This document shows positions 1 to 64,000 of a stretch of DNA of 64,000 nt, in pieces (the stretch's first letter is position 1; each line of letters begins with the position of its first letter). The notes beneath the pieces were generated by a model. That model searched no databases, had not been told where the DNA came from, and saw nothing but the letters and a program-made list of their open reading frames with translations. This stretch comes from Streptomyces canus (GTDB taxonomy: Bacteria > Actinomycetota > Actinomycetes > Streptomycetales > Streptomycetaceae). A program made the position numbers and the translations under genes. The stretch is taken from positions 6,944,001 through 7,008,000 of the forward strand of contig NZ_JAUSWW010000001.1 of the NCBI RefSeq assembly GCF_030815415.1, given 5' to 3'.

Positions 1-189
1 CCACAACGAGACGTCCGGCGGCTCGCGGAGGCCCTGGACACCGTGCTGACCGATGACTCGATCGCACACGACATGGGCCTGGCGGCGCGGAGCATGGCGG
101 TCGACAGGTTCGACTTCCTGGTCCAGGGCGCCCGGCTCCGTGGACTGCTGTCCGCTCATGGCCTGCTCGCGGCCGAGACGAGGAAGTGA
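1..189 (+). CDS. Glycosyltransferase family 4/1, C-terminal fragment (runs off window)
   Basis: The reading frame is open from base 1 and ends at TGA 187-189, so only the last 62 codons are visible. The peptide has the usual tail of GT-B glycosyltransferases: an L-A-E-A-L-x-x-V-L-T-D-D stretch, then M-G-L-A-A-R and a V-D-R-F-D-F helix. In such enzymes this C-terminal helix packs back onto the N-terminal domain. The next glycosyltransferase starts 7 bases downstream, so the two are probably cotranscribed in a surface-glycan cluster. The donor and acceptor cannot be inferred from this fragment. Confidence 0.75.
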   Translation, partial: PQRDVRRLAEALDTVLTDDSIAHDMGLAARSMAVDRFDFLVQGARLRGLLSAHGLLAAETRK

Positions 190-196
190 GCTTCTG

Positions 197-997
197 ATGA
201 CACACCGCAGACCACGCGTTCGCCTGGTGGTGCCGACCACGGGTGGGCGCCTGACCTATCTGGAACAGTGCCTGGCCTCGATCGGCCGCCAGGACGAACT
301 GGCCGAGGTGGTGATCGTCGGCCCGGCGGCGCCCTCCCCTGCACTGCGTGAACTCGTACGGAGCCATCCGTGCCGATACGCCGCGGAAAGCGGCCGTGGC
401 CTCAGCAACGCGGTCAACCAGGGCTGGACGGACGCCGACACCGACTACCTCGGCTGGCTGGGAGACGACGACCTTCTCACCGTGGGATCCTTGTCGGCGG
501 CGGTGGGAGAACTCGAACGAACCCCCTCGGCGGCCATGGTGTACGGCAGGGTGGGCGTCATCGACTCCAGCGGGAACGACCTGTACACCATGCGCCCCGG
601 GAGGCTTGCCCCCTGGCTGCTCCCGTACGGCGTGAACTTCGTCTGGCAGCCCGGCTCGCTGTACCGGCGGGCCGCCGTACGACAAGTCGGCATGCTCGAT
701 CCGTCACTGCGCTACACCATGGACTTCGACCTGCATCTACGGCTGCGGGAGTACGGAAGGCTGCGCTACCTCCCGCGCCCGCTGGCCTGCTACCGCTCTC
801 ACCCCGACACTTTGACGGCGACGAATCCCGAGCCGTACGGCGAGCGCCGCCGGGTCATGAACCGCCACCTCGGGCCCGTGGCGGGTGCCCTTCAGGCGTG
901 CTGGTGGCCGGCGGCCAAGTACGCCGGCCGGGCCTTGGGCGCACTGCAGTTCCATATCGGCCGCCATGCCACAGCGCGCGACCAACCCACGTCCTAG
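197..997 (+). CDS. Glycosyltransferase family 2 (GT-A fold)
   Basis: This 266-residue protein starts at ATG 197, chosen because GAGGAAGTGAG lies just upstream and the family's first beta strand (VRLVVPTTGG) begins at residue 6. It shows the GT2 pattern: nucleotide-binding N-terminus, a G-R-G-L-S-N-A-V-N-Q-G segment, then a W-L-G-D-D-D motif near residue 93 supplying the metal-binding aspartates. A conserved W-Q-P-G-S-L-Y-R-R element and an M-D-F-D-L-H-L-R acceptor-region motif follow. It should transfer a sugar from a nucleotide donor in the cytoplasm. Its TAG stop (995-997) lies inside the CTAG duplicated by the adjacent insertion sequence, so the protein end is unchanged by that insertion. 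Confidence 0.85.
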   Translation: MTHRRPRVRLVVPTTGGRLTYLEQCLASIGRQDELAEVVIVGPAAPSPALRELVRSHPCRYAAESGRGLSNAVNQGWTDADTDYLGWLGDDDLLTVGSLSAAVGELERTPSAAMVYGRVGVIDSSGNDLYTMRPGRLAPWLLPYGVNFVWQPGSLYRRAAVRQVGMLDPSLRYTMDFDLHLRLREYGRLRYLPRPLACYRSHPDTLTATNPEPYGERRRVMNRHLGPVAGALQACWWPAAKYAGRALGALQFHIGRHATARDQPTS

Positions 998-1061
998 TAG
1001 GGCTTGGTCATCTTCACTTGTGCGTGCGTGTCTGATGCTGCGTGTGTGTCGTTGGAGTGGT

Positions 1062-2327
1062 GTGACACCTGAGGAGATGGCCTCGGTCCGGGGGGACTTG
1101 GAGGCGTTCGCGGCGGAGTTGTTCGACGGGTTCTTCCGTGCGGATCAGCGGCGGTGGGGGCAGGCGTATGTGCGCGGGCTGCTGCTGGACGGGCAGCGCA
1201 AGTCGGTGGAGCCGATGGCGGCCCGGCTGGGTGAGGACGGCAACCGGCAGGCGCTGGCGCACTTCATCACCTCCAGCCCGTGGGATCCCGCGCACGTGCG
1301 GGCCCGGCTGGCCTGGAGGATGCACGAGGCGATCGGCCCCGAGGCGTTGATCGTCGACGACACCGGCTTCCTCAAGGACGGGGATGCGTCGGCGTGTGTG
1401 TCGCGGCAGTACACCGGCACCGCGGGCAAGGTCACCAACTGCCAGGTGGGCGTCTCGCTGCACCTGGCCAACGACCGTGCCTCGGCCGCGATCGACTGGC
1501 GGCTGTTCCTGCCCGCATCCTGGGATCCCGACGCGCCGGAGTCCGACCCGGACAAGATCGCCCGCCGCGGCCGGTGCGGGATCCCCGACGGGGTGGGGCA
1601 TGTGGAGAAGTGGCAGCTGGCCCTGGACATGATCGACGAGACCCGGTCGTGGGGCATCGACGTCCCCCTGGTCGTCGCGGACGCCGGATACGGCGATGCC
1701 GCCGCCTTCCGGCTGGGCCTGGAGGAACGCAAGCAGCCCTACGCGGTGGGGATTTCTTCCCGCCATACCGCCCAGCCCGCCGACGCCCAACCCGTCCAGC
1801 CCGACTGTGCGGGCACCGGCCGGCCACCCAAAATGCAGTACCCCGAGCCTGCGCAGAGCATGAAAGACCTGGTCATCGCGGCCGGGAGAACGGCCGCGAG
1901 ACCGGTGTCGTGGCGGGAAGGCTCCCGGCCGGGCAAGGGGGTCAGTGGCTTCAAGCGTATGTATTCGCGGTTCGTCGCCCTGCGGATCCGCCCGGCCGGC
2001 CGCGCCATCCGCAAGGCCACCGACGATCCTGAACTGCCCGTGCGGTGGCTGCTGGCGGAATGGCCCGCGACCGAGCCCGAGCCGGTCCAGTTCTGGCTCT
2101 CCAACCTGCCCTCCGGCATGCCACTGGCCACGCTGGTGCGGCTGGCCAAGCTCCGCTGGCGCATCGAGCACGACTACCGCGAGATGAAACAGGCCCTGGG
2201 ACTGGCCCACTTCGAAGGCCGCACCTTCAACGGATGGCACCACCACGTCACCCTCGTCTCCGCCGCCCACGCCTTCTGCACCCTGCAACGACTGGCACCA
2301 GACCCAAAAGACGCCACGCAGGCCTGA
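1062..2327 (+). CDS. IS701-family DDE transposase (ends early by frameshift)
   Basis: This is a cut-and-paste transposase with an RNase-H-like DDE core. Visible family features are the D-G-Q-R-K-S-V-E-P-M-A region, the L-I-V-D-D-T-G-F strand with the first catalytic aspartate, V-V-A-D-A-G-Y-G with the second, and W-R-I-E-x-D-Y-R-E-M-K-Q-A-L-G-L with the glutamate. The GTG at 1062 gives a compact start; ATG 1035 and ATG 1077 are alternatives. The frame stops at TGA 2325-2327. A family-like tail (L-S-L-Y-Q-V-V-R-D-L-Q) continues in the -1 frame to 2428, at the edge of the right inverted repeat. The stop is therefore probably the result of a lost base, or is bypassed by frameshifting. Confidence 0.85.
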   Translation: MTPEEMASVRGDLEAFAAELFDGFFRADQRRWGQAYVRGLLLDGQRKSVEPMAARLGEDGNRQALAHFITSSPWDPAHVRARLAWRMHEAIGPEALIVDDTGFLKDGDASACVSRQYTGTAGKVTNCQVGVSLHLANDRASAAIDWRLFLPASWDPDAPESDPDKIARRGRCGIPDGVGHVEKWQLALDMIDETRSWGIDVPLVVADAGYGDAAAFRLGLEERKQPYAVGISSRHTAQPADAQPVQPDCAGTGRPPKMQYPEPAQSMKDLVIAAGRTAARPVSWREGSRPGKGVSGFKRMYSRFVALRIRPAGRAIRKATDDPELPVRWLLAEWPATEPEPVQFWLSNLPSGMPLATLVRLAKLRWRIEHDYREMKQALGLAHFEGRTFNGWHHHVTLVSAAHAFCTLQRLAPDPKDATQA

Positions 2328-2428
2328 GCCTCTACCAAGTGGTCCGCGACCTGCAGACCCTCCTCGCCACCTGGACCGGCACCTGCCCCACCTGCCACCG
2401 CGACATACCCACACCACTACGAACCTGA
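2303..2428 (+). other. Out-of-frame transposase tail behind a -1 slippery heptamer
   Basis: Bases 2303-2309 read C_CCA_AAA in the transposase frame, matching the X_XXY_YYZ pattern used for -1 ribosomal frameshifting. A slip there enters a frame encoding 40 further residues that include W-T-G-T-C-P-T-C-H-R, and ends at TGA 2426-2428, the first three bases of the right inverted repeat. That compact end suggests this was the original C-terminus. A single-base deletion in the C3/A4 run is equally compatible. I did not find a convincing stimulatory hairpin by eye. Confidence 0.5.
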
Positions 2429-2438
2429 CCAAGCCCTA

Positions 2439-3161
2439 CTAGTCCCGCACCTCGTAGACGAGGAAGTCCGCGAACGAGGTGTCGGGCCTGGTCGAGTCGG
2501 TGCAGGGGTACCGGTTCCCGACCCTCTCGCGGAGCCGCCACCGGGGAAACCGCTCCACCACGTCGCGCGCCACCGGGCGGTGGCGCACATGCGGCGGGAC
2601 ATGCCCACGCGCGGCCAGGGTGTCCGAGTCGCTCGTGTAGAGCACCACGAACCGCCCGGCAGCCCCGAACACCTGCGACAGATGCAGGTCGTAGAGGTCG
2701 TCCTCGACCAAGTGGAAGATGACGTCCAGCGACAGCGCCAGGTCCGCCCGCAGGAAACCGGCGGGGTCCGAGAACAGCCTCGGACTGAACGTCAGGAAGC
2801 TCTTGGTGGAGTCCCCGGCGAACCGGGCGGCGGCGCCCCGAAGCCCTGCCGGGGACACGTCGAGACCGAGGTAGCGGGGGTATTCGGCGAGTTCGAGCTG
2901 GCGGCCGTCCCCGCAGCCGAACTCGACGACCGACGCCACGCCGTTCTCGGCGACGAACCGGTTGAGCACCTCGGCCTTGAACCGGGCGAGCGCATCCTGC
3001 GACCCGGGGCCCGACGTGCCTCCCTTTGCGTAGCGTTGCTCCCAGTAGGTGAGCGACCCCGGGAAGAGCCGTCGCCTGGCCGAACGGTGGACGGCGTCGA
3101 CCGCCGGCCCGATGAGCGGCATGGTGCGCACTGTCTCTCCGGCGGACCTGCTCGGTGTCAC
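2439..3161 (-). CDS. Class I SAM-dependent methyltransferase
   Basis: The 240-residue protein carries a Rossmann SAM-binding signature, V-V-E-F-G-C-G-D-G-R-Q near residue 80, followed by a Y-L-G-L-D-V-S strand that would hold the ribose-binding acidic residue. A D-L-A-L-S-L-D-V-I-F-H-L motif 4 region follows. The N-terminus (P-G-S-L-T-Y-W-E-Q-R-Y-A-K-G-G-T-S-G) resembles methyltransferases of sugar and polysaccharide clusters. The GTG start at 3161 is preceded by AGGAG and overlaps an upstream reading frame's TGA by four bases. The TAG stop is inside the CTAG duplicated by the IS element. The substrate is unknown but is probably a sugar hydroxyl or carboxyl. Confidence 0.8.
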   Translation of the reverse strand: MTPSRSAGETVRTMPLIGPAVDAVHRSARRRLFPGSLTYWEQRYAKGGTSGPGSQDALARFKAEVLNRFVAENGVASVVEFGCGDGRQLELAEYPRYLGLDVSPAGLRGAAARFAGDSTKSFLTFSPRLFSDPAGFLRADLALSLDVIFHLVEDDLYDLHLSQVFGAAGRFVVLYTSDSDTLAARGHVPPHVRHRPVARDVVERFPRWRLRERVGNRYPCTDSTRPDTSFADFLVYEVRD

Positions 3162-3345
3162 GACATGCTCCTGTCTGGGGTGGGGGGACTGTCCGCGAGG
3201 ATCCCGCGGTACAGCTGTTCAGCGAGTTCAGCCTTGGCCGTCCAGGTGCTACGGAGCGCCCGGCGCCGACCCGCGGCCACACCACCACGAACGGTGACAG
3301 CAGGCTGTGGAAGGCCAAAACCTCGAGGAAATCGATGAGTTGTGA
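3158..3345 (-). pseudogene. Decayed tail of a cluster gene between glycosyltransferase and methyltransferase
   Basis: No intact gene fills the gap between the genes ending at 3368 and starting at 3161, yet two frames look coding. Upstream is a hydrophobic stretch including F-L-E-V-L-A-F-H-S-L-L-S-P. After a frame change near 3250 comes S-T-W-T-A-K-A-E-L-A-E-Q-L-Y-R-G-I-L-A-D-S, ending at TGA 3160-3158 in a GTGA overlap with the methyltransferase start. The overlap implies a real upstream gene once ended here and that most of it has been deleted. I do not recognise the family. Confidence 0.4.
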
Positions 3346-3367
3346 GTCGTGAGTCGGCTGGACGGGA

Positions 3368-4555
3368 TCATCGTCTGCTGATCAGCCGCAGCAGGCCGTC
3401 GCAGAATCGTGTGGCCATGCCCTCGGCCGTGTAGTCGGCGGCGTCCGTCACGCAGGCCGCGCTGAGCGACGCCAGACGGGCGGGGTCGTGCATCAACGCG
3501 GCTGCGGCTGCGGCGAAGGCAGCCGGATGGTCCGGTGTGATCGCGGCGTTGCGGCCGTTGACCAGGTACTCGAATTCCGGCGCGTGCCAACGCCAGTCGG
3601 TTGTGATGATCGGGGTGCGTAGGGCGAATGAGTCGACCGCGCACAGTCCGACCCTTCCAGGCATCAGCATGACGTCGCTGACAGCTCCGAGCAGGGCCGC
3701 GCTCCGCCCGGTCGCGCGGCCTACCGGGACCACTGGACTTCCTGGACGGGAGGCAGCCTCGGCCACCAGTCTCTGCTCAGTGCCGTCCCCGGCCACCAGT
3801 AGGCGAAACCCAGGCAGTTCATCGGCGATCCGCTCGGCGGAGTCCAACAGGAACGGGATTCGCTTCGGCCTGTCCAGTCCACCGACGAACAGTGCGGTGC
3901 GCCCGGCGACCAGGCCGTACCGCTGCCGTAGCGCCGCCGCTTCCGCATGCTCGGCCGTCCCCGGCTGCTCGGCGCGCTCGCGGTCGGCGGCCAGTTCCGC
4001 GGTGTCGGCGGAGTTGCGCACCACGGTGATTCGGGCCCGGGGAAAACCTCGCGATGCCACGTGAGCGGCTCCGCTCTCTGTATAGGCGAAAAACCACGCG
4101 CCCCGCCGGGTCAGCGTGTCCTTGATCGAGGAACCCAGGCGGCTGGAGGGTCTGGTATAGGTCCGGCCATGGCCCCAGAAGGCGACCCGGGGAGCGCGCC
4201 CCGCCGCTCGTCCGACCAACTGCTTCAGCAGGAGCGGATACGTCTCCAGATTGTGCAGCGCCTGCTCCAGCACGACCACGTCGGCAGAACCTGCTCGACG
4301 CTGTACCTGATGCCAGATCAGGTATCGCCCACGGGGCGCGGGCAGCCTTCGGGCGGGCACCTGCACCGTGCAGGTGCAGGGAGTTGTGTCCCGCCGGGCT
4401 TCATGACCCGGCAGGGGAGGGCCGTGCAGCACTTCCAGGGCGACACCTTCGGCATCGAGGCAGGTCTGCACGTGCTGGAAGAAGGTGGCCCGATAGTTGG
4501 GCACGTACGGCTGTACGACGACGACCCGTCGCCGAGAACCACTTCTGCTCAGCAC
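3368..4555 (-). CDS. GT-B fold glycosyltransferase
   Basis: This 395-residue protein begins at GTG 4555, inside a 7-bp overlap with the end of the upstream glycosyltransferase. The N-terminal domain opens with V-V-V-V-Q-P-Y-V-P-N-Y-R and includes F-W-G-H-G-R-T, both common in GT4 enzymes acting on lipid-linked glycans. The C-terminal domain has A-L-F-V-G-G-L-D-R-P-K-R-I (donor-site arginine/lysine) and L-L-V-A-G-D-G. The final nucleotide-sugar region reads M-P-G-R-V-G-L-C-A-V-D-S-F-A-L-R-T-P-I, replacing the usual E-x7-E with a rarer variant. It is likely a cytoplasmic enzyme extending the polysaccharide repeat; sugar specificity cannot be read. Confidence 0.8.
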   Translation of the reverse strand: MLSRSGSRRRVVVVQPYVPNYRATFFQHVQTCLDAEGVALEVLHGPPLPGHEARRDTTPCTCTVQVPARRLPAPRGRYLIWHQVQRRAGSADVVVLEQALHNLETYPLLLKQLVGRAAGRAPRVAFWGHGRTYTRPSSRLGSSIKDTLTRRGAWFFAYTESGAAHVASRGFPRARITVVRNSADTAELAADRERAEQPGTAEHAEAAALRQRYGLVAGRTALFVGGLDRPKRIPFLLDSAERIADELPGFRLLVAGDGTEQRLVAEAASRPGSPVVPVGRATGRSAALLGAVSDVMLMPGRVGLCAVDSFALRTPIITTDWRWHAPEFEYLVNGRNAAITPDHPAAFAAAAAALMHDPARLASLSAACVTDAADYTAEGMATRFCDGLLRLISRR

Positions 4556-5841
4556 GCCGCCTCCGCGATGTCAATGCGCCGCGGCCCCGTGGCACACTCG
4601 ATGGCCTGTGCGTAGACGGAGGCCATGGTGGCCGTCCAGGACGGTGCGGCGTATCGCTCGGCGTGCACTCTCCGGCAGCGCTCACGCAATGCGGGAAAGC
4701 GCTCGTGGGCGGCAGTGAGCGCGTGCGGCAGCTCGTGGGCGCCCTTGTAGACCGCACCCGTGCCGTGGCGAAGCACACTGTCCGCCGCGGCTGACCCGGC
4801 CAGGGCCAGCACCGGCAACCCGGCGGCCAGGGCCTCCTGACAGATGACGGGTGCCATCTCGGGACAGACACTGGGGAAGATCAGGCCCGTATAGCAGGGC
4901 AGTCGGTCCCGGAGCTGCTGACGTGAGAGCGCGCCGATGAGCCGCACCCCTTTGGGTGCGGCTGCTCTGCAAGCCGACTCCAACGGGCCGGAGCCGATCA
5001 CGTCGAGCGGTTCGTTCTCCGGCCAGCTTTGCAGCAGCGGAACGATGCCCTTCTCCTCGCTCAGTCGGCCGGCGAACAACCAGCGCATCGCCGGTTCTTC
5101 CACGGTGGAGTCCATGGTGTGAACGGCTCCTGAAGCGTCGACGAAGTTGGGCACCAGGGCGAGTTTCCGGGGCGGTAAACCAAAACCGAGGTAGAAGTTC
5201 CGGCTGTACTCGGAGAGCACCACCAATCGGTTGGCGCGACGCAGCACGGGATGCATCGCCGGACCTCTCCGGCCGGCCCACGCGAGGGGGAAGGTGGCGC
5301 TGCGTGCGGCGCGGTAGCAGCCGTGCCGTAGCCCGGCCCATCGGTCGCCGTCGGGACATGCGGTGCACATCCTCTCGTCACGGAAGAGTGTCCCGGCCGC
5401 GCATGCCGGACGGTAGTTGTGCACGGTGGCCACGAGGGCGCCAGGCCAGCGCTCCAGCCAGCTGGTGCCGAAGTTGGGGAAGAGGTTATGTACATGAACG
5501 ACATCAGGGGCCAGTCGCTCCAGTTCCGCCAGGGGCGATCGGCCGTGGCCGGTTGCGACTCGGACCGCAGCCCGCAGGGTGTACCCCGGCTCAGCCTGCA
5601 ACGCGTCGGTGTGCGCGGCAACGATGGTGACCTCGTGTCCGGCGGCGCGCAGCGCCTCCGCTTGGTCGAGCACGACTGTGTTCTCGCCGCTGGGCTGGTG
5701 CGAGGAATAGAAGCTGTGCACCAGCGCCACGCGGTAGGTCACGGGAGGCCCGGGCGGACCTTCGGCCCGGAGGTGAGCTGTCTCGTTCACTCGGCCATCC
5801 TCGGCATCCGTGTCGCTGATCAAGCATGATGATGGTGTCAC
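4549..5841 (-). CDS. GT4 family glycosyltransferase
   Basis: The protein is about 430 residues if translation starts at GTG 5841, which overlaps the upstream methyltransferase stop as GTGA. A second in-frame GTG at 5790 is possible. The sequence V-A-L-V-H-S-F-Y-S-S-H-Q-P-S-G-E-N opens the acceptor domain. D-V-V-H-V-H-N-L-F-P and a Cys-containing loop with C-T-A-C-P-D-G-D-R follow, as in many GT4 polysaccharide enzymes. The C-terminal domain has L-F-A-G-R-L-S-E-E-K-G and the donor-binding motif F-P-S-V-C-P-E-M-A-P-V-I-C-Q-E-A, with E-x7-E spacing. It probably acts with its neighbours in stepwise assembly of one glycan on the inner membrane face. Confidence 0.85.
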   Translation of the reverse strand: MTPSSCLISDTDAEDGRVNETAHLRAEGPPGPPVTYRVALVHSFYSSHQPSGENTVVLDQAEALRAAGHEVTIVAAHTDALQAEPGYTLRAAVRVATGHGRSPLAELERLAPDVVHVHNLFPNFGTSWLERWPGALVATVHNYRPACAAGTLFRDERMCTACPDGDRWAGLRHGCYRAARSATFPLAWAGRRGPAMHPVLRRANRLVVLSEYSRNFYLGFGLPPRKLALVPNFVDASGAVHTMDSTVEEPAMRWLFAGRLSEEKGIVPLLQSWPENEPLDVIGSGPLESACRAAAPKGVRLIGALSRQQLRDRLPCYTGLIFPSVCPEMAPVICQEALAAGLPVLALAGSAAADSVLRHGTGAVYKGAHELPHALTAAHERFPALRERCRRVHAERYAAPSWTATMASVYAQAIECATGPRRIDIAEAAC

Positions 5842-6650
5842 CGGCGGTTCCCGGCGACGAGGCCGAAGGTCGTCGTTGGGAAGAACCGTTCTCCGGCGAC
5901 CTGCAGCAGCCCTGACTGGGTGGACCAGTACCGCTTGACCTCTACTTCCTGGAAGGACGGGTCGAGCAGGTCGCGCAGGGCCTCCTCGTCCACACCGTCG
6001 CGGACGACGTGGTACTCGACCATGTCGGCCTCGTTGGCCTGGTCGTAGACGCCGCGCGACCTGCGCAGGCGGGTGGCGAGGCCGCGGCGGAGTTGGCCCT
6101 GCCCGAGTCGCCAGAGGAAGTACGCGTTGCGGTCCAGGCTCATGGACAGCCGGGAGCGGCGGGGATACCAGAGGGGATCCTGGGCGCTGAAGAACGCGCC
6201 GCCGGGAACGACTTGATCGATGAGCTGCTCGACGGTGCGCAGGTAGTCCGGGATGTGGTGCAGGACGGAGATGCACACGACGGCGTCGACAGGCCCGGCT
6301 CGGTGGGCCGAGGTGCCGTCCTTGTCGTACAGCACAGTGACGTTCGGATTGCACCGGAACCGGCTCCGGAGAAAGCGGACGCTCGGCTCGCTCATCTCCG
6401 TCAACGTGACCTGCGCGCCTGCAGCCAGCAGATGGTCGGTGAAGGTGCCGTGCCCAGCTCCCAGTTCGAGTACTCGGCATTGCCCATTCCGGTCGATGAC
6501 CCCCTGTACGAGGGCATGCAGGCTTCCGATCAGCCGGTCACGAATCGTGTGGTGGCGGATATGCGGGGAGCCCTTTGAGTAGTCGTGCCCGACTCCATGC
6601 TCGCGCTCTTGCAGTTCCCGAATCGACGGTTTCCCCGGAGTGATCGTCAT
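5838..6650 (-). CDS. Class I SAM-dependent methyltransferase
   Basis: This is a 270-residue enzyme with the SAM motif V-L-E-L-G-A-G-H-G-T-F-T around residue 60. The post-I acidic strand is V-T-L-T-E-M-S-E, and V-V-C-I-S-V-L-H-H-I-P-D-Y follows. It starts at ATG 6650, overlapping the WecG-like gene's TGA by four bases, and its own stop overlaps the next gene's GTG. This tight coupling suggests stoichiometric production with the transferases on either side. It probably O-methylates a sugar or lipid-linked intermediate in the same pathway. Fold assignment is firm; the substrate is inferred only from context. Confidence 0.82.
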   Translation of the reverse strand: MTITPGKPSIRELQEREHGVGHDYSKGSPHIRHHTIRDRLIGSLHALVQGVIDRNGQCRVLELGAGHGTFTDHLLAAGAQVTLTEMSEPSVRFLRSRFRCNPNVTVLYDKDGTSAHRAGPVDAVVCISVLHHIPDYLRTVEQLIDQVVPGGAFFSAQDPLWYPRRSRLSMSLDRNAYFLWRLGQGQLRRGLATRLRRSRGVYDQANEADMVEYHVVRDGVDEEALRDLLDPSFQEVEVKRYWSTQSGLLQVAGERFFPTTTFGLVAGNRR

Positions 6651-7603
6651 GGCCGTACCCTAGGAACCCCACCGGGAATCTCCCGGACTTCGCCAACGAG
6701 TTGGCCCGAATTCAGGCGATCGGCCGCCGGGTGCACCGCACCGCCGCCGGTTCTCAGCGGGCGGCTCGCCTGGCGCATCACACCGCGCACGAACCGCGCA
6801 TTCCCGAACACGTACCGCCGCCACAACCGTCGCGGCTCGCTGCCCAGTCGGAACAGCCACTCCAGCCCGTTGCGCTGTATCCAGGGCGGTGCCTGCCGCT
6901 TGGTGCCGGCGATGAAGTCGAAGGCGGCGCCCACGGCGACGGCCACCACGGGAAGTGCGGCACGCAGGTCGGCGACCCAGCGATCCTGCTTGGGGGTGCC
7001 GAGACCGACCCAGACGATGTCCGCTGCGGCGGAACGGATGTCCTCCACCTGTTGCCGCAGATCCTGGGGGGTCAACGGCCGGAAGGGCGGGGAACAGGTG
7101 CCGACGATCTGCGCTTCCGGAAAACGCCGTCGCAGTTCCCGGTGCAGCGCGTTCAGTACCTGGGGCGTGGAGCCGAGGAGGTAGTGGTTCAGTTCGGCGT
7201 GTCGGCTGAGGGCGAAGACGTCCAGCAGGAGGTCGGGGCCGTAGACGCGTGTGCTCGGCAGGGTGACGCCGCGGTGGAGCAGCTGGTTGGCCCATACGAC
7301 AGGCTGTCCGTCGGGCAGGTTGAGAGAGGCCGAGCGCAGGATGCCGTGCAGCTCGGGGTCCCGGTCCGCGAGGGCGAGCGTGTACGCGTTGGACAGATGG
7401 ACGTCACTGCCGGGCGGGGCGCCGAGGGCGTCCGGTCCGCCGGTGTCCCCATGGCGGGCCGCGCGGATCCGATGGGCGAGGTGCACGATGTGACGGGCCG
7501 CACTCTCGCGGGTGTGCGCGGTGATGGGTACCCCCAGGCACTCGACCACGGGTGCGGTCGACGTCAGCCCTGTCGTTCGTGAGCTTGGTGGGGCGGCGGT
7601 CAT
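6647..7603 (-). CDS. WecG/TagA/CpsF-family glycosyltransferase (GT26)
   Basis: Members of this family transfer N-acetylmannosamine(uronic acid) or related sugars to a lipid-linked acceptor in teichoic acid, enterobacterial common antigen and capsule synthesis. The 318-residue sequence shows [11 protein letters not shown], which matches the conserved aspartate region, V-Y-G-P-D-L-L, and the hallmark [11 protein letters not shown]. The C-terminal [16 protein letters not shown] motif is typical as well. The ATG at 7603 overlaps the epimerase stop (ATGA). Together with the initiating transferase at 8793 it argues for an undecaprenyl-phosphate-linked glycan whose second sugar is added here. Confidence 0.9.
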
Positions 7604-8601
7604 GAGGAAGCGGCTTCGGTGCTCGGCGGGACCGTGGCGGGCGCCTTGTCGTGCCTGGCGAACTCGGTGAAAGCCAGGCGGCGTCGGAAGTCGGTGATGG
7701 TGTCGCACAGGCCGCGCTCCACCGGAGTCGTGGGCTCCCATTCCAGGAGGTCGCGGGCCAAGGTGATGTCCGGGCGCCGCTTTTCCGGATCGTCCTGAGG
7801 TCGGGGGATCAGCGTGATCTCGGAGGCGGATACGGTGAGTTTGCTGATCCACTGGGCCAGCTCGAGCATGGAGACCTCGTGCGGGTTGCCCAGGTTGACC
7901 GGTCCGCCATGGCTGCTGGCGAGCATCCGCACCAACCCGTCGACCACATCATCGACGTAGCACAGGGACCGGGTCTGACTGCCGTCTCCGGTGACGGTGA
8001 TCGGCTCTCCGCGCAGCGCCTGGCGAATGAAGGTGGGAATGGCCCGCCCGTCGTCCGGGCGCATCCGCGGGCCGAAGGTGTTGAAGATGCGCACGATCTT
8101 GGCGTCGACACCGCGGCTCCTGCGGTACGCCATGGTCAGTGCCTCGCCGAAGCGCTTCGCTTCGTCGTACACCGAGCGCGGACCGACCGGGTTCACATGG
8201 CCCCAGTAGCTCTCTGGTTGAGGGTGAATCAGGGGGTCGCCGTACGACTCGGAGGTGGAGGTCAGCAGGAATCGAGCACGCTTCGCGGCGGCCAGGTCCA
8301 GGGCGTGCCAGGTTCCGGCCGAGCCCACACGGAGTGTCTCCAGCGGCAGTTTCAGGTAGTCCGCGGGTGAGGCGGGTGAGGCCAGATGGAGGACTGCGTC
8401 CACCGGCCCCGGCACGTCCAGGCTCCGGGTGACGTCCCAGCGGCAGAACCGGAAGTGTCGCTCGCCCATGAGATGTTCGATGTTGTCAACGCTGGATGTC
8501 ATCAAGTTGTCCACGCAGACCACGTCGTGGCCCGCGTGGAGCAGTCGCTCACAAAGATGGGAGCCGATGAACCCAGCCCCACCCGTTACTACCGCCCGCA
8601 T
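7600..8601 (-). CDS. UDP-glucuronate decarboxylase / UDP-xylose synthase (extended SDR)
   Basis: The N-terminus has the NAD-binding G-G-A-G-F-I-G motif at residues 7-13. The catalytic Y-x3-K occurs as V-Y-D-E-A-K, preceded by [11 protein letters not shown]. The segment [12 protein letters not shown] is diagnostic of UDP-glucuronate decarboxylases rather than 4-epimerases, as is the later [10 protein letters not shown]. The enzyme would make UDP-xylose (via UDP-4-keto-pentose) for the downstream glycosyltransferases. It is first in a leftward unit, and the next gene starts within its stop codon. The length of 333 residues is typical. Confidence 0.9.
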
Positions 8602-8792
8602 GCAGGTCCTCTCGGCAGGCCCCGTCCAAGCTGGTGGGCGGGGGGCAGTGCAGTGTCATTGACGAAATTCAGGGAGATCTCGTGTTTCTCTATTGATCAG
8701 ATTTAAGTCGAATGGGACGGCAAGTACGTGGAAATGCCTCGCGGTGGAGCGGCCTTTCACCCGTCTGTCGTACTAGGAGAAGGGGCACGGAA
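8602..8792. promoter_or_regulatory. Divergent promoter region of the polysaccharide cluster
   Basis: This 191-bp gap separates two divergent transcription units. It contains an unusually AT-rich stretch (about 8654-8715) with TTGACG at 8657-8662, a plausible rightward -35 element. No well-spaced consensus -10 was seen, so exact start sites are uncertain. AGGAGAAGGGG just before 8793 is a strong ribosome binding site for the rightward gene. Nothing else coding was found. Confidence 0.4.
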
Positions 8793-9452
8793 ATGTCGGT
8801 ATCCGCTGCAGAGACGGCTCGCCGCCGGCCGGATGCGTGCCGTTGGCGGCGATGGGCGGGACGGGCGGCCAAACGGACCATCGACATGGTGGGGGCCGTA
8901 GTGCTGCTCGCGCTGGCGGTGCCGGTGCTCCTCGGGGCCGTCATCGCCGTGAGGGCCGACACTCCGGGGCCCGCGCTGTTCCGTCAGCGGCGCACGGGCT
9001 GGCATGGCAAGGAGTTCAAGCTCCTCAAGCTGCGCACCATGCAGCTCGGCTCCGAGGGGTTGCGGGTGGCGCTGGCCGACCGCAACGAAGCCAACGGGCA
9101 GCTGTTCAAGATTCGTGAGGACCCCCGTGTCACCCCTGTGGGGCGTTGGCTGCGTCGCTACTCCCTGGACGAGCTGCCGCAACTGCTCAATGTGCTGATG
9201 GGGCATATGTCATTGGTCGGCCCTCGGCCGTTGCCGGTCGAGGACTCGGTGTTCACCGGGGAGGCCCGGCGTCGCCTGCTGGTCCGGCCGGGGCTCACCG
9301 GCTTGTGGCAGATCGGCGGCCGGTCCGACCTCGTATGGGAGGACGCCCTGCGCCTGGACCTGGAATACGTCGACACCTGGTCGATCCGGAAGGACTTGGC
9401 CATCCTCGCGAGGACACTGCCTGTCGTACTGCGTGGCGACGGCGCCTACTGA
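8793..9452 (+). CDS. Polyprenyl-phosphate sugar-1-phosphate transferase (bacterial sugar transferase)
   Basis: This protein is a WcaJ/WbaP-type initiating enzyme that would move a sugar-1-phosphate from a nucleotide sugar to undecaprenyl phosphate. At 219 residues it has one N-terminal membrane helix (residues about 30-52) followed by the catalytic core: P-G-P-A-L-F-R-Q-R-R-T-G, K-L-R-T-M, the D-E-L-P-Q-L-L-N-V-L motif and L-V-G-P-R-P-L-P. V-R-P-G-L-T-G-L-W-Q-I-G-G-R-S-D closes the core. It lacks the long multi-helix N-terminal domain of WcaJ, so it is the short monotopic form. ATG 8793 was chosen for the AGGAGAAGGGG site. It diverges from the UDP-xylose synthase operon and probably starts the chain built by it. 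Confidence 0.92.
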   Translation: MSVSAAETARRRPDACRWRRWAGRAAKRTIDMVGAVVLLALAVPVLLGAVIAVRADTPGPALFRQRRTGWHGKEFKLLKLRTMQLGSEGLRVALADRNEANGQLFKIREDPRVTPVGRWLRRYSLDELPQLLNVLMGHMSLVGPRPLPVEDSVFTGEARRRLLVRPGLTGLWQIGGRSDLVWEDALRLDLEYVDTWSIRKDLAILARTLPVVLRGDGAY

Positions 9453-9469
9453 CACCGCCGGCGCCGAGC

Positions 9470-9497
9470 CGCGGCCACACGAGCGGATGTGGCCGCG
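9470..9497 (+). terminator. Hairpin terminator after the sugar transferase
   Basis: A perfect 10-bp stem (CGCGGCCACA at 9470-9479 paired with 9488-9497) encloses an 8-base loop, 18 bases after the sugar-transferase stop. There is no U-tract, which is normal for high-GC actinomycete terminators. Confidence 0.65.
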
Positions 9498-9539
9498 TGG
9501 ATCGTGGGAGTGGGCCATTGGGAGGGTCTTGAGACGTCT

Positions 9540-9640
9540 CGTGTTAGCCCCAGGGTAAATATCAGCATATAGAAATATATCGGTGATTCTTTGGCGGCGC
9601 TGCCATCCGGACACGAGAGCAGCTGGAAGATTGGTGCAAG
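9540..9640 (+). promoter_or_regulatory. AT-rich leader upstream of the secreted protein gene
   Basis: Bases 9555-9581 are an AT-rich island (TAAATATCAGCATATAG followed by AAATATATC) in otherwise GC-rich DNA. It is the best candidate for a promoter or regulator-binding region for the two-gene unit starting at 9641. No canonical -35/-10 pair or perfect palindrome could be assigned by eye. Confidence 0.35.
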
Positions 9641-10435
9641 ATGATCAAGCCTTCGCTGTGGCGGACCGTCCTGACTGCCACAGCCGCCACCTTCGTTGCC
9701 GCCGTACCGCTGGTGAACGCTCAGTCCGCGTATGCCGAGGTGCCCACGAATGTTTACCAGCCCTACCCACCGGAGTTGAGCACTGCCACGGTGCCCGCGG
9801 GTGGGGTGATCTACTTCGTCGCAGAGGGGTTCGAGCCCGGCGAGGTGGTCACCGCAGAGCTCGTCCCGCAGTCCTCGACCACCCTCAGCGGACCGTCCCG
9901 CAGCGGGGGCGGCGGAGGCGGCGGGGGCAAGTGCAGGGACCGGGACGCGACCTACCGGGCCAACGCGCGGGGCACAGTGTTCGGGTGCTTCCAAGTGCCC
10001 AAGAACACCCGTCCCGGTCCTTACCTGTTCACGCTCACCGGCGAGGAGTCGGGAAGCGTCTCCGCTCCCGTCATGGTGACGCCGAAGCATGGGCATGGGA
10101 AAGGGGGGCGAAACGCGGACGGGGCGAGCCTCCCCATGGAAGGTGGCGTCGAAGGGTACCCCGGCACCGTCAAGGTCGCCGGGAACGGAAAGACCCTCGC
10201 CCTGAGAACCGGTGCCGCCGTGGAGCAGCCTGGCTCCACCGGGACGAGCCAGCAGAGAGAGCTTGCTTTGGCCGACTACGACGCGACCAGTCACATGAGT
10301 GGCGGCACGGTGCCAACGGAGACCGACTCGGGCACGAATTGGGCGCTGGTGGGCGGGGCTGCAGGGCTGGCAGCCATTGCCGTCAAGACGGTCACGGTCG
10401 TACGGCGTCGTCACGCTCGCACGGAACAGGGCTGA
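9641..10435 (+). CDS. Secreted, membrane-anchored hypothetical protein
   Basis: This 264-residue protein begins with a Sec signal peptide: K/R near the start, a hydrophobic core L-T-A-T-A-A-T-F-V-A-A-V-P-L-V, and a likely A-Y-A cleavage near residue 32. The exported domain has an Ig-like or adhesin-like region with G-F-E-P-G-E-V-V, split by a run of eight glycines around residue 90, and one cysteine pair. The C-terminus has a transmembrane helix (W-A-L-V-G-G-A-A-G-L-A-A-I-A) and an R-R-R-H-A-R tail, so it should be held at the outer membrane face. It is not an LPXTG sortase substrate. It is probably cotranscribed with the DUF4012 gene and tied to the polysaccharide cluster by position only. 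Confidence 0.7.
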   Translation: MIKPSLWRTVLTATAATFVAAVPLVNAQSAYAEVPTNVYQPYPPELSTATVPAGGVIYFVAEGFEPGEVVTAELVPQSSTTLSGPSRSGGGGGGGGKCRDRDATYRANARGTVFGCFQVPKNTRPGPYLFTLTGEESGSVSAPVMVTPKHGHGKGGRNADGASLPMEGGVEGYPGTVKVAGNGKTLALRTGAAVEQPGSTGTSQQRELALADYDATSHMSGGTVPTETDSGTNWALVGGAAGLAAIAVKTVTVVRRRHARTEQG

Positions 10436-10448
10436 GCCGGCCCGCAGC

Positions 10449-12302
10449 ATGCGAATGCCGCGCCTCAGGAGACACCCCGAACCCCACAATGCCGACAGCC
10501 TGGTCCGATGGCTCCGTCGCCGTCGTGCCAGGCTGCTCGTGGCCGCCCTCGCAGGCCTGCCTCTGGCCGGCGCCGGGTGGGTCGTCATCACCGGCTTGCT
10601 CGCCCGCGACGAGCTGCTGGCCTCTCAAGAGGCCCTGAACTCGCTGCGACAGCAGATTGCCGCAGGTTCCCCCGCGGAGGTGTCCGCGAGGGGTGCCGTG
10701 CCGGTGAAGCAGAGACCCGACGCCGTCGTGCGCGCAGCTGCCGCACATGCCGCGCGAGCACACAGTCTCACCACCGGTCCGGCCTGGTACTCCGCCGCGC
10801 ACGTGCCCGTCCTCGGCGGTCCCGTCCGCACCGTGCGCGGTGCCGCGGAGGCTGCCGAGCGGTTGACCCGCGACGTGCTCGCCCCTCTGGCGGACACCGC
10901 CACCCAACTCGCCGCCGACACGGCGAAAGACGGTGGTCACCTGCGTCTCCCCGCGCTCCGCCGCGCCGCTCCGGCCCTCGAACGGGCCTCGGTCAGCGCC
11001 TCCGATGTGCGGAGCGAGGTCGACGAGTTGCCTCGTAGAACCTGGCTGCCCGCCGTCGACCGGTCCCGAGTCCGGCTCGCCCGGCAACTCGACCGGATCG
11101 TCCCTGCCACGGGCGACGCCGCCGCGGCGGCGCGTGTGATGCCGTCGATGCTGGGAGAACGGGGCCCACGGCGGTATGTGGTGGTGTTCGAGAACACGGC
11201 CGAGGCGCGTGGCACCGGCGGGCTGCCAGGCGCGTTCGCGGTCCTCACCGCGGACCGGGGCCGTCTGGCGTTCGAGTACTTCGGCAACGACACCGAGATG
11301 GCGGACGCTGTCGCGGCAGTCGACCTGGGCGACGAGTATGCCGCGTTGCACGGGCACAACGCCCCCACTACTACATGGGTCAACTCCAACCTCAGTCCGC
11401 ACTTCCCGTACGCGGCCCGTATCTGGACGGCCGCATGGGAGGATCGCACAGGCCAGAAGACGGACGGTGCCTTCGCCCTCGATCCCAGCGCTCTGTCAGG
11501 GCTGCTCGCCGCATCCGGCCCCGCCACTCTGCCCGACGGCACCGCGGTCACCGCTGCCAATGTCGTGGATCTCACCGAGCGCAGCAGCTACGCGGCCTAC
11601 TCGGACACCCGGGAGCGCAAGGCATTCTTCCTCGACGTGGCTCGCGCCGTCTCGGGAAGGCTCCTGGGGGTTGCGAACGATCCGCCGCGACGGACCGCGT
11701 TGTTCGCCGCCCTGAGCGGGCAGCTGAGGTCGGGACGGGTCAAGATGTGGAGTGCTCACCCGTCCGAGCAGCGTGAACTCCGGCGACGCCCGTTCGGCGG
11801 TACCCTGCCCGACTCCGCCGACCCGTTCGCCGGGCTGGTCGTCAACAACGCGGCCGGCACCAAGCTGGACTACTACCTGGACCGGCGTCTGGAGTGGGCT
11901 CCTGGCCGGTGCGTCGCAGCCGGTCGTGAGGTCACCGTGACCGTGGACCTCACCAACAGAGCACCGACCTCGGGACTCCCCCTGTATGTCACCCAGCGTG
12001 TGGACGCCCCCTCTTACCGGACCCGGCCCGGCGACAACCGTCTGCTGGTTTCGTACTACGCGAGTAAGGGGGCGAGGCTGGCCCAGGCGGCTCTGGACGG
12101 GCGACCGGTCATGGTGCACCAAGCTGCCGAGCGCGGTCACCCGGTCTACACCCTTGACCTGGAGCTGACCGCGGGTTCCACCCGCACCCTGGAGTTGCGT
12201 CTGCTGGAGAGCCCCTCAAGCCGCCCTCCTTTGCTGCTGCGCCAGCCGATGGTGCGGCCCTTGCGGGCCACCGTGCGGCCATACCCGACGTGTGGTGACT
12301 GA
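10449..12302 (+). CDS. DUF4012 domain membrane protein
   Basis: The product has 617 residues from ATG 10449. A basic N-terminus precedes a single membrane helix (residues about 28-48, L-L-V-A-A-L-A-G-L-P-L-A-G-A-G-W-V-V-I), leaving a large extracytoplasmic domain. The core contains Y-V-V-V-F-E-N-T-A-E-A-R-G-T-G-G-L-P-G-A-F, the recognisable DUF4012 motif, then F-P-Y-A-A-R-I-W-T-A-A-W and D-G-A-F-A-L-D-P. Such proteins recur in actinobacterial exopolysaccharide loci, but their biochemistry is unproven. It follows the anchored secreted protein by 13 bases, so both are likely expressed together. Chain assembly or export is only an inference from context. Confidence 0.85.
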   Translation: MRMPRLRRHPEPHNADSLVRWLRRRRARLLVAALAGLPLAGAGWVVITGLLARDELLASQEALNSLRQQIAAGSPAEVSARGAVPVKQRPDAVVRAAAAHAARAHSLTTGPAWYSAAHVPVLGGPVRTVRGAAEAAERLTRDVLAPLADTATQLAADTAKDGGHLRLPALRRAAPALERASVSASDVRSEVDELPRRTWLPAVDRSRVRLARQLDRIVPATGDAAAAARVMPSMLGERGPRRYVVVFENTAEARGTGGLPGAFAVLTADRGRLAFEYFGNDTEMADAVAAVDLGDEYAALHGHNAPTTTWVNSNLSPHFPYAARIWTAAWEDRTGQKTDGAFALDPSALSGLLAASGPATLPDGTAVTAANVVDLTERSSYAAYSDTRERKAFFLDVARAVSGRLLGVANDPPRRTALFAALSGQLRSGRVKMWSAHPSEQRELRRRPFGGTLPDSADPFAGLVVNNAAGTKLDYYLDRRLEWAPGRCVAAGREVTVTVDLTNRAPTSGLPLYVTQRVDAPSYRTRPGDNRLLVSYYASKGARLAQAALDGRPVMVHQAAERGHPVYTLDLELTAGSTRTLELRLLESPSSRPPLLLRQPMVRPLRATVRPYPTCGD

Positions 12303-12359
12303 CCGCTCGGATTGTTCCTCGCTCTTGGCACCCAGCCGCCTTGCCGCCCCGGGGTTCCC

Positions 12360-13010
12360 TCAGGCTCGGGATTCGAGCGTGAGGTGTTCACCGTCAAGGG
12401 GAATGCCCAGTACAGCTGTGGCGATCCGCTCCACCGGCTCGGCGATGCGTGCCGCGGTCTCCCGGGCCACCCGCATGGGGGCGCCGTAGGGATCAGCCAC
12501 GTCATCGTCGTCCGCACCGTTGCCGTCAGTTCCACGCCGTGCCGCGGCGCCCCTGACCAGCGCTGCGGCTCGCTCGGCAGGGTCCGTCGCACCCGCGGAG
12601 TCCTCCGGCCTCAGCAACCGGCCGAACTCACGCAAGGTGAAAGCCCGCTGCAAGGCCCACAGCGGAGACAGTCGCACGGCCGCCTCGCGGTGCTCAGTGG
12701 CAGCACCCAGCACCAGGTCGGCGTCCTCCACCAGTGCTGCGGTCAGTCGGCGAGCGAGCGCGCCGCAGGGGTCCCCGCCCAACTCGACGAGGAGGGTTGC
12801 CGCCGCCGGGTCCATGGGCGTTCCCGCCATGGCTGCGGTGCCGGCGCTGCTCACCCGGAAACTCTCCGATGTTTCTGGAGACGCGGCGAGCCGGGCCGTC
12901 AGCAGGCGCTCGGCCAGTGGGGAGCGGTGCAGATTTCCCGTGCAGACGATGAGCACGCGAAAATGCGCGCCCCTGCGTCCCGGCATCGGCGAGGCAGGGG
13001 AAGGGCTCAT
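12360..13010 (-). CDS. Low-molecular-weight protein tyrosine phosphatase (Wzb-like)
   Basis: The N-terminus carries the phosphate loop V-C-T-G-N-L-H-R-S-P, which preserves the CX5R nucleophile/arginine arrangement but has His where the family usually has a second Cys. The general-acid region appears late as V-A-D-P-Y-G-A-P. At 216 residues it is longer than the usual 150, with an insert between R-P-E-D-S-A-G and the acid loop. The start is ATG 13010 or ATG 12986; neither has a strong ribosome site. Such phosphatases typically control capsule or exopolysaccharide polymerisation by dephosphorylating a tyrosine kinase, and its place at the cluster edge fits. No kinase is in view. Confidence 0.85.
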   Translation of the reverse strand: MSPSPASPMPGRRGAHFRVLIVCTGNLHRSPLAERLLTARLAASPETSESFRVSSAGTAAMAGTPMDPAAATLLVELGGDPCGALARRLTAALVEDADLVLGAATEHREAAVRLSPLWALQRAFTLREFGRLLRPEDSAGATDPAERAAALVRGAAARRGTDGNGADDDDVADPYGAPMRVARETAARIAEPVERIATAVLGIPLDGEHLTLESRA

Positions 13011-13189
13011 GGGGGAAGTATCCCGCCACGTATGGTCGTCTGGGGCGCGCCTCACCGGGTGACCCGACGCAGGAACACGGATGCTGCCTCGGGCGTCCCT
13101 GTCGCCCGCGCGCCCGCAAGCAACGTAGGGAGAGCCGGACTTCGCCGAGTCCACCGCTCTGACCGCGCACAGCGGGAAGATCCGGCGGC

Positions 13190-13625
13190 GTAGGGCATGA
13201 CGACGACGCGGTCCTGCTCATCGCCCATACCCCGCCCACCGCTCCCGATGACGTGGCGACATGCAGTCTTCCCAGCGATCGCCGGGCGGCAGGGAAGGCA
13301 CGCGAATACGTCCGTGAGAAACTGGCGTCGTGGGGCTCGGACGACCTCGTCACCACACCGAACTCCTGGTCAGCGAGCTCGTCGGCAACGTCGTACGCCA
13401 TGCCGCGTCCCCCGGTGTCGAACCGTACGCCGCCTATGCGCGAAGCCGAGCCGACTGGAGGTTCGTCGAACTCCTCGGAGGGCACGACCGCATCATCTCC
13501 GCCGCAGGCTCGGTCGCCACTTTGCTCGAGTTGTGCGATGTGCTGCTTTGTCCGGACGAGCCGGTGCGGACGATTGACTTGGTGCTCGTGCCGAAGCACC
13601 GTCCCGGCGGCGGAGCTGTGAGTTT
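13190..13625 (+). pseudogene. SpoIIE-like phosphatase/ATPase relic fused to hydrolase-like tail
   Basis: One frame (13192 to about 13359) reads G-H-D-D-D-A-V-L-L-I-A-H-T, the end of a PP2C/SpoIIE domain, then C-S-L-P-S-D-R-R-A-A-G-K-A-R-E-Y-V, the start of an anti-sigma-type ATPase. A frame change at about 13355 continues it as T-E-L-L-V-S-E-L-V-G-N-V-V-R-H-A, the ATPase N-box. The following residues (A-D-W-R-F-V-E-L-L-G-G-H-D-R-I-I-S) instead resemble the C-terminus of an alpha/beta hydrolase. No usable start exists. This is a mosaic of decayed gene ends, not a functional gene. Confidence 0.65.
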
Positions 13626-13747
13626 CGCCTTGCGCGGTTGGACCAGGGCCCACCCGGTGGGCGGGGAGGAACACCGGACAGGCCCTGGTGGAGACTGGGG
13701 GTCTGGGCCGCGGGCGGACGTCGGGCGCCGAACCTGTCACGGGTCCG

Positions 13748-13924
13748 TCAGTCGCGGTGCAGCCGGACCGTGGTGTCCGTCCCTTCGGGGGTATGGGCGC
13801 CGAGGTCGAGCCCGATCGGAGAGTGGAGACGGGCGCGTTGCGCCGTTGCGGTACCGGCCTCCCGCAGGCGCTGGTTGCGGTTCTTGTGGGTACGACGAGA
13901 GCCCATCGCGCCGAAGATCGGCAT
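13748..13924 (-). pseudogene. XdhC-family C-terminal relic
   Basis: Reading leftward, the frame gives F-G-A-M-G-S-R-R-T-H-K-N-R, a basic helix, and L-H-S-P-I-G-L-D-L-G-A-H-T-P-E. This closely follows the Rossmann C-terminal signature of XdhC/CoxI proteins, which help insert sulfurated molybdenum cofactor. Only about 58 residues remain; the N-terminal half and any ribosome site are missing, and no xanthine dehydrogenase genes are nearby. It is best read as a stranded fragment in a decaying region. Confidence 0.65.
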
Positions 13925-14065
13925 GCGGGGGCGGGGCGCGTGGATTCCTGGACGGAATACGGGGGTGTCCACGCCTGGTGACCTTGGCCGGTACGCCGCG
14001 GCCGGGCTGGTAACGACCGCGTACTCACTCTCGTCGCGCGCCCGGCGGTGAGGCGGGTGCTGTGG

Positions 14066-14086
14066 GGGAAACTGATTTCAGTTCCC
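14066..14086. repeat. Imperfect inverted repeat upstream of the small hydrophobic gene
   Basis: GGGAAACTGA at 14066-14075 pairs with TCAGTTCCC at 14078-14086, with one bulged A. It lies about 80 bases before the start at 14169 and could be an operator or an mRNA hairpin. No promoter consensus was assigned. Confidence 0.35.
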
Positions 14087-14168
14087 GGATGCGTAGTGGA
14101 GAAACCATGGAAATCGACCGCGTCTTCCCGTATTCGCGGGGCATGCGGAGCGACGGAGGTTGATAACT

Positions 14169-14339
14169 ATGGTTCCCCTGCTTCTCGTTCTTCTGTTGGC
14201 TCTGATCCTCTTCGGTGCGGGTTTCGCGTTGAAGGCACTGTGGTGGATCGCCGTCGTCGTACTGGTCGTCTGGCTGCTCGGCTTCGTCATGCGCTCCGCG
14301 GACACGGGCGGCCGCAAGGGACGCTGGTATCGCTGGTAA
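14169..14339 (+). CDS. Small hydrophobic membrane protein (56 aa)
   Basis: The 56-residue product starts at ATG 14169 with a strong GGAGG nine bases upstream. It is almost all membrane: L-L-L-V-L-L-L-A-L-I-L-F-G-A-G-F-A-L-K-A-L-W-W-I-A-V-V-V-L-V-V-W-L-L-G-F split over two segments, then a basic tail ending R-G-R-W-Y-R-W. Very similar short proteins are common in Streptomyces and are often called stress-associated hydrophobic proteins, but the function is unknown. It converges on the hemerythrin gene and shares a strong terminator with it. The open frame, good ribosome site and characteristic tail support it as real. Confidence 0.8.
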   Translation: MVPLLLVLLLALILFGAGFALKALWWIAVVVLVVWLLGFVMRSADTGGRKGRWYRW

Positions 14340-14352
14340 TCCGTTAAGCGGC

Positions 14353-14400
14353 GACATGCCTGTGGGCCCCCGAATGCATCGGGGGGCCCACAGGCATGTC
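14353..14400. terminator. Bidirectional terminator with a 19-bp perfect stem
   Basis: Bases 14353-14371 pair perfectly with 14382-14400 around a 10-base loop. It sits between the convergent small hydrophobic gene (ends 14339) and hemerythrin gene (ends 14497) and should stop transcription from both sides. It is the strongest hairpin noticed in the window. Confidence 0.85.
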
Positions 14401-14496
14401 CCGGATCAAAATATCCGCCCGAAAAGACCGTGCAGTCAGCTACCGACTTCCCGGGAGTCACCTACGCGAGAGGCGAGGGCTCGGCAACGGGCACTG

Positions 14497-14988
14497 TCAG
14501 GAGGCGACGATGCGTCGCACATTGTCGACGTCCCCGCAGCCTGCCTTCAGCTGGCGCGCGCGCTCTTCCGTGAACGCCCCACCCAGCTCCTCCCGGCGTT
14601 CCATGGCCACGTTCTCGCGCGCTCCGTTGAGAATGGTGCGCTCCTCCTCGTCGGCGTGGTGGGTGACGGCCTGCACGAGCTCCTCCAGCTTCTCGTCCCA
14701 CTCCTGGGAGCCGACCTCGTCGACCTCCAGGAGTTCCAGAAGTGCCTTGTTGCCCTCCTCGTGCTCCTCCTCGCCGTGTTCCACCTCTTCGTCGTCGATG
14801 TTCTTGTAGCGCCTGAGGGCGGGATAGACCTTGGCCTCTTCCGCCAGCGCGTGCGCGATCAGCAGATCGGAGAATTCCCGGAGCGCGGTGGCCCGGTCGG
14901 CTTCGACGCTGCGCATCTGACGAAATAGATCCTCCATCTTCCGGTGGTCCTGGAGAATGAGTTCAACGACGTCTCGAGTCTGTGCCAT
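14497..14988 (-). CDS. Hemerythrin HHE-domain protein
   Basis: The 163-residue helical protein has the histidine/acid spacing of a di-iron hemerythrin: D-H-R-K-M-E-D-L-F near residue 15, H-A-L-A-E-E-A-K-V-Y-P near residue 47, H-G-E-E-E-H-E-E-G-N-K near 73, and H-H-A-D-E-E-E-R-T near 112. These supply the iron ligands for oxygen, NO or peroxide sensing or binding. ATG 14988 gives M-A-Q-T-R-D; ATG 15000, four codons upstream, is equally possible and has a purine-rich AAGAAAG before it. It is flanked by a small hydrophobic protein gene and a SigB-family relic, hinting at a stress-response locus, but no promoter motif was recognised. Confidence 0.88.
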   Translation of the reverse strand: MAQTRDVVELILQDHRKMEDLFRQMRSVEADRATALREFSDLLIAHALAEEAKVYPALRRYKNIDDEEVEHGEEEHEEGNKALLELLEVDEVGSQEWDEKLEELVQAVTHHADEEERTILNGARENVAMERREELGGAFTEERARQLKAGCGDVDNVRRIVAS

Positions 14989-15238
14989 GGGACTAGGCAT
15001 CACTTTCTTGCTGGGAAACCTTGCGGGGAATTCTTCCTGAAACCCACCCGGAATCCTGGTACCCCGTCCTGCGCGGTTCAGCAGGAGAGCTGACCATCGG
15101 CGAGCGGTGTTCTGATGTGTTGAGGCGAGACGTGGCGCGGGTGCGGAAGTCGTGGGCGTGACCACCGGGCCAGGGGGTAGAGGCGGCAGCGGTGAGCTGA
15201 AAGGGCCGGGGTCGGCAGGGCCGACAGGGGCGGGACAC

Positions 15239-15832
15239 ATGATCACGGATACGGCAGCGACGATGGATGCGTACTGCGGTGTACTGCCTGAGGACATCGT
15301 CCAGGTCGGTGTGATCGGTCTGATCAAGGCCATCGATCGGTTCGAGCTCTCTCGCGAGGTGGAGTTCACCTCTTTCTCGATCCCCTACATCGTGGGAGAG
15401 ATCAAGCGGTTCTTCCGTGACACCACGTGGGCCGTGCACGTTCCCCGCCGCCTGCAGGAGGCCCGCGTCCAACTGGCGCGTGCCACCGAGGAGCTAAGCA
15501 GCCGCCTGGGCCGTACGCCGACCGTGGCGGAGCTGGCCCAGCTGATGAACCTGGAGGAAAAGGAGGTCATCGAGGCGCGGCTGGCCTCCAACGGTTACCG
15601 CTCCTCCTCCCTGGACGCGGCCATCAACAACAGTGAGGACGGCGAGACGGCACGGGACGACTTCATCGGCGACGAGGACAGCGCGCTGGAACTGGTGGAG
15701 GACTTCCACGCACTCGCTCCGATGATCGCCGGTCTCGATGAGCGATCGCGCAAGCTCCTGCACTGGAGGTTCGTCGAGGAAGAGACGCAGGCCCAGATCG
15801 GCGAGCGTCTCGGCGTCTCCCAGATGCACTGA
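15239..15832 (+). pseudogene. SigB/SigF-family sigma factor truncated at both ends
   Basis: The 197-residue frame contains clear sigma region 2 (D-I-V-Q-V-G-V-I-G-L-I-K-A-I-D-R-F, E-F-T-S-F-S-I-P-Y-I-V-G-E-I-K-R-F-F-R-D), region 3 and part of region 4 (T-Q-A-Q-I-G-E-R-L-G-V-S-Q-M-H). Intact family members have about 60 more residues before D-I-V-Q-V-G, including region 2.1. They also continue after S-Q-M with the -35 recognition helix and final region 4.2. Here the frame stops right after M-H, so promoter recognition should be lost. ATG 15239 has GGGGCGGGA upstream. It is most likely a relic, though a dominant-negative or anti-sigma-sponge role cannot be excluded. Confidence 0.75.
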
Positions 15833-15936
15833 CACCGCCCGGTAAAGCGGCGCCCTCGCGATGGTGGCGCCACCACCTCCATCGGGGCTGCTTCGCCAGG
15901 GCTCGTCGATCAGTGCTGCCTGAATGCACGATGGGC

Positions 15937-15968
15937 GGGCGGCCTGCCCGGACAGGGGCAGGCCGCCC
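15937..15968 (-). terminator. Hairpin terminator after the MEDS/ATPase gene
   Basis: GGGCGGCCTGCCC at 15937-15949 pairs perfectly with 15956-15968 around a 6-base loop, ten bases beyond the leftward gene that stops at 15978. It may also block readthrough from the truncated sigma gene. Confidence 0.75.
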
Positions 15969-15977
15969 ACGCGTGCG

Positions 15978-16910
15978 CTACAGGCTGAGGTAGAAGCGCA
16001 CCGTCGTACCGTCGTCGCCGGTGTGCATGCGCACCAGGTCGGACACGCAGTTGACCAGCATCAAGCCCCGGCCGCCCATCTGCCCGCGCTCCGGCGGACG
16101 GCGGCCGGCCAGCGGATCGGTCATCCGGCCCGCATCACGGACCTCGATCACGAGCTGTTCCCGCTCGGTCCAGACCGCGAGCGTGCCATGGCCGCCGCCG
16201 TGCACCACGCTGTTGGTCGTCAGTTCCGCGACCGCCAGCTCCGCGTCCATCAGCCGCTCACCGGCCAGACCCAGCCGCGTGGCCTGAGCCACCGCGAAAC
16301 GGCGGACCGACGGAAGGTCCTCCTCGCCGTAGGAGAAGACCGCGGCGTCCGGCACCGTCGGCAGTTCCTGGTTGTAGCGGGAGACGAGCGCTTGCCAGTC
16401 GTAGACGTCGCTGGCCCACTCACGGCCCTCCCCGTTGATGAGGGACGGGTGGGTAACGCGAGCATCGGCGATCACCTGCGGATCCAGCCGTACCTCGTCG
16501 TACGGGCACAGGATCGTCACCGCCCTGCCCTCGAAGGCGGCGTTGATCAGAGCCTCGTGCTGCGCGCACGCCGGGTACTCCACCGCGCTGCGCCCGGCCC
16601 AGATCGGTTCACCGATGATGCGCACCCGCCCCTGCGGGTGTGCGTCGGCGAATCCGCGCAGGACCTTGGGGATGATCCGCCCGGGATTGCGGCCGGCCTC
16701 GGTCATGTCCAGGAACAGGATGCCCTCGGCATCCGCGCCCAGCCCGCTCCTGATCAGTTCCAGGTTGGGGCCGGGCACCGCGACGGCCATCGGCTCGCCG
16801 TTGTCCAGCCCTTCGCGCAGGAACGACACCGTCTGCCGCGTGTACTCGTGAGCGGTGCGATAGAACAGGGCAGGGTGCACGAACGCCTCGTCGGTGGTCA
16901 CCGTGCTCAT
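15978..16910 (-). CDS. MEDS-domain sensor with anti-sigma-type ATPase (RsbA-like)
   Basis: The 310-residue protein has an N-terminal MEDS domain (H-P-A-L-F-Y-R-T, then E-A-G-R-N-P-G-R-I-I-P and R-I-I-G-E-P-I-W-A-G-R, residues about 10-190). A HATPase_c_2 domain follows, with A-V-A-E-L-T-T-N-S-V-V-H-G-G-G as N-box and G-G-R-G-L-M-L-V-N as G-box. Such fusions act as regulators in partner-switching circuits that release sigma factors. The ATG at 16910 shares its A with the upstream STAS gene's TGA, so the pair is coupled. A close paralogous pair lies at 26643-27928. Confidence 0.88.
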   Translation of the reverse strand: MSTVTTDEAFVHPALFYRTAHEYTRQTVSFLREGLDNGEPMAVAVPGPNLELIRSGLGADAEGILFLDMTEAGRNPGRIIPKVLRGFADAHPQGRVRIIGEPIWAGRSAVEYPACAQHEALINAAFEGRAVTILCPYDEVRLDPQVIADARVTHPSLINGEGREWASDVYDWQALVSRYNQELPTVPDAAVFSYGEEDLPSVRRFAVAQATRLGLAGERLMDAELAVAELTTNSVVHGGGHGTLAVWTEREQLVIEVRDAGRMTDPLAGRRPPERGQMGGRGLMLVNCVSDLVRMHTGDDGTTVRFYLSL

Positions 16911-17266
16911 CACAGAGCCACCTCGATCCGGTCCAGATCCGGCCAGAACAGTTCCAGAACCCGGGGGACCTGCGGCGGCGGATGCTCCACCACGACCCGG
17001 CCGTCCCGCAGGTTCATGGCGGTGACCGCCAGCGCGGTCACCCCAGCCACGTCGACGAACGCCACATCCGACAGCTCCACGTACGACACGCCCGCGTGCC
17101 GCCGGGCCAGCTCCGCCAGGGCCTGTTCCCAGGAAGAACGTGTCAGGGCGCTGATCTCACCACGGGCACGTATCCCGGAACGACCGTCGGGCAACGGACT
17201 CACCTCCAACGCGACCTCCCCGCGCGTTACCGGGCCGATTCCGCCCACCGTATGTGAGGCATCCAC
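16910..17266 (-). CDS. STAS-domain anti-sigma antagonist
   Basis: This 118-residue protein has the STAS fold: beta strands I-R-A-R-G-E-I and V-S-Y-V-E-L-S-D-V-A-F-V-D-V-A-G-V-T-A-L, then a loop and helix ending L-E-L-F-W-P-D-L-D-R-I-E-V. The site where antagonists carry a phosphorylatable serine reads D-V-A-G, so regulation by serine phosphorylation is doubtful. This MlaB-like variant is typical of Streptomyces STAS proteins next to MEDS-ATPases. It starts at 17266 (GTG read as Met) and is joined by TGATG to the MEDS gene. Confidence 0.8.
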   Translation of the reverse strand: MDASHTVGGIGPVTRGEVALEVSPLPDGRSGIRARGEISALTRSSWEQALAELARRHAGVSYVELSDVAFVDVAGVTALAVTAMNLRDGRVVVEHPPPQVPRVLELFWPDLDRIEVAL

Positions 17267-17771
17267 GCTCGGACTCCTTCACCTTTCGAGCCAACTGCAC
17301 GCCGCCCAGGCACGGGCAGACGAAAAATCCCCAGCGGGGGAGTCTAGCCCGACACACAGGCCGACCCCGCTGTCCCGTTCGGTGCTTCACAGGAACGGCG
17401 TGCGCGTTCAGGGCCGGTGCCGCGACCGGGGCGGGTGCGCTCGCAGGCGGTCACAGCTGACGACCGGCGTCGAAGACCTCCTGGCCGATGTGGTCGAGCG
17501 CGGCGCGGAGAGCTGTGACCGGGGTGCGGTCAGACGCATGTCGTTGTCGAGGGCGGCAGCGTAGGCGCGTACGGCGTCGGTGGCCTCGGGGGCAGTCGGC
17601 AACGCCGTCACCCAGCTGGGCAAGGACCCTCAGCTGATGACCAAGGCCAGCGGCGTCGGCCTCGCCTGTTTCTGCGGCTCCAACAGCAGCGACACCCTCA
17701 CGGTCACCGCACCCTCCGCTCCCACGGGTGCCTTGCATCCGCGTGTTGACACCGGGCCGAGCCGAGGGGAG
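17267..17771. other. 505-bp gap with a possible decayed coding stretch
   Basis: No intact gene is supported. On the minus strand, one frame gives T-A-P-E-A-T-D-A-V-R-A-Y-A-A-A-L-D-N-D-M-R-L-T (about 17540-17610). A neighbouring frame continues as T-P-V-T-A-L-R-A-A-L-D-H-I-G-Q-E-V-F to a stop at 17451-17453, suggesting a broken small gene. The rest holds the upstream region of the STAS gene and the 3' side of the MarR gene. I do not recognise the family. Confidence 0.35.
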
Positions 17772-18248
17772 TCATTCGGACTCGCCCTGCGGGACAGCGC
17801 GGCTGTTGATCGCATCGGCGATGGCGTAGGCAGTGCTGACGAAGGAATCCGCCTGCTGCTGCGACAGGTTCAGCGCGGAGGTCTCCTCCAGGGCCCGCCA
17901 CATGGCCGCGATGGGCTCGCGCATCGCCCGGCCCTTGTCCGTGAGGTGGACGACCATGACCCGTCGGTCGTGCGCGGCCGGCTCGCGCACGAGCAGGCCC
18001 GCCTCCTGCATACGGCGCAGCGACTTGGAGACGGTGGAGTGGTCCAGGCCGACGCTTTCGAGCAGTTCGGACTGGGTCTGGCCGTCCCGGTCGAGGAGCT
18101 GCATCAGCAGCAGTTCCTGTCCGGGGTGCAGGTCCATCTCACGGAGCATGACGCCGGCGCGGGCGCGATGAGCGCGGGCGAGCTGGAAGATCGCGTAGCT
18201 CATCGGCCCCTCGCTGGCCGTGGACGGGGTGCGGTGTGTGGCGGGCAT
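17772..18248 (-). CDS. MarR-family transcriptional regulator
   Basis: The 158-residue protein has a winged helix: D-L-H-P-G-Q-E-L-L-L-M-Q-L-L, then T-Q-S-E-L-L-E-S-V-G-L-D-H-S-T-V-S-K-S-L-R-R-M as the helix-turn-helix. The wing reads R-E-P-A-A-H-D-R-R-V-M-V-V-H-L-T-D-K-G. It probably controls the old-yellow-enzyme gene that ends only 7 bases upstream of its start, and the quinone-oxidoreductase gene before that. Many MarR proteins of this arrangement respond to electrophiles or quinones. Being last in the leftward set would give autoregulation through a shared promoter near 20300. Confidence 0.87.
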   Translation of the reverse strand: MPATHRTPSTASEGPMSYAIFQLARAHRARAGVMLREMDLHPGQELLLMQLLDRDGQTQSELLESVGLDHSTVSKSLRRMQEAGLLVREPAAHDRRVMVVHLTDKGRAMREPIAAMWRALEETSALNLSQQQADSFVSTAYAIADAINSRAVPQGESE

Positions 18249-18255
18249 CGGTTCC

Positions 18256-19317
18256 TCAGACGGTGTGGGTGGGGTAGTCGGTGTAGCCGGCCACTCCGCC
18301 GCCGTAGAAGGTCGCCGGGTCGGGGGTGTTCAGCGGCGCGTCAGAGCGTAGCCGCTCGACCAGGTCCGGGTTGGCGAGGGCCAGGGCGCCGACCGAGACG
18401 AGGTCGGCCGTGCCGTTGTCGACGTCCTTGGCGCGGGTGACGATGTCGGTGCCGGCCCGGTTCAGGACCAGCGTGGTCGGCCACAGTGCGCGCAGGGTGC
18501 TCAGCAGCTCCTCGTCGCCCGCGTGCATCACGTGGAGGTAGGCGAGGCCGAGCGGGCTCAGGGCGCGCAGGAGCGCCGGGTACAGCTCGGCGGTGTCGGA
18601 CTCGGCGATGTCGTTGTAGGGGTTGCCGGGGGAGATGCGCAGGCCGGTGCGGTCGGCGCCGATCTCGTCGGCCACGGCGGCGGCCACCTCGACGGCGAAG
18701 CGGATGCGGTTGTCGAGGGAACCGCCGTAACTGTCGGTGCGCTGGTTGGTGTTGTCGGCGAGGAACTGGTGTACCAGGTAGCCGTTGGCGCCGTGGATCT
18801 CCACGCCGTCGGCGCCTGCCGCGATGGCGGCCGCCGCGGCGCGGCGGAAGTCGTCGACGGTCGCCGCGATCTCCTGCGTCGACAGAGGGCGGGGCACCGG
18901 CATCTCCTGGGGCCCGGACGCGGTGAACATCGCGCCCTGCGGCTGGATCGCCGACGGGGCGACGGGCTGACGGCCGTGCGGGGTGTTGTCGGGGTGGGCG
19001 ATACGTCCGGTGTGCATCAGCTGGATGACGATCCGGCCGTCGGCCTCGTGCACGGCGTCGGTGACCTTGCGCCACCCGGCGATCTGCTCGTCATTGTGGA
19101 TGCCGGGGGTGAGGAGGTAGCCCTGGCCGTCGGGGGAGGGCTGGGTGCCCTCGGTGATGATGAGCGCGTGCGAGGCCCGCTGGGCGTAGTACTCGGCGTT
19201 CAGCTCGGTGGGGACGCCTTCGGGCGTGGAGCGGTCGCGGGTCATGGGGGCCATGACCAGGCGGTGCGGGAGGGGGATCTCGCCGATGGTGGTCGGTGTC
19301 CACAGGGCGTTCAGCAT
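18256..19317 (-). CDS. Old yellow enzyme / alkene reductase (NemA-like, FMN)
   Basis: The 353-residue TIM-barrel flavoprotein shows the family hallmarks: [10 protein letters not shown] near residue 20, [25 protein letters not shown] with the substrate-binding H/N pair, and R-T-D-x-Y-G-G-S-L-D-N-R. It should use FMN and NAD(P)H to reduce activated alkenes, quinones or nitro compounds in the cytoplasm. ATG 19317 follows GAAGGACC. It lies between a zinc-independent quinone reductase and a MarR regulator, a common detoxification arrangement. Confidence 0.93.
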
Positions 19318-19369
19318 GAGGGGTCCTTCGGTGCGGTGATGGTCGTAACAGGGGGGAGTACGGGCGTGA

Positions 19370-20275
19370 TCAGTCGACGGTGAGGACGAGCTTGCCCCGG
19401 CCGTGCCCGGCGTCGCTGACCTGCTGGGCCTTGGCGGCCTGGTCGAGCGGGTAGGCGTTGACGGTGGTGACGAGCTTGCCGGTCGCGGCGTCCTGCGCCA
19501 GCTCGGCCAGACGGGTGGCGGAGCGCTTCTGGCCGCCGCTGGAGAAGGTGACGCCGAGCTGGTGCGCGCGGAAGTCGGAGATGGTGACAATGCGCTCGGT
19601 GCCGCCGCGCAGGGTGATGGAGTCCTCGAGAGCTCCCTTGCCGGCCAGGTCGAAGACCGCGTCCACGCCGTCGGGGGCGAGTGCCCTGACCCGCTCGACC
19701 AGGCCCTCGCCGTAGAGGGTGGCGGTGGCGCCGAGCGAGGTGAGGTAGTCCTGGTTGGCGGGGCCGGCGGTGGCGATGACACGCGCTCCGCGGGCCGTGG
19801 CGAGCTGGACCGCCAGGGTGCCGACCGCTCCGGCCGCGCCGTGCATCAGTACGGTCTCCCCGGCGACGACGCCCAGCAGGTTCAGGACCCGCTCGGCCGT
19901 CTCGCCCGCGACCGGCAGCGCGACCGCGTGCTGCCAGTCGAGGCCGGCGGGCTTGGGGGCCACGGTGGTGGCCAGTGCGTACTGGGCGTACGAGCCGGTG
20001 TCCGACCAGCCCAGCACCTCGTCGCCCACCCGCACGTCCTGCACGCCCTCACCCAGGGCGTCCACCACGCCGGCGAGCTCGGCACCGGGGACGGCGGGGA
20101 GCGGTGTGGGGAACGCGGCCTCCATCGCCCCGGAGCGGATCTTGCCGTCCAGCGCGTTCAGCCCGGCCGCCCTGACGCGGACGCGGATCTGGCCGGAGCC
20201 GGGCCGCGGGACCTCGATGTCCGCCTCGTGCAGCACTTCGGTGCCACCGAAACGGTCGAACAGGATGGCTTTCAT
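19370..20275 (-). CDS. Zinc-independent NADP-dependent quinone oxidoreductase (MDR family)
   Basis: The 301-residue protein has the GroES-like N-terminal domain ([18 protein letters not shown]) and a Rossmann domain with [18 protein letters not shown]. It lacks the cysteines that bind structural and catalytic zinc, which places it with quinone reductases. ATG 20275 has GGAGGAG upstream. The old yellow enzyme gene follows after 52 bases. It most likely removes quinones or enones by NADPH-dependent reduction. Confidence 0.9.
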
Positions 20276-20391
20276 GACGACTCCTCCCGTGCCGCCACGC
20301 ATTTAGGTGGCTGGACACATAACCAACGTAACAGCAAAAGTGTGGCTAGCCAAGTATTCGCTGTCGCGCTGGGAGGCCGCTCGGGACGTCG
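20276..20391. promoter_or_regulatory. Upstream region of the quinone-reductase gene with a palindrome
   Basis: The region just before the leftward gene contains a perfect 10-bp palindrome TGGCTAGCCA at 20343-20352, plus a second GGTGGCT-like half at 20306-20312. These are candidate sites for the MarR regulator encoded three genes downstream. No reliable -35/-10 pair was assigned. Confidence 0.35.
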
Positions 20392-20533
20392 TCACGCCGG
20401 CCGGCAGGTCGGTCGGCTGAGCCGGGCGTCGTGGAGGTGCTTGGCCAGCAGGTGGGAGTTCTTGGCGGGCATGAGGATGTCGCTCTCGCCGTCGGCGACC
20501 AGGACCAGCTGGAAGAGGGGCCTTCGGGCGCAC
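20392..20533 (-). pseudogene. Alpha/beta-hydrolase C-terminal relic
   Basis: The leftward frame reads F-Q-L-V-L-V-A-D-G-E-S-D-I-L-M-P-A-K-N-S-H-L-L-A-K-H-L and ends soon after D-A-R-L. This resembles the strand carrying the catalytic aspartate and the next helix in alpha/beta hydrolases. The catalytic histidine segment and all upstream parts are absent, so it is a fragment. Confidence 0.5.
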
Positions 20534-20552
20534 CGGCTTGGACTTGTCGGGG

Positions 20553-20829
20553 ATGTCTCACTCGGGCCAGGCGGTGAGCCGGCGGTCGCGGGCGGCCGGG
20601 CTGGAGGGGGATCGACGCCCACGCCGTCCAGCTCCTGGACCGGGCGCAGCACGAGGGGCTCCTCGCCCCGGACGCGGACCTGGAGTGGACGCGGCAGGTG
20701 TACTACGCCCTTCTCGGCGAAGCACTCAACAGGCCCGGCGCGGATCAGGATCCGGCCACGCAGGACCCGGACGCGCAGGCCACGCTCGTCATCGACGCGC
20801 TCCTGCACGGCGCGGGACCGCGCGGCTGA
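20553..20829 (+). pseudogene. TetR-type regulator C-terminal relic with a frameshift
   Basis: A frame starting M-S-H-S-G-Q-A-V-S-R-R-S-R-A-A-G-L-E-G switches at a G5 run (20606-20610). It continues as I-D-A-H-A-V-Q-L-L-D-R-A-Q-H-E-G-L-L-A-P-D and V-Y-Y-A-L-L-G-E-A, ending at TGA 20827-20829. The second part looks like the ligand-binding domain end of a TetR regulator. Removing one G restores a single frame. The DNA-binding N-terminus is missing, so the gene is incomplete whatever the cause of the frameshift. Confidence 0.5.
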
Positions 20830-20891
20830 GCCGCGACCGCCCGGCGGGGCTCCGGGTCCGCGATCGGCTGCCGCCGTCCCGCGTGCGTTCC

Positions 20892-21596
20892 CTACTCCGC
20901 CCCCTGTGCCCTCTCGCGTACGGCGGTGACGTGGGTGACGGCGGCGGTCAGCTGTTTGCGGGCCTCCTCGGGCGGGGGTTCGCCCCGGACGGAGTCCACC
21001 AGTTGCTGTGCCGCGCGGTGGAGCTTGGTGTTGGTGTTCTGCGAGGTCATCACCAGGACGTTCCAGGCCTCCTCCGCGCTGAGGGAGAAGGTGGCCATGA
21101 GGATGCCGCGGGCCAGATCGATGAGTCCCCGGGTCTGCATCGCCCGCCGCAGCTGTACGACCTCGACCCGTGGGTCCGTCGCTGAGTGCGAGGCGTCGTC
21201 CTCCTGGACCATCTCACCCTCCGGGGCGAACAGGGGCAGGGTGTTGGTGAGGGCGAACACTCGTTCGGCGGCCGGGCTGATGGCGCGGATCGTGACCGTC
21301 TTGCACTGGTCGAGGGCCTGCTGCCGGATCCCCAGCAGGGTGTTGAGTCCGGAGCAGTCGCAGAACTCGACGCCGTCGAGGTCCAGGTCGATGCCCTTGC
21401 CGGAGTCCGTGAGCGCCGAGCGCAGAGCCTGCTGGAGCTCCTGGTCGGCGGCGAGGTCGAGGTCGCCGTGCACGGTGACCGCCGTTCGGTCGCCGTCGGG
21501 TCGGGCGCAGACCGTCAGCCGTGTCTCGCCGTCGTGGCCGGTGAGCCTCGTGCATCCGCTGACCGGCCCGGCGCAGCCGGGTGCCGACTTGGACAT
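20892..21596 (-). CDS. STAS-ANTAR domain regulator
   Basis: The 234-residue protein has an N-terminal STAS domain (V-T-V-H-G-D-L-D-L-A-A, then L-D-L-D-G-V-E-F-C-D-C-S-G-L-N-T-L-L) whose phospho-site region C-D-C-S-G-L keeps the serine. The C-terminal ANTAR RNA-binding domain reads L-R-R-A-M-Q-T-R-G-L-I-D-L-A-R-G-I-L-M-A and S-A-E-E-A-W-N-V-L. ANTAR domains bind paired hexanucleotide-loop hairpins to prevent transcription termination. The fusion suggests post-transcriptional output from a partner-switching signal. ATG 21596 has GGAGAGG upstream, and a paralog lies at 25711-26397. Confidence 0.88.
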   Translation of the reverse strand: MSKSAPGCAGPVSGCTRLTGHDGETRLTVCARPDGDRTAVTVHGDLDLAADQELQQALRSALTDSGKGIDLDLDGVEFCDCSGLNTLLGIRQQALDQCKTVTIRAISPAAERVFALTNTLPLFAPEGEMVQEDDASHSATDPRVEVVQLRRAMQTRGLIDLARGILMATFSLSAEEAWNVLVMTSQNTNTKLHRAAQQLVDSVRGEPPPEEARKQLTAAVTHVTAVRERAQGAE

Positions 21597-21732
21597 GGTC
21601 CTCTCCCCAGGGCTGGGAACACCCACCGTTCCGACGCCACCAGGTTCACCCGAACGCGGACTCACGTCAAGAGATACATGAAATTCGCTTCGTGTATTCT
21701 CATACCTGAATCCCTAGGCGTACGATGCCTTC
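21597..21732. promoter_or_regulatory. Divergent promoter region, STAS-ANTAR and HTH genes
   Basis: This 136-bp gap separates divergent genes. A TACGAT at 21720-21725 is a plausible -10 for the rightward HTH gene, whose start lies 8 bases later, giving a nearly leaderless transcript. The stretch around 21676-21712 is relatively AT-rich. Confidence 0.4.
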
Positions 21733-22083
21733 ATGAGTGGAGCGACGGAGCCGCACGCGGGGTGGACGTTCATCACCAACCATGCGCGGGTACTGGCGGC
21801 CATTGCCGAGAATCAGAGCGCGAGGGTGCGCGACATCGCCGCCCATTGCCGACTCACGGAGCGCGCTGTCCAGAAGATCATTTCCGATCTGGAGCAGAGT
21901 GGATACCTGTCCCACACGCGTGAGGGGCGCAGCAACACGTACCGGATCGCGCAGGGGAAGGTTCTGCGCCACCCCGCCGAGGCCAGGCTCACCGTCGCCT
22001 CGCTGCTCGGGCTGCTCGTCCAGATGGACGGGCACCACGAGGACGCGCCACGCGCCGGTGCGATGGCGGTCGAAGAGGCGTGA
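21733..22083 (+). CDS. Winged-helix transcriptional regulator (116 aa)
   Basis: A helix-turn-helix occupies residues about 18-65: R-V-L-A-A-I-A-E-N-Q-S-A-R-V-R-D-I-A-A-H-C-R-L-T-E-R-A-V-Q-K-I-I-S-D-L, followed by the wing Y-L-S-H-T-R-E-G-R-S-N-T-Y. This is the general DeoR/MarR-like winged-helix pattern found in short Streptomyces regulators. The C-terminal 45 residues are helical (L-L-G-L-L-V-Q-M) and may dimerise. It diverges from the STAS-ANTAR gene. The target is unknown. Confidence 0.78.
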   Translation: MSGATEPHAGWTFITNHARVLAAIAENQSARVRDIAAHCRLTERAVQKIISDLEQSGYLSHTREGRSNTYRIAQGKVLRHPAEARLTVASLLGLLVQMDGHHEDAPRAGAMAVEEA

Positions 22084-22092
22084 GCACGCACG

Positions 22093-22124
22093 GCGACGCG
22101 GGCCCCGGACGGGACCCGCGTCGC
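22093..22124. terminator. Bidirectional hairpin terminator
   Basis: GCGACGCGGG at 22093-22102 pairs with CCCGCGTCGC at 22115-22124, and flanking GCAC/GTGC bases can extend the stem. It sits in the 54-bp gap between the convergent HTH regulator and metalloprotease genes. Confidence 0.7.
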
Positions 22125-22137
22125 TGTGCGGGGAGTG

Positions 22138-24528
22138 TCAGCCGGTCGTCACGGCCGTGTCGTCCACCACGAAGCTGGTCTGGAGCGAGGAGTCCTCGAC
22201 ACCGGAGAACTTCAGCGTGACGGTGGTTCCCGCGAAGGCGGACAGGCTGAAGGACTTCTGGACGTAGCCGCCGGCCGCGTTCAGGTTGGAGTAGGTGGCC
22301 AGGGTGGTCGATCCGGCGGTGACCGTCAGCTTGTCGTACTGGGTGCTGGTAGTGGTCTCGGCCGTGTCGATGTGCAGGTAGAAGGTGAACGTGGTGCCCG
22401 TGCAGCCGCTCGGGACGGTCACCGACTGGGAGAGCGTGTCGGTGTGGGTGGAGCCGTAGCCGTCCAGCCAGGCCTTGTAGGAGCCGGTGCGGGCCGCCTG
22501 GCCGCTGGAGCTGGTGATGACGCCGCTGCCGGCGGTCCAGGTGGTGTTGCCCGACTCGAAGCCCTGGTTGCCCAGGAGCTGGGCCGAGGTGCAGGTGCCG
22601 CTGCCGCCGGCGCTGACCGTCCAGGCGAAGGAGGCGGTGCCGGTCGCGCCCGTGCTGTCGGTCACCGTGACCGTCGTGCTGTACGTGCCCGCGGTCGTCG
22701 GGGTGCCGGAGACGGCGCCCGTGGAGCTGATCGACAGGCCGGTCGGCAGGCCGCTCGCCGCGTAGGTCAGTGAGCCGCTGTTGGTGCTGCTCGCGCTGAT
22801 CTGGAGGCTCACCGCGGTGCCGACGGTCGAGGACTGGCTGCCCGGGTTGGTGACCGTGACGCCGGTCGTCGGGACCGTGATGTGGCTGCCGACGTTGATG
22901 CCGGCGAAGGCGTTGCCCACCCCGGCGTACTGGGTCGAGCTGGTGCCGTAGAGGTCGGCGGCCGCGCTCAGGGCGGCGGTGCGGGCGCCCGCGTACGAGG
23001 TGCTGGACGTCATGTACGTCGTCAGCGCCCGGTACCAGATCTGCAGGGCCGCGGCCCGGCCGATGCCGGCGACCGCGACGCCGTCGGAGGTCGGGCTGTT
23101 GTAGGTGACGCCGTTGACGGTCTTGGTGCCGCTGCCCTCGGAGAGCAGGTAGAACATGTGGTTCGCCGGGCCCGAGGAGTAGTGGACGTCGAGATTGCCG
23201 ACGCCGGAGTACCAACTGTCCGCGGAGCCGCCGTCCTTGTCGGGCTCGTCCATGTAACGCAGGGGCGTGCCGTCGCCGTTGATGTCGATCTTCTCGCCGA
23301 TGAGGTAGTCGCCCACGTCGGTCGAGTTGGCCGCGTAGAACTCCACGCCGGTGCCGAAGATATCGGACGTCGCCTCGTTCAACCCGCCTGATTCTCCGGT
23401 GTAGTTGAGGTTCGCGGTGTTGGAGGTGACGCCATGGGTCATCTCGTGGCCGGCGACGTCGAGCGAGGTCAGCGCGTGGGTGCTGCTGGTGCCGTCGCCG
23501 TAGGTCATGCAGAAGCAGTCGTCGTCCCAGAAGGCGTTGACGTACGCCGTGCTGTAGTGGACGCGCGAGTAGGCGGCCACGCCGTCGTTCTTGATGCCGC
23601 TGCGGCCGAAGGTGTTCTTGTAGAAGTCCCAGGTGGTCTGGGCGCCGTAGTGGGCGTCCACACCAGCGGTCTGCGTGTTGGAGCCGGAGCCGGTGCCCCA
23701 CACGTCGTCCGAGTCGGTCATCAACGTGCCCGTGCCGGACGTGCCGTTGTTGAGGCTGTACGTCTTGTGGGTGCCGCGCGTGGTGTCGTTCAGCTGGTAC
23801 GTCGAACCGGACAGCGTGGTGCCGATGGTGACGGTGCCGCTGTACTGGCTGTTGCCCGTGCCGGTCTTGATGGCCTGGTACCGGTAGAGCTCCGCGCCCG
23901 TGGCCGCGTCGGTGATGACGTGCAGTTGGCTGGGTGTGCCGTCGTCCTGGAGGCCGCCGACCACCGTCTCCCAGGCGAGCTTCGGCGTTCCGCCGCCCGC
24001 CCAGATCACCTTGCGGGCGCTGTCGGTGGTGGGTTTCTCGGCGTCGAGGGCCTTGGCCGCCTTGAGTGCCTTGGTCTCGGCGGCGGACTTGGCGAAGGCG
24101 GCGGTGGTGGAGGCGACCTTGATGGTCCGCTTGGTGTTGAAGGTGGTGCTCACCGTGCCGGTGGCCTCGGCGGCCGGCGGGGTGTGCACGACCAGGTCGC
24201 CGCCGAGGACCGGCAGACCGGCGTAGGTGCGCTCGTAACGGGTGTGCAGGGTGCCGTCGTTGTCCTTGACGACGTCCTTGACGACCAGCTTCTCCTTCGC
24301 GCCCAGGCCGAGCGTGCCGGCCGTCGCCGCGGTCTGCTTCGATGCCTTCTTCAGCAGCGCCGCGTGCTGGGCCAGGGTGAGTTCGGCCTGGAGGCCGCCG
24401 GTGCGCAGGGGACTGGGGTGGGGGGAGGTCTCGGCGGCCGCGGGGACCGTCTGTATGCCGAGGGCCAGCAGTGCGGCGGTGGCAGCCAGGGCTCCGGCTG
24501 CGGTCGCCGGGCGGGGGGTACGTCTCAC
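22138..24528 (-). CDS. Secreted M4-family neutral zinc metalloprotease with C-terminal Ig-like and carbohydrate-binding-like domains
   Basis: The 796-residue precursor starts at GTG 24528 (TAGGAGC upstream) with a signal peptide ending near A-A-A-E (residue 33). A fungalysin/thermolysin propeptide (about 45-215) precedes the catalytic domain. The zinc motif is H-E-M-T-H at residues 361-365 and the third ligand lies in G-G-L-N-E-A-T-S-D near 385. The fold is completed by G-I-G-R-A-A-A-L-Q-I-W-Y-R-A. A putative Ig domain (about 555-640) and a jelly-roll-like C-terminal domain (about 650-796) may bind substrates or cell-wall polymers. It should act extracellularly as a thermolysin-type endopeptidase after propeptide removal. 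Confidence 0.95.
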   Translation of the reverse strand: MRRTPRPATAAGALAATAALLALGIQTVPAAAETSPHPSPLRTGGLQAELTLAQHAALLKKASKQTAATAGTLGLGAKEKLVVKDVVKDNDGTLHTRYERTYAGLPVLGGDLVVHTPPAAEATGTVSTTFNTKRTIKVASTTAAFAKSAAETKALKAAKALDAEKPTTDSARKVIWAGGGTPKLAWETVVGGLQDDGTPSQLHVITDAATGAELYRYQAIKTGTGNSQYSGTVTIGTTLSGSTYQLNDTTRGTHKTYSLNNGTSGTGTLMTDSDDVWGTGSGSNTQTAGVDAHYGAQTTWDFYKNTFGRSGIKNDGVAAYSRVHYSTAYVNAFWDDDCFCMTYGDGTSSTHALTSLDVAGHEMTHGVTSNTANLNYTGESGGLNEATSDIFGTGVEFYAANSTDVGDYLIGEKIDINGDGTPLRYMDEPDKDGGSADSWYSGVGNLDVHYSSGPANHMFYLLSEGSGTKTVNGVTYNSPTSDGVAVAGIGRAAALQIWYRALTTYMTSSTSYAGARTAALSAAADLYGTSSTQYAGVGNAFAGINVGSHITVPTTGVTVTNPGSQSSTVGTAVSLQISASSTNSGSLTYAASGLPTGLSISSTGAVSGTPTTAGTYSTTVTVTDSTGATGTASFAWTVSAGGSGTCTSAQLLGNQGFESGNTTWTAGSGVITSSSGQAARTGSYKAWLDGYGSTHTDTLSQSVTVPSGCTGTTFTFYLHIDTAETTTSTQYDKLTVTAGSTTLATYSNLNAAGGYVQKSFSLSAFAGTTVTLKFSGVEDSSLQTSFVVDDTAVTTG

Positions 24529-24767
24529 TCTTGCTCCTACTGCGACGGCCGCGCGTCGACGGCCGGTGACAGACCGGGCAGACGGGATGTGCTGTCCGGG
24601 TCGAGCTGAGCAGGGCCGTGCGGGAACCTCCGCGCTCGGCGTGTGCGGCCGGTGCGCAGGGTGGAGGAAGAGTGGCAGATTTGACCGTGGCATGTCATTG
24701 GGTCGGGGGTCATTCGAGGGTTATCCCTCTACGACCCCGCTGACCTGTGTGTTTGCTGTGGAGCGGC

Positions 24768-25640
24768 TCAGCGCTCGGCGGCCTCCAGGACGGCTTCCAG
24801 CTGCCGGAGCGGCTCGGGGCCGACGAAGCGGAGGACGACGGTGTCGGCGCCGGACGCCCGTAGTGCGCCGATCCTCTCAGCGGCCTGTGCCGCGCTGCCG
24901 GAGACCGTGAAGACCTCCTCCTGCGGGCGGCCCAGCCAGGCACCGTGGCCCTCGGTGTGCGGATGCAGGGTCCGGGCCACCTCCTCGGGGTCGTCACCCA
25001 CGGCACAGAAGGCGAACACACTGAGCGTGTGGTCCTCGCCCGCGCCGCCCTTCGCCAGCAGCGCCCGGATGTTCTCCAGGTCCCGCGGTCCGTGCCCCTC
25101 GGCGATCAGGGTGCCGTCCGCGACCCGCCCCGACAGCTCCAGGGAGCGGGGCCGCACCACACCGGCGACCAACGGCGGCGGCTCGGCGGGCGGGTGGACG
25201 AGCCGGATGCCGTCGATCCGCACCTCCCGCCCCTGCGACGTGACCCGCTCCCCGTGGAGCAGCGCCCGAACGGAGGTGATCGTCTCCTCCAGCAGGGCCA
25301 GCGGAGAGCGCGGCGCGACACCGACCTGCTCCATCCACTCCCGTACGCCATGACCGATCCCGGCCACCAGCCGGCCCGGGAACACCCTTGCCAGCGTGGC
25401 CAGTTCCATCGCCAGCAGCGCCGGGCTGCGCAACGGCGCCGGTGCGATCCCGATTCCCACCCGCAACCGCCCGGTCGCGCCCAGCGCCACGGCCGCCGCC
25501 GACACCCCGCCGTTCCAGCGGAGGTCCTCCACCACCCACAGGTCGTCCGCGCCGAGCGCCTCGGCCCGCCGCGCGAAGTCGGGCAGCCCCTCGGGGGCCC
25601 AGTCGCGGTCGTACATCACACCGATCCGGAGATTCGTCAT
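24768..25640 (-). CDS. LLM-class (luciferase-like) F420/FMN-dependent oxidoreductase
   Basis: The 290-residue TIM-barrel protein opens L-R-I-G-V-M-Y-D-R-D-W-A-P and carries V-G-I-G-I-A-P-A-P-L-R-S-P, A-R-V-F-P-G-R-L-V-A-G-I-G-H-G and R-V-A-D-G-T-L-I-A-E-G. All are standard luciferase-like monooxygenase or F420-reductase signatures. In actinobacteria many such enzymes use coenzyme F420. It stands alone, facing left, and the STAS-ANTAR gene upstream ends 70 bases away. The substrate is unknown. Confidence 0.87.
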   Translation of the reverse strand: MTNLRIGVMYDRDWAPEGLPDFARRAEALGADDLWVVEDLRWNGGVSAAAVALGATGRLRVGIGIAPAPLRSPALLAMELATLARVFPGRLVAGIGHGVREWMEQVGVAPRSPLALLEETITSVRALLHGERVTSQGREVRIDGIRLVHPPAEPPPLVAGVVRPRSLELSGRVADGTLIAEGHGPRDLENIRALLAKGGAGEDHTLSVFAFCAVGDDPEEVARTLHPHTEGHGAWLGRPQEEVFTVSGSAAQAAERIGALRASGADTVVLRFVGPEPLRQLEAVLEAAER

Positions 25641-25710
25641 ACGACGGAACCTACGGTCCGGCCGAGGAATCGATCAACGGGCTTTGGCGCCAAGATCCAG
25701 CAGGACCGCC

Positions 25711-26397
25711 TCAGTTCAGACAGATCCTGACCGCCGTACGCAACGCCGTGCGCACCTCCTCGGGCGGCGGCGGGCCATCGGACTCCGTGCCGGCCGTGAG
25801 GGCCGCGGCTATCGTGCGCAGCTTGGTGTTGGAGAGCTGGGAGGTCGTGCGCAGGATGGTCCAGGCCTCCTCGGACGTACAGGAGTGGGCGGCCATGAGG
25901 ATGCCGCGGGCCTGGTCGATCACGGGCCGGGAGGCGATCGCCTGGCGGAGCTGCTCGACCTCCGCGCGCAGCAGATGGAGCTGCTCCGCGCGCTCCAGGG
26001 CCACCGCGGAGGGGGCCGGGGGAGCGGGCTCGGGGCCGGCCGGGTGCGGGGCCGCCCGCAGCGGGTCGGTGGTGTCCAGGCCGGCGAGCTCCAGGATCCG
26101 GCGCGGCTGGCCGGTCCAGCCGGTGGCGGACACCGGGATGCGCCGCCGACGGCTGTAGCTGTCGAGGACTTCCAGGAACTGGAGTCCGGCGGTGTCCATG
26201 AACACCACGGCGGACATGTCCAGTTCGACCCGGCGGACTCCGTCCGGCAGCGCCGTCAGGGTCTCGTCCAGGACCTTCGCGCAACCGTGGACGAGCTCGC
26301 CGCGCGGCCGCAGCTCCGCCCGGCCCGCTTCCGTACGGCCATCGATGACCAGGGTGTTCAGCCGCCCCGTGAGAGATGTGTGTGCCGCTGAGATCAT
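25711..26397 (-). CDS. STAS-ANTAR domain regulator (paralog of 20892-21596)
   Basis: The 228-residue protein repeats the STAS plus ANTAR plan. STAS strands are R-A-E-L-R-P-R-G-E-L and R-R-V-E-L-D-M-S-A-V-V-F-M-D-T-A-G-L-Q-F-L, with Thr in the usual phospho-site position. The ANTAR part is L-R-Q-A-I-A-S-R-P-V-I-D-Q-A-R-G-I-L-M-A and S-E-E-A-W-T-I-L. A proline-rich linker joins them. ATG 26397 follows GGCGGAG. It diverges from the STAS/MEDS pair at 26643, so all three may form one signalling unit. Confidence 0.88.
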   Translation of the reverse strand: MISAAHTSLTGRLNTLVIDGRTEAGRAELRPRGELVHGCAKVLDETLTALPDGVRRVELDMSAVVFMDTAGLQFLEVLDSYSRRRRIPVSATGWTGQPRRILELAGLDTTDPLRAAPHPAGPEPAPPAPSAVALERAEQLHLLRAEVEQLRQAIASRPVIDQARGILMAAHSCTSEEAWTILRTTSQLSNTKLRTIAAALTAGTESDGPPPPEEVRTALRTAVRICLN

Positions 26398-26590
26398 GTC
26401 TCCGCCTCGTCGGTCCCCGACCGTCGTCGCCCTGATGTGGCTCCTTCGTCGCCCACCGGAATCCGGGCGGAGCCGGACAGCCGGCTCCGCGGGGGCCCGG
26501 TGGTGCTGATCGTGCGTCTGCCCGACCGGTCGGGGGCTACACCCACGAGGCTGGGATTGACAGGCCCCCGCCGGGGTAAGCGCGTTTCGT

Positions 26591-26635
26591 CCACGAAGAG
26601 CGGGAGAATGCGCCCACGAAGAGCGGAGAATGCGC
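26591..26635. repeat. Adjacent 23/22-bp tandem direct repeat
   Basis: Bases 26591-26613 and 26614-26635 are the same sequence apart from one G, beginning CCACGAAGAGCGG and ending AGAATGCGC. The pair lies just before the rightward STAS gene, in the control region shared with the divergent STAS-ANTAR gene. It could be a regulator-binding direct repeat or a replication-slippage duplication. Confidence 0.75.
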
Positions 26636-26642
26636 ACGAGCA

Positions 26643-27008
26643 GTGGGAGAGGGCGTGCATCTTCACCAGCGACCACCTCAGCGGTCCGCCGGCGCGGCAC
26701 CGCGCCTCACGGTGTCCACGTTGCGCGGGCACAGCGGTCTGCGGGCCGTGGGTGAGGTGGGCCACGGCACGCACGAGATCTGGGAGCGCGCATTGGAGCA
26801 GGCGTTGGGCGCGCGTACGGACGTGTACCGGCTGGAGATGTCGGAGGTGACCTTCGTCGACGTCGCGGGTGCCGATGCCCTCGCGTCCGCCGCGCGGCGA
26901 CTGGAGGAGGGCCGGCTGCTCCAGCTGCACCGCCCGCCGTCCACACTGAGCCGGACGCTGGACATGTTCTGGCCGGGCCTGTCGGGAATCGAGGTGACAC
27001 AGCCGTGA
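26643..27008 (+). CDS. STAS-domain anti-sigma antagonist (paralog of 16910-17266)
   Basis: About 117-121 residues depending on start; GTG 26643 and GTG 26655 are both possible and GGGAGAGG lies close to the second. The STAS core reads L-R-A-V-G-E-V-G-H, Y-R-L-E-M-S-E-V-T-F-V-D-V-A-G-A-D-A-L and ends T-L-D-M-F-W-P-G-L-S-G-I-E-V. It shares the F-V-D-V-A-G motif and the F-W-P ending with the leftward copy. The following gene starts inside its stop (GTGA), as in the other pair. It is expected to bind the ATPase of its partner and relieve sigma-factor inhibition. Confidence 0.82.
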   Translation: MGEGVHLHQRPPQRSAGAAPRLTVSTLRGHSGLRAVGEVGHGTHEIWERALEQALGARTDVYRLEMSEVTFVDVAGADALASAARRLEEGRLLQLHRPPSTLSRTLDMFWPGLSGIEVTQP

Positions 27009-27928
27009 CCGCCGCTTTCCTGCACCCCGCCCTCTTCTACCAGGACGACGAGGACTACCTCGCCGGCACGATCCCCTTCGTCCGCGAGGGCCTCGACGCG
27101 GGCGAACCGGTCGCCGTCGCCGTACCGGGCGACAACCTCCGGCTGATCCGCGACGCCCTCGGCGACGCCGCCGACACCGTACGGCTCCTGGACATGCGGG
27201 AAGCCGGCCGCAACCCCGGCCGGATCATCCCCGGCGTGCTGCGGGCCTTCGCCGACGCCCAGCCGGACGGCCGCCGGGTGCGGATCATCGGCGAACCGAT
27301 CTGGGCCGGTCGCACGGCCGGCGAGTACCCCGCGTGCGTCCAGCACGAGGCACTGATCAACGCGGCCTTCGCGGGCCGGCTCGCGACCATCCTGTGCCCC
27401 TACGACGTCCGGCGCCTCGACGAGCGGGTGCTCGCCGACGCCTACGCCACCCACCCCACGGTCATCCCCTCCGGCGGCGGACCGGAACAGGAGAGCGGCC
27501 GATACGCCCCCGACGACGTCGTGGCCCGCTACAACGAGCCGCTGCCCGTCGTCGCGGACGTGCTCTCCCTCTGCTTCGACGCCGGATCGCTGCCCGAGGT
27601 CCGCCATCTCGCGACCGCCGAGGGCGCCCGGCTCGGACTGACCGGGATCGCACTGGAGAACCTCACCCTGGCGGCGGCCGAGCTGACCACCAACAGCGTG
27701 GTGCACGGCGGCGGTTCGGGGACGCTGCGGGTGTGGGGCGAGGACGGGTACGCGGTGTGCGAGGTGCGGGACAAGGGACGGCTCGCCGATCCCCTGGCGG
27801 GACGGCGGCCCGCGGCCCGCGACCAGCGCGGCGGGCGGGGCCTGCTGCTGGTCAACCTGATCGCCGACCTCGTCCGCACCCACACCGGCGAGGAGGGGAC
27901 GACGGTGCGCTGCTGGTTCGCGTGCTGA
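27005..27928 (+). CDS. MEDS-domain sensor with anti-sigma-type ATPase (paralog of 15978-16910)
   Basis: The 307-residue protein matches the leftward copy along its length: H-P-A-L-F-Y-Q-D-D at the start, E-A-G-R-N-P-G-R-I-I-P, R-I-I-G-E-P-I-W-A-G-R-T and Q-H-E-A-L-I-N-A-A-F in the MEDS domain. A-A-A-E-L-T-T-N-S-V-V-H-G-G-G and G-G-R-G-L-L-L-V-N-L-I follow in the ATPase. N- and G-boxes are intact, so nucleotide binding is expected. GTG 27005 overlaps the STAS stop by four bases. It converges with the GAF kinase remnant, which ends 31 bases away. Confidence 0.9.
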   Translation: MTAAFLHPALFYQDDEDYLAGTIPFVREGLDAGEPVAVAVPGDNLRLIRDALGDAADTVRLLDMREAGRNPGRIIPGVLRAFADAQPDGRRVRIIGEPIWAGRTAGEYPACVQHEALINAAFAGRLATILCPYDVRRLDERVLADAYATHPTVIPSGGGPEQESGRYAPDDVVARYNEPLPVVADVLSLCFDAGSLPEVRHLATAEGARLGLTGIALENLTLAAAELTTNSVVHGGGSGTLRVWGEDGYAVCEVRDKGRLADPLAGRRPAARDQRGGRGLLLVNLIADLVRTHTGEEGTTVRCWFAC

Positions 27929-27959
27929 CACCGCGTCCAGCCCCCTCGGCCCCCTGACC

Positions 27960-29398
27960 TCAGAGCGGCGCCTGCCAGGTCACGGTGGTCCCCGTGCCCC
28001 CGTCGTCGGCCGTCCCGTCGTCGTACACCGTCAGCCGTACGCCCCCCGCCGTCCGGCAGGGCCGCCGTCGCGTCGACCCCGACCTCGATGCGCGAGACGC
28101 CGGAGCGGCGGGACGCGGTGGCGAGGGCGCGGCGCAGGGCGGCGAGGAGACGGCCGGCCGTCCGCTCGGGGACACGGTTCTCGACCGCGCCGGTGAACTG
28201 TGCGGACGGCGCGAAGCCCAGCAGGGCGGCCACCCCCGCAGTCTCTCGGAGCACCTTGCCCCGGAACGTCGTCGGGGCGTCCGCGGGCGGCTGCCGCAGC
28301 GCGAAGATCGTCGTACGGACCTCCTGGACGGTCGACTGGAGCTCGTCGACCGCCTTCCCCAGCGTCTCGTGCACGTCGTCCGCCCCGCTGCGGCGCTGGA
28401 TGGACTCCAGCATCAGGCCGGTGGCGAACAGCCGCTGGACGACGAGGTCGTGCAGATCCCGGGCGATACGGTCGCGGTCCTCGAAGACGGCGAGGAGTTC
28501 GCGGCTGTGCTGGGCGTCGGCGAGGACCAGGGCGAGCGCGGCCTGCGAGGCGAACTGGACCGCGAGCAGGCGCTCCACGGAGGTGTACGGGCGGTCGCCG
28601 CGCCGGCGGGGCGGGGCGAGGGTCCCGATCAGCCGGCCGCCGGCCTGGAGCGGCAGCATCATGCTGGGCCCGAACCGGTGCCGTACCGGGGTCGTCATCC
28701 GCGGGTCGGTCGCCGAGTCGTCGACGAACACCGGTTCACCGCCGAGGAGTTGCTCCAGCACCGGACTGCCGGGGGCGATCGTGCCGACGATGTCGCCGGG
28801 ATCGTCGTACGTCGAGGCGGTCACGATCTCCATGCCGCCCTCCTCGGTGGGCTGGAGGATGACGCCCGCGGAGGCCTCGGCGAGCAGGCGGGCGCGTTCG
28901 GCGACCGTCGTGAGCGCGTCGGCCGCGGACCCCCTCGCCGAGCAGCGCGGTCGTCACGGCCGCCGCGCCCTCGATCCAGCGCTCACGCTGCCGGGCCGCC
29001 TCGTACAGCCGGGCGTTGCCGATGGCGATCCCGGCCTGGGCGGCGAGGACGTGCAGGGGCTGCTCGTCCTCGGCGGTGAAGGGCTCCTTGCCCTTGTCCG
29101 CGAGGTGCAGCGTGCCGAACTCCTCGTCCTGCACCCGGATCGACACGGTGAGCGAGACCGCCGTGCGCGCGGGGCCGGGCCCGGCGAGCGAAGCGAGATG
29201 GGGTCCCCCGGACGAAGTCTGGGGGAGGAGCTCGATGAGTCCGTCCTGGCCCGGGTCGGCCGTCCCCAGTGCGGCGTACCGGGCGCCGGTGAGGTCGGCG
29301 GCGGCGTCCACGATGTGCTGGAGGGTGGTGCGCAGTTCGAGATCGGTGCCGACGCTGAGGACGGCTTCCAGGAGCGGGGGAAGGGGATCGTCGGCCAT
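27960..29398 (-). pseudogene. GAF-domain histidine kinase (DevS-like), broken by two frameshifts and with a degenerate ATPase
   Basis: Three frames together encode GAF, GAF and HisKA_3 domains (F-E-D-R-D-R-I-A-R-D-L-H-D-L-V-V-Q-R-L-F-A-T-G near 28450, with the phospho-acceptor His) and the last strand of a HATPase (V-R-L-T-V-Y-D-D-G then T-G-T-T-V-T-W-Q-A-P-L). The frame changes fall at a G5 run (about 28932) and a G6 run (about 28048); deleting one G at each restores one frame. Even when repaired, the N-box region reads R-A-L-A-T-A-S-R-R-S without its Asn, and the G-box loop is missing. The first GAF domain is interrupted by a genus-wide hairpin repeat. Confidence 0.8.
29184..29230. repeat. 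Streptomyces-type hairpin repeat inside the GAF kinase gene
   Basis: The stretch holds GGGGTCCCCC and TGGGGGAG flanking a short GAAG-containing middle, the same plan as the 41-bp repeats at 52056-52096 and 53434-53474. TCCCCC at 29204-29209 pairs with GGGGGA at 29221-29226. It reads in frame as P-Q-T-S-S-G-G-P-H-L-A-S-L-A-G and sits where the first GAF domain is much shorter than normal. Confidence 0.65.
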
Positions 29399-29436
29399 AC
29401 GGTCGATGAATACCGGTGTCGGTCTCGGTGCCGGCG

Positions 29437-30480
29437 TCAGTCGGTCAGCGGGTCCAGTGCCAGCGGCTCGATACGGCCCTCCAGCATCGCGCCGAGACCC
29501 TCCACCGCGCACACCTCGGGGCGTTCGGCGATGTGCACCGGCATGCCGGTCGCGTGCCGCAGCATCTCGTCGAAACCGGGGAGCAGCGCACTGCCGCCGA
29601 CCATCATGATCCCGCGGTCGGCGAGGTCGGCCACCAGGTCGGGCGGGCAGTCCCGCAGCACCTTGCCGATGCCGTCGAGCACGGCGGTGAGCGGGGTCTG
29701 GATCGCGTCACGGACGGCGGCGGTGTCGACCTGGACGGAGCGGGCGAGGCCGGTGGCGACGTCCCGTCCGTGGATCTCGGTGGAGGCGGGGCCCGAGGCG
29801 GTGAGGCCGTTGCCGGACAGGGCGAGCTGGAGCGGTCGTACGGACTGGCTCGGCAGCATCAGCTCGTGCTGGTGGCGCAGGTGCTGCACGATCGCGTGGT
29901 CCACGGCCTCGCCGCCGACGGGGATGCGTACGGCGTTGACGATCGAGCCGAGGGAGAGCACGGCGACCTGGGTGGCCGCGGCCCCGCACACCAGCACCAT
30001 CGTCGCCTCGGGCCGCTCCACCGGCAGTCCGCAGCCGACGGCGGCGGCGATGAGCGTGTCCACGAGTTCGACGCGGCGGGCACCCAGCCCGACCATGGTC
30101 TCGATGCAGGCGCGCTGGGCGAGGGGGTCCGCGTCGTGCGGGGTGCAGGCGGCGGCGCGCAGGATCGCCTTGCGGCGCAGCGAGCGGCGGACCTTGTCGC
30201 CGAGCAGGTGCCGCAGCATGCGCTGGGCCATCTCGATGTCGACGACCGTGCCGCCGGAGACGGGACGGACGACACGGATGTAGTCGGGGGTGCGGCCCGT
30301 CATCTTCTCCGCGAACTCGCCCACCGCGATCAGCGCGCCGGTCCGGGTGTTCACGGCGGCGACGGACGGCTGGTCGACGACGAGCCCGGTGCCCTTCACG
30401 TACACCCGCGTCCTCGCCGCACCCATGTCGACGGCGAAGTGGCAGCGACGCAGCTGCTCCAGACTGGCGGTGGCGGTCAT
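29437..30480 (-). CDS. mbl: MreB-like actin homologue Mbl
   Basis: The 347-residue protein has the actin/Hsp70 fold pattern. Phosphate-1 is F-A-V-D-M-G-A-A-R-T-R-V, the connect and phosphate-2 regions are M-V-L-V-C-G-A-A-A-T-Q-V-A-V-L-S-L-G and G-G-E-A-V-D-H-A-I, and the adenosine motif is I-M-M-V-G-G-S-A-L-L-P-G-F. Divergence from canonical MreB is clear: phosphate-2 has C-G-A-A-A-T instead of D-I-G-G-G-T. Streptomycetes carry MreB and a divergent Mbl involved in spore-wall synthesis. Proximity to matB matches my recollection of the Streptomyces coelicolor order. ATG 30480 follows GGGAGGA. Confidence 0.8.
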   Translation of the reverse strand: MTATASLEQLRRCHFAVDMGAARTRVYVKGTGLVVDQPSVAAVNTRTGALIAVGEFAEKMTGRTPDYIRVVRPVSGGTVVDIEMAQRMLRHLLGDKVRRSLRRKAILRAAACTPHDADPLAQRACIETMVGLGARRVELVDTLIAAAVGCGLPVERPEATMVLVCGAAATQVAVLSLGSIVNAVRIPVGGEAVDHAIVQHLRHQHELMLPSQSVRPLQLALSGNGLTASGPASTEIHGRDVATGLARSVQVDTAAVRDAIQTPLTAVLDGIGKVLRDCPPDLVADLADRGIMMVGGSALLPGFDEMLRHATGMPVHIAERPEVCAVEGLGAMLEGRIEPLALDPLTD

Positions 30481-30649
30481 GGGCAGGTCCTCCCGAGAAC
30501 ACAGACCGTGGCCGCGCCGGGTGGCGGGGCTCATTGGCATCGTGTGGGGGGTGGGGGTGGGGCGCCTTTTGTGGGGGGCCGGGTGGGGGGAGGCTGAATG
30601 GGGGGTTTAGCGGCTTATGTCCCACATATGGAACATGTAAAGGCTCGCT

Positions 30650-32212
30650 TCACGAGGGCAACGGGCCCCCCGCCCGGACCACCCCCAGCTCCACCAGGTC
30701 CTGCGGCCGGATGCGGAGTTGGTCCGCCGTCGCCTCCGTCTCCTTGGGGGGCCGCTTGAGGATGGCCGCCGCCGACTCCGGTGCGATGACGGAGAAGTAG
30801 CTGTCCGGGGTGGCCCAGGTGTTGCCGGGGGCGGCCAGGGCCAGGGCGCCCCCGGAGCCGCCCTCGCCGATGAGGAGGGTGGTGACCGGGGTCCGGGCGG
30901 AGGCCACCGCGCCGAACACCTCCGCGATCGCCGCCCCCGCCCCCTGCCGCTCCGCCTCCGCGTCGTTGGCGGCGCCCGGGGTGTCCACCAGCGTCAGCAC
31001 CGGGATGCCGAGCCGGTCCGCGAGCCGGATCAGCCGGGCGGCGGTGCGATAACCGGCGGGGCGGGTGGCGGTGCCGGTCTGCGCGGCGTACGCGACCGTC
31101 CGTCCCGCGTGTTCGCCGAAGCCGCACAGCATGCCGGGGTCCGTGCCGCCGCAGCGGTCGCCGGAGACGGTGACGCGGTGGGTGAAGTAGTCGTCCAAGT
31201 AGCGGTCGGCGCGCGGGCGTCGGGGGGAGCGGGCACGCCGGACGGCTTCCCAGCCGGTGAGCGAGAGGTGCGGGGCGGGGGCGGAGCCGCGGGCTCCCCC
31301 GGCGTCTTCGGCCGCTGCGATGTCCGTGGGGAGGCCGGGGCGTGGGGCGGTGCCGCCGGGGGCGGGTGCGCCGGGGCCGCGGGCTTCTGCGGCGTCGTCG
31401 GCGGCCGCGGGGACGTCGGGGCGTGCGGCGGTGCCGCCGGAGTCAGGTGCTTCCGGTGCGGCGTCGGTCGTCGGGGGCCCGGCCGTGTCGTGCGCGACGG
31501 AGTGGCCCGGCGTCCGTGGCACCGGCGCCGCCCGTGTCGACGATCCCGTCAGCAGCCGCAGCCAGCGGCCCAGTGTCTCCCTCAGTTCCTCCGGGCGTAC
31601 GACCGCGTCCACCGCACCCGCCGCCATCTGCGCCTCGGCCGTGTACGCCCTCGGGTCCGCGTCCGGCGGGCGGACCCGGGAGCCCGCGAAGCCGATCTGG
31701 GCGCCGGGGAGGGCGAGGACGATGTCGGCGCCCGCGCCCAGGGTGGCCCAGCCGCCGCCTGTGGTCGGGTCCCGCGCCACCGCGATCTGGGGCAGGCCCG
31801 CCTCGCGGGTGAGGGCCGACTGGCGTGCCACGCGCTGGAGTTGGGTCAGGGCGAGCATGCCCTCCTGCATACGGCTGCCGCCCGTGGCGACCAGGGGGAC
31901 GACCGGGAGACGGTGGGCGCGGGCGTAGGCGTACGCCGCCTCCAGCCGGTCGCCGGTGCGTACGCCCAGGGAGCCGCCGAGGTAGCCGAACTCGAAGGCG
32001 AGCAGCACTGCCCGGGTTCCCTCGACCTGTCCCGTTCCGCAGACGACGGACTCGTCCTCGCCGGTGCGCTCGGTCGCGCGGGCGCGTGCGGCGTCGTAGC
32101 CCTGCCAGCCGAGCGGGCCGTCGGGCGTCGACTCCCGTGCGGGGGCGGGGAGTTCGGTGAAGTCGTCCGTGACGAGGGCGAGGAACTCGCGGGCGGAGAG
32201 ACGGTCAGTCAT
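30650..32212 (-). CDS. Fused beta/alpha carboxyltransferase subunit of acyl-CoA carboxylase
   Basis: The 520-residue protein joins two crotonase-fold halves. The beta-like half (1-235) has E-F-G-Y-L-G-G-S-L-G, A-T-G-G-S-R-M-Q-E-G and D-P-T-T-G-G. The alpha-like half (330-520) has F-G-E-H-A-G-R, L-T-L-V-D-T-P-G-A, L-L-I-G-E-G-G-S-G-G-A-L-A-L and a Y-F-S-V-I-A-P-E-S-A-A motif. A disordered Ala/Pro-rich linker joins them. The zinc ribbon of AccD is absent. Such enzymes move carboxyl groups from carboxybiotin to acetyl- or propionyl-CoA. The gene overlaps matB by 8 bp, which suggests a role in balancing malonyl-CoA. No biotin carboxylase gene is nearby. Confidence 0.85.
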   Translation of the reverse strand: MTDRLSAREFLALVTDDFTELPAPARESTPDGPLGWQGYDAARARATERTGEDESVVCGTGQVEGTRAVLLAFEFGYLGGSLGVRTGDRLEAAYAYARAHRLPVVPLVATGGSRMQEGMLALTQLQRVARQSALTREAGLPQIAVARDPTTGGGWATLGAGADIVLALPGAQIGFAGSRVRPPDADPRAYTAEAQMAAGAVDAVVRPEELRETLGRWLRLLTGSSTRAAPVPRTPGHSVAHDTAGPPTTDAAPEAPDSGGTAARPDVPAAADDAAEARGPGAPAPGGTAPRPGLPTDIAAAEDAGGARGSAPAPHLSLTGWEAVRRARSPRRPRADRYLDDYFTHRVTVSGDRCGGTDPGMLCGFGEHAGRTVAYAAQTGTATRPAGYRTAARLIRLADRLGIPVLTLVDTPGAANDAEAERQGAGAAIAEVFGAVASARTPVTTLLIGEGGSGGALALAAPGNTWATPDSYFSVIAPESAAAILKRPPKETEATADQLRIRPQDLVELGVVRAGGPLPS

Positions 32213-33656
32213 GGGCCAGCGACCGCTTCATGATCTTCCCCATGTCGTTGCGGGGGAGGGCGTCCAGGTGGTGGACGACGCGTGGGCGCTTGTGCGGGGC
32301 GAGGCGGCGGGCCACGTGGTCGGCCAACTCCTCCGCGGTGGGCGGGGACTCGGGGTCCGCCGGCACGATCCAGGCGACGATCCGTTCGCCCAGATCGGCG
32401 TCCGGCTCTCCGGTGACCGCCGCCTCCCGCACCCCGGGGTGTTCGAGGAGCGCGTTCTCGATCTCACCCGCCCCGATCTTGTACCCCCCGCTCTTGATCA
32501 GGTCGGTGGCCTTCCGGCCCACGATCCGGACATAGCCGTCGGACTCGCGCACCGCCATGTCCCCCGTACGGAACCAGCCGTCCGCCGTGAACGCGGCCGC
32601 CGTCGCGTCGGGCCGGTTGAGGTACTCGGTGAACAGGTTCGGGCCGCGCACCTGGATCTCGCCCACCGTCTCCCCGTCGTACGAGGTGATCGGCGCCCCG
32701 TCCTCCTCCACCAGCCGCAGCTCCACCCCCGGCAGCGGCACCCCCACCGTCCCCGCCCGGGCCTCGCCGTCCGCGCGGACACTGGTGTTCATCAGCGTCT
32801 CCGTCATGCCGTACCGCTCGATCACCCGCCGCCCCGTCGCGGCCGTGATCCGCTCGTGGTCGTGCACCGGCAGCGCGGCCGACCCGGAGACGAGCAGCCG
32901 CGCCCGCCCCAGCGCCTTCGCCAACTCCGGTTCCCCGGACAGGGACTGGGCGATCCGGTGGTACATCGTCGGCACCCCGAACAGCATCGTCGCGCCGCCG
33001 GACAGCTCCCGCGTGACACCCTGCGTCGAGAACCGGCCCAGATGGCGCACCGATCCGCCGCGCCGCAGCGGCCCGAGGATGCCCAGGACCAGGCCGTGCA
33101 CATGGAACAGCGGCAGACCGTGCACCAGCACGTCCTCGCCGGTCCACTGCCAGGCGTCGGCCAGCGCGTCCAGGGTCGAGGCGATCGCCCGGCGGGGAAT
33201 GACGGCGCCCTTCGGGGGGCCGGTGGTGCCGGAGGTGTAGACGACGAGGGCGGGGTCGTCGTCGGTGGCCGTCTCTTGGGTGGGGGTGACCGCGGTGGTC
33301 GTGTCGGGGGTTACGTCGATGCGTGGCAAGTCCCTTATTACGGCGGGTAGTTCATCTCCCGGTGCCGCCAGGACCAGCGACGGCGCACTGTCCGACAGGA
33401 TGTGTCCGAGCTCCTTCTCCCCGGACTTCGGGTTCAGCGGCACCGCGGGCACACCGGCCCGCAGTGCCGCCACGACGGCGACGGCGGTCTCCAGCGTCGG
33501 GGTCGCCCAGACGGCGACGCGGCCGGCGTCCCGGAGGCTGCCGGCCAGCAGACCGGTCGCGGTGGCGAGCTCCGCGTACGTCAGGGACCGGTCGCCGAAC
33601 CGCAGGGCGGGGCGGTCCGCCGGAGCGTCCGTCAGGGCCGGGAAGAGAGAGGTCAC
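32205..33656 (-). CDS. matB: Malonyl-CoA synthetase (AMP-forming ligase)
   Basis: The 483-residue enzyme shows A3 L-V-V-Y-T-S-G-T-T-G-P-P-K-G-A-V, A5 Y-G-M-T-E-T-L-M-N, A7 W-F-R-T-G-D, A8 R-K-A-T-D-L-I-K-S-G-G-Y-K-I-G-A-G-E-I-E and the A10 lysine in N-D-M-G-K-I-M-K. The beginning T-S-L-F-P-A-L matches Streptomyces MatB, so GTG 33656 was chosen over GTG 33686, which overlaps the tnpB-like end. Arg in V-P-T-M-Y-H-R fits malonate carboxylate binding. It activates malonate or methylmalonate with ATP and CoA in the cytoplasm. The upstream region is now occupied by a TnpB-like gene only 20 bp away, which may have replaced its native promoter. Confidence 0.9.
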   Translation of the reverse strand: MTSLFPALTDAPADRPALRFGDRSLTYAELATATGLLAGSLRDAGRVAVWATPTLETAVAVVAALRAGVPAVPLNPKSGEKELGHILSDSAPSLVLAAPGDELPAVIRDLPRIDVTPDTTTAVTPTQETATDDDPALVVYTSGTTGPPKGAVIPRRAIASTLDALADAWQWTGEDVLVHGLPLFHVHGLVLGILGPLRRGGSVRHLGRFSTQGVTRELSGGATMLFGVPTMYHRIAQSLSGEPELAKALGRARLLVSGSAALPVHDHERITAATGRRVIERYGMTETLMNTSVRADGEARAGTVGVPLPGVELRLVEEDGAPITSYDGETVGEIQVRGPNLFTEYLNRPDATAAAFTADGWFRTGDMAVRESDGYVRIVGRKATDLIKSGGYKIGAGEIENALLEHPGVREAAVTGEPDADLGERIVAWIVPADPESPPTAEELADHVARRLAPHKRPRVVHHLDALPRNDMGKIMKRSLAHD

Positions 33657-33675
33657 GCGTCGTACTGCTTCCTTC

Positions 33676-35091
33676 TCAGTGCTCACGGTTGAGCAGGGAT
33701 CGGATGGTTCGCTCTCCGCACCGGCACGTGCTCCCGGCGCTGGAGTCCTGGTCCGGCAGTCTGGACCGTTGGCGATCTGTACGTTCCTGCAGAATCTGCC
33801 GCACGCGCCTGTACGGGGTGTGCGGGGTGATGTCGGGGTCACTCGCTCTGTGCAGGATGTTGATCGCTCCGGCGTGGTCTGCTTGCCACACCGCCCCGCA
33901 TGGGCAGTGAAGCCGGTCCCCTTTGCGGACACCGAGGTTATCCGTGAAAGGGACGGCTTGTGAGGTGTAGGCAGCGTTGACCAGCCGCACCGCAGAACCT
34001 TTGCGGCCCGACACAGCTTCCAGCGCTTCTGCGGTGACACCCTTGGTCCAGGTTGCCAAGCGCCGGTTGGTGTTCTTCCCCAGCCTCTTTCGGCTGGTGA
34101 AAGTCTTGGTGAGGTCTTCGGCCACGATCATTGCGGCTTTGTCCACCACGGTGTGTACGGCCTGGAAAGTGACATCGCGGATCCGGGCGCGCCATGCGGC
34201 ATCTCTGCGCTCCTTCTTGAGCATGCCGAGATTGTTGGTCCAGATCCGCTGCGCTTTCGCATGGTTCCCACGCGCGGATGCCTTTTCGGCGATGGAACGA
34301 AGTTTGGCGCGGTGGGCGTTGACCAGTTTGCGCTGGTCGGATTCGGTGGTCAGTAGGCGCCCGAGTTCCCGGCCGTGACGCCGGCCGTCGGAGTCGGTGA
34401 GAACCTCGCTGTATCCCTTGTCCACCCCGATCTCACGGGTACCGCACGGACGCCGGGACGACTTCAGTGCACCGTCGTGGATCTGGTAGTGCACCTCGAT
34501 CCGCCCGCCTCGGATGATCAGCCGTAAGGTTCCAGTCGGTTCCATCGTGGTGTTCAGCGGGATTCTGACGAGTTGGCGACGCTCCAGTCCGGGCACGGCA
34601 AGCCAGACGTTGCCGCCCTCGGCGAGAGTGAAGGTCCTGTATTGGTCGGAACGCACGACGATCTGGTTGTGCGTGCGGTTCCGGCCGTGCTTCCAATGGC
34701 CGCGCATCTGGCGGGACAGGTATGGATCCGCGGTCCATGTGTCGTACTTGAGCGCGGTGAACAGACGCTTGCGCTCGGCATCGTCTGTGGTGTGACGGAT
34801 GATGGCCCGGCGGACCTTGGCCTTGGCCGCCTCGCGGTTCGCGGTGATGTCGGCGACCGCGTCCCGCACCGTTTCCTTCCAGGCGTTCGCGAGCACACCG
34901 AAACCGGCCGCGGTGCCGTCTCGTAGCCACCGGTCACGGATCGTGCGATCCCGCACACCGACGCCGGCGACGGAGCCGTACTGGCGCCATACCAGCGACC
35001 GCACGCGGCCCAGCTGGGATGCCTGCTGGACCAGCTGGGCGTACTTGCCGTCGTTGAGGTTCTTCGAAAGGGCGATGCGGGTGACCTTCAC
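33676..35091 (-). CDS. TnpB-like RuvC nuclease (IS200/IS605 accessory family, divergent)
   Basis: The 471-residue protein has the split RuvC domain of TnpB: E-I-G-V-D-K-G-Y (Asp224), M-I-V-A-E-D-L-T-K (Glu325) and Q-A-D-H-A-G-A-I-N-I-L (Asp405), so the catalytic triad appears intact. A W-R-A-R-I-R-D-V-T-F-Q-A helix precedes Glu325, and Y-T-S-Q follows. The zinc ribbon is altered: after Y-T-S-Q the first CxxC pair is replaced by A-V-P-F-T-D, leaving C-P-C at 396-398 and a C-terminal C-R-C. GTG 35091 overlaps the upstream ATPase stop as GTGA. No TnpA or clear IS ends were seen. RNA-guided activity is inferred from family knowledge only. Confidence 0.8.
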   Translation of the reverse strand: MKVTRIALSKNLNDGKYAQLVQQASQLGRVRSLVWRQYGSVAGVGVRDRTIRDRWLRDGTAAGFGVLANAWKETVRDAVADITANREAAKAKVRRAIIRHTTDDAERKRLFTALKYDTWTADPYLSRQMRGHWKHGRNRTHNQIVVRSDQYRTFTLAEGGNVWLAVPGLERRQLVRIPLNTTMEPTGTLRLIIRGGRIEVHYQIHDGALKSSRRPCGTREIGVDKGYSEVLTDSDGRRHGRELGRLLTTESDQRKLVNAHRAKLRSIAEKASARGNHAKAQRIWTNNLGMLKKERRDAAWRARIRDVTFQAVHTVVDKAAMIVAEDLTKTFTSRKRLGKNTNRRLATWTKGVTAEALEAVSGRKGSAVRLVNAAYTSQAVPFTDNLGVRKGDRLHCPCGAVWQADHAGAINILHRASDPDITPHTPYRRVRQILQERTDRQRSRLPDQDSSAGSTCRCGERTIRSLLNREH

Positions 35092-35522
35092 CTGTTGCCG
35101 CCCGCGAGATCGGCCTTGGGGATTCCGGTTCCCGACACGGCCGCGACCTTGAAAACGAGCCACACCGTTTCGCCTGGGACGTGCTCGGTGACGCCGAAGT
35201 CGTCCGCCAACTCGCGTACCAGGAAGAGGCCCCGCCCATCGGGATCCGCTATGTCTGGCAGGCGGACCACTGGCTGACCGTCTCCGCTGTCGCGGACCTC
35301 GACTCTGAGTGTGGTGCCGTCCAGGCAGAGCCGTACGCAGAAGTCCCGCCCCGGTGGCACTCCGTGGATCAGGGCGTTGGTGGCGACTTCCGAGACGCAC
35401 AGCCGGATGTCGTCGTGGCGGTCATCGACGTGCCACTCGCCGAGAGTGGCAAGGGCGAAATCTCGCGCGGCGCGCGCAGAGCAACGCGATCGGGAGAACC
35501 GTCGCTGCCGTAACAAGGGCAC
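35088..35522 (-). CDS. RsbW-like ATP-binding regulator (HATPase_c_2)
   Basis: From GTG 35522 the product is 144 residues beginning V-P-L-L-R-Q-R-R-F-S-R, typical of small Streptomyces anti-sigma-type ATPases; the frame is open upstream to 35591. It has the N-box V-S-E-V-A-T-N-A-L-I-H-G, G1 V-E-V-R-D-S-G-D-G and the G-box region D-P-D-G-R-G-L-F-L-V-R-E-L-A-D-D-F-G-V. It overlaps the TnpB-like start by four bases, an unusual pairing. It diverges from the UTRA/GntR genes, a neighbourhood also seen in actinomycete integrative elements. No cognate sigma factor is adjacent. Confidence 0.82.
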   Translation of the reverse strand: MPLLRQRRFSRSRCSARAARDFALATLGEWHVDDRHDDIRLCVSEVATNALIHGVPPGRDFCVRLCLDGTTLRVEVRDSGDGQPVVRLPDIADPDGRGLFLVRELADDFGVTEHVPGETVWLVFKVAAVSGTGIPKADLAGGNR

Positions 35523-35568
35523 GGCGAACCACCGCCTTGATCCTGGGCTGTACGATCTCCACAAGTTA

Positions 35569-35588
35569 CTGCTATTCGCGAAAAGCAG
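35569..35588. promoter_or_regulatory. 20-bp near-perfect palindrome, candidate operator
   Basis: CTGCTATTCGCGAAAAGCAG is symmetric about TTCGCGAA with a single mismatched pair. It lies between the divergent ATPase and UTRA genes in an AT-richer patch and could be bound by the GntR-UTRA regulator encoded at 36225-37001. Confidence 0.5.
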
Positions 35589-35624
35589 CAAGATGTCGAA
35601 AGGGCGATCGCGGTCACCAAGTCG

Positions 35625-35637
35625 CTTACTGTGTAAG
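35625..35637. promoter_or_regulatory. CTTAC-N3-GTAAG inverted repeat, second candidate operator
   Basis: CTTAC (35625-35629) and GTAAG (35633-35637) form a 13-bp inverted repeat about 40 bases before the UTRA gene start at 35677. Its AT-rich arms and short spacer are of the size seen for GntR-family sites. Confidence 0.45.
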
Positions 35638-35676
35638 GCGGAAAGGTCCGCGAGTGATGGTCCTGCGGGAGGTCTC

Positions 35677-36222
35677 GTGAGTGATGGCAGGTGGGTCAGT
35701 GCCTCGTTGCCGTATGTGACCCCGCGCGGGAAAGGGCAGTCGGACGCCTGGAGTGCTGAGCTTGAAGCACGGGGCCGGAGCGGCGGGCAGCATATCGTTC
35801 ACGCCGTTGAGGTGCCTGCACCGAGAGGCGTCGCGGAGCTTCTCGGGCTGTCCGAAGGGGATGTGGCGGTCGTACGCCGTCGGGTCATGTATCTCGACGA
35901 TGCGCCTTGCGAGTTGACCGATACGTTCTACCCGGTTGGCCTTGCGCGTGGCACAGGGCTGGCGGGCACAGCCAAGATCCGCGGCGGGGCGGTTGCGTTG
36001 CTCAGTGAGCTGGGACATGTCGGCGTACGTGTCCGTGAGGACGTGGTGGCGCGAATGCCCAGCAAGGCGGAACGGGATGTGCTTCGGACTGCGCCCGACG
36101 AGCCCGTGCTCCAGTTGACCCGGCTCACGCTGGATCGGGACGATCAGCCGATCCAGGTGGACCGTATGGTCATGCCTGCGCATCGGCAGCAATTGCGCTA
36201 TGAGATGTGGATCGGGGACTGA
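35677..36222 (+). CDS. UTRA-domain protein lacking a DNA-binding domain
   Basis: The 181-residue product starts at GTG 35677 with GGGAGG five bases before it. It matches only the effector-binding UTRA part of HutC/GntR regulators: A-E-L-L-G-L-S-E-G-D-V-A-V-V-R-R-R-V, L-T-D-T-F-Y-P-V-G-L-A-R-G-T and R-M-P-S-K-A-E-R-D-V-L. No winged helix precedes it in this frame. The next gene, two bases downstream, is a full GntR-UTRA protein with a similar UTRA domain. It may form heterodimers and modulate that regulator, or be a truncated duplicate kept in frame. Confidence 0.75.
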   Translation: MSDGRWVSASLPYVTPRGKGQSDAWSAELEARGRSGGQHIVHAVEVPAPRGVAELLGLSEGDVAVVRRRVMYLDDAPCELTDTFYPVGLARGTGLAGTAKIRGGAVALLSELGHVGVRVREDVVARMPSKAERDVLRTAPDEPVLQLTRLTLDRDDQPIQVDRMVMPAHRQQLRYEMWIGD

Positions 36223-36224
36223 CC

Positions 36225-37001
36225 GTGCCCAAGGCCGAGGCGGAAGACATCGACCGGCGTTCCCTGCATGAGCGGATCGCGGCAGATCTGCGGGACGACA
36301 TCCTGAGTGGAGGGATGCCGCCAGGCGCCAAACTCCCATCGACGGTGCAGCTTAAGGCCCGCTTCGAGGCGTCTAGCGCCACCGTGCAGAAGGCTTTGCA
36401 GCTACTCAAGGACGAGCGGCTCGTGATCGGGCGGGCGGGCGCCGCTGTCACCGTGCGCGAGCATCGGCAGCGGACCTTGCGCCCGGCCTCGTCCATGGCC
36501 ACGGCCGCTCCCGGCGAACCTTACCGCTGGCTCACGGATGCGGGCAGGCACGGGGCGCGGGCGCGAAGCAAGCTGCTCGACGTCATGGAGACCGTTCCTC
36601 CCCCGGACGTCGCTGAAGCGCTGAACCTGCTGGAGGGCGGTACAGCAGTGCTGCGCCACCAGTTGCTGCTCATCGACGATGAACCGGCTGAACTGGTCTA
36701 CTCCTACTATCCGTTGGGTATAGCGCGCGGCACCGCCATAGTGGAGCGGCGACGGATCACGGGCGGCACGCCCGCTCTCCTCGCCGGTCTCGGACACCCG
36801 CCTCGGTTCAGCGTGGACAGAGTCTCCGCCCGCGTCCCCACGCAGGAGCAGTACCGGGCACTGAAACTTCCCGGTGGCAGCCTGCCGGTGCTGCGGACTC
36901 TGCGCGTGGTGTACGGCGATGACGAACGCCCGATCGAAGCAACCGTCATGGTGAAGGCGGGCCATCTCTACGAGGTGCAGTACGAGTTCACGCCTGAATG
37001 A
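36225..37001 (+). CDS. GntR/HutC-family regulator with UTRA domain
   Basis: This 258-residue protein has an N-terminal winged helix (L-H-E-R-I-A-A-D-L-R-D-D-I-L-S-G, P-G-A-K-L-P-S-T-V-Q-L, S-S-A-T-V-Q-K-A-L-Q-L-L) and a C-terminal UTRA domain (A-E-A-L-N-L-L-E-G-G-T-A-V-L-R, L-V-Y-S-Y-Y-P-L-G-I-A-R-G-T-A). The helix has A-R-F-E-A-S-S-A-T where GntR usually has E-F-G-V-S-R-x-T. GTG 36225 lies two bases after the UTRA-only gene. It probably represses its own operon and the divergent ATPase/tnpB-like pair. The ligand is unknown. Confidence 0.87.
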   Translation: MPKAEAEDIDRRSLHERIAADLRDDILSGGMPPGAKLPSTVQLKARFEASSATVQKALQLLKDERLVIGRAGAAVTVREHRQRTLRPASSMATAAPGEPYRWLTDAGRHGARARSKLLDVMETVPPPDVAEALNLLEGGTAVLRHQLLLIDDEPAELVYSYYPLGIARGTAIVERRRITGGTPALLAGLGHPPRFSVDRVSARVPTQEQYRALKLPGGSLPVLRTLRVVYGDDERPIEATVMVKAGHLYEVQYEFTPE

Positions 37002-37046
37002 AGCTCCGTACTGGACTGGGAGGCGGAGGAGGACGACCGCTAGCGG

Positions 37047-38135
37047 TCAGGGTGCGAAGCGCAGGCGGATCCGACGCCGCACGAGGTTGATGTCGGTGAC
37101 CTCGACGGTCAGTTTCGCGCCGGTCTCGACGGCGGCGCGGTCGGTCAGCTCGTCGCGGTGAACCAGGCCCTCGATCCCCTCGGCGACCCGTACGAACACG
37201 CCGAACGGCACGACCTTGGTGACGGTCCCGGACAGGCGCCGCCCGAACGCGCTCCGGGCGAACTCCCCGAACGGGTCCGGTTCCAGGGCCGCCGTAGAGA
37301 TCCTGACCTGCGGCCGGAACAGCTCGAAGGCGAGGATCTCCGCGGTCACCTCCTGGCCGACGTGGACGACCTCGTCGTAGGAGTCGAAGGGGCGCCGGGT
37401 GAGCTCGGGGGCGGTGATGAAGCCCTCGCTGCCGTCGAGGTCCACGAACACGCCGAAGCGCTCGATGCGGGTGACGACGCCCCGCACGATCTGCCCGTAC
37501 GCGAACCCCCGCCAGGTCGTCTCCGTCCCGGCGAGCCGGCGCCGGGTCCCGACGAGGGTGGCCAGGTCGGGTGCCAGGGGGAGTTCGAGGGTGTTCAGGG
37601 CGGGGTGGCGCAGCCAGAACAGCCGGGGCCGGTCCACCTTCCCGTCGTGCAGCGGTGGATCGTCGGTCGCCGGGGTGAAGTCGTCGATCACGACCGTGCC
37701 GTCCGGAGTGAGCAGCCGGGCCGGGTCGGCGGGGTCGTCGTCCGCGGACTTGCCGGTGCCGCCGCCGTCCAGGACGAGGAGGTCGTACGGACCCCGCTCA
37801 CCGATCCGCCGCCAGTCCCCGTGGAGGATCTCCACCTCGGGCCGGTCGGCGAAGACCTCGGCGCAGACGCGGGCGCGCTCCGGGTCCCGCTCCACGCCGA
37901 CGATCCGTACGCCCTCCCGGGCCCCCGAGGCCAGCCACGCCAGGCCCACCCCGCAGCCCGCGCCCGTCTCCCCGACGGCACCCGCCGCGCCCCCTGCCAG
38001 GGCGTGCAGCAGACGGCCCTGCTCGGGGCGGACGGAGTGCGGGAAGGCAAGGGCGCGGGCGGCGGCGAGGGCGCGCTCGACCAGTGGGGGGAGGTGGGTT
38101 TCCGTGGCGTAGGCGTCCGTTCCGGAGATCGACAT
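37047..38135 (-). CDS. SAM-dependent methyltransferase fused to two S1 RNA-binding domains
   Basis: The 362-residue protein starts with an O-methyltransferase-like Rossmann domain (residues 1-200: G-E-T-G-A-G-C-G-V-G-L, R-I-V-G-V-E-R-D-P-E-R-A-R, Y-D-L-L-V-L-D-G-G). Two S1/OB domains follow: G-Q-I-V-R-G-V-V-T-R-I-E-R-F-G-V-F-V-D-L (about 215-285) and L-S-G-T-V-T-K-V-V-P-F-G-V-F-V-R-V (about 300-362). S1 repeats usually bind RNA, so the enzyme may modify RNA or act on ribosomes. The start at ATG 38135 lacks a good ribosome site. No flanking gene clarifies the substrate. Confidence 0.85.
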   Translation of the reverse strand: MSISGTDAYATETHLPPLVERALAAARALAFPHSVRPEQGRLLHALAGGAAGAVGETGAGCGVGLAWLASGAREGVRIVGVERDPERARVCAEVFADRPEVEILHGDWRRIGERGPYDLLVLDGGGTGKSADDDPADPARLLTPDGTVVIDDFTPATDDPPLHDGKVDRPRLFWLRHPALNTLELPLAPDLATLVGTRRRLAGTETTWRGFAYGQIVRGVVTRIERFGVFVDLDGSEGFITAPELTRRPFDSYDEVVHVGQEVTAEILAFELFRPQVRISTAALEPDPFGEFARSAFGRRLSGTVTKVVPFGVFVRVAEGIEGLVHRDELTDRAAVETGAKLTVEVTDINLVRRRIRLRFAP

Positions 38136-38188
38136 GCGGTGATTGTGCCGGGGCGCTCCCACCCGGTGCCCCCGCTTTCCCGCGGTGC

Positions 38189-39055
38189 TCAGGCGGGGTC
38201 CCGCTCCACCGGGATCCACAGCTCCGCGTCCGCCTGTGCCGCGTCCGGTGTCAGGCGGGTCCGCAGCAGCTCGGGGCCCGGGCGGCTGCGGTACGGGTTG
38301 GACGGGAACCACTGGGTGAACACGTCCCGCCACAGGTACTGGAGCGCCTGCGGGAAGGGCCCTGAGTTCTCGAAGACGGCCCAGGTCCCGGCCGGTACGG
38401 TGAGCGCCTCCATGTCGTCGGGCACGGGCGCCCCGCTCACCACCCCGTGGTAGTAGTCGAGTTCGGTGCCCTCCGCCCGGCTCGGGTCCAGGTTGTCGCT
38501 CACGCCCAGAATTCCCTGCGGTTCCTGGTCGGACAGCTCCTCGATGCGCCGCAGTGTCTCCTGGCCGAGGCCGCGGATGAAGTCGGCGATGGCCGGGTTC
38601 ATCCCCTCGTGCACGAGGGGGACGCGTACCTTCCTGCCGACCACCCTGAACTCGTCCTTCTCCACGATCCGGTATCGCATGCTGCTGTTCCCTTCGACGG
38701 TGAGACGGAAGGACAGCCGTGGCTGGGACTCCAGAGCCGCGCCGGTCCGCCTGGCCTCGCCGGGACCGACGCCGTGCATGGCGCGGAACGCGCGCGCGAA
38801 CGCCTCTCCCGAGGTGTAGCCGTAGCGCACCGCGATCTCCAGCAGCGTCCGGTCCCCGGCCAGCACCTCGGCGCCGGCGATCGTGAGCCGTCTGCGCCGG
38901 ATGTACTCCGACAGCGGCATCCCCGCCAGCGCGGAGAACAGCCGCCGCAGGTGGTACTCCGAGGTCAGCGCGGTCCGTGCCACGTCGGCCGCCTCGATCC
39001 GCTGATCGAGGCGGTCCTCGATGTACTCCATGGCCTGGTTGAGCCGCTCCAGCAC
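38189..39055 (-). CDS. AraC-family regulator with GyrI-like effector domain
   Basis: The 288-residue protein has two N-terminal AraC helix-turn-helices (I-E-A-A-D-V-A-R-T-A-L-T-S-E-Y-H-L-R-R-L-F and L-L-E-I-A-V-R-Y-G-Y-T-S-G-E-A-F-A-R-A-F). A C-terminal Rob/GyrI-like ligand domain (M-R-Y-R-I-V-E-K-D-E-F-R-V-V-G-R-K-V, ending E-L-W-I-P-V) follows. This order resembles multidrug-responsive activators such as Rob or SoxS-GyrI fusions. It begins at 39055 (GTG as Met), 54 bases upstream of the methyltransferase-S1 gene, so cotranscription is possible. Confidence 0.88.
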   Translation of the reverse strand: MLERLNQAMEYIEDRLDQRIEAADVARTALTSEYHLRRLFSALAGMPLSEYIRRRRLTIAGAEVLAGDRTLLEIAVRYGYTSGEAFARAFRAMHGVGPGEARRTGAALESQPRLSFRLTVEGNSSMRYRIVEKDEFRVVGRKVRVPLVHEGMNPAIADFIRGLGQETLRRIEELSDQEPQGILGVSDNLDPSRAEGTELDYYHGVVSGAPVPDDMEALTVPAGTWAVFENSGPFPQALQYLWRDVFTQWFPSNPYRSRPGPELLRTRLTPDAAQADAELWIPVERDPA

Positions 39056-39128
39056 CCCGGCCTCCTTCCCTTGTGATCACCCACGTTAGGAAGGACCCAC
39101 CCTGCCCGACCCGACATCCTGTGCCCGA

Positions 39129-40181
39129 TCAGGTCGGGTGCGGCGGGTGGCCGTCCGCCGTCACCAGGTCCGCGACCGCGCAGCTGACGTTGTCCGGGCC
39201 GCCCGCGGTGTTCGCCGCGGCGATCAGGGTGTGGACGGCCGCGTCCGGGGCGGCGGCCGAGGCGAGCGTGCGGCGGATGTCGTCCTCCGGCACGACCGAG
39301 GACAGGCCGTCGGAGCACAGGAGGTAGCGGTCGCCGGGGCGGGCCTCGTGGAGGCGGAGGTCGGGGGCCGTGGTGCCGAGGGCTTTGAGGAGCAGGGCGC
39401 GTTGTGGGTGGGACCTCGCCTCCTCCGGTGTCAGACGGCCCTCGTCGATCAGCGACTGGACGAGCGTGTGGTCGTGGGTGATGCGGAACAGACCGCCCTC
39501 GCGGAGCAGATAGGCGCGGGAGTCGCCGATGTGCACCAGGGCCAGCCGGGAGCCCGTCCACAGCAGCGCCGTCAGGGTCGTGCCCGACTCGGCCGCCTCC
39601 GCGACGGCCTCCGTCGCGCCCCGCACCGCCTCCTCGAGCAGATTGAGCACGTCGCCCGCCGACACGTCCTCGGCGTCCAGGCACTTCAGTGCCTCCACGG
39701 CCGCGCTGCTCGCCGGCAGGCCCGCGGGGCCGTAGCCGTCGGCGACCGCGAGCAGCCGGGTGCCCGCGTAGGCCGTGTCCTGGTTGGCGGGGCGGACCCG
39801 GCCGGGGTCCGAGCGGGCGGCGTAGCGGAGTTCCAGCACGGGCGGGTCCCTTCGCGCGACGGACGTCAGGTGGTCGACCAGGAACCCGGCCAGGTCACGC
39901 CGCTGCGCGGTCTCCGCCTCGACCCGTGCCCAGTAGGCACGGACCTCCCGGGCCGCCGCCGCGGCATCGAGGGCGCACACCTCGCGGATCCGGGCCAGCG
40001 GCATCCCGATCCGCCGCAGCCACGCCACCAGCCGTGCCCGTTCCAGCTGCTCGACCGCGTAGTACCGGTATCCGGTGTCCGGGTCGACCTTCGCGGGACG
40101 CAGCAGGTCCAGCTCGTCGTAGAGCCGCAGGGCCTTGGGCGACAGCCGGCACGCCTTCGCGAAGGCACCGATCGTCAGCAT
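39129..40181 (-). CDS. MerR helix-turn-helix fused to PP2C serine/threonine phosphatase
   Basis: The first 110 residues are MerR-like: I-G-A-F-A-K-A-C-R-L-S-P-K-A-L-R-L-Y-D-E, Y-R-Y-Y-A-V-E-Q-L-E-R-A-R and a dimerisation helix. The remaining 240 form a PP2C phosphatase: R-P-A-N-Q-D-T-A, L-L-A-V-A-D-G-Y-G, L-V-H-I-G-D-S-R-A-Y-L, L-L-C-S-D-G-L-S and G-G-P-D-N-V-S-C-A-V. The metal aspartates are present. The usual D-G-M-G-G becomes D-G-Y-G-P. This would couple DNA binding to removal of phosphate from Ser/Thr kinase targets in the cytoplasm. It starts at ATG 40181 and is single. Confidence 0.9.
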   Translation of the reverse strand: MLTIGAFAKACRLSPKALRLYDELDLLRPAKVDPDTGYRYYAVEQLERARLVAWLRRIGMPLARIREVCALDAAAAAREVRAYWARVEAETAQRRDLAGFLVDHLTSVARRDPPVLELRYAARSDPGRVRPANQDTAYAGTRLLAVADGYGPAGLPASSAAVEALKCLDAEDVSAGDVLNLLEEAVRGATEAVAEAAESGTTLTALLWTGSRLALVHIGDSRAYLLREGGLFRITHDHTLVQSLIDEGRLTPEEARSHPQRALLLKALGTTAPDLRLHEARPGDRYLLCSDGLSSVVPEDDIRRTLASAAAPDAAVHTLIAAANTAGGPDNVSCAVADLVTADGHPPHPT

Positions 40182-40428
40182 GTACGTCCTCCCCGTCCGG
40201 GTCCTGCCTCCGATGCTGGGGCTTCACCGAGGGGGAAGGTCAAACGGGTTGGCGCGGTTGCGGAGGCCGTGCCTGAGCGCTCCGCTGGAAGGGCAGTACG
40301 GAAACCGCGGGCGGTGGGGGCTGTTCGCGCAGTTCCCCGCGCCCCTTACGGGGCGCGGTGCCGCACTCGACTTCGCCAAGGCCGCTTAGTCTGCCGATGT
40401 ACCCGTCGTACGAGAAGGGACCCCCGTC
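40182..40428. other. Divergent gap with a genus-typical hairpin repeat
   Basis: This 247-bp gap contains a common Streptomyces repeat: a GTTCGCGCAGTT segment followed by CCGCGCCCC (40337-40345) paired with GGGGCGCGG (40350-40358) around a 4-base loop. The rest provides promoters for the MerR-PP2C and ATP-grasp genes, which I could not map precisely. No gene is seen. Confidence 0.6.
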
Positions 40429-41322
40429 GTGCCCCGAGTCGCCCTCGTCACCTACGACCCCCGGCCGGAGCCCAGCCACGACCGCGATCTGCCGGTGCTC
40501 CTGGACGCCCTGCGGGTGGCCGGGGCCGAGGCGGACGCCGTGTTCTGGGACGACGCCGAGGTCGACTGGGGCGGCTACGACCTCGCCCTCATCCGGTCCA
40601 CCTGGGACTACAGCTGGCGGGTGGCGGAGTTCGTGGCGTGGGCCGAGCGGTGCGCCGAGGCCACCCGGCTCGCGAATCCGGCCGAGGTCGTGCGGTGGAA
40701 CACCGACAAGCGGTATCTGGGGGAGCTGGCGGCGGCGGGGGTGCCCACCGTGCCCACGCGGTATCTCGCGCCCGGTGACGCCGTCGACCTCCCGGACGAC
40801 CGGGAGTACGTCGTCAAGCCGGCCTCCGGAGCGGGCGCCCGCTATGCCGCGCGGTACACGCCGGAGCAGCACGGGACCGCCGTACGGCAGCTCGCGCGGA
40901 TGCACGAGGAGGGGCTCACCGCGATGGTGCAGCCGTACATGAAGGGCATCGACGCCGGCGGTGAGCGGGCGCTGCTGTTCTTCGGGGGCCGGTTCCTGCA
41001 CGCCAGCCGCAAGCGGGCGGTCCTCGCGCCCGGTACGGCCTTCGACGCGGCCAAGGTCGCCCACCCGGGCCTGGAGCCGTGGACGGCGACCCCGGCCGAA
41101 CTCGCCGTCGCCGAGCGCGCTCTGGCCGCCGCACCGGATGCTCCGGAGCTGCTGTACGCGCGCGTGGACCTCGTCGACGGGGACGACGCCCGGCCGTGGG
41201 TGATGGAGCTGGAGCTCGTCGAACCGAATCTCTTCCTCGACCTGCATCCACGGTCCCTGCCGCTCGTCGTGGCGGCGATCCTGAAGGCGGCCCAGGAGCC
41301 GGGCGCCACCGCTCACCCCTGA
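40429..41322 (+). CDS. ATP-grasp domain protein
   Basis: The 297-residue protein begins at GTG 40429 (AAGGGA upstream) with V-A-L-V-T-Y-D and a W-D-Y-S-W-R pre-ATP-grasp domain. The ATP-grasp core follows: N-T-D-K-R-Y-L, Y-V-V-K-P-A-S-G-A-G-A, M-V-Q-P-Y-M and a metal-binding end W-V-M-E-L-E-L-V-E-P-N-L-F. Enzymes of this group (Rim/glutathione-synthetase-like, alone in Streptomyces) ligate a carboxylate to an amine or thiol, using ATP via an acyl-phosphate. The substrate is unknown. It converges with the envelope-glycan operon, whose last gene ends 5 bases away. Confidence 0.88.
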   Translation: MPRVALVTYDPRPEPSHDRDLPVLLDALRVAGAEADAVFWDDAEVDWGGYDLALIRSTWDYSWRVAEFVAWAERCAEATRLANPAEVVRWNTDKRYLGELAAAGVPTVPTRYLAPGDAVDLPDDREYVVKPASGAGARYAARYTPEQHGTAVRQLARMHEEGLTAMVQPYMKGIDAGGERALLFFGGRFLHASRKRAVLAPGTAFDAAKVAHPGLEPWTATPAELAVAERALAAAPDAPELLYARVDLVDGDDARPWVMELELVEPNLFLDLHPRSLPLVVAAILKAAQEPGATAHP

Positions 41323-41327
41323 AAGGG

Positions 41328-41882
41328 TCAGCGCACCGCCAGCCGTTGCAGCAGGCCCCAGGTGAACTCCGCCGCGCACTCACGCCGTATGCCCTCCCGG
41401 TCCGGGGCCGTGAATGCCAGACCCCAGCGGGTCGGAGCCGTGCCCTCCAGGGGGCGGGCCGGGGCGAAGGCCCGTGCCGCCTCGTCGACCGTGCAGGACC
41501 AAGGGGTGAGGTCTTCCAGGGCCCGTAGCTCCGGTGCGGAAGCTCCCGGCGCCCGGACCAGCCACTCGTTCCACACCGCGCCGTTCGGTGCCAGCAGTAC
41601 CTCGAAGCGCAGGTCCGGCCAGAGGGGCAGGGGCCACAGCCAGGCCTCGCAGTCCAGGTCGCCGACCTTGCGGGTGAGGACCGTCTCCGGGGTTCCCAGC
41701 ACCGAGCGGTAGCGGGACGCTGCGCCGCGTGCGCGGGGGGAGCGGATCATCGCCTGCCAGCGTTTGTTCGCCTCGCGCATGTCGGCCAGGGAGGCGCCCA
41801 GCTCGCGGCGGGCGTCCTCGACGAGGTCCGGGTTGTGGTCGGCCATGCGACGGAGCAGCACCAGCTGGAAATCAAGGGACAT
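41328..41882 (-). CDS. Hypothetical protein, last gene of the envelope-glycan operon
   Basis: I do not recognise this 184-residue protein. It starts at ATG 41882, overlapping the end of the FkbM gene by 11 bases (M-S-L-D-F-Q). It is soluble and Trp-rich (A-W-L-W-P-L-P-L-W-P-D-L-R-F, W-N-E-W-L-V), with a D-L-T-P-W-S-C-T-V-D segment and no signal peptide. Coupling to the operon suggests a supporting role such as accessory binding. Its stop lies 5 bases before the convergent ATP-grasp stop. Confidence 0.65.
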   Translation of the reverse strand: MSLDFQLVLLRRMADHNPDLVEDARRELGASLADMREANKRWQAMIRSPRARGAASRYRSVLGTPETVLTRKVGDLDCEAWLWPLPLWPDLRFEVLLAPNGAVWNEWLVRAPGASAPELRALEDLTPWSCTVDEAARAFAPARPLEGTAPTRWGLAFTAPDREGIRRECAAEFTWGLLQRLAVR

Positions 41883-42660
41883 GTGATCCATCGTGGCCCA
41901 CCGGGCGGCGGGCGTCGGGCAGGAAGAGCACCGAATTGACGTACCGGGGACCCCGCAGGGGCAGGACGCGGCGGAGCAGGCCGTGGCTGACGACGTAGGA
42001 GGCCTCCGCCTGGTGGGCCTCCAGCGGGAAGGTGCTCAACCGCACCCAGTCGCGGCCCGGCAGCACCCAGCCCTCGTAGCCGAGCAGGGACAGATACGTC
42101 ACCACCGGGGCGATCGGCTGGATACGGGACTCCAGCTCGATGAAGAGGGCCGGACGGTCGCGCGTCAGGATGCCGGTCGCGCCGCGGAGGACCGCGAGCT
42201 CGCTGCCGTCGACGTCGACCTTGACGAAACCGACGTCCTTGAGGCCCAGTTCGTCGAGGGTGACGCAGCCGACCGAGAGGGCCTGGGCGTGGATGTCGCG
42301 CCGGACCAGGGAGGACACGCCCCGGTCGCCCGCGTCGCGCGCCGGCAGCCACAGACGGGCCTGGCCGGGGCGTTCGGCCGCGGCGGCCTGGACGACCCGG
42401 ACGTTCGGCGGGGCGGTCGCCGCGAGAAGCCGGGCCAGGTGGGGGACCGGCTCCACGGTCACCACCCGGCGCGCCCGTCTCGACAGCCGGCGTGTCCAGG
42501 GGCCGTACCAGCCGCCGACGTCCACGGCGGTGCCGCAGCCCGCGGGGCACAGCTCGCCGAGGCGCGCCAACTCCGGTTCGAAGCGCGGGTACACGGCCCG
42601 GGCGACGGCGGCGACCAGCCGGGTGGGCAGCAGCGGGGCGATTCGCGCGGCCAGGGTCAT
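41872..42660 (-). CDS. FkbM-family methyltransferase
   Basis: The 262-residue protein has a SAM site A-V-D-V-G-G-W-Y-G-P-W and the acidic strand R-V-V-T-V-E-P-V-P. The FkbM signature V-G-F-V-K-V-D-V-D-G-S-E is followed by F-I-E-L-E-S-R. FkbM enzymes O-methylate sugars and polyketide hydroxyls. It starts at ATG 42660, within the Trm112-like gene's stop (ATGA). With a methyltransferase activator-like protein directly before it, it may need or share that partner. Confidence 0.9.
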   Translation of the reverse strand: MTLAARIAPLLPTRLVAAVARAVYPRFEPELARLGELCPAGCGTAVDVGGWYGPWTRRLSRRARRVVTVEPVPHLARLLAATAPPNVRVVQAAAAERPGQARLWLPARDAGDRGVSSLVRRDIHAQALSVGCVTLDELGLKDVGFVKVDVDGSELAVLRGATGILTRDRPALFIELESRIQPIAPVVTYLSLLGYEGWVLPGRDWVRLSTFPLEAHQAEASYVVSHGLLRRVLPLRGPRYVNSVLFLPDARRPVGHDGSHVP

Positions 42661-42866
42661 GGGCTCATCCGCTTGAGCAGGTCCTCGTGTTCGTCGTCCG
42701 AGACCTGTTCCCCGGAGGACGGCAGCAGCTGCGGGATGCCGTCCACCACGGGGTAACGGCGGTGCAGGCGCGGGTTGTAGAGGACCTCGTCCGGTACGAC
42801 GAGGTGCAGCGGCCCCTTGTCGAGCGGGCACGCCAGTATCTGCAGCAGCGGGTCGTCGGGTTTCAT
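42657..42866 (-). CDS. Trm112-like protein (69 aa)
   Basis: The short product has Q-I-L-A-C-P-L-D-K-G-P-L, then L-V-V-P-D-E-V-L-Y-N-P-R-L-H-R-R-Y-P-V-V-D-G-I-P-Q-L-L-P, the Trm112/YcaR pattern. Eukaryotic Trm112 stabilises several class I methyltransferases. Only one cysteine of the expected zinc-binding set remains (C-P-L-D in place of C-P-x-C), so zinc binding is doubtful. It is coupled by ATGA overlaps to both the EamA-like gene upstream and FkbM downstream. A role as chaperone or activator for the operon's methyltransferases is an inference. Confidence 0.85.
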   Translation of the reverse strand: MKPDDPLLQILACPLDKGPLHLVVPDEVLYNPRLHRRYPVVDGIPQLLPSSGEQVSDDEHEDLLKRMSP

Positions 42867-43783
42867 GGGGGTGTCAACTCCTTGGCGCCGATGGGGGGTT
42901 GGGTGGCGCTCTGGTCGTGCCTGGGCATGGACAGCAGTACGGAGACGGCGAGTGCGGTGCCGGCCAGCCGCAGCGCGAGCCGCAGCGGGTCGTGCGGCAG
43001 CGCCTCGCCGAACGACAGGGTGCCGAGCACCGCCGTGAACAGACAGGTCACCGTCGTGCACACGGGGACGATCAGTGAGGCCCGGCAGCGTTGCAGGGCT
43101 GCCTGCGACATGACGAGCCCGAACGCGCCGGTGAAGAGGAGGAGATACGGATAGGGGGAGCGGAGGAGGCCGATGACCGCTCCTCCGAGGCCGCTCGAGG
43201 TCAGATAGCTCGACACGCCTTTGATCGCGAGGGAGCTCACGCCGTACAGCAGACCCACCGCCACGCCGTACTCGACACCGGTCGTCGGCATCCGGTGGCG
43301 GTGGCGGGCGCGGCGCTCAGCGGACCCGTACAGCCACACGCCCGCCGCCAGCGACGGCACGCACACCAGCAGGATCAGCGGGTACGGGGCGGCCTGGCTG
43401 ACGGTGTCCGCGCGCTCGTCCAGCGACAGGACGACCATGAGCAGCGCGGCGAGGATCGCGCCGAGGGCGTACCGCTCCCGCCCGGTCGTCTCCTCGCCCA
43501 GCAGCCGCGCCGACAGCAGGACCAGCAGCACGAGACCGGAGACGAAGATGCCCTGTGCGGCGGCGATCGGCAGGGTGCGGTAGACGATCAGCTGTGCGCC
43601 GAACCCGGCGAACAGCGCGAGCGACCCGCCGATCCACAGCGGGCTGCCGAGCACCAGTCGCAGCAGCCGGGCGGGTTGCCGGATCGACACCTCGGGCAGG
43701 GAGCCGAGCGCTCGTTTCTCCAGGACGAAACCGATGCTGTACAGGGTGTTCGCCAACAGAGCCGCCGCCACTCCCCACCACAT
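42863..43783 (-). CDS. EamA/DMT-like integral membrane protein
   Basis: The 306-residue protein is predominantly hydrophobic with about ten membrane segments, beginning W-W-G-V-A-A-A-L-L-A-N-T-L-Y-S-I-G-F-V-L-E-K-R-A. It includes L-R-S-P-Y-P-Y-L-L-L-F-T-G-A-F-G-L and R-A-S-L-I-V-P-V-C-T-T-V. The E-K-R-A-L motif and P-V-C-T-T are typical of the DMT family of exporters. It could flip a lipid-linked sugar or export a metabolite. It starts at ATG 43783, 12 bases after the methyltransferase stop, and its own stop overlaps the Trm112 start. Confidence 0.82.
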   Translation of the reverse strand: MWWGVAAALLANTLYSIGFVLEKRALGSLPEVSIRQPARLLRLVLGSPLWIGGSLALFAGFGAQLIVYRTLPIAAAQGIFVSGLVLLVLLSARLLGEETTGRERYALGAILAALLMVVLSLDERADTVSQAAPYPLILLVCVPSLAAGVWLYGSAERRARHRHRMPTTGVEYGVAVGLLYGVSSLAIKGVSSYLTSSGLGGAVIGLLRSPYPYLLLFTGAFGLVMSQAALQRCRASLIVPVCTTVTCLFTAVLGTLSFGEALPHDPLRLALRLAGTALAVSVLLSMPRHDQSATQPPIGAKELTPP

Positions 43784-43794
43784 GGCCAGGCCCC

Positions 43795-44559
43795 CTAGGT
43801 CTTCCGCGCGTGCAACAGCAGGATCGAGGCGAGGGAGGGTCTGCGGCACGCCAGCCGGTCGAGCGGCCGCATGGGCCGCGGTACGCCGTGGAAGGGCGCC
43901 CCTTCCAGTCGTACGACCGTGAAGCCGGCCGCGGCGACGAACTCCCGCAGCGCCCGGGCGGTGTAGAGCCGCAGATGCCCCACCACCTCCCGGCCCGGGC
44001 GGCCGTGGATGGCACGCAGACTGACCTCGGAGAACACCGGCTGCACCCCGGCCAGCAGCAGGCCACGGTTGTACCAGGCGGCCAGGTTCGGGGTGGACAG
44101 CATGAGATGGCCTCCCGGGCGCAGGACCCGCCGGATCTCGTCCAGCGCCGCATCCGGGTCGACGAGATGCTCGATGACCTCGCTGAACAGCACGGCGTCG
44201 ACGGACTCGGTGCCGAACGGCAGTCCGCCGTCGCCGAGTTCGCCGCGGACCGTGTACGGCAGCCGGGTGCGGGCGCGGCGCAGGGCGTCCTGGGACCAGT
44301 CGACGCCGACGAGGCGGTGGCCCGGGAGCAGGGGGGCGGCGACCGCGGCGGCGGTGCCGTCGCCGCAGCCGATGTCGAGGATGGTGTGCGCGCGCTCCGC
44401 CGTCAGTGCCTCGGCCAGCATGCGGGCCTGGCGGAGGCTGCGCGGGGTGCCGGAGGCGACGGGGACGGCGGGGTCCTCGTAGAAGTCGCGCAGCTCGGGC
44501 GGCCTGGCGGGGGCGGTCCGGGAGGTCTGGGATGCCTGGGAGGTCTGGGCGGTCGTCAT
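43795..44559 (-). CDS. Class I SAM-dependent methyltransferase (Methyltransf_11 type)
   Basis: The 254-residue enzyme has I-L-D-I-G-C-G-D-G-T-A at about residue 60, L-V-G-V-D-W-S-Q-D-A-L and A-V-L-F-S-E-V-I-E-H-L-V-D-P-D. R-V-L-R-P-G-G-H-L-M-L-S-T-P-N-L follows, a full set of class I motifs. The C-terminal Y-T-A-R-A-L-R-E-F-V-A-A-A-G-F is common in methyltransferases near glycosyltransferases. ATG 44559 overlaps the acyltransferase stop by four bases. It probably methylates a sugar or lipid carrier intermediate within this operon. Confidence 0.87.
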   Translation of the reverse strand: MTTAQTSQASQTSRTAPARPPELRDFYEDPAVPVASGTPRSLRQARMLAEALTAERAHTILDIGCGDGTAAAVAAPLLPGHRLVGVDWSQDALRRARTRLPYTVRGELGDGGLPFGTESVDAVLFSEVIEHLVDPDAALDEIRRVLRPGGHLMLSTPNLAAWYNRGLLLAGVQPVFSEVSLRAIHGRPGREVVGHLRLYTARALREFVAAAGFTVVRLEGAPFHGVPRPMRPLDRLACRRPSLASILLLHARKT

Positions 44560-45902
44560 CGCTGGTCCATGTCCGTCGTGTGCAGATAGTGCTCGAACAG
44601 GTCCCGCAGATGGGCGCCGTCGCCATGGCTGAGCAGGGCGCGCGACCAGCGCAGGGCGAGGTGGAGACGGCCGGCCGTCGAGGCGGTCGTGACCGTGAGG
44701 CCGCGGGGCATCCGGGCGGGCGCCGAGAACCACACGGCGTGCGCCCGGCCCGCCTCCTCGCCGAAGTCCAGCGGGTACGGGATGCGGCCGATGTTGCTGA
44801 GGAGCGTGGTGGACGTCCAGGGCCCGGCCGCTCTGCGCAGGCTCCGGGTCAGGGCGGCCCGCCAGGCGACGGGGGTGACCGGGGCGGTGAGCAGGGTGGC
44901 GCCGCGGCCGAGTTGGGGGCGCGGGAGGGACTTGAGGGCGCGGGTACGGGTCGCTGTGCGCTCCAACAGGCCGGGCAGGTCGGTGGTCGTCAACTCCTGC
45001 GGTGAGAAGGGGACTTCGACGAGCCGGGTGCCGTTGCCGATCGGCATGCTTGTGTCGCGGGGGCGGTCGTCCACCGGCATGGTGATGCGTAAGGGGCGGG
45101 GTGGGGTGCCGTGTTCGCGGTTCCAGTGGGCGATGGTGAGGGCCGTGGCGACCATGAGCTGGTCGTTCACGGTGTAGGGGGCTCCCTTGGGGCGGTGCGG
45201 CAGGGGGAGTTCGGTGACGAGCATGCCGTTGCCGGGGGAGTGCTCGGGGGTGCCGGGCGCCACTCGTGCGGGCGGAGACCAGTTTGACGGGGTCTCCGCG
45301 GGGTCCTGGGGGATCTCGGCGGCGCGGACCGGAGGTGCGGCGGGGCTGTTGTCGCGGCCGCCGTAGAGCTCGGCGGCGGTGGCGAGGACGCGGAGGCAGG
45401 CGGGGCCGTCCAGGGCGGTGTGGTTGATGGTGAGGAAGAGGACGGTGGAGTCGCTCAGCCGGGAACCCGGCCGCCGGTCCGCCGCCCTGCCCCATCCCAC
45501 GACGTCCGTCGCCTCGCTTCCTTCCGCCCGTCCCGCCCCCTCCACCACCTCCAGCCGGATCGGCGGCGAGTCCGTCAGCGGCGGCGCCGTCGTCAGCGCC
45601 CGGGTCCGCGCGTCCCGCAACGCGTCCTTCCCCGGAGTGGGGAAGGTGACCACCTCCACGTCCGGGCGCTCGGTCAGCTCCCACTCGTACCGGCGCCGGT
45701 ACCACGCCCCGCGCGCCTCCCTCATCAGGATCCGCGGATGCCGCAGCAGCGCTTCGTGGAACGCCTTCCGCAGCCCCGCCGGGTCAAGACGCCCGGGCAG
45801 ATGGACCTCGATGTGGACCGTCTCCGGCTCCTCCTCCTGGAGGCAGTGCCGGGAGACCTCGTCCACCACCGGGAACGGGATGCGCGCGGGTGCGGTGGTC
45901 AT
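44556..45902 (-). CDS. Condensation-fold acyltransferase (PapA/WES-like)
   Basis: The 448-residue protein has the two-lobed chloramphenicol-acetyltransferase-like fold of condensation domains. The active-site motif is I-N-H-T-A-L-D-G-P-A, i.e. HxxxDG with the first His of HHxxxDG replaced by Asn. A D-E-V-S-R-H-C-L N-terminus, V-N-D-Q-L-M-V-A-T-A-L and a T-L-L-S-N-I-G-R-I-P-Y-P-L bridge region (like N-F-G) are also seen. It should move an acyl group from CoA or carrier protein to a hydroxyl or amine, probably decorating the glycan. It starts at ATG 45902 inside the AftD-like stop. Confidence 0.8.
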   Translation of the reverse strand: MTTAPARIPFPVVDEVSRHCLQEEEPETVHIEVHLPGRLDPAGLRKAFHEALLRHPRILMREARGAWYRRRYEWELTERPDVEVVTFPTPGKDALRDARTRALTTAPPLTDSPPIRLEVVEGAGRAEGSEATDVVGWGRAADRRPGSRLSDSTVLFLTINHTALDGPACLRVLATAAELYGGRDNSPAAPPVRAAEIPQDPAETPSNWSPPARVAPGTPEHSPGNGMLVTELPLPHRPKGAPYTVNDQLMVATALTIAHWNREHGTPPRPLRITMPVDDRPRDTSMPIGNGTRLVEVPFSPQELTTTDLPGLLERTATRTRALKSLPRPQLGRGATLLTAPVTPVAWRAALTRSLRRAAGPWTSTTLLSNIGRIPYPLDFGEEAGRAHAVWFSAPARMPRGLTVTTASTAGRLHLALRWSRALLSHGDGAHLRDLFEHYLHTTDMDQR

Positions 45903-48900
45903 GCGGGTTCGCCCCCTTCGGCTTTGGGTAGCTGTCGCGTCGGCGCCTCCGAGCCGGGTGGCGTGCTCTCCGCCTCGGAGTCCCGCACGCTCACCACCGC
46001 CGCGAACAAGCCGATCAGCGCCAGCAGTTGGGCCGTATGACCGAAGGCCCCGTGCTCCGCCGCGACCGGTTCGCCCGCCCCGGTCGCGGCCGCGATGCCC
46101 GCCCCGGCCAGCGCCGCGAACGCGATCGGTACGAGCCACTCGTGCCGCCGGTGCGCCAGCAGCGCCAGCGCCGGCACCAGCAGGGCGAACCACCCGGCGA
46201 TCAGTACCCCCACCACGGTGAGCGCGACCGTGCCCAGCCAGAGACCCGGCGGCGGCGGAAGGACCTGCGGCTCGTCGGGGTTGGGCGAGCGCCGGCGCCA
46301 CAGCACCAGGCCCACCAGGGCCAGCAGCGCCACACCGCTGCCGATCAGCGCGCCGTCGTAGGTCGTCGCCGGTTCGTACGACAGCTTGACGTCGCCGCCC
46401 GCCCCGGCCGGGATCCGCCAGGCCTGCTGCCAGCCGTCGAGCCGCACCGACGACAGTTCCTTGCCGCCCAGCGTGGCCTTCCAGCCGTCGTTGTAGTTCT
46501 CGTACGTCGTCAGATACATGGCCGCACCGGAGCCGACGCTCACCTCGCGGCGGTCGCCCAGCCAGTCCCGGATCCGGAGGTCACGTCCGGTGGCGGTGGG
46601 TTCGGCGACCGTCCCGCGGGTCAGGGTGACGTCGGTCAGCGTCAGGGGCCCGGCGTCGCCCGCCTCGACCTGGTGCGTACCGGATGCGAGGTCCAACTCG
46701 GCATCCGTGCGCCCCTCCTGACAGAGAGTCACCTCGAGGGGGCGGCGCTGGGTGAGGTCTCCCACCGTCCCCTTCACGCTGGTCTGGTAGAGCTCGCGGT
46801 CCACCGACACCACCGGTCCCTCGCCGCACGGCAGCGAGAACTTCCGGTCGCTGTCCGGCTGGGGTGTGCGGGCGGAGCCCTGGGGCGTCTCCAGCGAGGG
46901 GATGTACGCCTCGGTCAGGCCCACCGGCAGGCGCAGATCCTCGTCGACCATCGGGTTGTAGAGGGTCAGCGGTGCCGTCTGGGTGATCGTGATGTCGAGA
47001 CGGTCGGTGGTGATCGCCGGGAAGCGGACCCAGCCGTTCTCGTCGACGCCGGCGATGGTCGCGCCGTCCGGGGAGCTGATGTTCACCTCGGTCGGACGGG
47101 TGGACAGGCCGCCCGCGGGGGCCAGCACCAGTTCACTGACGGGCTGTTTGCCGTCCCAGCGCAGATGGATCGTCGGCCGGTCGCCCGCGATCCACGCCGT
47201 CGTCAGATCGCCGTCGGTGAGGTTGCGCGCGGACAGCCCGACGCCGAGGGCCGCCGTGGAGTCCGCGGTGGCGATCACGCGCTGGTCCTGGCCTTCGGGC
47301 GCGATCTCGTAGAGCAGCCGGTCGAGTTGCTCGCCCGGCACCGGGACGGCGCTCGCCCGGATCGCGTACGTCCCTCCCGTGGCCGTCGAGAAGCGCCGGT
47401 GCAGGCCCGCCTCCATACCCGTGGCGGACAGGCCGGTCGGGTTGGCCGTGCGGTGCAGGGAGATCAGCTCGGCGCCGGCGTTGGTGTCCTCGGCGTCGGT
47501 CGGCAGCCGCAGCAGCCGGGTCACCTGGACGTCCGGCAGAGCGATCTCGGAGAAGCCGGCGCCCAGCAGTCCGGTGCGGCGTTCCACCGCGTCGAGGATC
47601 GTCAGCTTCATCCAACCCGTCGCTCCGGGCGGCGACTTGACGGCCTGGGTGCTGCCGTCGGAGCGCAGGACCGTGGTCCTGGACCCCTTCTCGGTCTCCA
47701 CCCGCACCTTCGTCGCCGCCGACCGCACACTGTCCTGCGGCAGCGGGGTCACCTTGAACGACGACGGCATGTCGTACGCGTCGTCCGAGAACGAGATCCG
47801 CAGCCACTGTCCGTCCGCCGAGCCCAGCGCACCCTCCGCCCAGGCGGTGTCCGGGTTCCCGTCGAAGGCGTTGACCGGGTCGTACTGCGGGAGGTGGAAC
47901 AGCCAGTTGCCGTACGAGGACGCCGACACCGAGCGGGCGCCGCGCAGTTGGGCCACCGTCTGATGGCCGAGGCCCTTCGCGGGCAGGATCTGGTGCGGTT
48001 TCTCGCCCGGGTCCTCCGCCGCCTCGGGGGCGTTGCGTTCGTCGCTGGTGTACGTGTACGAGGTGTTGGCGTTGACCAGGCCGAACCGGGTGTCCGCGCG
48101 GCGCAGTCCGTCGCCGACCACCTGGAGCGGCGGGGTCCCGACGCCGGGGTGGTTGTCGCCGGTCAGCACGGTCGGCCGGCCGCGCAGCTCGGTCGCGAGC
48201 GGCAGCAGGGACTCGGGCCCGCCGGAGACGACGGCGGTGTCGGCGACCGGCAGCAGCCCGGCGTGCCCGGGACGCGGTACGGCTTCGGCGGGAGCGTAGA
48301 TCTCCACCGCCCGCTGCCTCGGATACAGGCCCTCGATCGCGAGCGGGGCGTCCTGGATGATCCGGCCGCCGGTCATGATCGGGCCGAGCCCCTTCATGCG
48401 TTGATAACCGGACTCCTCCAGGGTCCGCTTGACCGTCGTCGTCGGCACATAGCCGATCTGGTCCGGGTCCAGGTCGTTGCGGACGACGATGTAGTAGATG
48501 CCGGAGCGGCTCAAGTAGTCGGCCAGGCCCGGGACTTCGCCGCCGGACATCAGGGCCTGCTCGACGGCGTCCATCGCGCGCCGGTTGCCGGCGGTGCCGA
48601 AGGGGACGTAGTCGCGCTGCGCCCAGCGGGACTCGGCGACCACGTCGAGCGGCTGGTCGATGGTCGAGCCCCAGGTGTAGATGCCGTGCGCGGTCGCCGG
48701 GACGACCAGGGCGCGGGAGTCGGGCGAGGCGTCCTTCAGCCAGGCGGCCGTGGCCTTCCAGTACTTGGGGATCTCCTGGAACGAACCCGGGTTGAGAATC
48801 GAGCCGTTGAGGTACGGCCACATCAGACCGGGCAGGATCAGCACCGCCGCGATCAGCGGCGCGAACCGGCGCCCCCGCACCGGTCTGGCGCCCCGCGACT

Positions 48901-50101
48901 CGCCCGCGACCCCGACCAGATGGGCGAGGCCCAGCACCAGCGCCAGGGCTAGCCCCGTCTGGAACTTGTAGATGTTCCGGAACGGGACGAGCCCGCCGTT
49001 CAGCCAGTCCTGCACCACCCCGTCGAAGGGCGCCCCGAACGCGCCGCCGTACCCGGCGAGCAGGATCGGCGCGATCACGATCACGGTGAGCGTCAGCCAG
49101 CGTCGCTCCGGCATGTCCCGCCGGGCGAGCCCCGCGAGGCCGAGGCCGGCCGCGAGGGCCGAGCAGACGATGACGACCACCGAGGCCGCCACGGTCCAGC
49201 CGGCCGGCAGCCAGGCCTCGCCGAAGTGCAGATACGCGACCCAGTTCCCGGCGCCGCGCAGTGCCTCGGTCGCCGCCATGGTCTCCGTCGTGGTCTGTGA
49301 ACTCTCCACGTACGGAAGGAAGTTCTCGCCGTAGAAGCCGAGCAGCAGCAGCGGGATCCACCACCAGGCCGTCGCCAGCACCAGGCCCGGCACCCACCAG
49401 GCGATCAGCTTGCGCTGCCGTGGCCCGGGCGGGCGGGACAGCAGATACAGCCCGACCGGGAGGAGGGACGCGAGGGTCGAGGCCGCGTTCACCCCGCCCA
49501 TGAACGGGATGATCACCGCCGAGCGCAGGGCGGCGACCCGGGCGCTGTACCGCTCGTCGACCAGCGGCAGCAGCACCCACGGCAGGACCGCGCCGGGCAG
49601 CGCGGCCGCCGACGTCGACCCGATGACGATGGTGAACACCGGCCACAGCGCGTAGGCGACGGCGGCGAGCAGCCGTGACGCGCCGCTGCCGATGCGCAGC
49701 CGCTCGGCCAGCCGCAGGGCGCCCCAGAAGGCGACCGACACGATGAGCGACATCCACAGCCGTTCGGCCAGCCACACCGGCAGCCGTACGGCGTCGGCCA
49801 GCCAGTAGAACGGCAGCATCGGCCACAGATAGCCGGTGTACTGGTCGGAGATCCCGCCGAAACCGCCCTGGTCCTGCCACAGCTGGCCCAGGTCGGAGAA
49901 GAACCGGCCGGGGTCGACGGTGACCCCGAGCTTGGTGTCGAAGGTCTGACGCCCCGGGTGCACCGCAAGGAACAGCACGAACACCACGGCCCAGAACCCC
50001 AGCAGCCAGCTCCGCGACCGCGGGCCCTCCGGCGGGCCCGACATACGCGCGGTGGAGGGTACGGCCGCCGGGGGAGGGGCCTGGACCGTGGACGTCGTCA
50101 T
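45899..50101 (-). CDS. AftD-like giant membrane glycosyltransferase (DUF3367, GT-C)
   Basis: The 1400-residue protein begins at ATG 50101 (overlapping the methyltransferase stop). About 11 N-terminal membrane helices follow, with a periplasmic D-Q-Y-T-G-Y-L-W-P-M-L-P-F-Y-W loop near residue 90 that resembles the AftD/DUF3367 catalytic region. A large extracytoplasmic part has carbohydrate-binding-like and F5/8-type lobes (N-A-F-D-G-N-P-D-T-A-W-A, then T-D-G-D-L-T-T-A-W-I-A-G-D-R-P-T). The C-terminus returns to the membrane. In mycobacteria AftD adds arabinofuranose to arabinogalactan and lipoarabinomannan using a polyprenyl-phosphate donor. Streptomycetes lack mycobacterial arabinogalactan, so the sugar here is uncertain. 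Confidence 0.85.
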   Translation of the reverse strand: MTTSTVQAPPPAAVPSTARMSGPPEGPRSRSWLLGFWAVVFVLFLAVHPGRQTFDTKLGVTVDPGRFFSDLGQLWQDQGGFGGISDQYTGYLWPMLPFYWLADAVRLPVWLAERLWMSLIVSVAFWGALRLAERLRIGSGASRLLAAVAYALWPVFTIVIGSTSAAALPGAVLPWVLLPLVDERYSARVAALRSAVIIPFMGGVNAASTLASLLPVGLYLLSRPPGPRQRKLIAWWVPGLVLATAWWWIPLLLLGFYGENFLPYVESSQTTTETMAATEALRGAGNWVAYLHFGEAWLPAGWTVAASVVVIVCSALAAGLGLAGLARRDMPERRWLTLTVIVIAPILLAGYGGAFGAPFDGVVQDWLNGGLVPFRNIYKFQTGLALALVLGLAHLVGVAGESRGARPVRGRRFAPLIAAVLILPGLMWPYLNGSILNPGSFQEIPKYWKATAAWLKDASPDSRALVVPATAHGIYTWGSTIDQPLDVVAESRWAQRDYVPFGTAGNRRAMDAVEQALMSGGEVPGLADYLSRSGIYYIVVRNDLDPDQIGYVPTTTVKRTLEESGYQRMKGLGPIMTGGRIIQDAPLAIEGLYPRQRAVEIYAPAEAVPRPGHAGLLPVADTAVVSGGPESLLPLATELRGRPTVLTGDNHPGVGTPPLQVVGDGLRRADTRFGLVNANTSYTYTSDERNAPEAAEDPGEKPHQILPAKGLGHQTVAQLRGARSVSASSYGNWLFHLPQYDPVNAFDGNPDTAWAEGALGSADGQWLRISFSDDAYDMPSSFKVTPLPQDSVRSAATKVRVETEKGSRTTVLRSDGSTQAVKSPPGATGWMKLTILDAVERRTGLLGAGFSEIALPDVQVTRLLRLPTDAEDTNAGAELISLHRTANPTGLSATGMEAGLHRRFSTATGGTYAIRASAVPVPGEQLDRLLYEIAPEGQDQRVIATADSTAALGVGLSARNLTDGDLTTAWIAGDRPTIHLRWDGKQPVSELVLAPAGGLSTRPTEVNISSPDGATIAGVDENGWVRFPAITTDRLDITITQTAPLTLYNPMVDEDLRLPVGLTEAYIPSLETPQGSARTPQPDSDRKFSLPCGEGPVVSVDRELYQTSVKGTVGDLTQRRPLEVTLCQEGRTDAELDLASGTHQVEAGDAGPLTLTDVTLTRGTVAEPTATGRDLRIRDWLGDRREVSVGSGAAMYLTTYENYNDGWKATLGGKELSSVRLDGWQQAWRIPAGAGGDVKLSYEPATTYDGALIGSGVALLALVGLVLWRRRSPNPDEPQVLPPPPGLWLGTVALTVVGVLIAGWFALLVPALALLAHRRHEWLVPIAFAALAGAGIAAATGAGEPVAAEHGAFGHTAQLLALIGLFAAVVSVRDSEAESTPPGSEAPTRQLPKAEGGEPA

Positions 50102-50823
50102 CGTGGACACCGCCGGAGGATGAGGAGGAGGTTCCAGGTGGCGACCTCGCGGATACCCGGCGCCTTGACGACGGTCTCCGCGAGGAACGGCCAGTAGCGG
50201 GAGCGCGCCGAGACCACCCGCACATCGTCGCGGGCGCGCACCTGCCGCAGGGTCGGGCCGATGTGCACGGCGAACAGGTTCTCGCCGAGGGTGTGCTTGG
50301 CGGCCTTTCCGGTACGGCGCCGGTAGCGGGCCCGCGCCCGCTCGGCACCCAGGTAGTGCCAGGGCGCCCACTCGTGGCCGCCCCACGGGGACAGCCAGTT
50401 GGTGAACGACAGATAGATCAGCCCGCCGGGCCGTGTGACCCGTACGAGCTCACTGACGAAGGTCTGCGGATCGGCGACATGCTCCAGGACGTTGGAGGAG
50501 AAGGTGACGTCCGCGACCCCGTCGTACAGCGGCAGCAGGTATCCGTCGGCGATCACGGCCCCGTCGGTCGGCTTGGGGCCGAGCTCCCGCAGGTCGGGTT
50601 CGAAGAGGTACGCGTGCGCACCCCGTCTGCGGAACTCCTCGGTGAAACACCCGCTGCCCCCACCGACGTCCACGACCGTACGCCCGGCGACGGGCCCGTC
50701 ATAGGCCTCGACCTGGTCGACGGAGTCGCGGGCGAGGAGGGAGTAGCAGTGCTCGGGATCGTCCTGCTCATGGAGGAAAGCTCGGAAAAGGGTGACGGAA
50801 CGCCGAAACGAAGGGTCCTTCAT
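50098..50823 (-). CDS. Class I SAM-dependent methyltransferase
   Basis: The 241-residue enzyme shows V-V-D-V-G-G-G-S-G-C-F-T near residue 50, an A-Y-L-F-E-P-D acidic strand and V-T-F-S-S-N-V-L-E-H-V-A-D-P. R-V-T-R-P-G-G-L-I-Y-L-S-F-T-N-W-L-S-P-W-G-G-H follows. That last segment recurs in actinobacterial methyltransferases beside AftD-like proteins. Its ATG 50823 is 91 bases after the glycosyltransferase stop, the only real gap in the operon, and that gap holds a genus-typical repeat. The stop overlaps the AftD start (ATGA). Confidence 0.86.
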   Translation of the reverse strand: MKDPSFRRSVTLFRAFLHEQDDPEHCYSLLARDSVDQVEAYDGPVAGRTVVDVGGGSGCFTEEFRRRGAHAYLFEPDLRELGPKPTDGAVIADGYLLPLYDGVADVTFSSNVLEHVADPQTFVSELVRVTRPGGLIYLSFTNWLSPWGGHEWAPWHYLGAERARARYRRRTGKAAKHTLGENLFAVHIGPTLRQVRARDDVRVVSARSRYWPFLAETVVKAPGIREVATWNLLLILRRCPR

Positions 50824-50825
50824 GC

Positions 50826-50900
50826 CGGTTGAGGGGCGCGGGGCGGTGTCTGATGTGCGGCTACCGCCGCGTGTGCGCGACAAGCCACGACGCACCCGCA
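50826..50900. repeat. Copy of the GGGGCGCGGGG-type Streptomyces repeat
   Basis: GAGGGGCGCGGGGCGG at 50827-50842 is followed by a TGCGGCT...CCGCCGCG hairpin-forming part and GCGCGACAAGCCACGAC. The same plan occurs near 58391-58470 and, in part, at 40321-40360. It occupies the only gap in the envelope-glycan operon and could act as an mRNA processing or attenuation element. Confidence 0.6.
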
Positions 50901-50914
50901 GCCGCGAACCGGCA

Positions 50915-52117
50915 TCACCACGACGGCGCATGGCCGGTCTCCCCCCTCACCGCCTCGGCGGCGACCGCACGGAACTGTCTCACCGTCCGATCCCAGCGAT
51001 AACGCGCCGCATGATCTCGGGCCGTCTTGCCCATCAGTTCACGGCGATGACCCGACAAGGCCAACGTGCACCACGCCGCCGCGAACGAGGACTCGCCGTG
51101 CGCCAGCACACCCGTCTCCCCGTCCACGACGGAATCCCGCAGACCGGGCACGTCGAAGGCGATCGTCGGCGTCTCACGAGCCGCGGCCTCCGTGACGACC
51201 AGCCCCCAGCCCTCGACCGCCGACGGATGCAGCAGCAGCCACGCCGCACAGAGCAGCCGGTGCTTCTCCGCCTCGGACACATGGCCGGTGAACTCCACGC
51301 CGGGACCGGCGAGTTGCTCGAGACGCTCCCGTTCGGGACCGTCGCCGACGATCAGCAGCCGACCGCCGGTCACGGGCCGTACCCGCTCCCACAGCCGCAG
51401 CAGCAGGTCGATGCGCTTGTACTCGACGAGCCGGCCGACCGCCACGAACAGCGGCTCGGGGGAGCGGTCCGCGCGCGGGCCCGGCTCCTCCACTCCGTTG
51501 TGCACGACACGGATACGGTCCCGTTCGACGCCGATCCCGCGCAGTGCGTGGGCCGTCGAGGGGGACACGGCCACCAGCAGACTCCGGTGCTGCGCACCGG
51601 TCAGCGCCCAGTGCTCGAGTCTTCGGCCGAGGCGCGCGGCGGGGGCCATCGGCCCGCCGAACCGCATCTTCCACAGATCGGTGTGCACATGGTTGACCAG
51701 GCACAGCGTGGGACCGCGGTGCCAGACGGGCGCGAAGTACGGCATCCCGTTGCAGACCTCGACCAGCAGATCGCAGTCGCCGACCTGGCGGGAGAAGGCC
51801 GAACGGGCACGGAGGAAGTGACCGAGTTCGCCGCCCGCGGAGACGACCCGGTAGTCGCGGTACGACGCGGGACCGCCGCACAGCAGGGTGACCTGGTGGC
51901 CGAGGCCGGTGAGGCCGTCGGCGAGCCGGTCGACCAGGAGCTCGGAGCCCCCGGCGGCCGGGTTGCCCAGATCACGATGGGCAAGGAAAACGATTCGGCG
52001 CGGGGGTGGGGGGAGCGCCGAGGGGTGCTGCGACGCCCGGGGCGATGCGGCGTGGTGGGGGTCCCCCCGCTCGAGCGAAGCCGAGAGTGGGGGAGTGGGT
52101 GGCACGTGCTGGGGCAT
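50915..52117 (-). CDS. GT4-family glycosyltransferase, first gene of the envelope-glycan operon
   Basis: The 400-residue GT-B protein has I-V-F-L-A-H-R-D-L-G-N-P-A-A-G-G-S-E at the acceptor site. The donor domain has F-V-A-V-G-R-L-V-E-Y-K-R-I-D, L-L-I-V-G-D-G-P-E-R, L-L-H-P-S-A-V-E-G-W-G-L-V-V-T-E-A (E-x7-E) and A-F-D-V-P-G-L. It is preceded by about 38 residues, partly encoded by a 41-bp mobile-type repeat (L-S-A-S-L-E-R-G-D-P). ATG 52117 is the only usable start found, so those residues may be real. It opens an operon that includes AftD-like and acyltransferase enzymes. Confidence 0.85.
   Translation of the reverse strand: MPQHVPPTPPLSASLERGDPHHAASPRASQHPSALPPPPRRIVFLAHRDLGNPAAGGSELLVDRLADGLTGLGHQVTLLCGGPASYRDYRVVSAGGELGHFLRARSAFSRQVGDCDLLVEVCNGMPYFAPVWHRGPTLCLVNHVHTDLWKMRFGGPMAPAARLGRRLEHWALTGAQHRSLLVAVSPSTAHALRGIGVERDRIRVVHNGVEEPGPRADRSPEPLFVAVGRLVEYKRIDLLLRLWERVRPVTGGRLLIVGDGPERERLEQLAGPGVEFTGHVSEAEKHRLLCAAWLLLHPSAVEGWGLVVTEAAARETPTIAFDVPGLRDSVVDGETGVLAHGESSFAAAWCTLALSGHRRELMGKTARDHAARYRWDRTVRQFRAVAAEAVRGETGHAPSW
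52056..52096. repeat. 41-bp hairpin repeat, copy 1
   Basis: The 41 bases begin TGGGGGTCCCCCC and end GAGAGTGGGGGAGT and are identical to 53434-53474. The ends can pair (CCCCCC with GGGGG) around a CTCGAG-containing loop. It lies inside the 5' end of the glycosyltransferase reading frame. Confidence 0.85.
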
Positions 52118-52316
52118 GTGCGCTCCAACTCGTCTCAGGGTGCGGAACTTTGAGCGTGGGGGTGAGCTTTGCGTTCCTGTGGGGGGTTTGAGTGCTTGCT
52201 GCGAGGGTCGTGTGGGTGGACTGTGCTCGGGTGGGGGTGGACAGTTTTCGCCCACCCGTTCGCCGTGGCTACTCACCTGGGTGACAATTTCCGGCCTTAT
52301 TAGAGCTGACGTCCAG

Positions 52317-53294
52317 TCACATCGTGAGCGGGGAATCGGGCGTATCGGATGAACCGGGATGCCGCCTCCCGCGTACCACCAAAACGGAACCGGCCACCAC
52401 CAGGACGAACCCCAGCACAGCCGCACCGATCGGCACCGTCTCGCCGATCGCCTTCAGCTGACCGCTGTCCTGCTCGGCCTTCTTCACCGCGTCCTTCTGC
52501 GTCGCGGTCGTGAAGGCGATCTTCTCGCTGTTCAGCAGCACCACCGCGTCCTTCTTGGCGCCCGGCGCCCGCAGGGTCCGCTTCGGGCCGGTCTGCGCGT
52601 AGATCACGCGGCCGGTGCGCTGGTCGACGACCAGCTCGAAACCGTGGTTGGAGTACCACTCCTCGGCCAGCACCTGCGGGCTGTCCGGCCGGCCGACGAG
52701 GCTGCCCGGCACCATCCGGGTGCCGACCTTCGTCGGGGCGACCGTGCCGGTGAACCGGTAACCCGTGTACCCCTGGACCTTCTTGGTATCCCGGTAGGTC
52801 AGCACGATGGTGTTGCCGAGGGTGTTGTCCCACCACTGGTAGGCGCGTTTCTGCACGTCGAAGGGGAACTTCAGATAGGCCTCGCCCTCGATGTACGGCT
52901 TCTCGCCGCAGCAGTGGACGGGCTTGGTGGTCCTGCGGTCCATGACCCAGCGGTGCGGTACGAAGTCCAGCGCGTCGTGCGGATCCGCCGCCGGCAGGGT
53001 CTTGTCGGTGTCGACCGTGGTCGTCACGTCCCAGACCGCGTCACCGCTGCGCTCGCTGTCCTCGACGTTGCCGCGCACCCGCTGGGTGACGGTGATCGTC
53101 TGGCCGTCCACGGTCTCGACCTTGTCGGTGTCGAAGACGCTGCCGGTGCCTTTGTAGACGGCGGTCTGGTCGATGTCGATCGGGTTCACTGCGGCCCGTG
53201 GGGTCACGTACCACGCCAGCATGGGCGCCAGGACCAGCAAAAACGTGCCGAGTCCCAGCAGAATCAGAGAGAAAGGAGAGGCTGTACGGCGCAT
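52317..53294 (-). CDS. DUF3068 membrane protein
   Basis: The 325-residue protein has an N-terminal helix (S-L-I-L-L-G-L-G-T-F-L-L-V-L-A-P-M-L-A-W-Y-V) and a C-terminal one (I-G-A-A-V-L-G-F-V-L-V-V-A-G-S-V-L-V-V-R-G). They enclose an extracytoplasmic domain with R-G-N-V-E-D-S-E, the C-C-G-E pair and L-V-V-D-Q-R-T-G-R-V. This is the DUF3068 (PorA-like) pattern found across actinobacteria, often next to envelope polysaccharide genes. ATG 53294 was chosen because the helix follows directly. The function is unknown; its position before the glycan operon suggests an envelope role. Confidence 0.85.
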   Translation of the reverse strand: MRRTASPFSLILLGLGTFLLVLAPMLAWYVTPRAAVNPIDIDQTAVYKGTGSVFDTDKVETVDGQTITVTQRVRGNVEDSERSGDAVWDVTTTVDTDKTLPAADPHDALDFVPHRWVMDRRTTKPVHCCGEKPYIEGEAYLKFPFDVQKRAYQWWDNTLGNTIVLTYRDTKKVQGYTGYRFTGTVAPTKVGTRMVPGSLVGRPDSPQVLAEEWYSNHGFELVVDQRTGRVIYAQTGPKRTLRAPGAKKDAVVLLNSEKIAFTTATQKDAVKKAEQDSGQLKAIGETVPIGAAVLGFVLVVAGSVLVVRGRRHPGSSDTPDSPLTM

Positions 53295-53340
53295 CCGGGC
53301 ACTCCTGGGGCGTGAGGGTACGGAGTTCGGGCCGCTCTGG

Positions 53341-53546
53341 GACCTGTCGTCACACTCCCGTCGTTCGCCCGTAGGGCGGGCCCCGCGGCGTCTGGTGCGT
53401 GCAGCTGCAAGGCGGAGGAGGGAGTCGACGCGATGGGGGTCCCCCCGCTCGAGCGAAGCCGAGAGTGGGGGAGTCGGCGACCGACGACAACGCCGCAGGT
53501 GCGCGTGCCAGACGCCGCGGGGCAGGCGGGAGTGTGACGACAGGGC
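53341..53546. mobile_element. About 205-bp inverted-repeat (MITE-like) element containing a nested repeat
   Basis: CCTGTCGTCACACTCCCG (53343-53360) is the exact complement of 53527-53544. Further in, CCCCGCGGCGTCTGG (53381-53395) is complementary to 53508-53522, so the arms are long and interrupted. The centre holds copy 2 of the 41-bp hairpin repeat. The outer ends resemble the short element at 55061-55120. No transposase and no clear target duplication were seen. It separates the DUF3068 gene from the DUF2613 gene and fills most of that 383-bp gap. Confidence 0.7.
53434..53474. repeat. 41-bp hairpin repeat, copy 2 (nested in the inverted-repeat element)
   Basis: Identical over 41 bases to 52056-52096 and lying inside the larger inverted-repeat element. 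The nested position shows that one repeat family inserted into another, or that both moved together. Confidence 0.85.
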
Positions 53547-53573
53547 CCTTGGGCCGAGGACCGTAGGCGCCCC

Positions 53574-53602
53574 TTGACGGAGTGTCAATGTCTTGCTGAC
53601 AC
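53574..53602 (+). promoter_or_regulatory. Candidate promoter/operator upstream of the DUF2613 gene
   Basis: TTGACG at 53574-53579 is a good -35 box, with TGACAC 17 bases further as a weak -10. The same bases form two overlapping inverted repeats, TTGAC-N5-GTCAA (53574-53588) and GTGTCA-N9-TGACAC (53582-53602), so a repressor site overlapping the promoter is plausible. Confidence 0.45.
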
Positions 53603-53677
53603 TGGGGCGGACAGACAGGGTGGAACGCCGGGGTGGGGACAACCGCCGGAAAGAGCCACTGAAAGGCTGACCCTGCG

Positions 53678-53830
53678 ATGTCCAGACTGCTCGCCGCCGC
53701 ACTCACCGTCGTGGCAGCCGCCGCGCTCGCCGTGGGGGCCGCGTTCGGCATTGTCGCGCTGCTCGAAGCGACGCCCGACCAGCCGAACACGCCCTTGATC
53801 ACGTACGAGCAAGCAGGTCAGGGGAGTTGA
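53678..53830 (+). CDS. DUF2613-type small membrane protein (50 aa)
   Basis: The 50-residue product starts at ATG 53678 and consists of one membrane helix (L-L-A-A-A-L-T-V-V-A-A-A-A-L-A-V-G-A-A-F-G-I-V-A-L-L) followed by a short tail with E-A-T-P-D-Q-P-N-T-P-L. The tail is a recognisable DUF2613 feature conserved in actinobacteria. It ends 3 bases before the PucR-type regulator, so both share a transcript. The function is unknown. Confidence 0.8.
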   Translation: MSRLLAAALTVVAAAALAVGAAFGIVALLEATPDQPNTPLITYEQAGQGS

Positions 53831-53833
53831 GCC

Positions 53834-55060
53834 GTGACGGCGGTGACTTCACGGTCGGCCTGGCTCGACGTACCCCGGCTCCAGGTGCGCCGCTTCGCGG
53901 AGATCGCGATGGCGGAGGCACCGGCGCTCGCCGAGGAGATCCTGCGCGAGATCCGCCGCGAGTACCCCCATCTGCCCGTCGTCCTCGACGAGTCGGGCGA
54001 GCCGATGGCCCTCGTCGGTATCCGCCGCGCCATCGAGGTCTTCGTCCAGCACCTGGAGACCGCGGAGGGCCGCCCGAGGGTCCCCCCGGGCGTCTTCCAG
54101 GAGTTCGGCCGGGGCGAGGGGCTGAACGGGCGCAGCCTGGACTCCCTCCAGGCCATCTACCGCATGGGCGTACGCCTGGCCTGGCGCCGTTTCGCCGAGA
54201 TCGGCCAGCGCGTCGAGATCCCGCCGCCGGCGATGTACGAACTCGTCGACGCGGGCTACGAGTACCTCGACGGCCTCGTCGACCAGTCGGTCCGCGGCTA
54301 CGCCGAGGCGGCGGCCCGCCAGGCGGGCGAACGGCTCCGGCTCCAACGCCGCCTGATGGAACTCCTGTTGGTCGAACGCCACCGGCACGGCGACCCGGCC
54401 GAGGCCCTCACGGAACGCGCCGCCCGCATCGGCTGGCCGCTCCCCGAGAGAGTCGCCGTCGGCGTCCTGCTGCGCCCGGCACGAGAGGCGGTACCGCCCG
54501 CGGTCGGCCAGGGAGTGCTCCTGGACATGGAGTACGAACTGCCCCGCATGGTCGTCCCCGAACCGGACGCGGCGGGCCGCCCCGAACTCCTCCACCGCGC
54601 CCTGACCGGCTGGTCCGGCGCGATAGGACCCCCCGTCCCGCTGGCCGACGCGGCGAAGTCGCTGCGCTGGGCCGAGGCCGCCGTACGCCTGATGGAACGC
54701 CGTCTGCTGCCCTCGGGCGAGGTCCTGCACTGCACGGAGCACACGGAGGCGCTGGTGCTCCTCCAGCCGGAGGAACTGATCGACGACCTCGCGCTGCGCT
54801 GCCTGGCCCCCCTGGTCCACTGCGGCCCCACCCATGGCCGCCGGCTCGCCGAGACGTTACTGGCCTGGCTGGAGACCCGTGGCGGCGCTCCGGAGGTGGC
54901 CGCCCGGCTGGGCGTCCACCCCCAGACGGTCCGCTACCGCCTGCGCCAGATCCGTGAGCTCTGGGGCGCGGAGATCGACGACCCGGACCGGCGCTTCGAG
55001 CTGGAACTGGTGCTCAGGGCGCAGCGATTGAGGGGGGTGCTGGGGGAGTCGCCCGGCTAG
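53834..55060 (+). CDS. PucR/CdaR-family transcriptional regulator
   Basis: The 408-residue protein has a RsbRD/PucR-like N-terminal domain (F-G-R-G-E-G-L-N-G-R-S-L-D-S-L-Q-A-I-Y-R-M-G near 100) and a GGDEF-like middle region. A C-terminal PucR helix-turn-helix follows: L-A-E-T-L-L-A-W-L-E-T-R-G-G-A-P-E-V-A-A-R-L-G-V-H-P-Q-T-V-R-Y-R-L-R-Q-I. GTG 53834 follows the DUF2613 stop. Its TAG stop (55058-55060) is part of a CTAG duplicated by a short MITE-like element. Confidence 0.9.
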   Translation: MTAVTSRSAWLDVPRLQVRRFAEIAMAEAPALAEEILREIRREYPHLPVVLDESGEPMALVGIRRAIEVFVQHLETAEGRPRVPPGVFQEFGRGEGLNGRSLDSLQAIYRMGVRLAWRRFAEIGQRVEIPPPAMYELVDAGYEYLDGLVDQSVRGYAEAAARQAGERLRLQRRLMELLLVERHRHGDPAEALTERAARIGWPLPERVAVGVLLRPAREAVPPAVGQGVLLDMEYELPRMVVPEPDAAGRPELLHRALTGWSGAIGPPVPLADAAKSLRWAEAAVRLMERRLLPSGEVLHCTEHTEALVLLQPEELIDDLALRCLAPLVHCGPTHGRRLAETLLAWLETRGGAPEVAARLGVHPQTVRYRLRQIRELWGAEIDDPDRRFELELVLRAQRLRGVLGESPG

Positions 55061-55120
55061 GCCCTGTCGTCAAATTCCCGTCGTCCGCCCGAAGGGGGGC
55101 AGGCGGGAATTTGACGACCC
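55061..55120. mobile_element. 60-bp MITE-like hairpin flanked by CTAG duplications
   Basis: GTCGTCAAATTCCCG (55066-55080) pairs perfectly with 55104-55118, with a second small GC stem inside. The hairpin is bounded by CTAG at 55057-55060 and 55121-55124. The left CTAG carries the PucR gene's TAG stop, and the right CTAG carries the TAG stop of the leftward TerD gene. The ends resemble the 205-bp element at 53341. It may now serve as a terminator for both genes. Confidence 0.75.
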
Positions 55121-56392
55121 CTAGGAGTCCGACCGTCGCTTGAACTCCACCGGGCCCGCGTTCATCTCGATCGTGCCGTCCGGGTGCAGCACCGGCCGGC
55201 GTTCGTTCATGCGGCCGCTGTAGGACTCGATGTGCTGGATCGCCGCGCCGTCGGCGGTGGTGAAGTCGACCAGGGCGATGACCACCCAGTAGCGGGTCTT
55301 GGTGTTCTCGTACAGCGGCACGGTGATGTTGGAGCCGCGCCCGTCGTCGACCACGACCTGCGCACCGAAGCTCTTGAAGGAACCGAACCCGTTGCTGACG
55401 GCCGAGTACGCGCACAGCAGGACGTACCCCTGCTCCTCGGGCCGCACGATACGGATGGTCTCCCGGCCGGGGACACGGGCGTCCCCGTCGAGCTGGATGT
55501 AAGGCGCCTGCTGCAACGAGCCGAGGTTCTTGTAGTAGACGACGTCGCCGCCCTCACCCTTTTTCTCCCCGCGCCCGGTCTTGATGATCGTGCCCGGCGC
55601 CTGTGACCCGCGCTGCGCCTGAGCGGCGGGCACGAACAGGGCGTACAGGTCCAGGTCGGCGCCCTGGCGTCGGCGCTTGTCGCTGCCGCCGTCCCACTCC
55701 AGGGCCACGGTGACGACCAGCTGGCGGTCCGACTTGTCCAGACTGATCGAAACCTGGCCGCCCTTGTCCAGGCTGACCTTGCCGAGCGGGGGTTTGACGA
55801 GACTGGTCGGAGTCGGAACCTGTGCGGGAGCGGGAGCGGATGCCGGTGACTGTGCGGGAGGCGTCTCGGCCTCCGGCCGGGACACATCGATTCCGAAGTC
55901 CGTGGCCAGCCCCGCCAGCCCCTCGGCGTACCCCTGCCCGATGGCCCGCAGCTTCCATCCGTCGCCCCGCCGGTACAGCTCCACGAGCAGCACCGCGCGC
56001 TCGCCGTCGGTCAGCGCGGGCGCGCGGAAGACGACGGGCTCCCCTTCGGCCTGATGCGCCCGGACGGTGACCTCCTCGACCTCACGGAAGGTACGGGCGG
56101 TGTTGTCGGGATCACAGCTGCCGACCAGCACGACCCGGTCCACGTCCGCGGGCAGCCCGGCCGGATCCACGACGACCCGCTCGGGCCCCGAACCATCGGC
56201 ACCGACATGCCGCACGGCCCCGTCCGCACCCGAGGGCTGGTTGTAGAACACCAGATCCCCATCGGACCGCACCCGCCCGTCCGCCCCCACCAGCAGCGCA
56301 CTCAGATCCACCGGATCACCCACGGTGTGCAGCTCGGCGGTCAGCGGCCCGGAGCCCACCACGGTGTTCCCGCCCTTGAGAAGCTCAGGCAC
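55121..56392 (-). CDS. TerD-family protein, two TerD-like domains
   Basis: The 423-residue protein begins at 56392 (GTG as Met) with a TerD-like domain (L-S-A-L-L-V-G-A-D-G-R-V-R-S-D-G-D-L-V-F-Y-N-Q, then W-K-L-R-A-I-G-Q-G-Y-A-E-G-L, residues 1-170). A Pro/Ala linker leads to a second lobe (W-D-G-G-S-D-K-R-R-R-Q-G-A-D-L-D-L-Y-A-L-F-V, V-P-L-Y-E-N-T-K-T-R-Y-W). TerD domains bind calcium through acidic loops and belong to tellurium-resistance and stress systems; D-S/D-G-D-L acidic patches are visible. The TAG stop coincides with the right CTAG of the adjacent element. Confidence 0.88.
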   Translation of the reverse strand: MPELLKGGNTVVGSGPLTAELHTVGDPVDLSALLVGADGRVRSDGDLVFYNQPSGADGAVRHVGADGSGPERVVVDPAGLPADVDRVVLVGSCDPDNTARTFREVEEVTVRAHQAEGEPVVFRAPALTDGERAVLLVELYRRGDGWKLRAIGQGYAEGLAGLATDFGIDVSRPEAETPPAQSPASAPAPAQVPTPTSLVKPPLGKVSLDKGGQVSISLDKSDRQLVVTVALEWDGGSDKRRRQGADLDLYALFVPAAQAQRGSQAPGTIIKTGRGEKKGEGGDVVYYKNLGSLQQAPYIQLDGDARVPGRETIRIVRPEEQGYVLLCAYSAVSNGFGSFKSFGAQVVVDDGRGSNITVPLYENTKTRYWVVIALVDFTTADGAAIQHIESYSGRMNERRPVLHPDGTIEMNAGPVEFKRRSDS

Positions 56393-56752
56393 AGCGACTC
56401 TCCCACCCTTCGACGTGACGTCACCCTGCCATACCGGATCAGGAAGGGAGGAGGGGATGTCGGGGCAGGGCCGACAGGGCAGTGTTCGACCCTTTGGTCA
56501 TGTCACGCACGAGATCCCCCCAGGAACCGCATCCCCCAAGACACGCCACGCAGTGTGACGTGTCACACACGAACGCAGTAGTGCCGGTGTCTCGCACCCG
56601 TACGCTTCCTGCCGAAACGGGACGGTTGCGCGGGGCGTAGTCTGCAGGCCCATTGCCCGGGGAAACGTGGTATGGCTAGCCTGTGTTCGTTATGCCGATC
56701 GTCTGTTGAAATTTCGAACAGATGCCTAAGACGCAAAGGGAGGGGGCTGGAC
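56393..56752. promoter_or_regulatory. Divergent control region, TerD and IclR genes
   Basis: No gene was found in this 360-bp gap. The IclR-proximal half is AT-richer and contains the near-palindrome CTGTTGAAATTTCGAACAG at 56703-56721, whose arms CTGTT and AACAG match the AT-cored symmetric sites of IclR proteins. Autoregulation is likely. Promoter boxes were not assigned with confidence. Confidence 0.5.
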
Positions 56753-57526
56753 GTGGGACGTCTTGTACCTGCCGTGACCCGGGCTCTCGACATTCTCGAG
56801 CTCTTCCTCGACGGGGACGGCACACTCTCCGCCCCCGACATAGTGCGCAAGCTCCAGTTGCCGCGCACCACCGTGCATGAGCTGGTGACCACGCTCGCCG
56901 CGCGGTCGTACATCGTCCCGGTGCCGGGTCAGCCGGGACGTTACCGGCTCGGGGTGCGGCCGTACCAGCTCGGCAGCCGCTACGCCGAGCAGCTCGACCT
57001 CGCCGCCGAGGGGCAGCAGGTCGCCCGGACCGTCGCCGAGACCTGCGACGAGACGGTGCACGTGGCGATCCTGGAGGGCACCGACGTCATCTACATCGCC
57101 AAGGTGGACTCGACGCACGCGGTGCGGATGGTGTCCGCCGCCGGGCGCCGGCTCCCCGCCCATTGCACCTCCGTCGGCAAGATGCTGCTCGCCTCGCTCC
57201 CCGAGTCGGAGCTGAGCTCCCGCATCCCGGACTCCGCCGAGCTGGTTCGGATGACTCCGAACAGCATCACCGAACCGGGCGCCCTGCGCGAGGCCCTCAT
57301 CCACATCCGCGAGCGCGGCGTCGCCGTGGAGAACCGTGAGTCCAACCCGGACGTCTCCTGCGTCGCCGCCCCGGTCCGCGACCGCACCGGCCGGGTGGTG
57401 GCCGCGCTGTCCATTTCCGTGCCCATGATCCGCTGGAGCGACGAGCGCCGCGACGAGCTGGAGCAGCTCGCCGCGAAGGGTGCCGCCCAGCTGTCCGAGC
57501 GCCTCGGTCACCGGAGCGTGGGATGA
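56753..57526 (+). CDS. IclR-family transcriptional regulator
   Basis: From GTG 56753 (GGGAGGGGG upstream) the product is 257 residues. The winged helix reads A-L-D-I-L-E-L-F-L, L-S-A-P-D-I-V-R-K-L-Q-L-P-R-T-T-V-H-E-L-V and Y-R-L-G-V-R. The IclR effector domain has V-H-V-A-I-L-E-G-T-D-V-I-Y-I-A-K, L-P-A-H-C-T-S-V-G-K-M-L-L-A and R-E-S-N-P-D-V-S-C-V-A-A-P-V. The next gene, an SMP-30/gluconolactonase, starts within its stop (ATGA), so it probably controls a sugar-acid or lactone pathway by binding one of its metabolites. Confidence 0.92.
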   Translation: MGRLVPAVTRALDILELFLDGDGTLSAPDIVRKLQLPRTTVHELVTTLAARSYIVPVPGQPGRYRLGVRPYQLGSRYAEQLDLAAEGQQVARTVAETCDETVHVAILEGTDVIYIAKVDSTHAVRMVSAAGRRLPAHCTSVGKMLLASLPESELSSRIPDSAELVRMTPNSITEPGALREALIHIRERGVAVENRESNPDVSCVAAPVRDRTGRVVAALSISVPMIRWSDERRDELEQLAAKGAAQLSERLGHRSVG

Positions 57527-58380
57527 CCTCGAAGACGTTCGACTACGAGGTGGCCGTCCGCGCCGAGGCGATACTCGGCGAGGGCCCCACCTGGGACCCG
57601 GTGCACAACCGCCTGATCTGGCTCGACATCCTCGGCGCCCGGATCAACACCTACGACCCCGTCTCCGGCCACCGCACGGTCCGCGTCACCGACCAGCACA
57701 TCGGCGCCGCCAAGCCGCGCACCGGCGGCGGGCTCGTCCTCAACCTGCGGGACGGCGTCGCCCTCCTGGACCCGGACGACTCCTTCCGCTGGCTGCACCA
57801 CGAGCCGGTCCCCGGCCGCCGCGCCAACGACGCCGCCGTCGCCCCCGACGGTTCGCTGTGGGCGGGCACCATGCGCTACGACGAGGCACCGGGCGGCGGC
57901 ACCCTGTCCCGGCTCACCGGCGACGGTTCCTTCGAGACCGTCCTCGACGACGTCGCGGTCAGCAACGGCACCGGCTGGAGCCCCGACGGCCGCCGGATGT
58001 ACTACATCGACTCACCGACCCGCCGCCTCGACGTCTTCGACTTCGAGGCCGGCCGCCCCGTGAACCGCCGTCCCCTCGTCGAGATCGAGGAGGGCGCCGG
58101 CTTCCCCGACGGCCTCACCGTCGACGCCGACGGCTGTGTGTGGGTGGCCCTGTGGGACGGCGGAGCGGTACGCCGTTACACACCGGACGGCACGCTGGAC
58201 CGGGTGATCACCCTCCCCGCCCCGAGGGTGACGGCGTGTGCCTTCGGCGGCGCCGACCTGACCGACCTGTACATCACGACGGCGACGGTGGGCCTGGAGG
58301 CACCGCACCCGGTGGCAGGCTCGCTGCTGGTGGTGCCTGGCGCGGGGAAAGGTTTGCCGCAACCGCTGTTCGCCGGGTGA
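57523..58380 (+). CDS. SMP-30/gluconolactonase/LRE-family lactonase
   Basis: The 285-residue six-bladed beta-propeller has I-L-G-E-G-P-T-W-D-P with the metal-binding glutamate at about residue 20. R-R-A-N-D-A-A-V-A-P-D-G-S-L-W-A-G-T-M follows with the Asn and Asp, then V-S-N-G-T-G-W-S-P-D and F-P-D-G-L-T-V-D-A-D-G. It should hydrolyse a sugar lactone using a divalent metal. It overlaps the IclR gene by four bases and ends 15 bases before a repeat-derived hairpin. Confidence 0.92.
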   Translation: MTSKTFDYEVAVRAEAILGEGPTWDPVHNRLIWLDILGARINTYDPVSGHRTVRVTDQHIGAAKPRTGGGLVLNLRDGVALLDPDDSFRWLHHEPVPGRRANDAAVAPDGSLWAGTMRYDEAPGGGTLSRLTGDGSFETVLDDVAVSNGTGWSPDGRRMYYIDSPTRRLDVFDFEAGRPVNRRPLVEIEEGAGFPDGLTVDADGCVWVALWDGGAVRRYTPDGTLDRVITLPAPRVTACAFGGADLTDLYITTATVGLEAPHPVAGSLLVVPGAGKGLPQPLFAG

Positions 58381-58394
58381 GCGGACTCACCCAG

Positions 58395-58462
58395 GGGCGC
58401 GGGGCTGTATCGATTTGCGGCTCCGCCGCGTGGGCGCGACCAGCCCCCACCGCCCCGCGCCC
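58395..58462. terminator. Repeat-derived bidirectional terminator
   Basis: GGGCGCGGGGC at 58395-58405 pairs perfectly with 58452-58462, and a second GCGGC/GCCGC hairpin lies in the loop. It is one of the genus-typical GGGGCGCGGGG repeats, placed between the convergent SMP-30 and FAD oxidoreductase genes. Confidence 0.65.
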
Positions 58463-58468
58463 GACGAA

Positions 58469-59872
58469 CTACTGAAGCCCCACCCGCTTCAACTCCTCAG
58501 CAGTCAAAGGCGGCGCCGCCAAAGGGGCCTTCAACGGCCCCACCACCGCCGCCAACACCACCGACGGACTCAGCAACACCTCCGCCCGCCGCTCCAGCGA
58601 CGTCACATCCGTCACGCGGCGGGCGATCCGCCCGTTCCCCGTGGCCGTGCGCATCAGCCGGTCCACATACCCGGCGAGCAGCCGATCCCGCAGCGTCGGC
58701 CCACCCTCCGTCGCCCCCGGATAGAACACGTCCTGCCCCGTCGCCAGATCCCACGCCGCCCCCACCGGACGGGCAACGGCCTTCTGGACCCGCCGGGACA
58801 GCCCGGGCGCACCCCAGCCATGACGCGCGGTCAGCTTCCGCAGGAGCAGCGCACTTTGCGCACCGACCGCCAGCCCGTGGCCGTACACCGGGTTGTACGC
58901 GGCCAACGCGTCGCCCAGCACGGTGAAGTTGTCGGGCCAGGCCGGCATCCGCTCGTAGAAGTACCGGCGGTTGACCGTGGCGCGGGTGACCGCCACCTCG
59001 GACAGCGGCTCGGCCCGCCGCAGCAGGTCGCCGATGAGAGGGTGCCGCAGCTCCTCGCGGGCGAAGCGGACGAAGTCGTCGTCGGCGCCGGAGGGTTCGC
59101 CGCCCCGTGTGCCGTTCACCGTGACGATCCAGCGGCCGTTCTCGATGGGCAGCAGAAACCCCGCCCGGCCCGGGACGCCGGCGTGCGGGTCGGGCTGCAC
59201 ATGGATGACGGGGAAGCCGCCGCGGGCCTGCTCGGGCGCGAGGTAGAGCCGACTGGCGTACGCGAGGCCGGAGTCGACCTTGCGCTCCCGTGGCGCGGGC
59301 AGTCCGAGTTCCGTCAGCCAGCGGGGCGCCCCGGAGCCCCGGCCGGTGGCGTCGACCACCATGCCCGCCCCGATGGTCCGTTCACGGCCGTCGTGCTCCC
59401 GCACCCGTACCCCGGTGACCGCCTCCGGTGTGCCCGCGAGGCCCAGCACCTCGGTGCCGCCGAGTACTTCCACCGGCCCGCCGGCCAGGACCTGTGCGCG
59501 GACCGCCGCGTCCAGCAGGTCCCGTCCGGCCAGGATCACATGGTGGGACTCGGGCCAGCGCCGGAACCAGCCCTGCGCCGAGTAGCCGACGATGTCCGTG
59601 GTGACCGGCGCCCGCCGGGCCCCCGCCTTGCGGAGTGTCTCGGAGATGCCCGGCAGCAGCTCCTCCATGGCCCGCACCCCGCCCGACCAGAGCATGTGGG
59701 CGTGCCGGGCCTGCGGCAGACCCTTGCGCGGCTCGGGGCCCTCGGGCAGCACGTCCCGCTCGACGACCAGGACGCGGTCGGCGAAGGCGGCGAGCGCCCG
59801 TGCCGCGAGCATGCCGGTATGGGATCCCCCCAGGACCACGGCGGTTCTGGCGGGGGAGGGACTCTCACTCAT
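58469..59872 (-). CDS. FAD-dependent oxidoreductase (PHBH-like fold)
   Basis: The 467-residue protein has the FAD dinucleotide motif V-V-L-G-G-S-H-T-G-M-L-A-A-R at residues 12-25, the E-R-D acidic end of beta-2, a conserved D-A-T-G-R-G-S and the second FAD motif V-L-G-D-A-L-A-A-Y-N-P-V-Y-G-H-G-L. These fit the para-hydroxybenzoate hydroxylase-like monooxygenases and halogenase relatives; the halogenase W-x-W-x-I-P motif was not seen. It overlaps the membrane-protein gene by 8 bases, so the function is tied to that operon. Confidence 0.85.
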   Translation of the reverse strand: MSESPSPARTAVVLGGSHTGMLAARALAAFADRVLVVERDVLPEGPEPRKGLPQARHAHMLWSGGVRAMEELLPGISETLRKAGARRAPVTTDIVGYSAQGWFRRWPESHHVILAGRDLLDAAVRAQVLAGGPVEVLGGTEVLGLAGTPEAVTGVRVREHDGRERTIGAGMVVDATGRGSGAPRWLTELGLPAPRERKVDSGLAYASRLYLAPEQARGGFPVIHVQPDPHAGVPGRAGFLLPIENGRWIVTVNGTRGGEPSGADDDFVRFAREELRHPLIGDLLRRAEPLSEVAVTRATVNRRYFYERMPAWPDNFTVLGDALAAYNPVYGHGLAVGAQSALLLRKLTARHGWGAPGLSRRVQKAVARPVGAAWDLATGQDVFYPGATEGGPTLRDRLLAGYVDRLMRTATGNGRIARRVTDVTSLERRAEVLLSPSVVLAAVVGPLKAPLAAPPLTAEELKRVGLQ

Positions 59873-61091
59873 GCGCGGACATGCTCTCTGCCGGGACGGC
59901 CGCGCGGATGCGTACCGCCTTGATCTCGTCGGGGCTGCGCAGGGCCTCGGACACGGCCTGGATCTCCTGCAGCAGGTAGGTGGTGTCGGGGGCGCTCGCG
60001 TCGGCGTCCGGGGGGCCCGGCTCGCGTTCCATGGCGTCCAGGATCGTCACGGCCGCCGCCAGCGCCTGGGCCCGGCCGCGTTCGAGACCGAGGGCCAGGG
60101 CGGCGTCGTAGGCCCGGGCGCGCAGCTCGTCGTCGAGGTGGCGGGAGAGGTGCAGGAGCGCGTCGCGGATGAGTGTCTCGCGGCGGATCAGCCGCATCTC
60201 GAGGGTCGCCCGCAGCGCGAAGGGCTCACGGCTGCCCGCGACGCTCCGCATCAGCCGGGCCAGGGGCTTGAGGCCGCGGTACCGGCGGCGGAGCCGCCAC
60301 CGCTCCTGGAGGTACTGGCCGGCGTGCGGCACGATGAAGCCGATCGCGACCAGGGTCGCCGCGATGCACGCGGCCGACGGCGCGATGTTGGTGTTCAGCC
60401 AGTCCAGGTCGTGTCCGGTCCAGCGGGCGACGACGGCCGTGAGCTTGGCGACGCTGAAGAGCAGGTTCGTCGCGAAGCCGACTCCCAGGAACCTCAGTCC
60501 CCAGCGCAGCCAGCCGTCGAGGCCCGCGGTGCGGATCCAGTTCCACACGAGCCGGGACGTGACCAGGCTGGCCACCATGTGCGCGAACAGGTAGAGGAGG
60601 ATCGCCTCACGCATGAACGGCGTGCCGGCGTAGTAGGTGTCGAAGTCCCGGATCTGTTCCACGGGCACGTCGGCGAGGGCGAACAGCACCCACAGGGCGA
60701 CCACGACCCCCGCGTAGACGGCGACCACCCACCGGGTCGCGCGGCGGGTGCGGGCATGGCGCTCGGTGCGGCCGTTGCGCCAGTGGACGACCAGCAGCAG
60801 CCAGGACGCGCAGAGCGCGGTGATGAGCGAGTACACCCAGGGTGCCGCGATGTTCGGCACACCGGTGACCCGGTTGGTCCAGGAGATGGTGCTGGGGGCC
60901 GCGAAGACGAACACCGCGCAGGCGAACAGCAGCAGTCCGCCGACGGCCCGCAGCAGCGGGTCCCGCCACAGCTTGAGGATGCTGGGCAGTTTGATCACCA
61001 GGGCCGCGGTCAGCACCACGGTGGGGAGCCAGAAGGAGACGTACACCCCGCTGAGGAGGTTGCCCTGCGCGAGCGGACCGGCGTGTGTCAC
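59865..61091 (-). CDS. MAB_1171c-family multispanning membrane protein
   Basis: The 408-residue product starts at GTG 61091 (GTGA overlap with the peptidase stop). It has about seven N-terminal membrane helices (V-S-F-W-L-P-T-V-V-L-T-A-A-L-V-I, L-L-L-F-A-C-A-V-F-V-F, W-V-V-A-V-Y-A-G-V-V-V-A-L-W-V and others). A cytoplasmic helical region follows with L-I-R-R-E-T-L-I-R-D-A-L-L-H-L, R-A-R-A-Y-D-A-A-L and E-A-D-E-like ends. This MAB_1171c pattern is common in actinobacteria beside ImmA/IrrE peptidases and flavin enzymes; the transporter label in databases is untested. Confidence 0.82.
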   Translation of the reverse strand: MTHAGPLAQGNLLSGVYVSFWLPTVVLTAALVIKLPSILKLWRDPLLRAVGGLLLFACAVFVFAAPSTISWTNRVTGVPNIAAPWVYSLITALCASWLLLVVHWRNGRTERHARTRRATRWVVAVYAGVVVALWVLFALADVPVEQIRDFDTYYAGTPFMREAILLYLFAHMVASLVTSRLVWNWIRTAGLDGWLRWGLRFLGVGFATNLLFSVAKLTAVVARWTGHDLDWLNTNIAPSAACIAATLVAIGFIVPHAGQYLQERWRLRRRYRGLKPLARLMRSVAGSREPFALRATLEMRLIRRETLIRDALLHLSRHLDDELRARAYDAALALGLERGRAQALAAAVTILDAMEREPGPPDADASAPDTTYLLQEIQAVSEALRSPDEIKAVRIRAAVPAESMSAHE

Positions 61092-61678
61092 CGCTCCGTG
61101 CCTCTGCGCCCGCGGTACCCCATGGACCGCTCCATCCCGGTGAGGGACGCCCTGCCGCCGTGGCCCGACAGATAGGGCCGGAACGCCGCCGCCAGCCGGT
61201 GTCCGAAGTCGTCCGCCTCCGCCTCGTCGGTCTGCCGGGAGCCGTCGCGTGCGGCGATGGCCAGGGCGTCCTTCCAGTCGGGGCCACCGGCCAGCGCGCG
61301 GGCGGCGGCCGGGCCCACCCCGTGCCGGTGCCCGGCGTCGAGATGCCACAACTCATGGCCGAGGATGACCAGTTGCTGCACCGCCTCGGCCCGCTCCTCG
61401 ACGATGACCAGGTCGAAGTCCTGGAACTCCACGCACAGGCCGGTCACCTCGATCTCGTCGGGGAACCGTTCGAAGCGCAGCTCGACGGGCCGCCCGTCGC
61501 GGCGCGCGCTCATCTCCTCGCACAGCGCCCGGCACACCTCGCGCACGCCGGCCGGGGGAGTGGGCCTGGCCCGCAGCGCGGCGTCGAGTTCGACGGCGAG
61601 CCGACGCATCGCGGACGCGGTTCTCGCGCGCCGCAGCGCCGTGGCGACCCGCCCCGCCCTCGTGCGCGCGATGTCCAT
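61088..61678 (-). CDS. ImmA/IrrE-type zinc metallopeptidase
   Basis: The 196-residue protein carries the gluzincin motif H-E-L-W-H (residues about 108-112) with the downstream ligand region D-E-A-E-A-D-D-F-G, as in ImmA/IrrE peptidases that cleave repressors. No helix-turn-helix is fused. The first 60 residues are a basic helical region. It starts at ATG 61678 and is coupled to the MAB_1171c gene. A repressor target could be encoded elsewhere, since no XRE-family gene is adjacent. Confidence 0.87.
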   Translation of the reverse strand: MDIARTRAGRVATALRRARTASAMRRLAVELDAALRARPTPPAGVREVCRALCEEMSARRDGRPVELRFERFPDEIEVTGLCVEFQDFDLVIVEERAEAVQQLVILGHELWHLDAGHRHGVGPAAARALAGGPDWKDALAIAARDGSRQTDEAEADDFGHRLAAAFRPYLSGHGGRASLTGMERSMGYRGRRGTER

Positions 61679-61812
61679 CGATCCCCCTTCTCACCGCTGT
61701 CCGGCAGCCCGTCCGAGCGTACGCGGCCCGAACTGTCCACGTCATGCGATCCGGGGACCGTTCGTACAAGTGAGAACGACCGCTCGCGGTTCTGAAAATC
61801 CTGTCCGGACCA

Positions 61813-61841
61813 TTGACTGGAAAGCGCTTCCTATCTACGGT
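61813..61841 (+). promoter_or_regulatory. Promoter with LacI-type operator before the ABC transporter
   Basis: TTGACT at 61813-61818 and TACGGT at 61836-61841 form -35 and -10 boxes with a 17-bp spacer. The near-palindrome GGAAAGCGCTTCC at 61819-61831, with its AGCGCT centre, lies inside the spacer and is typical of LacI-family sites. Repression should be direct competition with RNA polymerase. The LacI regulator itself is not in this window. Confidence 0.65.
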
Positions 61842-61924
61842 CCCGTTCGAAGTTACGAGCATCTTTCGACATACCGAACAGCATTGAACTGACCGGATTC
61901 CCTCTCCGACTGGAAGGGCAGGCA

Positions 61925-63274
61925 ATGGGACGACCTGACCTGAACCGCAGGCAACTGCTCGCCGCCGCAGGCGGGTTGGCCGTGGCCGGCAGCTTCGGCT
62001 TCGCCGCGCTCGGCACCGGCGCCGACGCGCTCGCCTCCGACGCGGACACCCGGGTGCGCTACTGGAACCTCTTCAGCGGCGGCGACGGCGCCAACATGAT
62101 CGCGATGCTGGACTCCTTCCGGAAGGAACACCCCGGCATCGCGGTCAAGGACTCCACCCTCCAGTGGGGCAACCCCTTCTACACCAAGCTCGCCATGGCC
62201 GCCGCGGGCAACCGCGCCCCCGAACTCGGCGTCATGCACGTGGGCCGCGTCGCGGGCTTCTCACCGGGACGGCTCCTGGATCCGTGGGACGAGGCACTCC
62301 TCGCCCGGTACGGCGTGCGCAAGGCGGACTTCAACCCGGCGCTGTGGAACCGCGGCGTCATCGACGGCAAGCTCTACGCCCTCCCCCTCGACATCCACGT
62401 CCAGCTCTGCTTCTACCGCAAGGACGTCCTGAAGAAGGCGGACCTGCTCGGCGACGACGGCCGGATGATCCCGGTCGGCTCCACCGGCGAGTGGTTCGAC
62501 GTCCTGAAGAAGGCCAAGCAGGTCCAGAAGAAGGGCCTGCAGACCATCGGCCTGTGGACCAACGACCAGAACTTCCAGTGGTGGTTCTTCGTCGCCTTCT
62601 ACACCCAGCTCGGCGGCCGCTGGTTCGACGACGGCAACACCGAGGTCCTCTTCGACGCCGACAAGGCCACCCAGGTCCTGGAGTTCCTCCGGCAACACGT
62701 CACCGACGGCTACGTCATCCCCGGCGCACCCACCGGCGAGCAGTTCATCAACGGCGCCCCCTTCACCTGGGAGGGCAACTGGTCGGTGCCGGTCTTCTCC
62801 GGCGCCAAGCTGGACTACGGCGCGACCCCGCTGCCGCCCGTCTTCGGCGAGCCCGCCACCCACGCCGAGTCGCACGCGTTCGTCCTGCCCCACCAGTCGG
62901 GCCGCGGCGGCGCCACCAACGAGGCCGCGCACGAACTCGCCGCGTACGTCGTCACCCACGCCCAGCAGTGGGCGGCCGGCGGCCACATCCCCGCCTACAC
63001 GCCGACGCTGTCCACGGCCGCGTACCAGAAGCTCGAACCGCAGAACGAGTACGTGAGCGCCATGGACCACCAGGCCACCGAGCCCAAGGTGTGGTTCGCC
63101 GGCTCCACCGGCGTCCTCGCCCAGGACCTCGGCCCCGTCGTCGTCTCCTCGACCACGGGCTCCGCCAAGCCGGCCGCCGTCGCACAGCGGATGAAGTCCC
63201 GGCTCACCACGCTCCTCGCCTCGAAGAACCCGATGGACGGCAGGACCGCCGCGCAGGGAGGTACGGCCGCATGA
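61925..63274 (+). CDS. ABC sugar transporter solute-binding protein, Tat-exported
   Basis: The 449-residue precursor has a twin-arginine signal L-N-R-R-Q-L-L-A-A-A-G followed by a hydrophobic core and a likely A-L-A-S-D cleavage near 38. The mature part is a family 1 solute-binding protein: R-Y-W-N-L-F-S-G-G-D-G-A-N-M, F-R-K-E-H-P-G-I, Y-A-L-P-L-D-I-H and N-G-A-P-F-T-W-E-G-N-W. A lipobox is absent, so it may be released or retained by the transporter. It overlaps the permease start by four bases. Confidence 0.92.
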   Translation: MGRPDLNRRQLLAAAGGLAVAGSFGFAALGTGADALASDADTRVRYWNLFSGGDGANMIAMLDSFRKEHPGIAVKDSTLQWGNPFYTKLAMAAAGNRAPELGVMHVGRVAGFSPGRLLDPWDEALLARYGVRKADFNPALWNRGVIDGKLYALPLDIHVQLCFYRKDVLKKADLLGDDGRMIPVGSTGEWFDVLKKAKQVQKKGLQTIGLWTNDQNFQWWFFVAFYTQLGGRWFDDGNTEVLFDADKATQVLEFLRQHVTDGYVIPGAPTGEQFINGAPFTWEGNWSVPVFSGAKLDYGATPLPPVFGEPATHAESHAFVLPHQSGRGGATNEAAHELAAYVVTHAQQWAAGGHIPAYTPTLSTAAYQKLEPQNEYVSAMDHQATEPKVWFAGSTGVLAQDLGPVVVSSTTGSAKPAAVAQRMKSRLTTLLASKNPMDGRTAAQGGTAA

Positions 63275-64000
63275 CGACCAGCGCTCAGACCGTCGTCGCA
63301 CCGGCACGGGCGAGGACCGCCACCGCCACCGCGACCGTCCGCCGCAAGCAGGGCTTCCAGCACGGGGGCTGGTTCATCGCCCCGTTCCTGGCGCTGTTCG
63401 CGCTCTTCGTCGTCTGGCCGCTGCTGCGCGGCCTCTACCTCAGCTTCACGGACGCCAACATCTCCGGCGAGGGCGCGAGCTTCGTCGGCCTCGACAACTA
63501 CCGCGAAGCCCTGAACGACCAGGCCATGTGGGACGCGCTCGGCCACAGCGCCTGGTTCACCCTCCTCGTCGTCCCGTGCATCACGATCCTGGCGTTCCTG
63601 CTCGCGATGCTCGCCCACCACATCGAGCGCGGCAAATGGCTGTGGCGGCTGTGCTTCTTCGTCCCCTTCCTGCTGCCCTCGACGGTCGCCGCCAACCTGT
63701 GGCAGTGGCTCTTCACCCAGGGCATCGGCCTGTTCAACGAGACCTTCGGCCTCGACACGCCGTGGCTGACCGACAAGTCGTACGCGATGCTCGCCATCGT
63801 CATCCAGACCCTGTGGTGGACGGTCGGCTTCAGCTTCCTGCTGTACCTCGCCGCGCTCCAGGGCATCCCCGGCCACCTCTACGAGGCCGCCAAGCTGGAC
63901 GGCGCCAACGCCTGGCACCGCATGGTCCACATCACCCTGCCGATGCTGCGCCACATCACCGGTCTGGTGATCGCGCTCCAGATCCTCGCCTCGCTCCAGC
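63271..64000 (+). CDS. ABC sugar transporter permease (runs off window)
   Basis: From ATG 63271, 243 codons are visible. The protein has a cytoplasmic basic N-terminus and membrane helices beginning W-F-I-A-P-F-L-A-L-F-A-L-F-V-V-W-P-L. It contains L-S-F-T-D-A-N and the permease EAA loop Y-E-A-A-K-L-D-G-A-N-A-W-H-R-M-V-H-I-T-L-P. This is the MalF/UgpA-type subunit, and the second permease is expected beyond the window end. It should import the sugar delivered by the coupled binding protein. Confidence 0.92.
   Translation, partial: MTTSAQTVVAPARARTATATATVRRKQGFQHGGWFIAPFLALFALFVVWPLLRGLYLSFTDANISGEGASFVGLDNYREALNDQAMWDALGHSAWFTLLVVPCITILAFLLAMLAHHIERGKWLWRLCFFVPFLLPSTVAANLWQWLFTQGIGLFNETFGLDTPWLTDKSYAMLAIVIQTLWWTVGFSFLLYLAALQGIPGHLYEAAKLDGANAWHRMVHITLPMLRHITGLVIALQILASLQ

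Follow-up and report, generated by a model that had tools for sequence, protein, structure and literature searches.

Among the closest described systems to the element presented here are bacterial MITEs with structured transcripts, such as QMITE2 of Coxiella and RUP, BOX, and SPRITE of pneumococcus. As outlined in the accessible part of a review of these elements, MITEs are typically AT-rich, and SPRITE is terminator-like (PMC10969869). The family described in this work shares with them a small size, a non-coding sequence, terminal inverted repeats, a target duplication, a stable fold, and the insertion of elements into one another. In contrast, it has several end types per core, shows an asymmetry between G-U and A-C pairs, occurs in a GC-rich host, and uses CTAG as its target. 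This comparison refers to the same part of the review, in which the words Streptomyces and actinobacteri are absent (PMC10969869).

Among insertion sequences, the IS427-group elements of Paracoccus contain two overlapping ORFs and generate duplications of 2 bp, in one case 4 bp, according to the part of the report available to us (PMC3281130). REP/RAYT elements, whose partner is a Y1 (RAYT) transposase, form a further group for comparison; the 4-bp CTAG duplication of the hairpin family speaks against such an affiliation. In the open literature on Streptomyces MITEs, CTAG targets, IS5 MITEs, terminators, and structured RNA, no description of the family was found in the titles and abstract beginnings of the matches listed, with subscription journals and ISfinder outside the scope of that search.

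The window, which is the whole 64,000-nucleotide stretch of DNA analyzed here, belongs to a Streptomyces genome of 10.8 Mb in three contigs. We consider it very probable that the 60-bp hairpin lying between two convergent genes of the window is an internal-deletion form of a CTAG-inserting MITE family of Streptomyces-type genomes, presumably moved by an IS5-type (DUF4096) transposase. The features discussed below are as follows:

994..2442, + strand: element with a PF13546 transposase, inverted ends TAGGGCTTGGTCA, CTAG on both sides, and convergent stops; a different family with the same target
53341..53546, + strand: second family copy, 206 bp, flanked by CTGG and CCTT, without CTAG; same orientation as the hairpin, upstream of the PucR-type gene
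53834..55060, + strand: PucR-type regulator, 408 aa, left neighbor (PF13556; Pfam HTH_30 'PucR C-terminal', 6.9e-20)
55057..55060, no strand: left CTAG copy, containing the TAG stop of the PucR-type gene; probable duplication, judged from the sister copies
55061..55120, + strand: 60-bp hairpin, very probably a MITE deletion form, with left arm GCCCTGTCGTCAAATTCCC, a 25-base core remnant, and the right arm
55121..55124, no strand: right CTAG copy, containing the TAG stop of the TerD-domain gene
55121..56392, - strand: TerD-domain protein, 423 aa, right neighbor (PF02342; Pfam TerD, 8.9e-37)

The first-pass annotation had described a 60-bp inverted repeat between two CTAGs, each containing the stop codon of one of two convergent genes, and coordinates, ORFs, Pfam matches, and fold all agree with this description. 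The PucR-type ORF (53834-55060, +) ends in a TAG at 55058-55060, and the TerD-domain ORF (55121-56392, -) ends in a TAG read from 55123 to 55121. With up to 10 flanking bases per side, the hairpin folds at -46.1 kcal/mol (z -4.57), a value that none of 200 shuffled sequences equaled. Like a MITE, it is short, has terminal inverted repeats, and is devoid of a transposase gene. Its arms are not fully symmetrical: the right end is GACGACCCCTAG as against GACGACAGGGCCTAG in the sister copies, and it is 3 nt shorter. When the arm TGTCGTCAAATTCCCG was searched with up to 3 mismatches, the window gave five matches against 0.32 expected, a number reached by none of 100 shuffles. Two of them are the hairpin arms and two belong to the copy at 53341-53546, while the fifth, at 55787 within the TerD gene (3 mismatches), may be due to chance. 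The PucR-type gene thus has a family copy of the same orientation on either side (53341-53546 and 55061-55120), and the first of these copies is without a counterpart at the matching place in the related genomes G140, G141, and G189.

The same architecture with another inserted sequence had been claimed for positions 994-2442, and this proved correct. CTAGs at 994 and 2439 contain the stops of ORFs 53-997 (+) and 2439-3161 (-), and the transposase between them matches PF13546 at 1.8e-98. We take PF13546 (DDE_5) to be an IS701-type domain. The two elements are alike in their CTAG target at convergent stops and unlike in their ends and coding content, the larger one encoding the PF13546 transposase.

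Comparison with other copies agrees with the term MITE-like and shows that the hairpin is not a one-off; it is a shortened member of a family whose end pattern was detected in 22 of the 101 genomes searched within the genus. In the window's genome, five further CTAG-flanked relatives were found, four of which measure 206 bp (214 including the CTAGs on both sides), and the fifth has 116 bp and a worn right end, so that copies are dispersed within one genome, as in MITE families. Long members mostly measure 171-206 bp and consist of two arms of about 19 bp with a conserved core between them. Compared with its sisters, the 60-bp hairpin corresponds to a 206-bp copy minus its middle, with the gap lying between G-runs; both arms are retained, and its 25-base core remnant consists of 17 bases from the start and 8 from the end of the long core. 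Short forms (56-87 bp including both CTAGs) recur in other Streptomyces-type genomes, named Streptomyces among them, and make up 7 of 42 two-ended CTAG copies. With the core as query, 23 of 61 genomes gave a match, and high copy numbers were seen in G017 (30 matches) and G041 (11). The family is a widespread, mostly low-copy element.

Family members were also encountered on plasmids. The 2.35-Mb Streptomyces plasmid NZ_CP109481.1 has nine places resembling a long copy, the best at 95% identity, and 27 plasmid records match in total, 9 of which cover at least 80% of the query. A search of phage records gave no match to the family. In one genome (G033 L201, 1507-2306), family ends about 800 bp apart enclose another coding frame, which may represent a passenger gene or two worn copies. 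In another core copy (G000:C1:3508541, L020), the two arms look as if a hairpin of the host, present once in the relatives L302 and L303, had been duplicated in inverted form.

That the hairpin is an insertion with a CTAG duplication, as the first-pass annotation held, was borne out on two sister copies and extends to the window copy by inference. At the junction of a semialdehyde dehydrogenase gene and a DUF1203 gene (Pfam names), this genome has CTAG-element-CTAG, while G140 and G141, 94% identical there, have a single CTAG that forms both overlapping stops. At a junction of two AMP-binding-enzyme genes (Pfam), the element is present here, and G140 and G141 have one CTAG beside 3 extra bases. 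Since these two empty sites keep a single CTAG, the CTAG represents a 4-bp target duplication, confirmed by an empty site for two sister copies. At two of the four 206-bp sites (5409314 and 4694549), the relatives are without the element and also without CTAG. For the window copy and the copy at 1833947, no continuous ortholog occurred among the matches listed for 20 genomes. The window copy would have arisen by the same insertion at CTAG, with the internal deletion taking place before or after it.

Orthologous PucR-TerD junctions without the hairpin, proposed earlier as a check, were sought through both neighbors. The PucR search matched 36 of 101 genomes at the cut-off, our own included, and gave 30 loci, 29 of them non-self; the TerD search matched 9 of 392 genomes, again including our own, which leaves 8 non-self. 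In none of these 29 PucR and 8 TerD loci are the two genes adjacent, and the check therefore yielded no junction, either empty or filled. The case named as a refutation, the same hairpin at orthologous loci of distant species, was likewise not seen, but the junction itself is also absent from the relatives read.

As to neighboring genes, this genome has six CTAG-flanked copies; in five of them, among them the window copy, open frames of at least 168 codons reach both flanking TAGs, and Pfam identifies genes on both sides in those five. The sixth (5409314) has a long frame on one side only, without a Pfam hit. Stops were then counted over 40 of 84 copies, namely those flanked by CTAG at each end, with arms no shorter than 17 bases, no more than 5 arm mismatches, and 200 bp of flank; 2 copies were dropped because of short flanks, and the 3-nt shortening of its right arm keeps the window copy out of the count. 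The sample is weighted toward arm type A because the copies were gathered, among the matches listed, by a type A arm query, and strain BK340 contributes several of them. A frame was considered coding if it was open for at least 60 codons and had GC-rich third positions. At least one such frame ends exactly in a flanking TAG in 28 of the 40 copies and two do so in 6, while 7 lack a coding stop in the 60 bases on each side. Among control CTAGs, the numbers were 15 single and 2 double stops in 51 from the named-contig loci (p 1.4e-4 and 0.13), 19 and 2 in 75 with the PucR and TerD loci added (p 7e-6 and 0.02), and 35 and 11 in 101 with many orthologous asd sites added (p 1.7e-4 and 0.57). Given 28 of 40 against all three control sets, single coding stops are enriched at the copies relative to other CTAGs.

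Double stops are not clearly above background, and this modifies the proposal that overlapping convergent CTAG stops act as safe harbors: the enrichment of single stops agrees with it, but the counts for double stops (6/40 versus 2/51, 2/75, and 11/101) and the scarcity of the target temper it. CTAG is depleted about 7- to 11-fold, with 141 occurrences against 1003 expected in 390,590 bases and 15 against 172 in the window, so that much of the 'safe harbor' follows from where CTAG survives. Codon usage and the persistence of insertions that do no harm can account for the pattern, so that convergent genes need not be actively targeted. With a target that is rare and whose TAG frequently serves as a stop codon, insertions would often spare one or both neighboring frames, since the duplicated CTAG supplies the second stop again. 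Two places in other genomes indicate that the CTAG produced or left behind by one insertion can probably serve as the target of another. In G090 (L352/L203), an IS701-type element and the left half of a family copy have one CTAG in common, and in G066 (L342), adjoining copies at 2908-3080 and 3105-3277 carry different arm types and lie beside an IS701-type element with CTAG ends.

The search for a mobilizing enzyme led to IS5-type elements (PF13340, DUF4096) of the same genus, which have CTAG on both sides and ends such as GCCGTGTCTTCAAATGATC and GGGGTGTCTTCAAATGATC. We presume that the DUF4096 elements found here form an IS427-like subgroup. They resemble the hairpin family in the CTAG at both ends and in ends such as CTAGGCCGTGTCTTCAAAT, CTAGGGCGTGTGTCGAAAG, and CTAGGGCGTGTCCGCAAAG, the last seen at one IS end only. 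They differ from it in that the resolved copies measure about 0.9-1.5 kb and carry a transposase, and none has exactly the window's arm, the comparison extending over 16 bases only. The window arm differs from the best IS5-type end at 2 of 16 bases, and 2 of 730 control CTAG 16-mers are as close. Four A-type arms tested share 13-15 of 16 bases with IS5-type ends (the window arm 14), and none is identical. For three of twelve arms tested, 1-2 of 730 controls come as close as the best IS, and such close control 16-mers are perhaps worn element ends. For the arm of L464, no IS match was found (9 of 16 bases differ, and 31 of 730 controls are as close).

These ends were obtained from an end scan of 96 PF13340 loci (30 + 20 + 26 + 20, some places twice) and 30 PF13546 loci, which yielded ten loci with paired CTAG or TTAG ends, two more by another pattern, and L477 with one end only. 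Three of the ten are without an equal duplication because TTAG stands at one end, and most scanned loci gave no ends by the narrow patterns applied. A transposase element with exactly the window's ends was not found; of the 20 DUF4096 matches in this genome, 11 were inspected, and the one that had CTAG ends by the end patterns used is of another type. Nor did arm matches 400-6000 bp apart (7 pairs) include a convincing IS. Thus, the full-length transposon with the hairpin's ends, which the first-pass annotation had suggested looking for, did not turn up in exact form, the nearest IS ends being those that differ at 2 of 16 bases. From the similarity of ends, we infer mobilization in trans, in which an IS5-type (DUF4096) transposase would act on the arm ends and insert the element at CTAG with duplication.

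A transposase like that of 994-2442 would be another conceivable mover, as it too uses CTAG. This genome has 17 PF13546 matches, and ends were resolved at 10 of the 30 PF13546 loci, all ten with CTAG, although the scan admitted only YTAR duplications. Against the window arm, five IS701-type ends show 11-13 mismatches in 16 bases (7 in 14 at best, if shifts of up to 2 are allowed), while IS5-type ends show 2, which makes mobilization by an IS701-type enzyme very improbable; the IS701-type element was accordingly rejected as partner or parent. We regard it as similarly improbable, if not slightly more so, that the hairpin never inserted but has long served the convergent genes as a bidirectional terminator, its CTAG flanks being incidental. 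Such a reading would suit a very stable hairpin between convergent genes, the more so as Streptomyces terminators are described, in the part of the source at hand, as long, stable, and U-poor, with 3-4 U in the first ten bases (PMC12207403). Yet near-identical arms occur at five other CTAG sites of this genome and in other species, and two sister loci have empty sites. A canonical intrinsic terminator was not found at the hairpin: no T-run follows the stem, and the first 10 bases after it contain 1 T on either strand, fewer than the reported 3-4. An insertion may nevertheless acquire a role in termination, as the fold of the hairpin would allow; at the semialdehyde dehydrogenase junction, it placed a hairpin between genes that have a common stop in two relatives. 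The preferred reading remains that of an inserted MITE in its deletion form.

Beyond the origin of the hairpin, the core of the long copies shows features of an RNA. The fold was studied on 40 copies of 168-178 bp, 35 of them distinct (alignment A1). Across the 35 copies, a 66-pair fold has 97.5% of its cells paired, with 198 two-sided cells against 47.4 in shuffles, and pairing drops to 37-50% in slid structures on the same alignment. Arm columns 3-17 show 68 two-sided against 2 one-sided standard changes, along with 18 unpaired cells, a pattern expected of palindromes that have been exchanged or corrected. A second fold was made without G-U pairs, so that G-U was not favored, and gave an identical set of 48 pairs from both strands. 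In this strand-symmetric structure, the core (33 pairs) has 25 G-U cells in 11 columns and 1 A-C cell in 1 column, and the arms (15 pairs) have 2 G-U and 4 A-C cells; the cells are non-independent, and strand-biased mutation could contribute, though it is not visible in the arms. When G-U is allowed, seven core pairs are mainly G-U. Since G-U is tolerated and A-C hardly so, with no such asymmetry in the arms, the core appears to behave like an RNA made from the strand beginning GTCGTCCGCCCG, and the arms like DNA.

It is possible, if rather doubtful, that the conserved core is a functional structured RNA under selection (a regulator, or a processing or termination signal) and that the element is more than a selfish MITE. 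The persistence of the pairing and the contrast between core and arms in their G-U and A-C counts argue for this possibility. Against it stand the Rfam searches, which gave no match in window positions 53000-56000 up to E 1 and nothing reaching the gathering score in 8 loci that contain core-bearing copies. Orientation relative to neighboring coding stops is unbiased (17 of 40 in either direction), and most of the core is lost from the window copy. Part of the asymmetry could also come from C-to-T change biased to one strand or from common descent.

The core and the arms also differ in their histories. Copies from core-rich genomes, collected with the core query, carry other arms than the window type, and one core is common to copies of at least four arm types: A (TGTCGTCAAAT), B (TGTCCGCAAAG), C (TGTTTCGAAAG or TGTTGCGAAAG), and E (GTCTGGCAAAT or GTCCGACAAAT), besides rarer ones. 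IS5-type ends differing at no more than 1-3 of 16 bases exist for types A, B, C, and E, where the match for B is one end of one locus (L477) and the best for E are L356 and L357, with imperfect or unequal ends. In the L115 copy, the left arm is of type A and the right arm of type B. Core identity averages 0.813 among A, 0.835 for A versus B, and 0.736 for A versus C, with up to 0.933 in single A-C pairs, while the corresponding arm identities are 0.903, 0.654, and 0.556. On a core-only tree, arm type takes 8 changes against a minimum of 4, and well-supported branches force at least 5 changes for A and at least 3 for C. Weighing against this, the arm label retains some clustering on the tree (5 of 200 shuffles needed as few changes), and only 7 of 29 inner branches have good support. 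Instead of being exchanged outright, the arms may have diverged gradually, with one arm repeatedly corrected by the other.

We therefore put forward, as a tentative idea to which we give clearly less than even chances, that the long element is a hitch-hiking structured RNA. Its core of about 130 bases would be constrained on one strand, its ends would be repeatedly swapped, as a rule both arms together, to suit different IS5-type transposases, and it would settle harmlessly at CTAG stops; the hairpin would be a copy without the RNA that has kept its ends. If this is true, the ends are exchanged and the cargo stays, which is the reverse of an ordinary MITE.

The occurrence of several end types with one conserved core makes transposase switching by non-autonomous elements directly testable. 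The core is a candidate for a new RNA family with many natural variants, for which nearly core-less copies such as the window copy provide natural controls. The CTAG rule, by which the target is depleted and often located at stops, would account for the entry of mobile DNA into dense GC-rich genomes without damage to genes.
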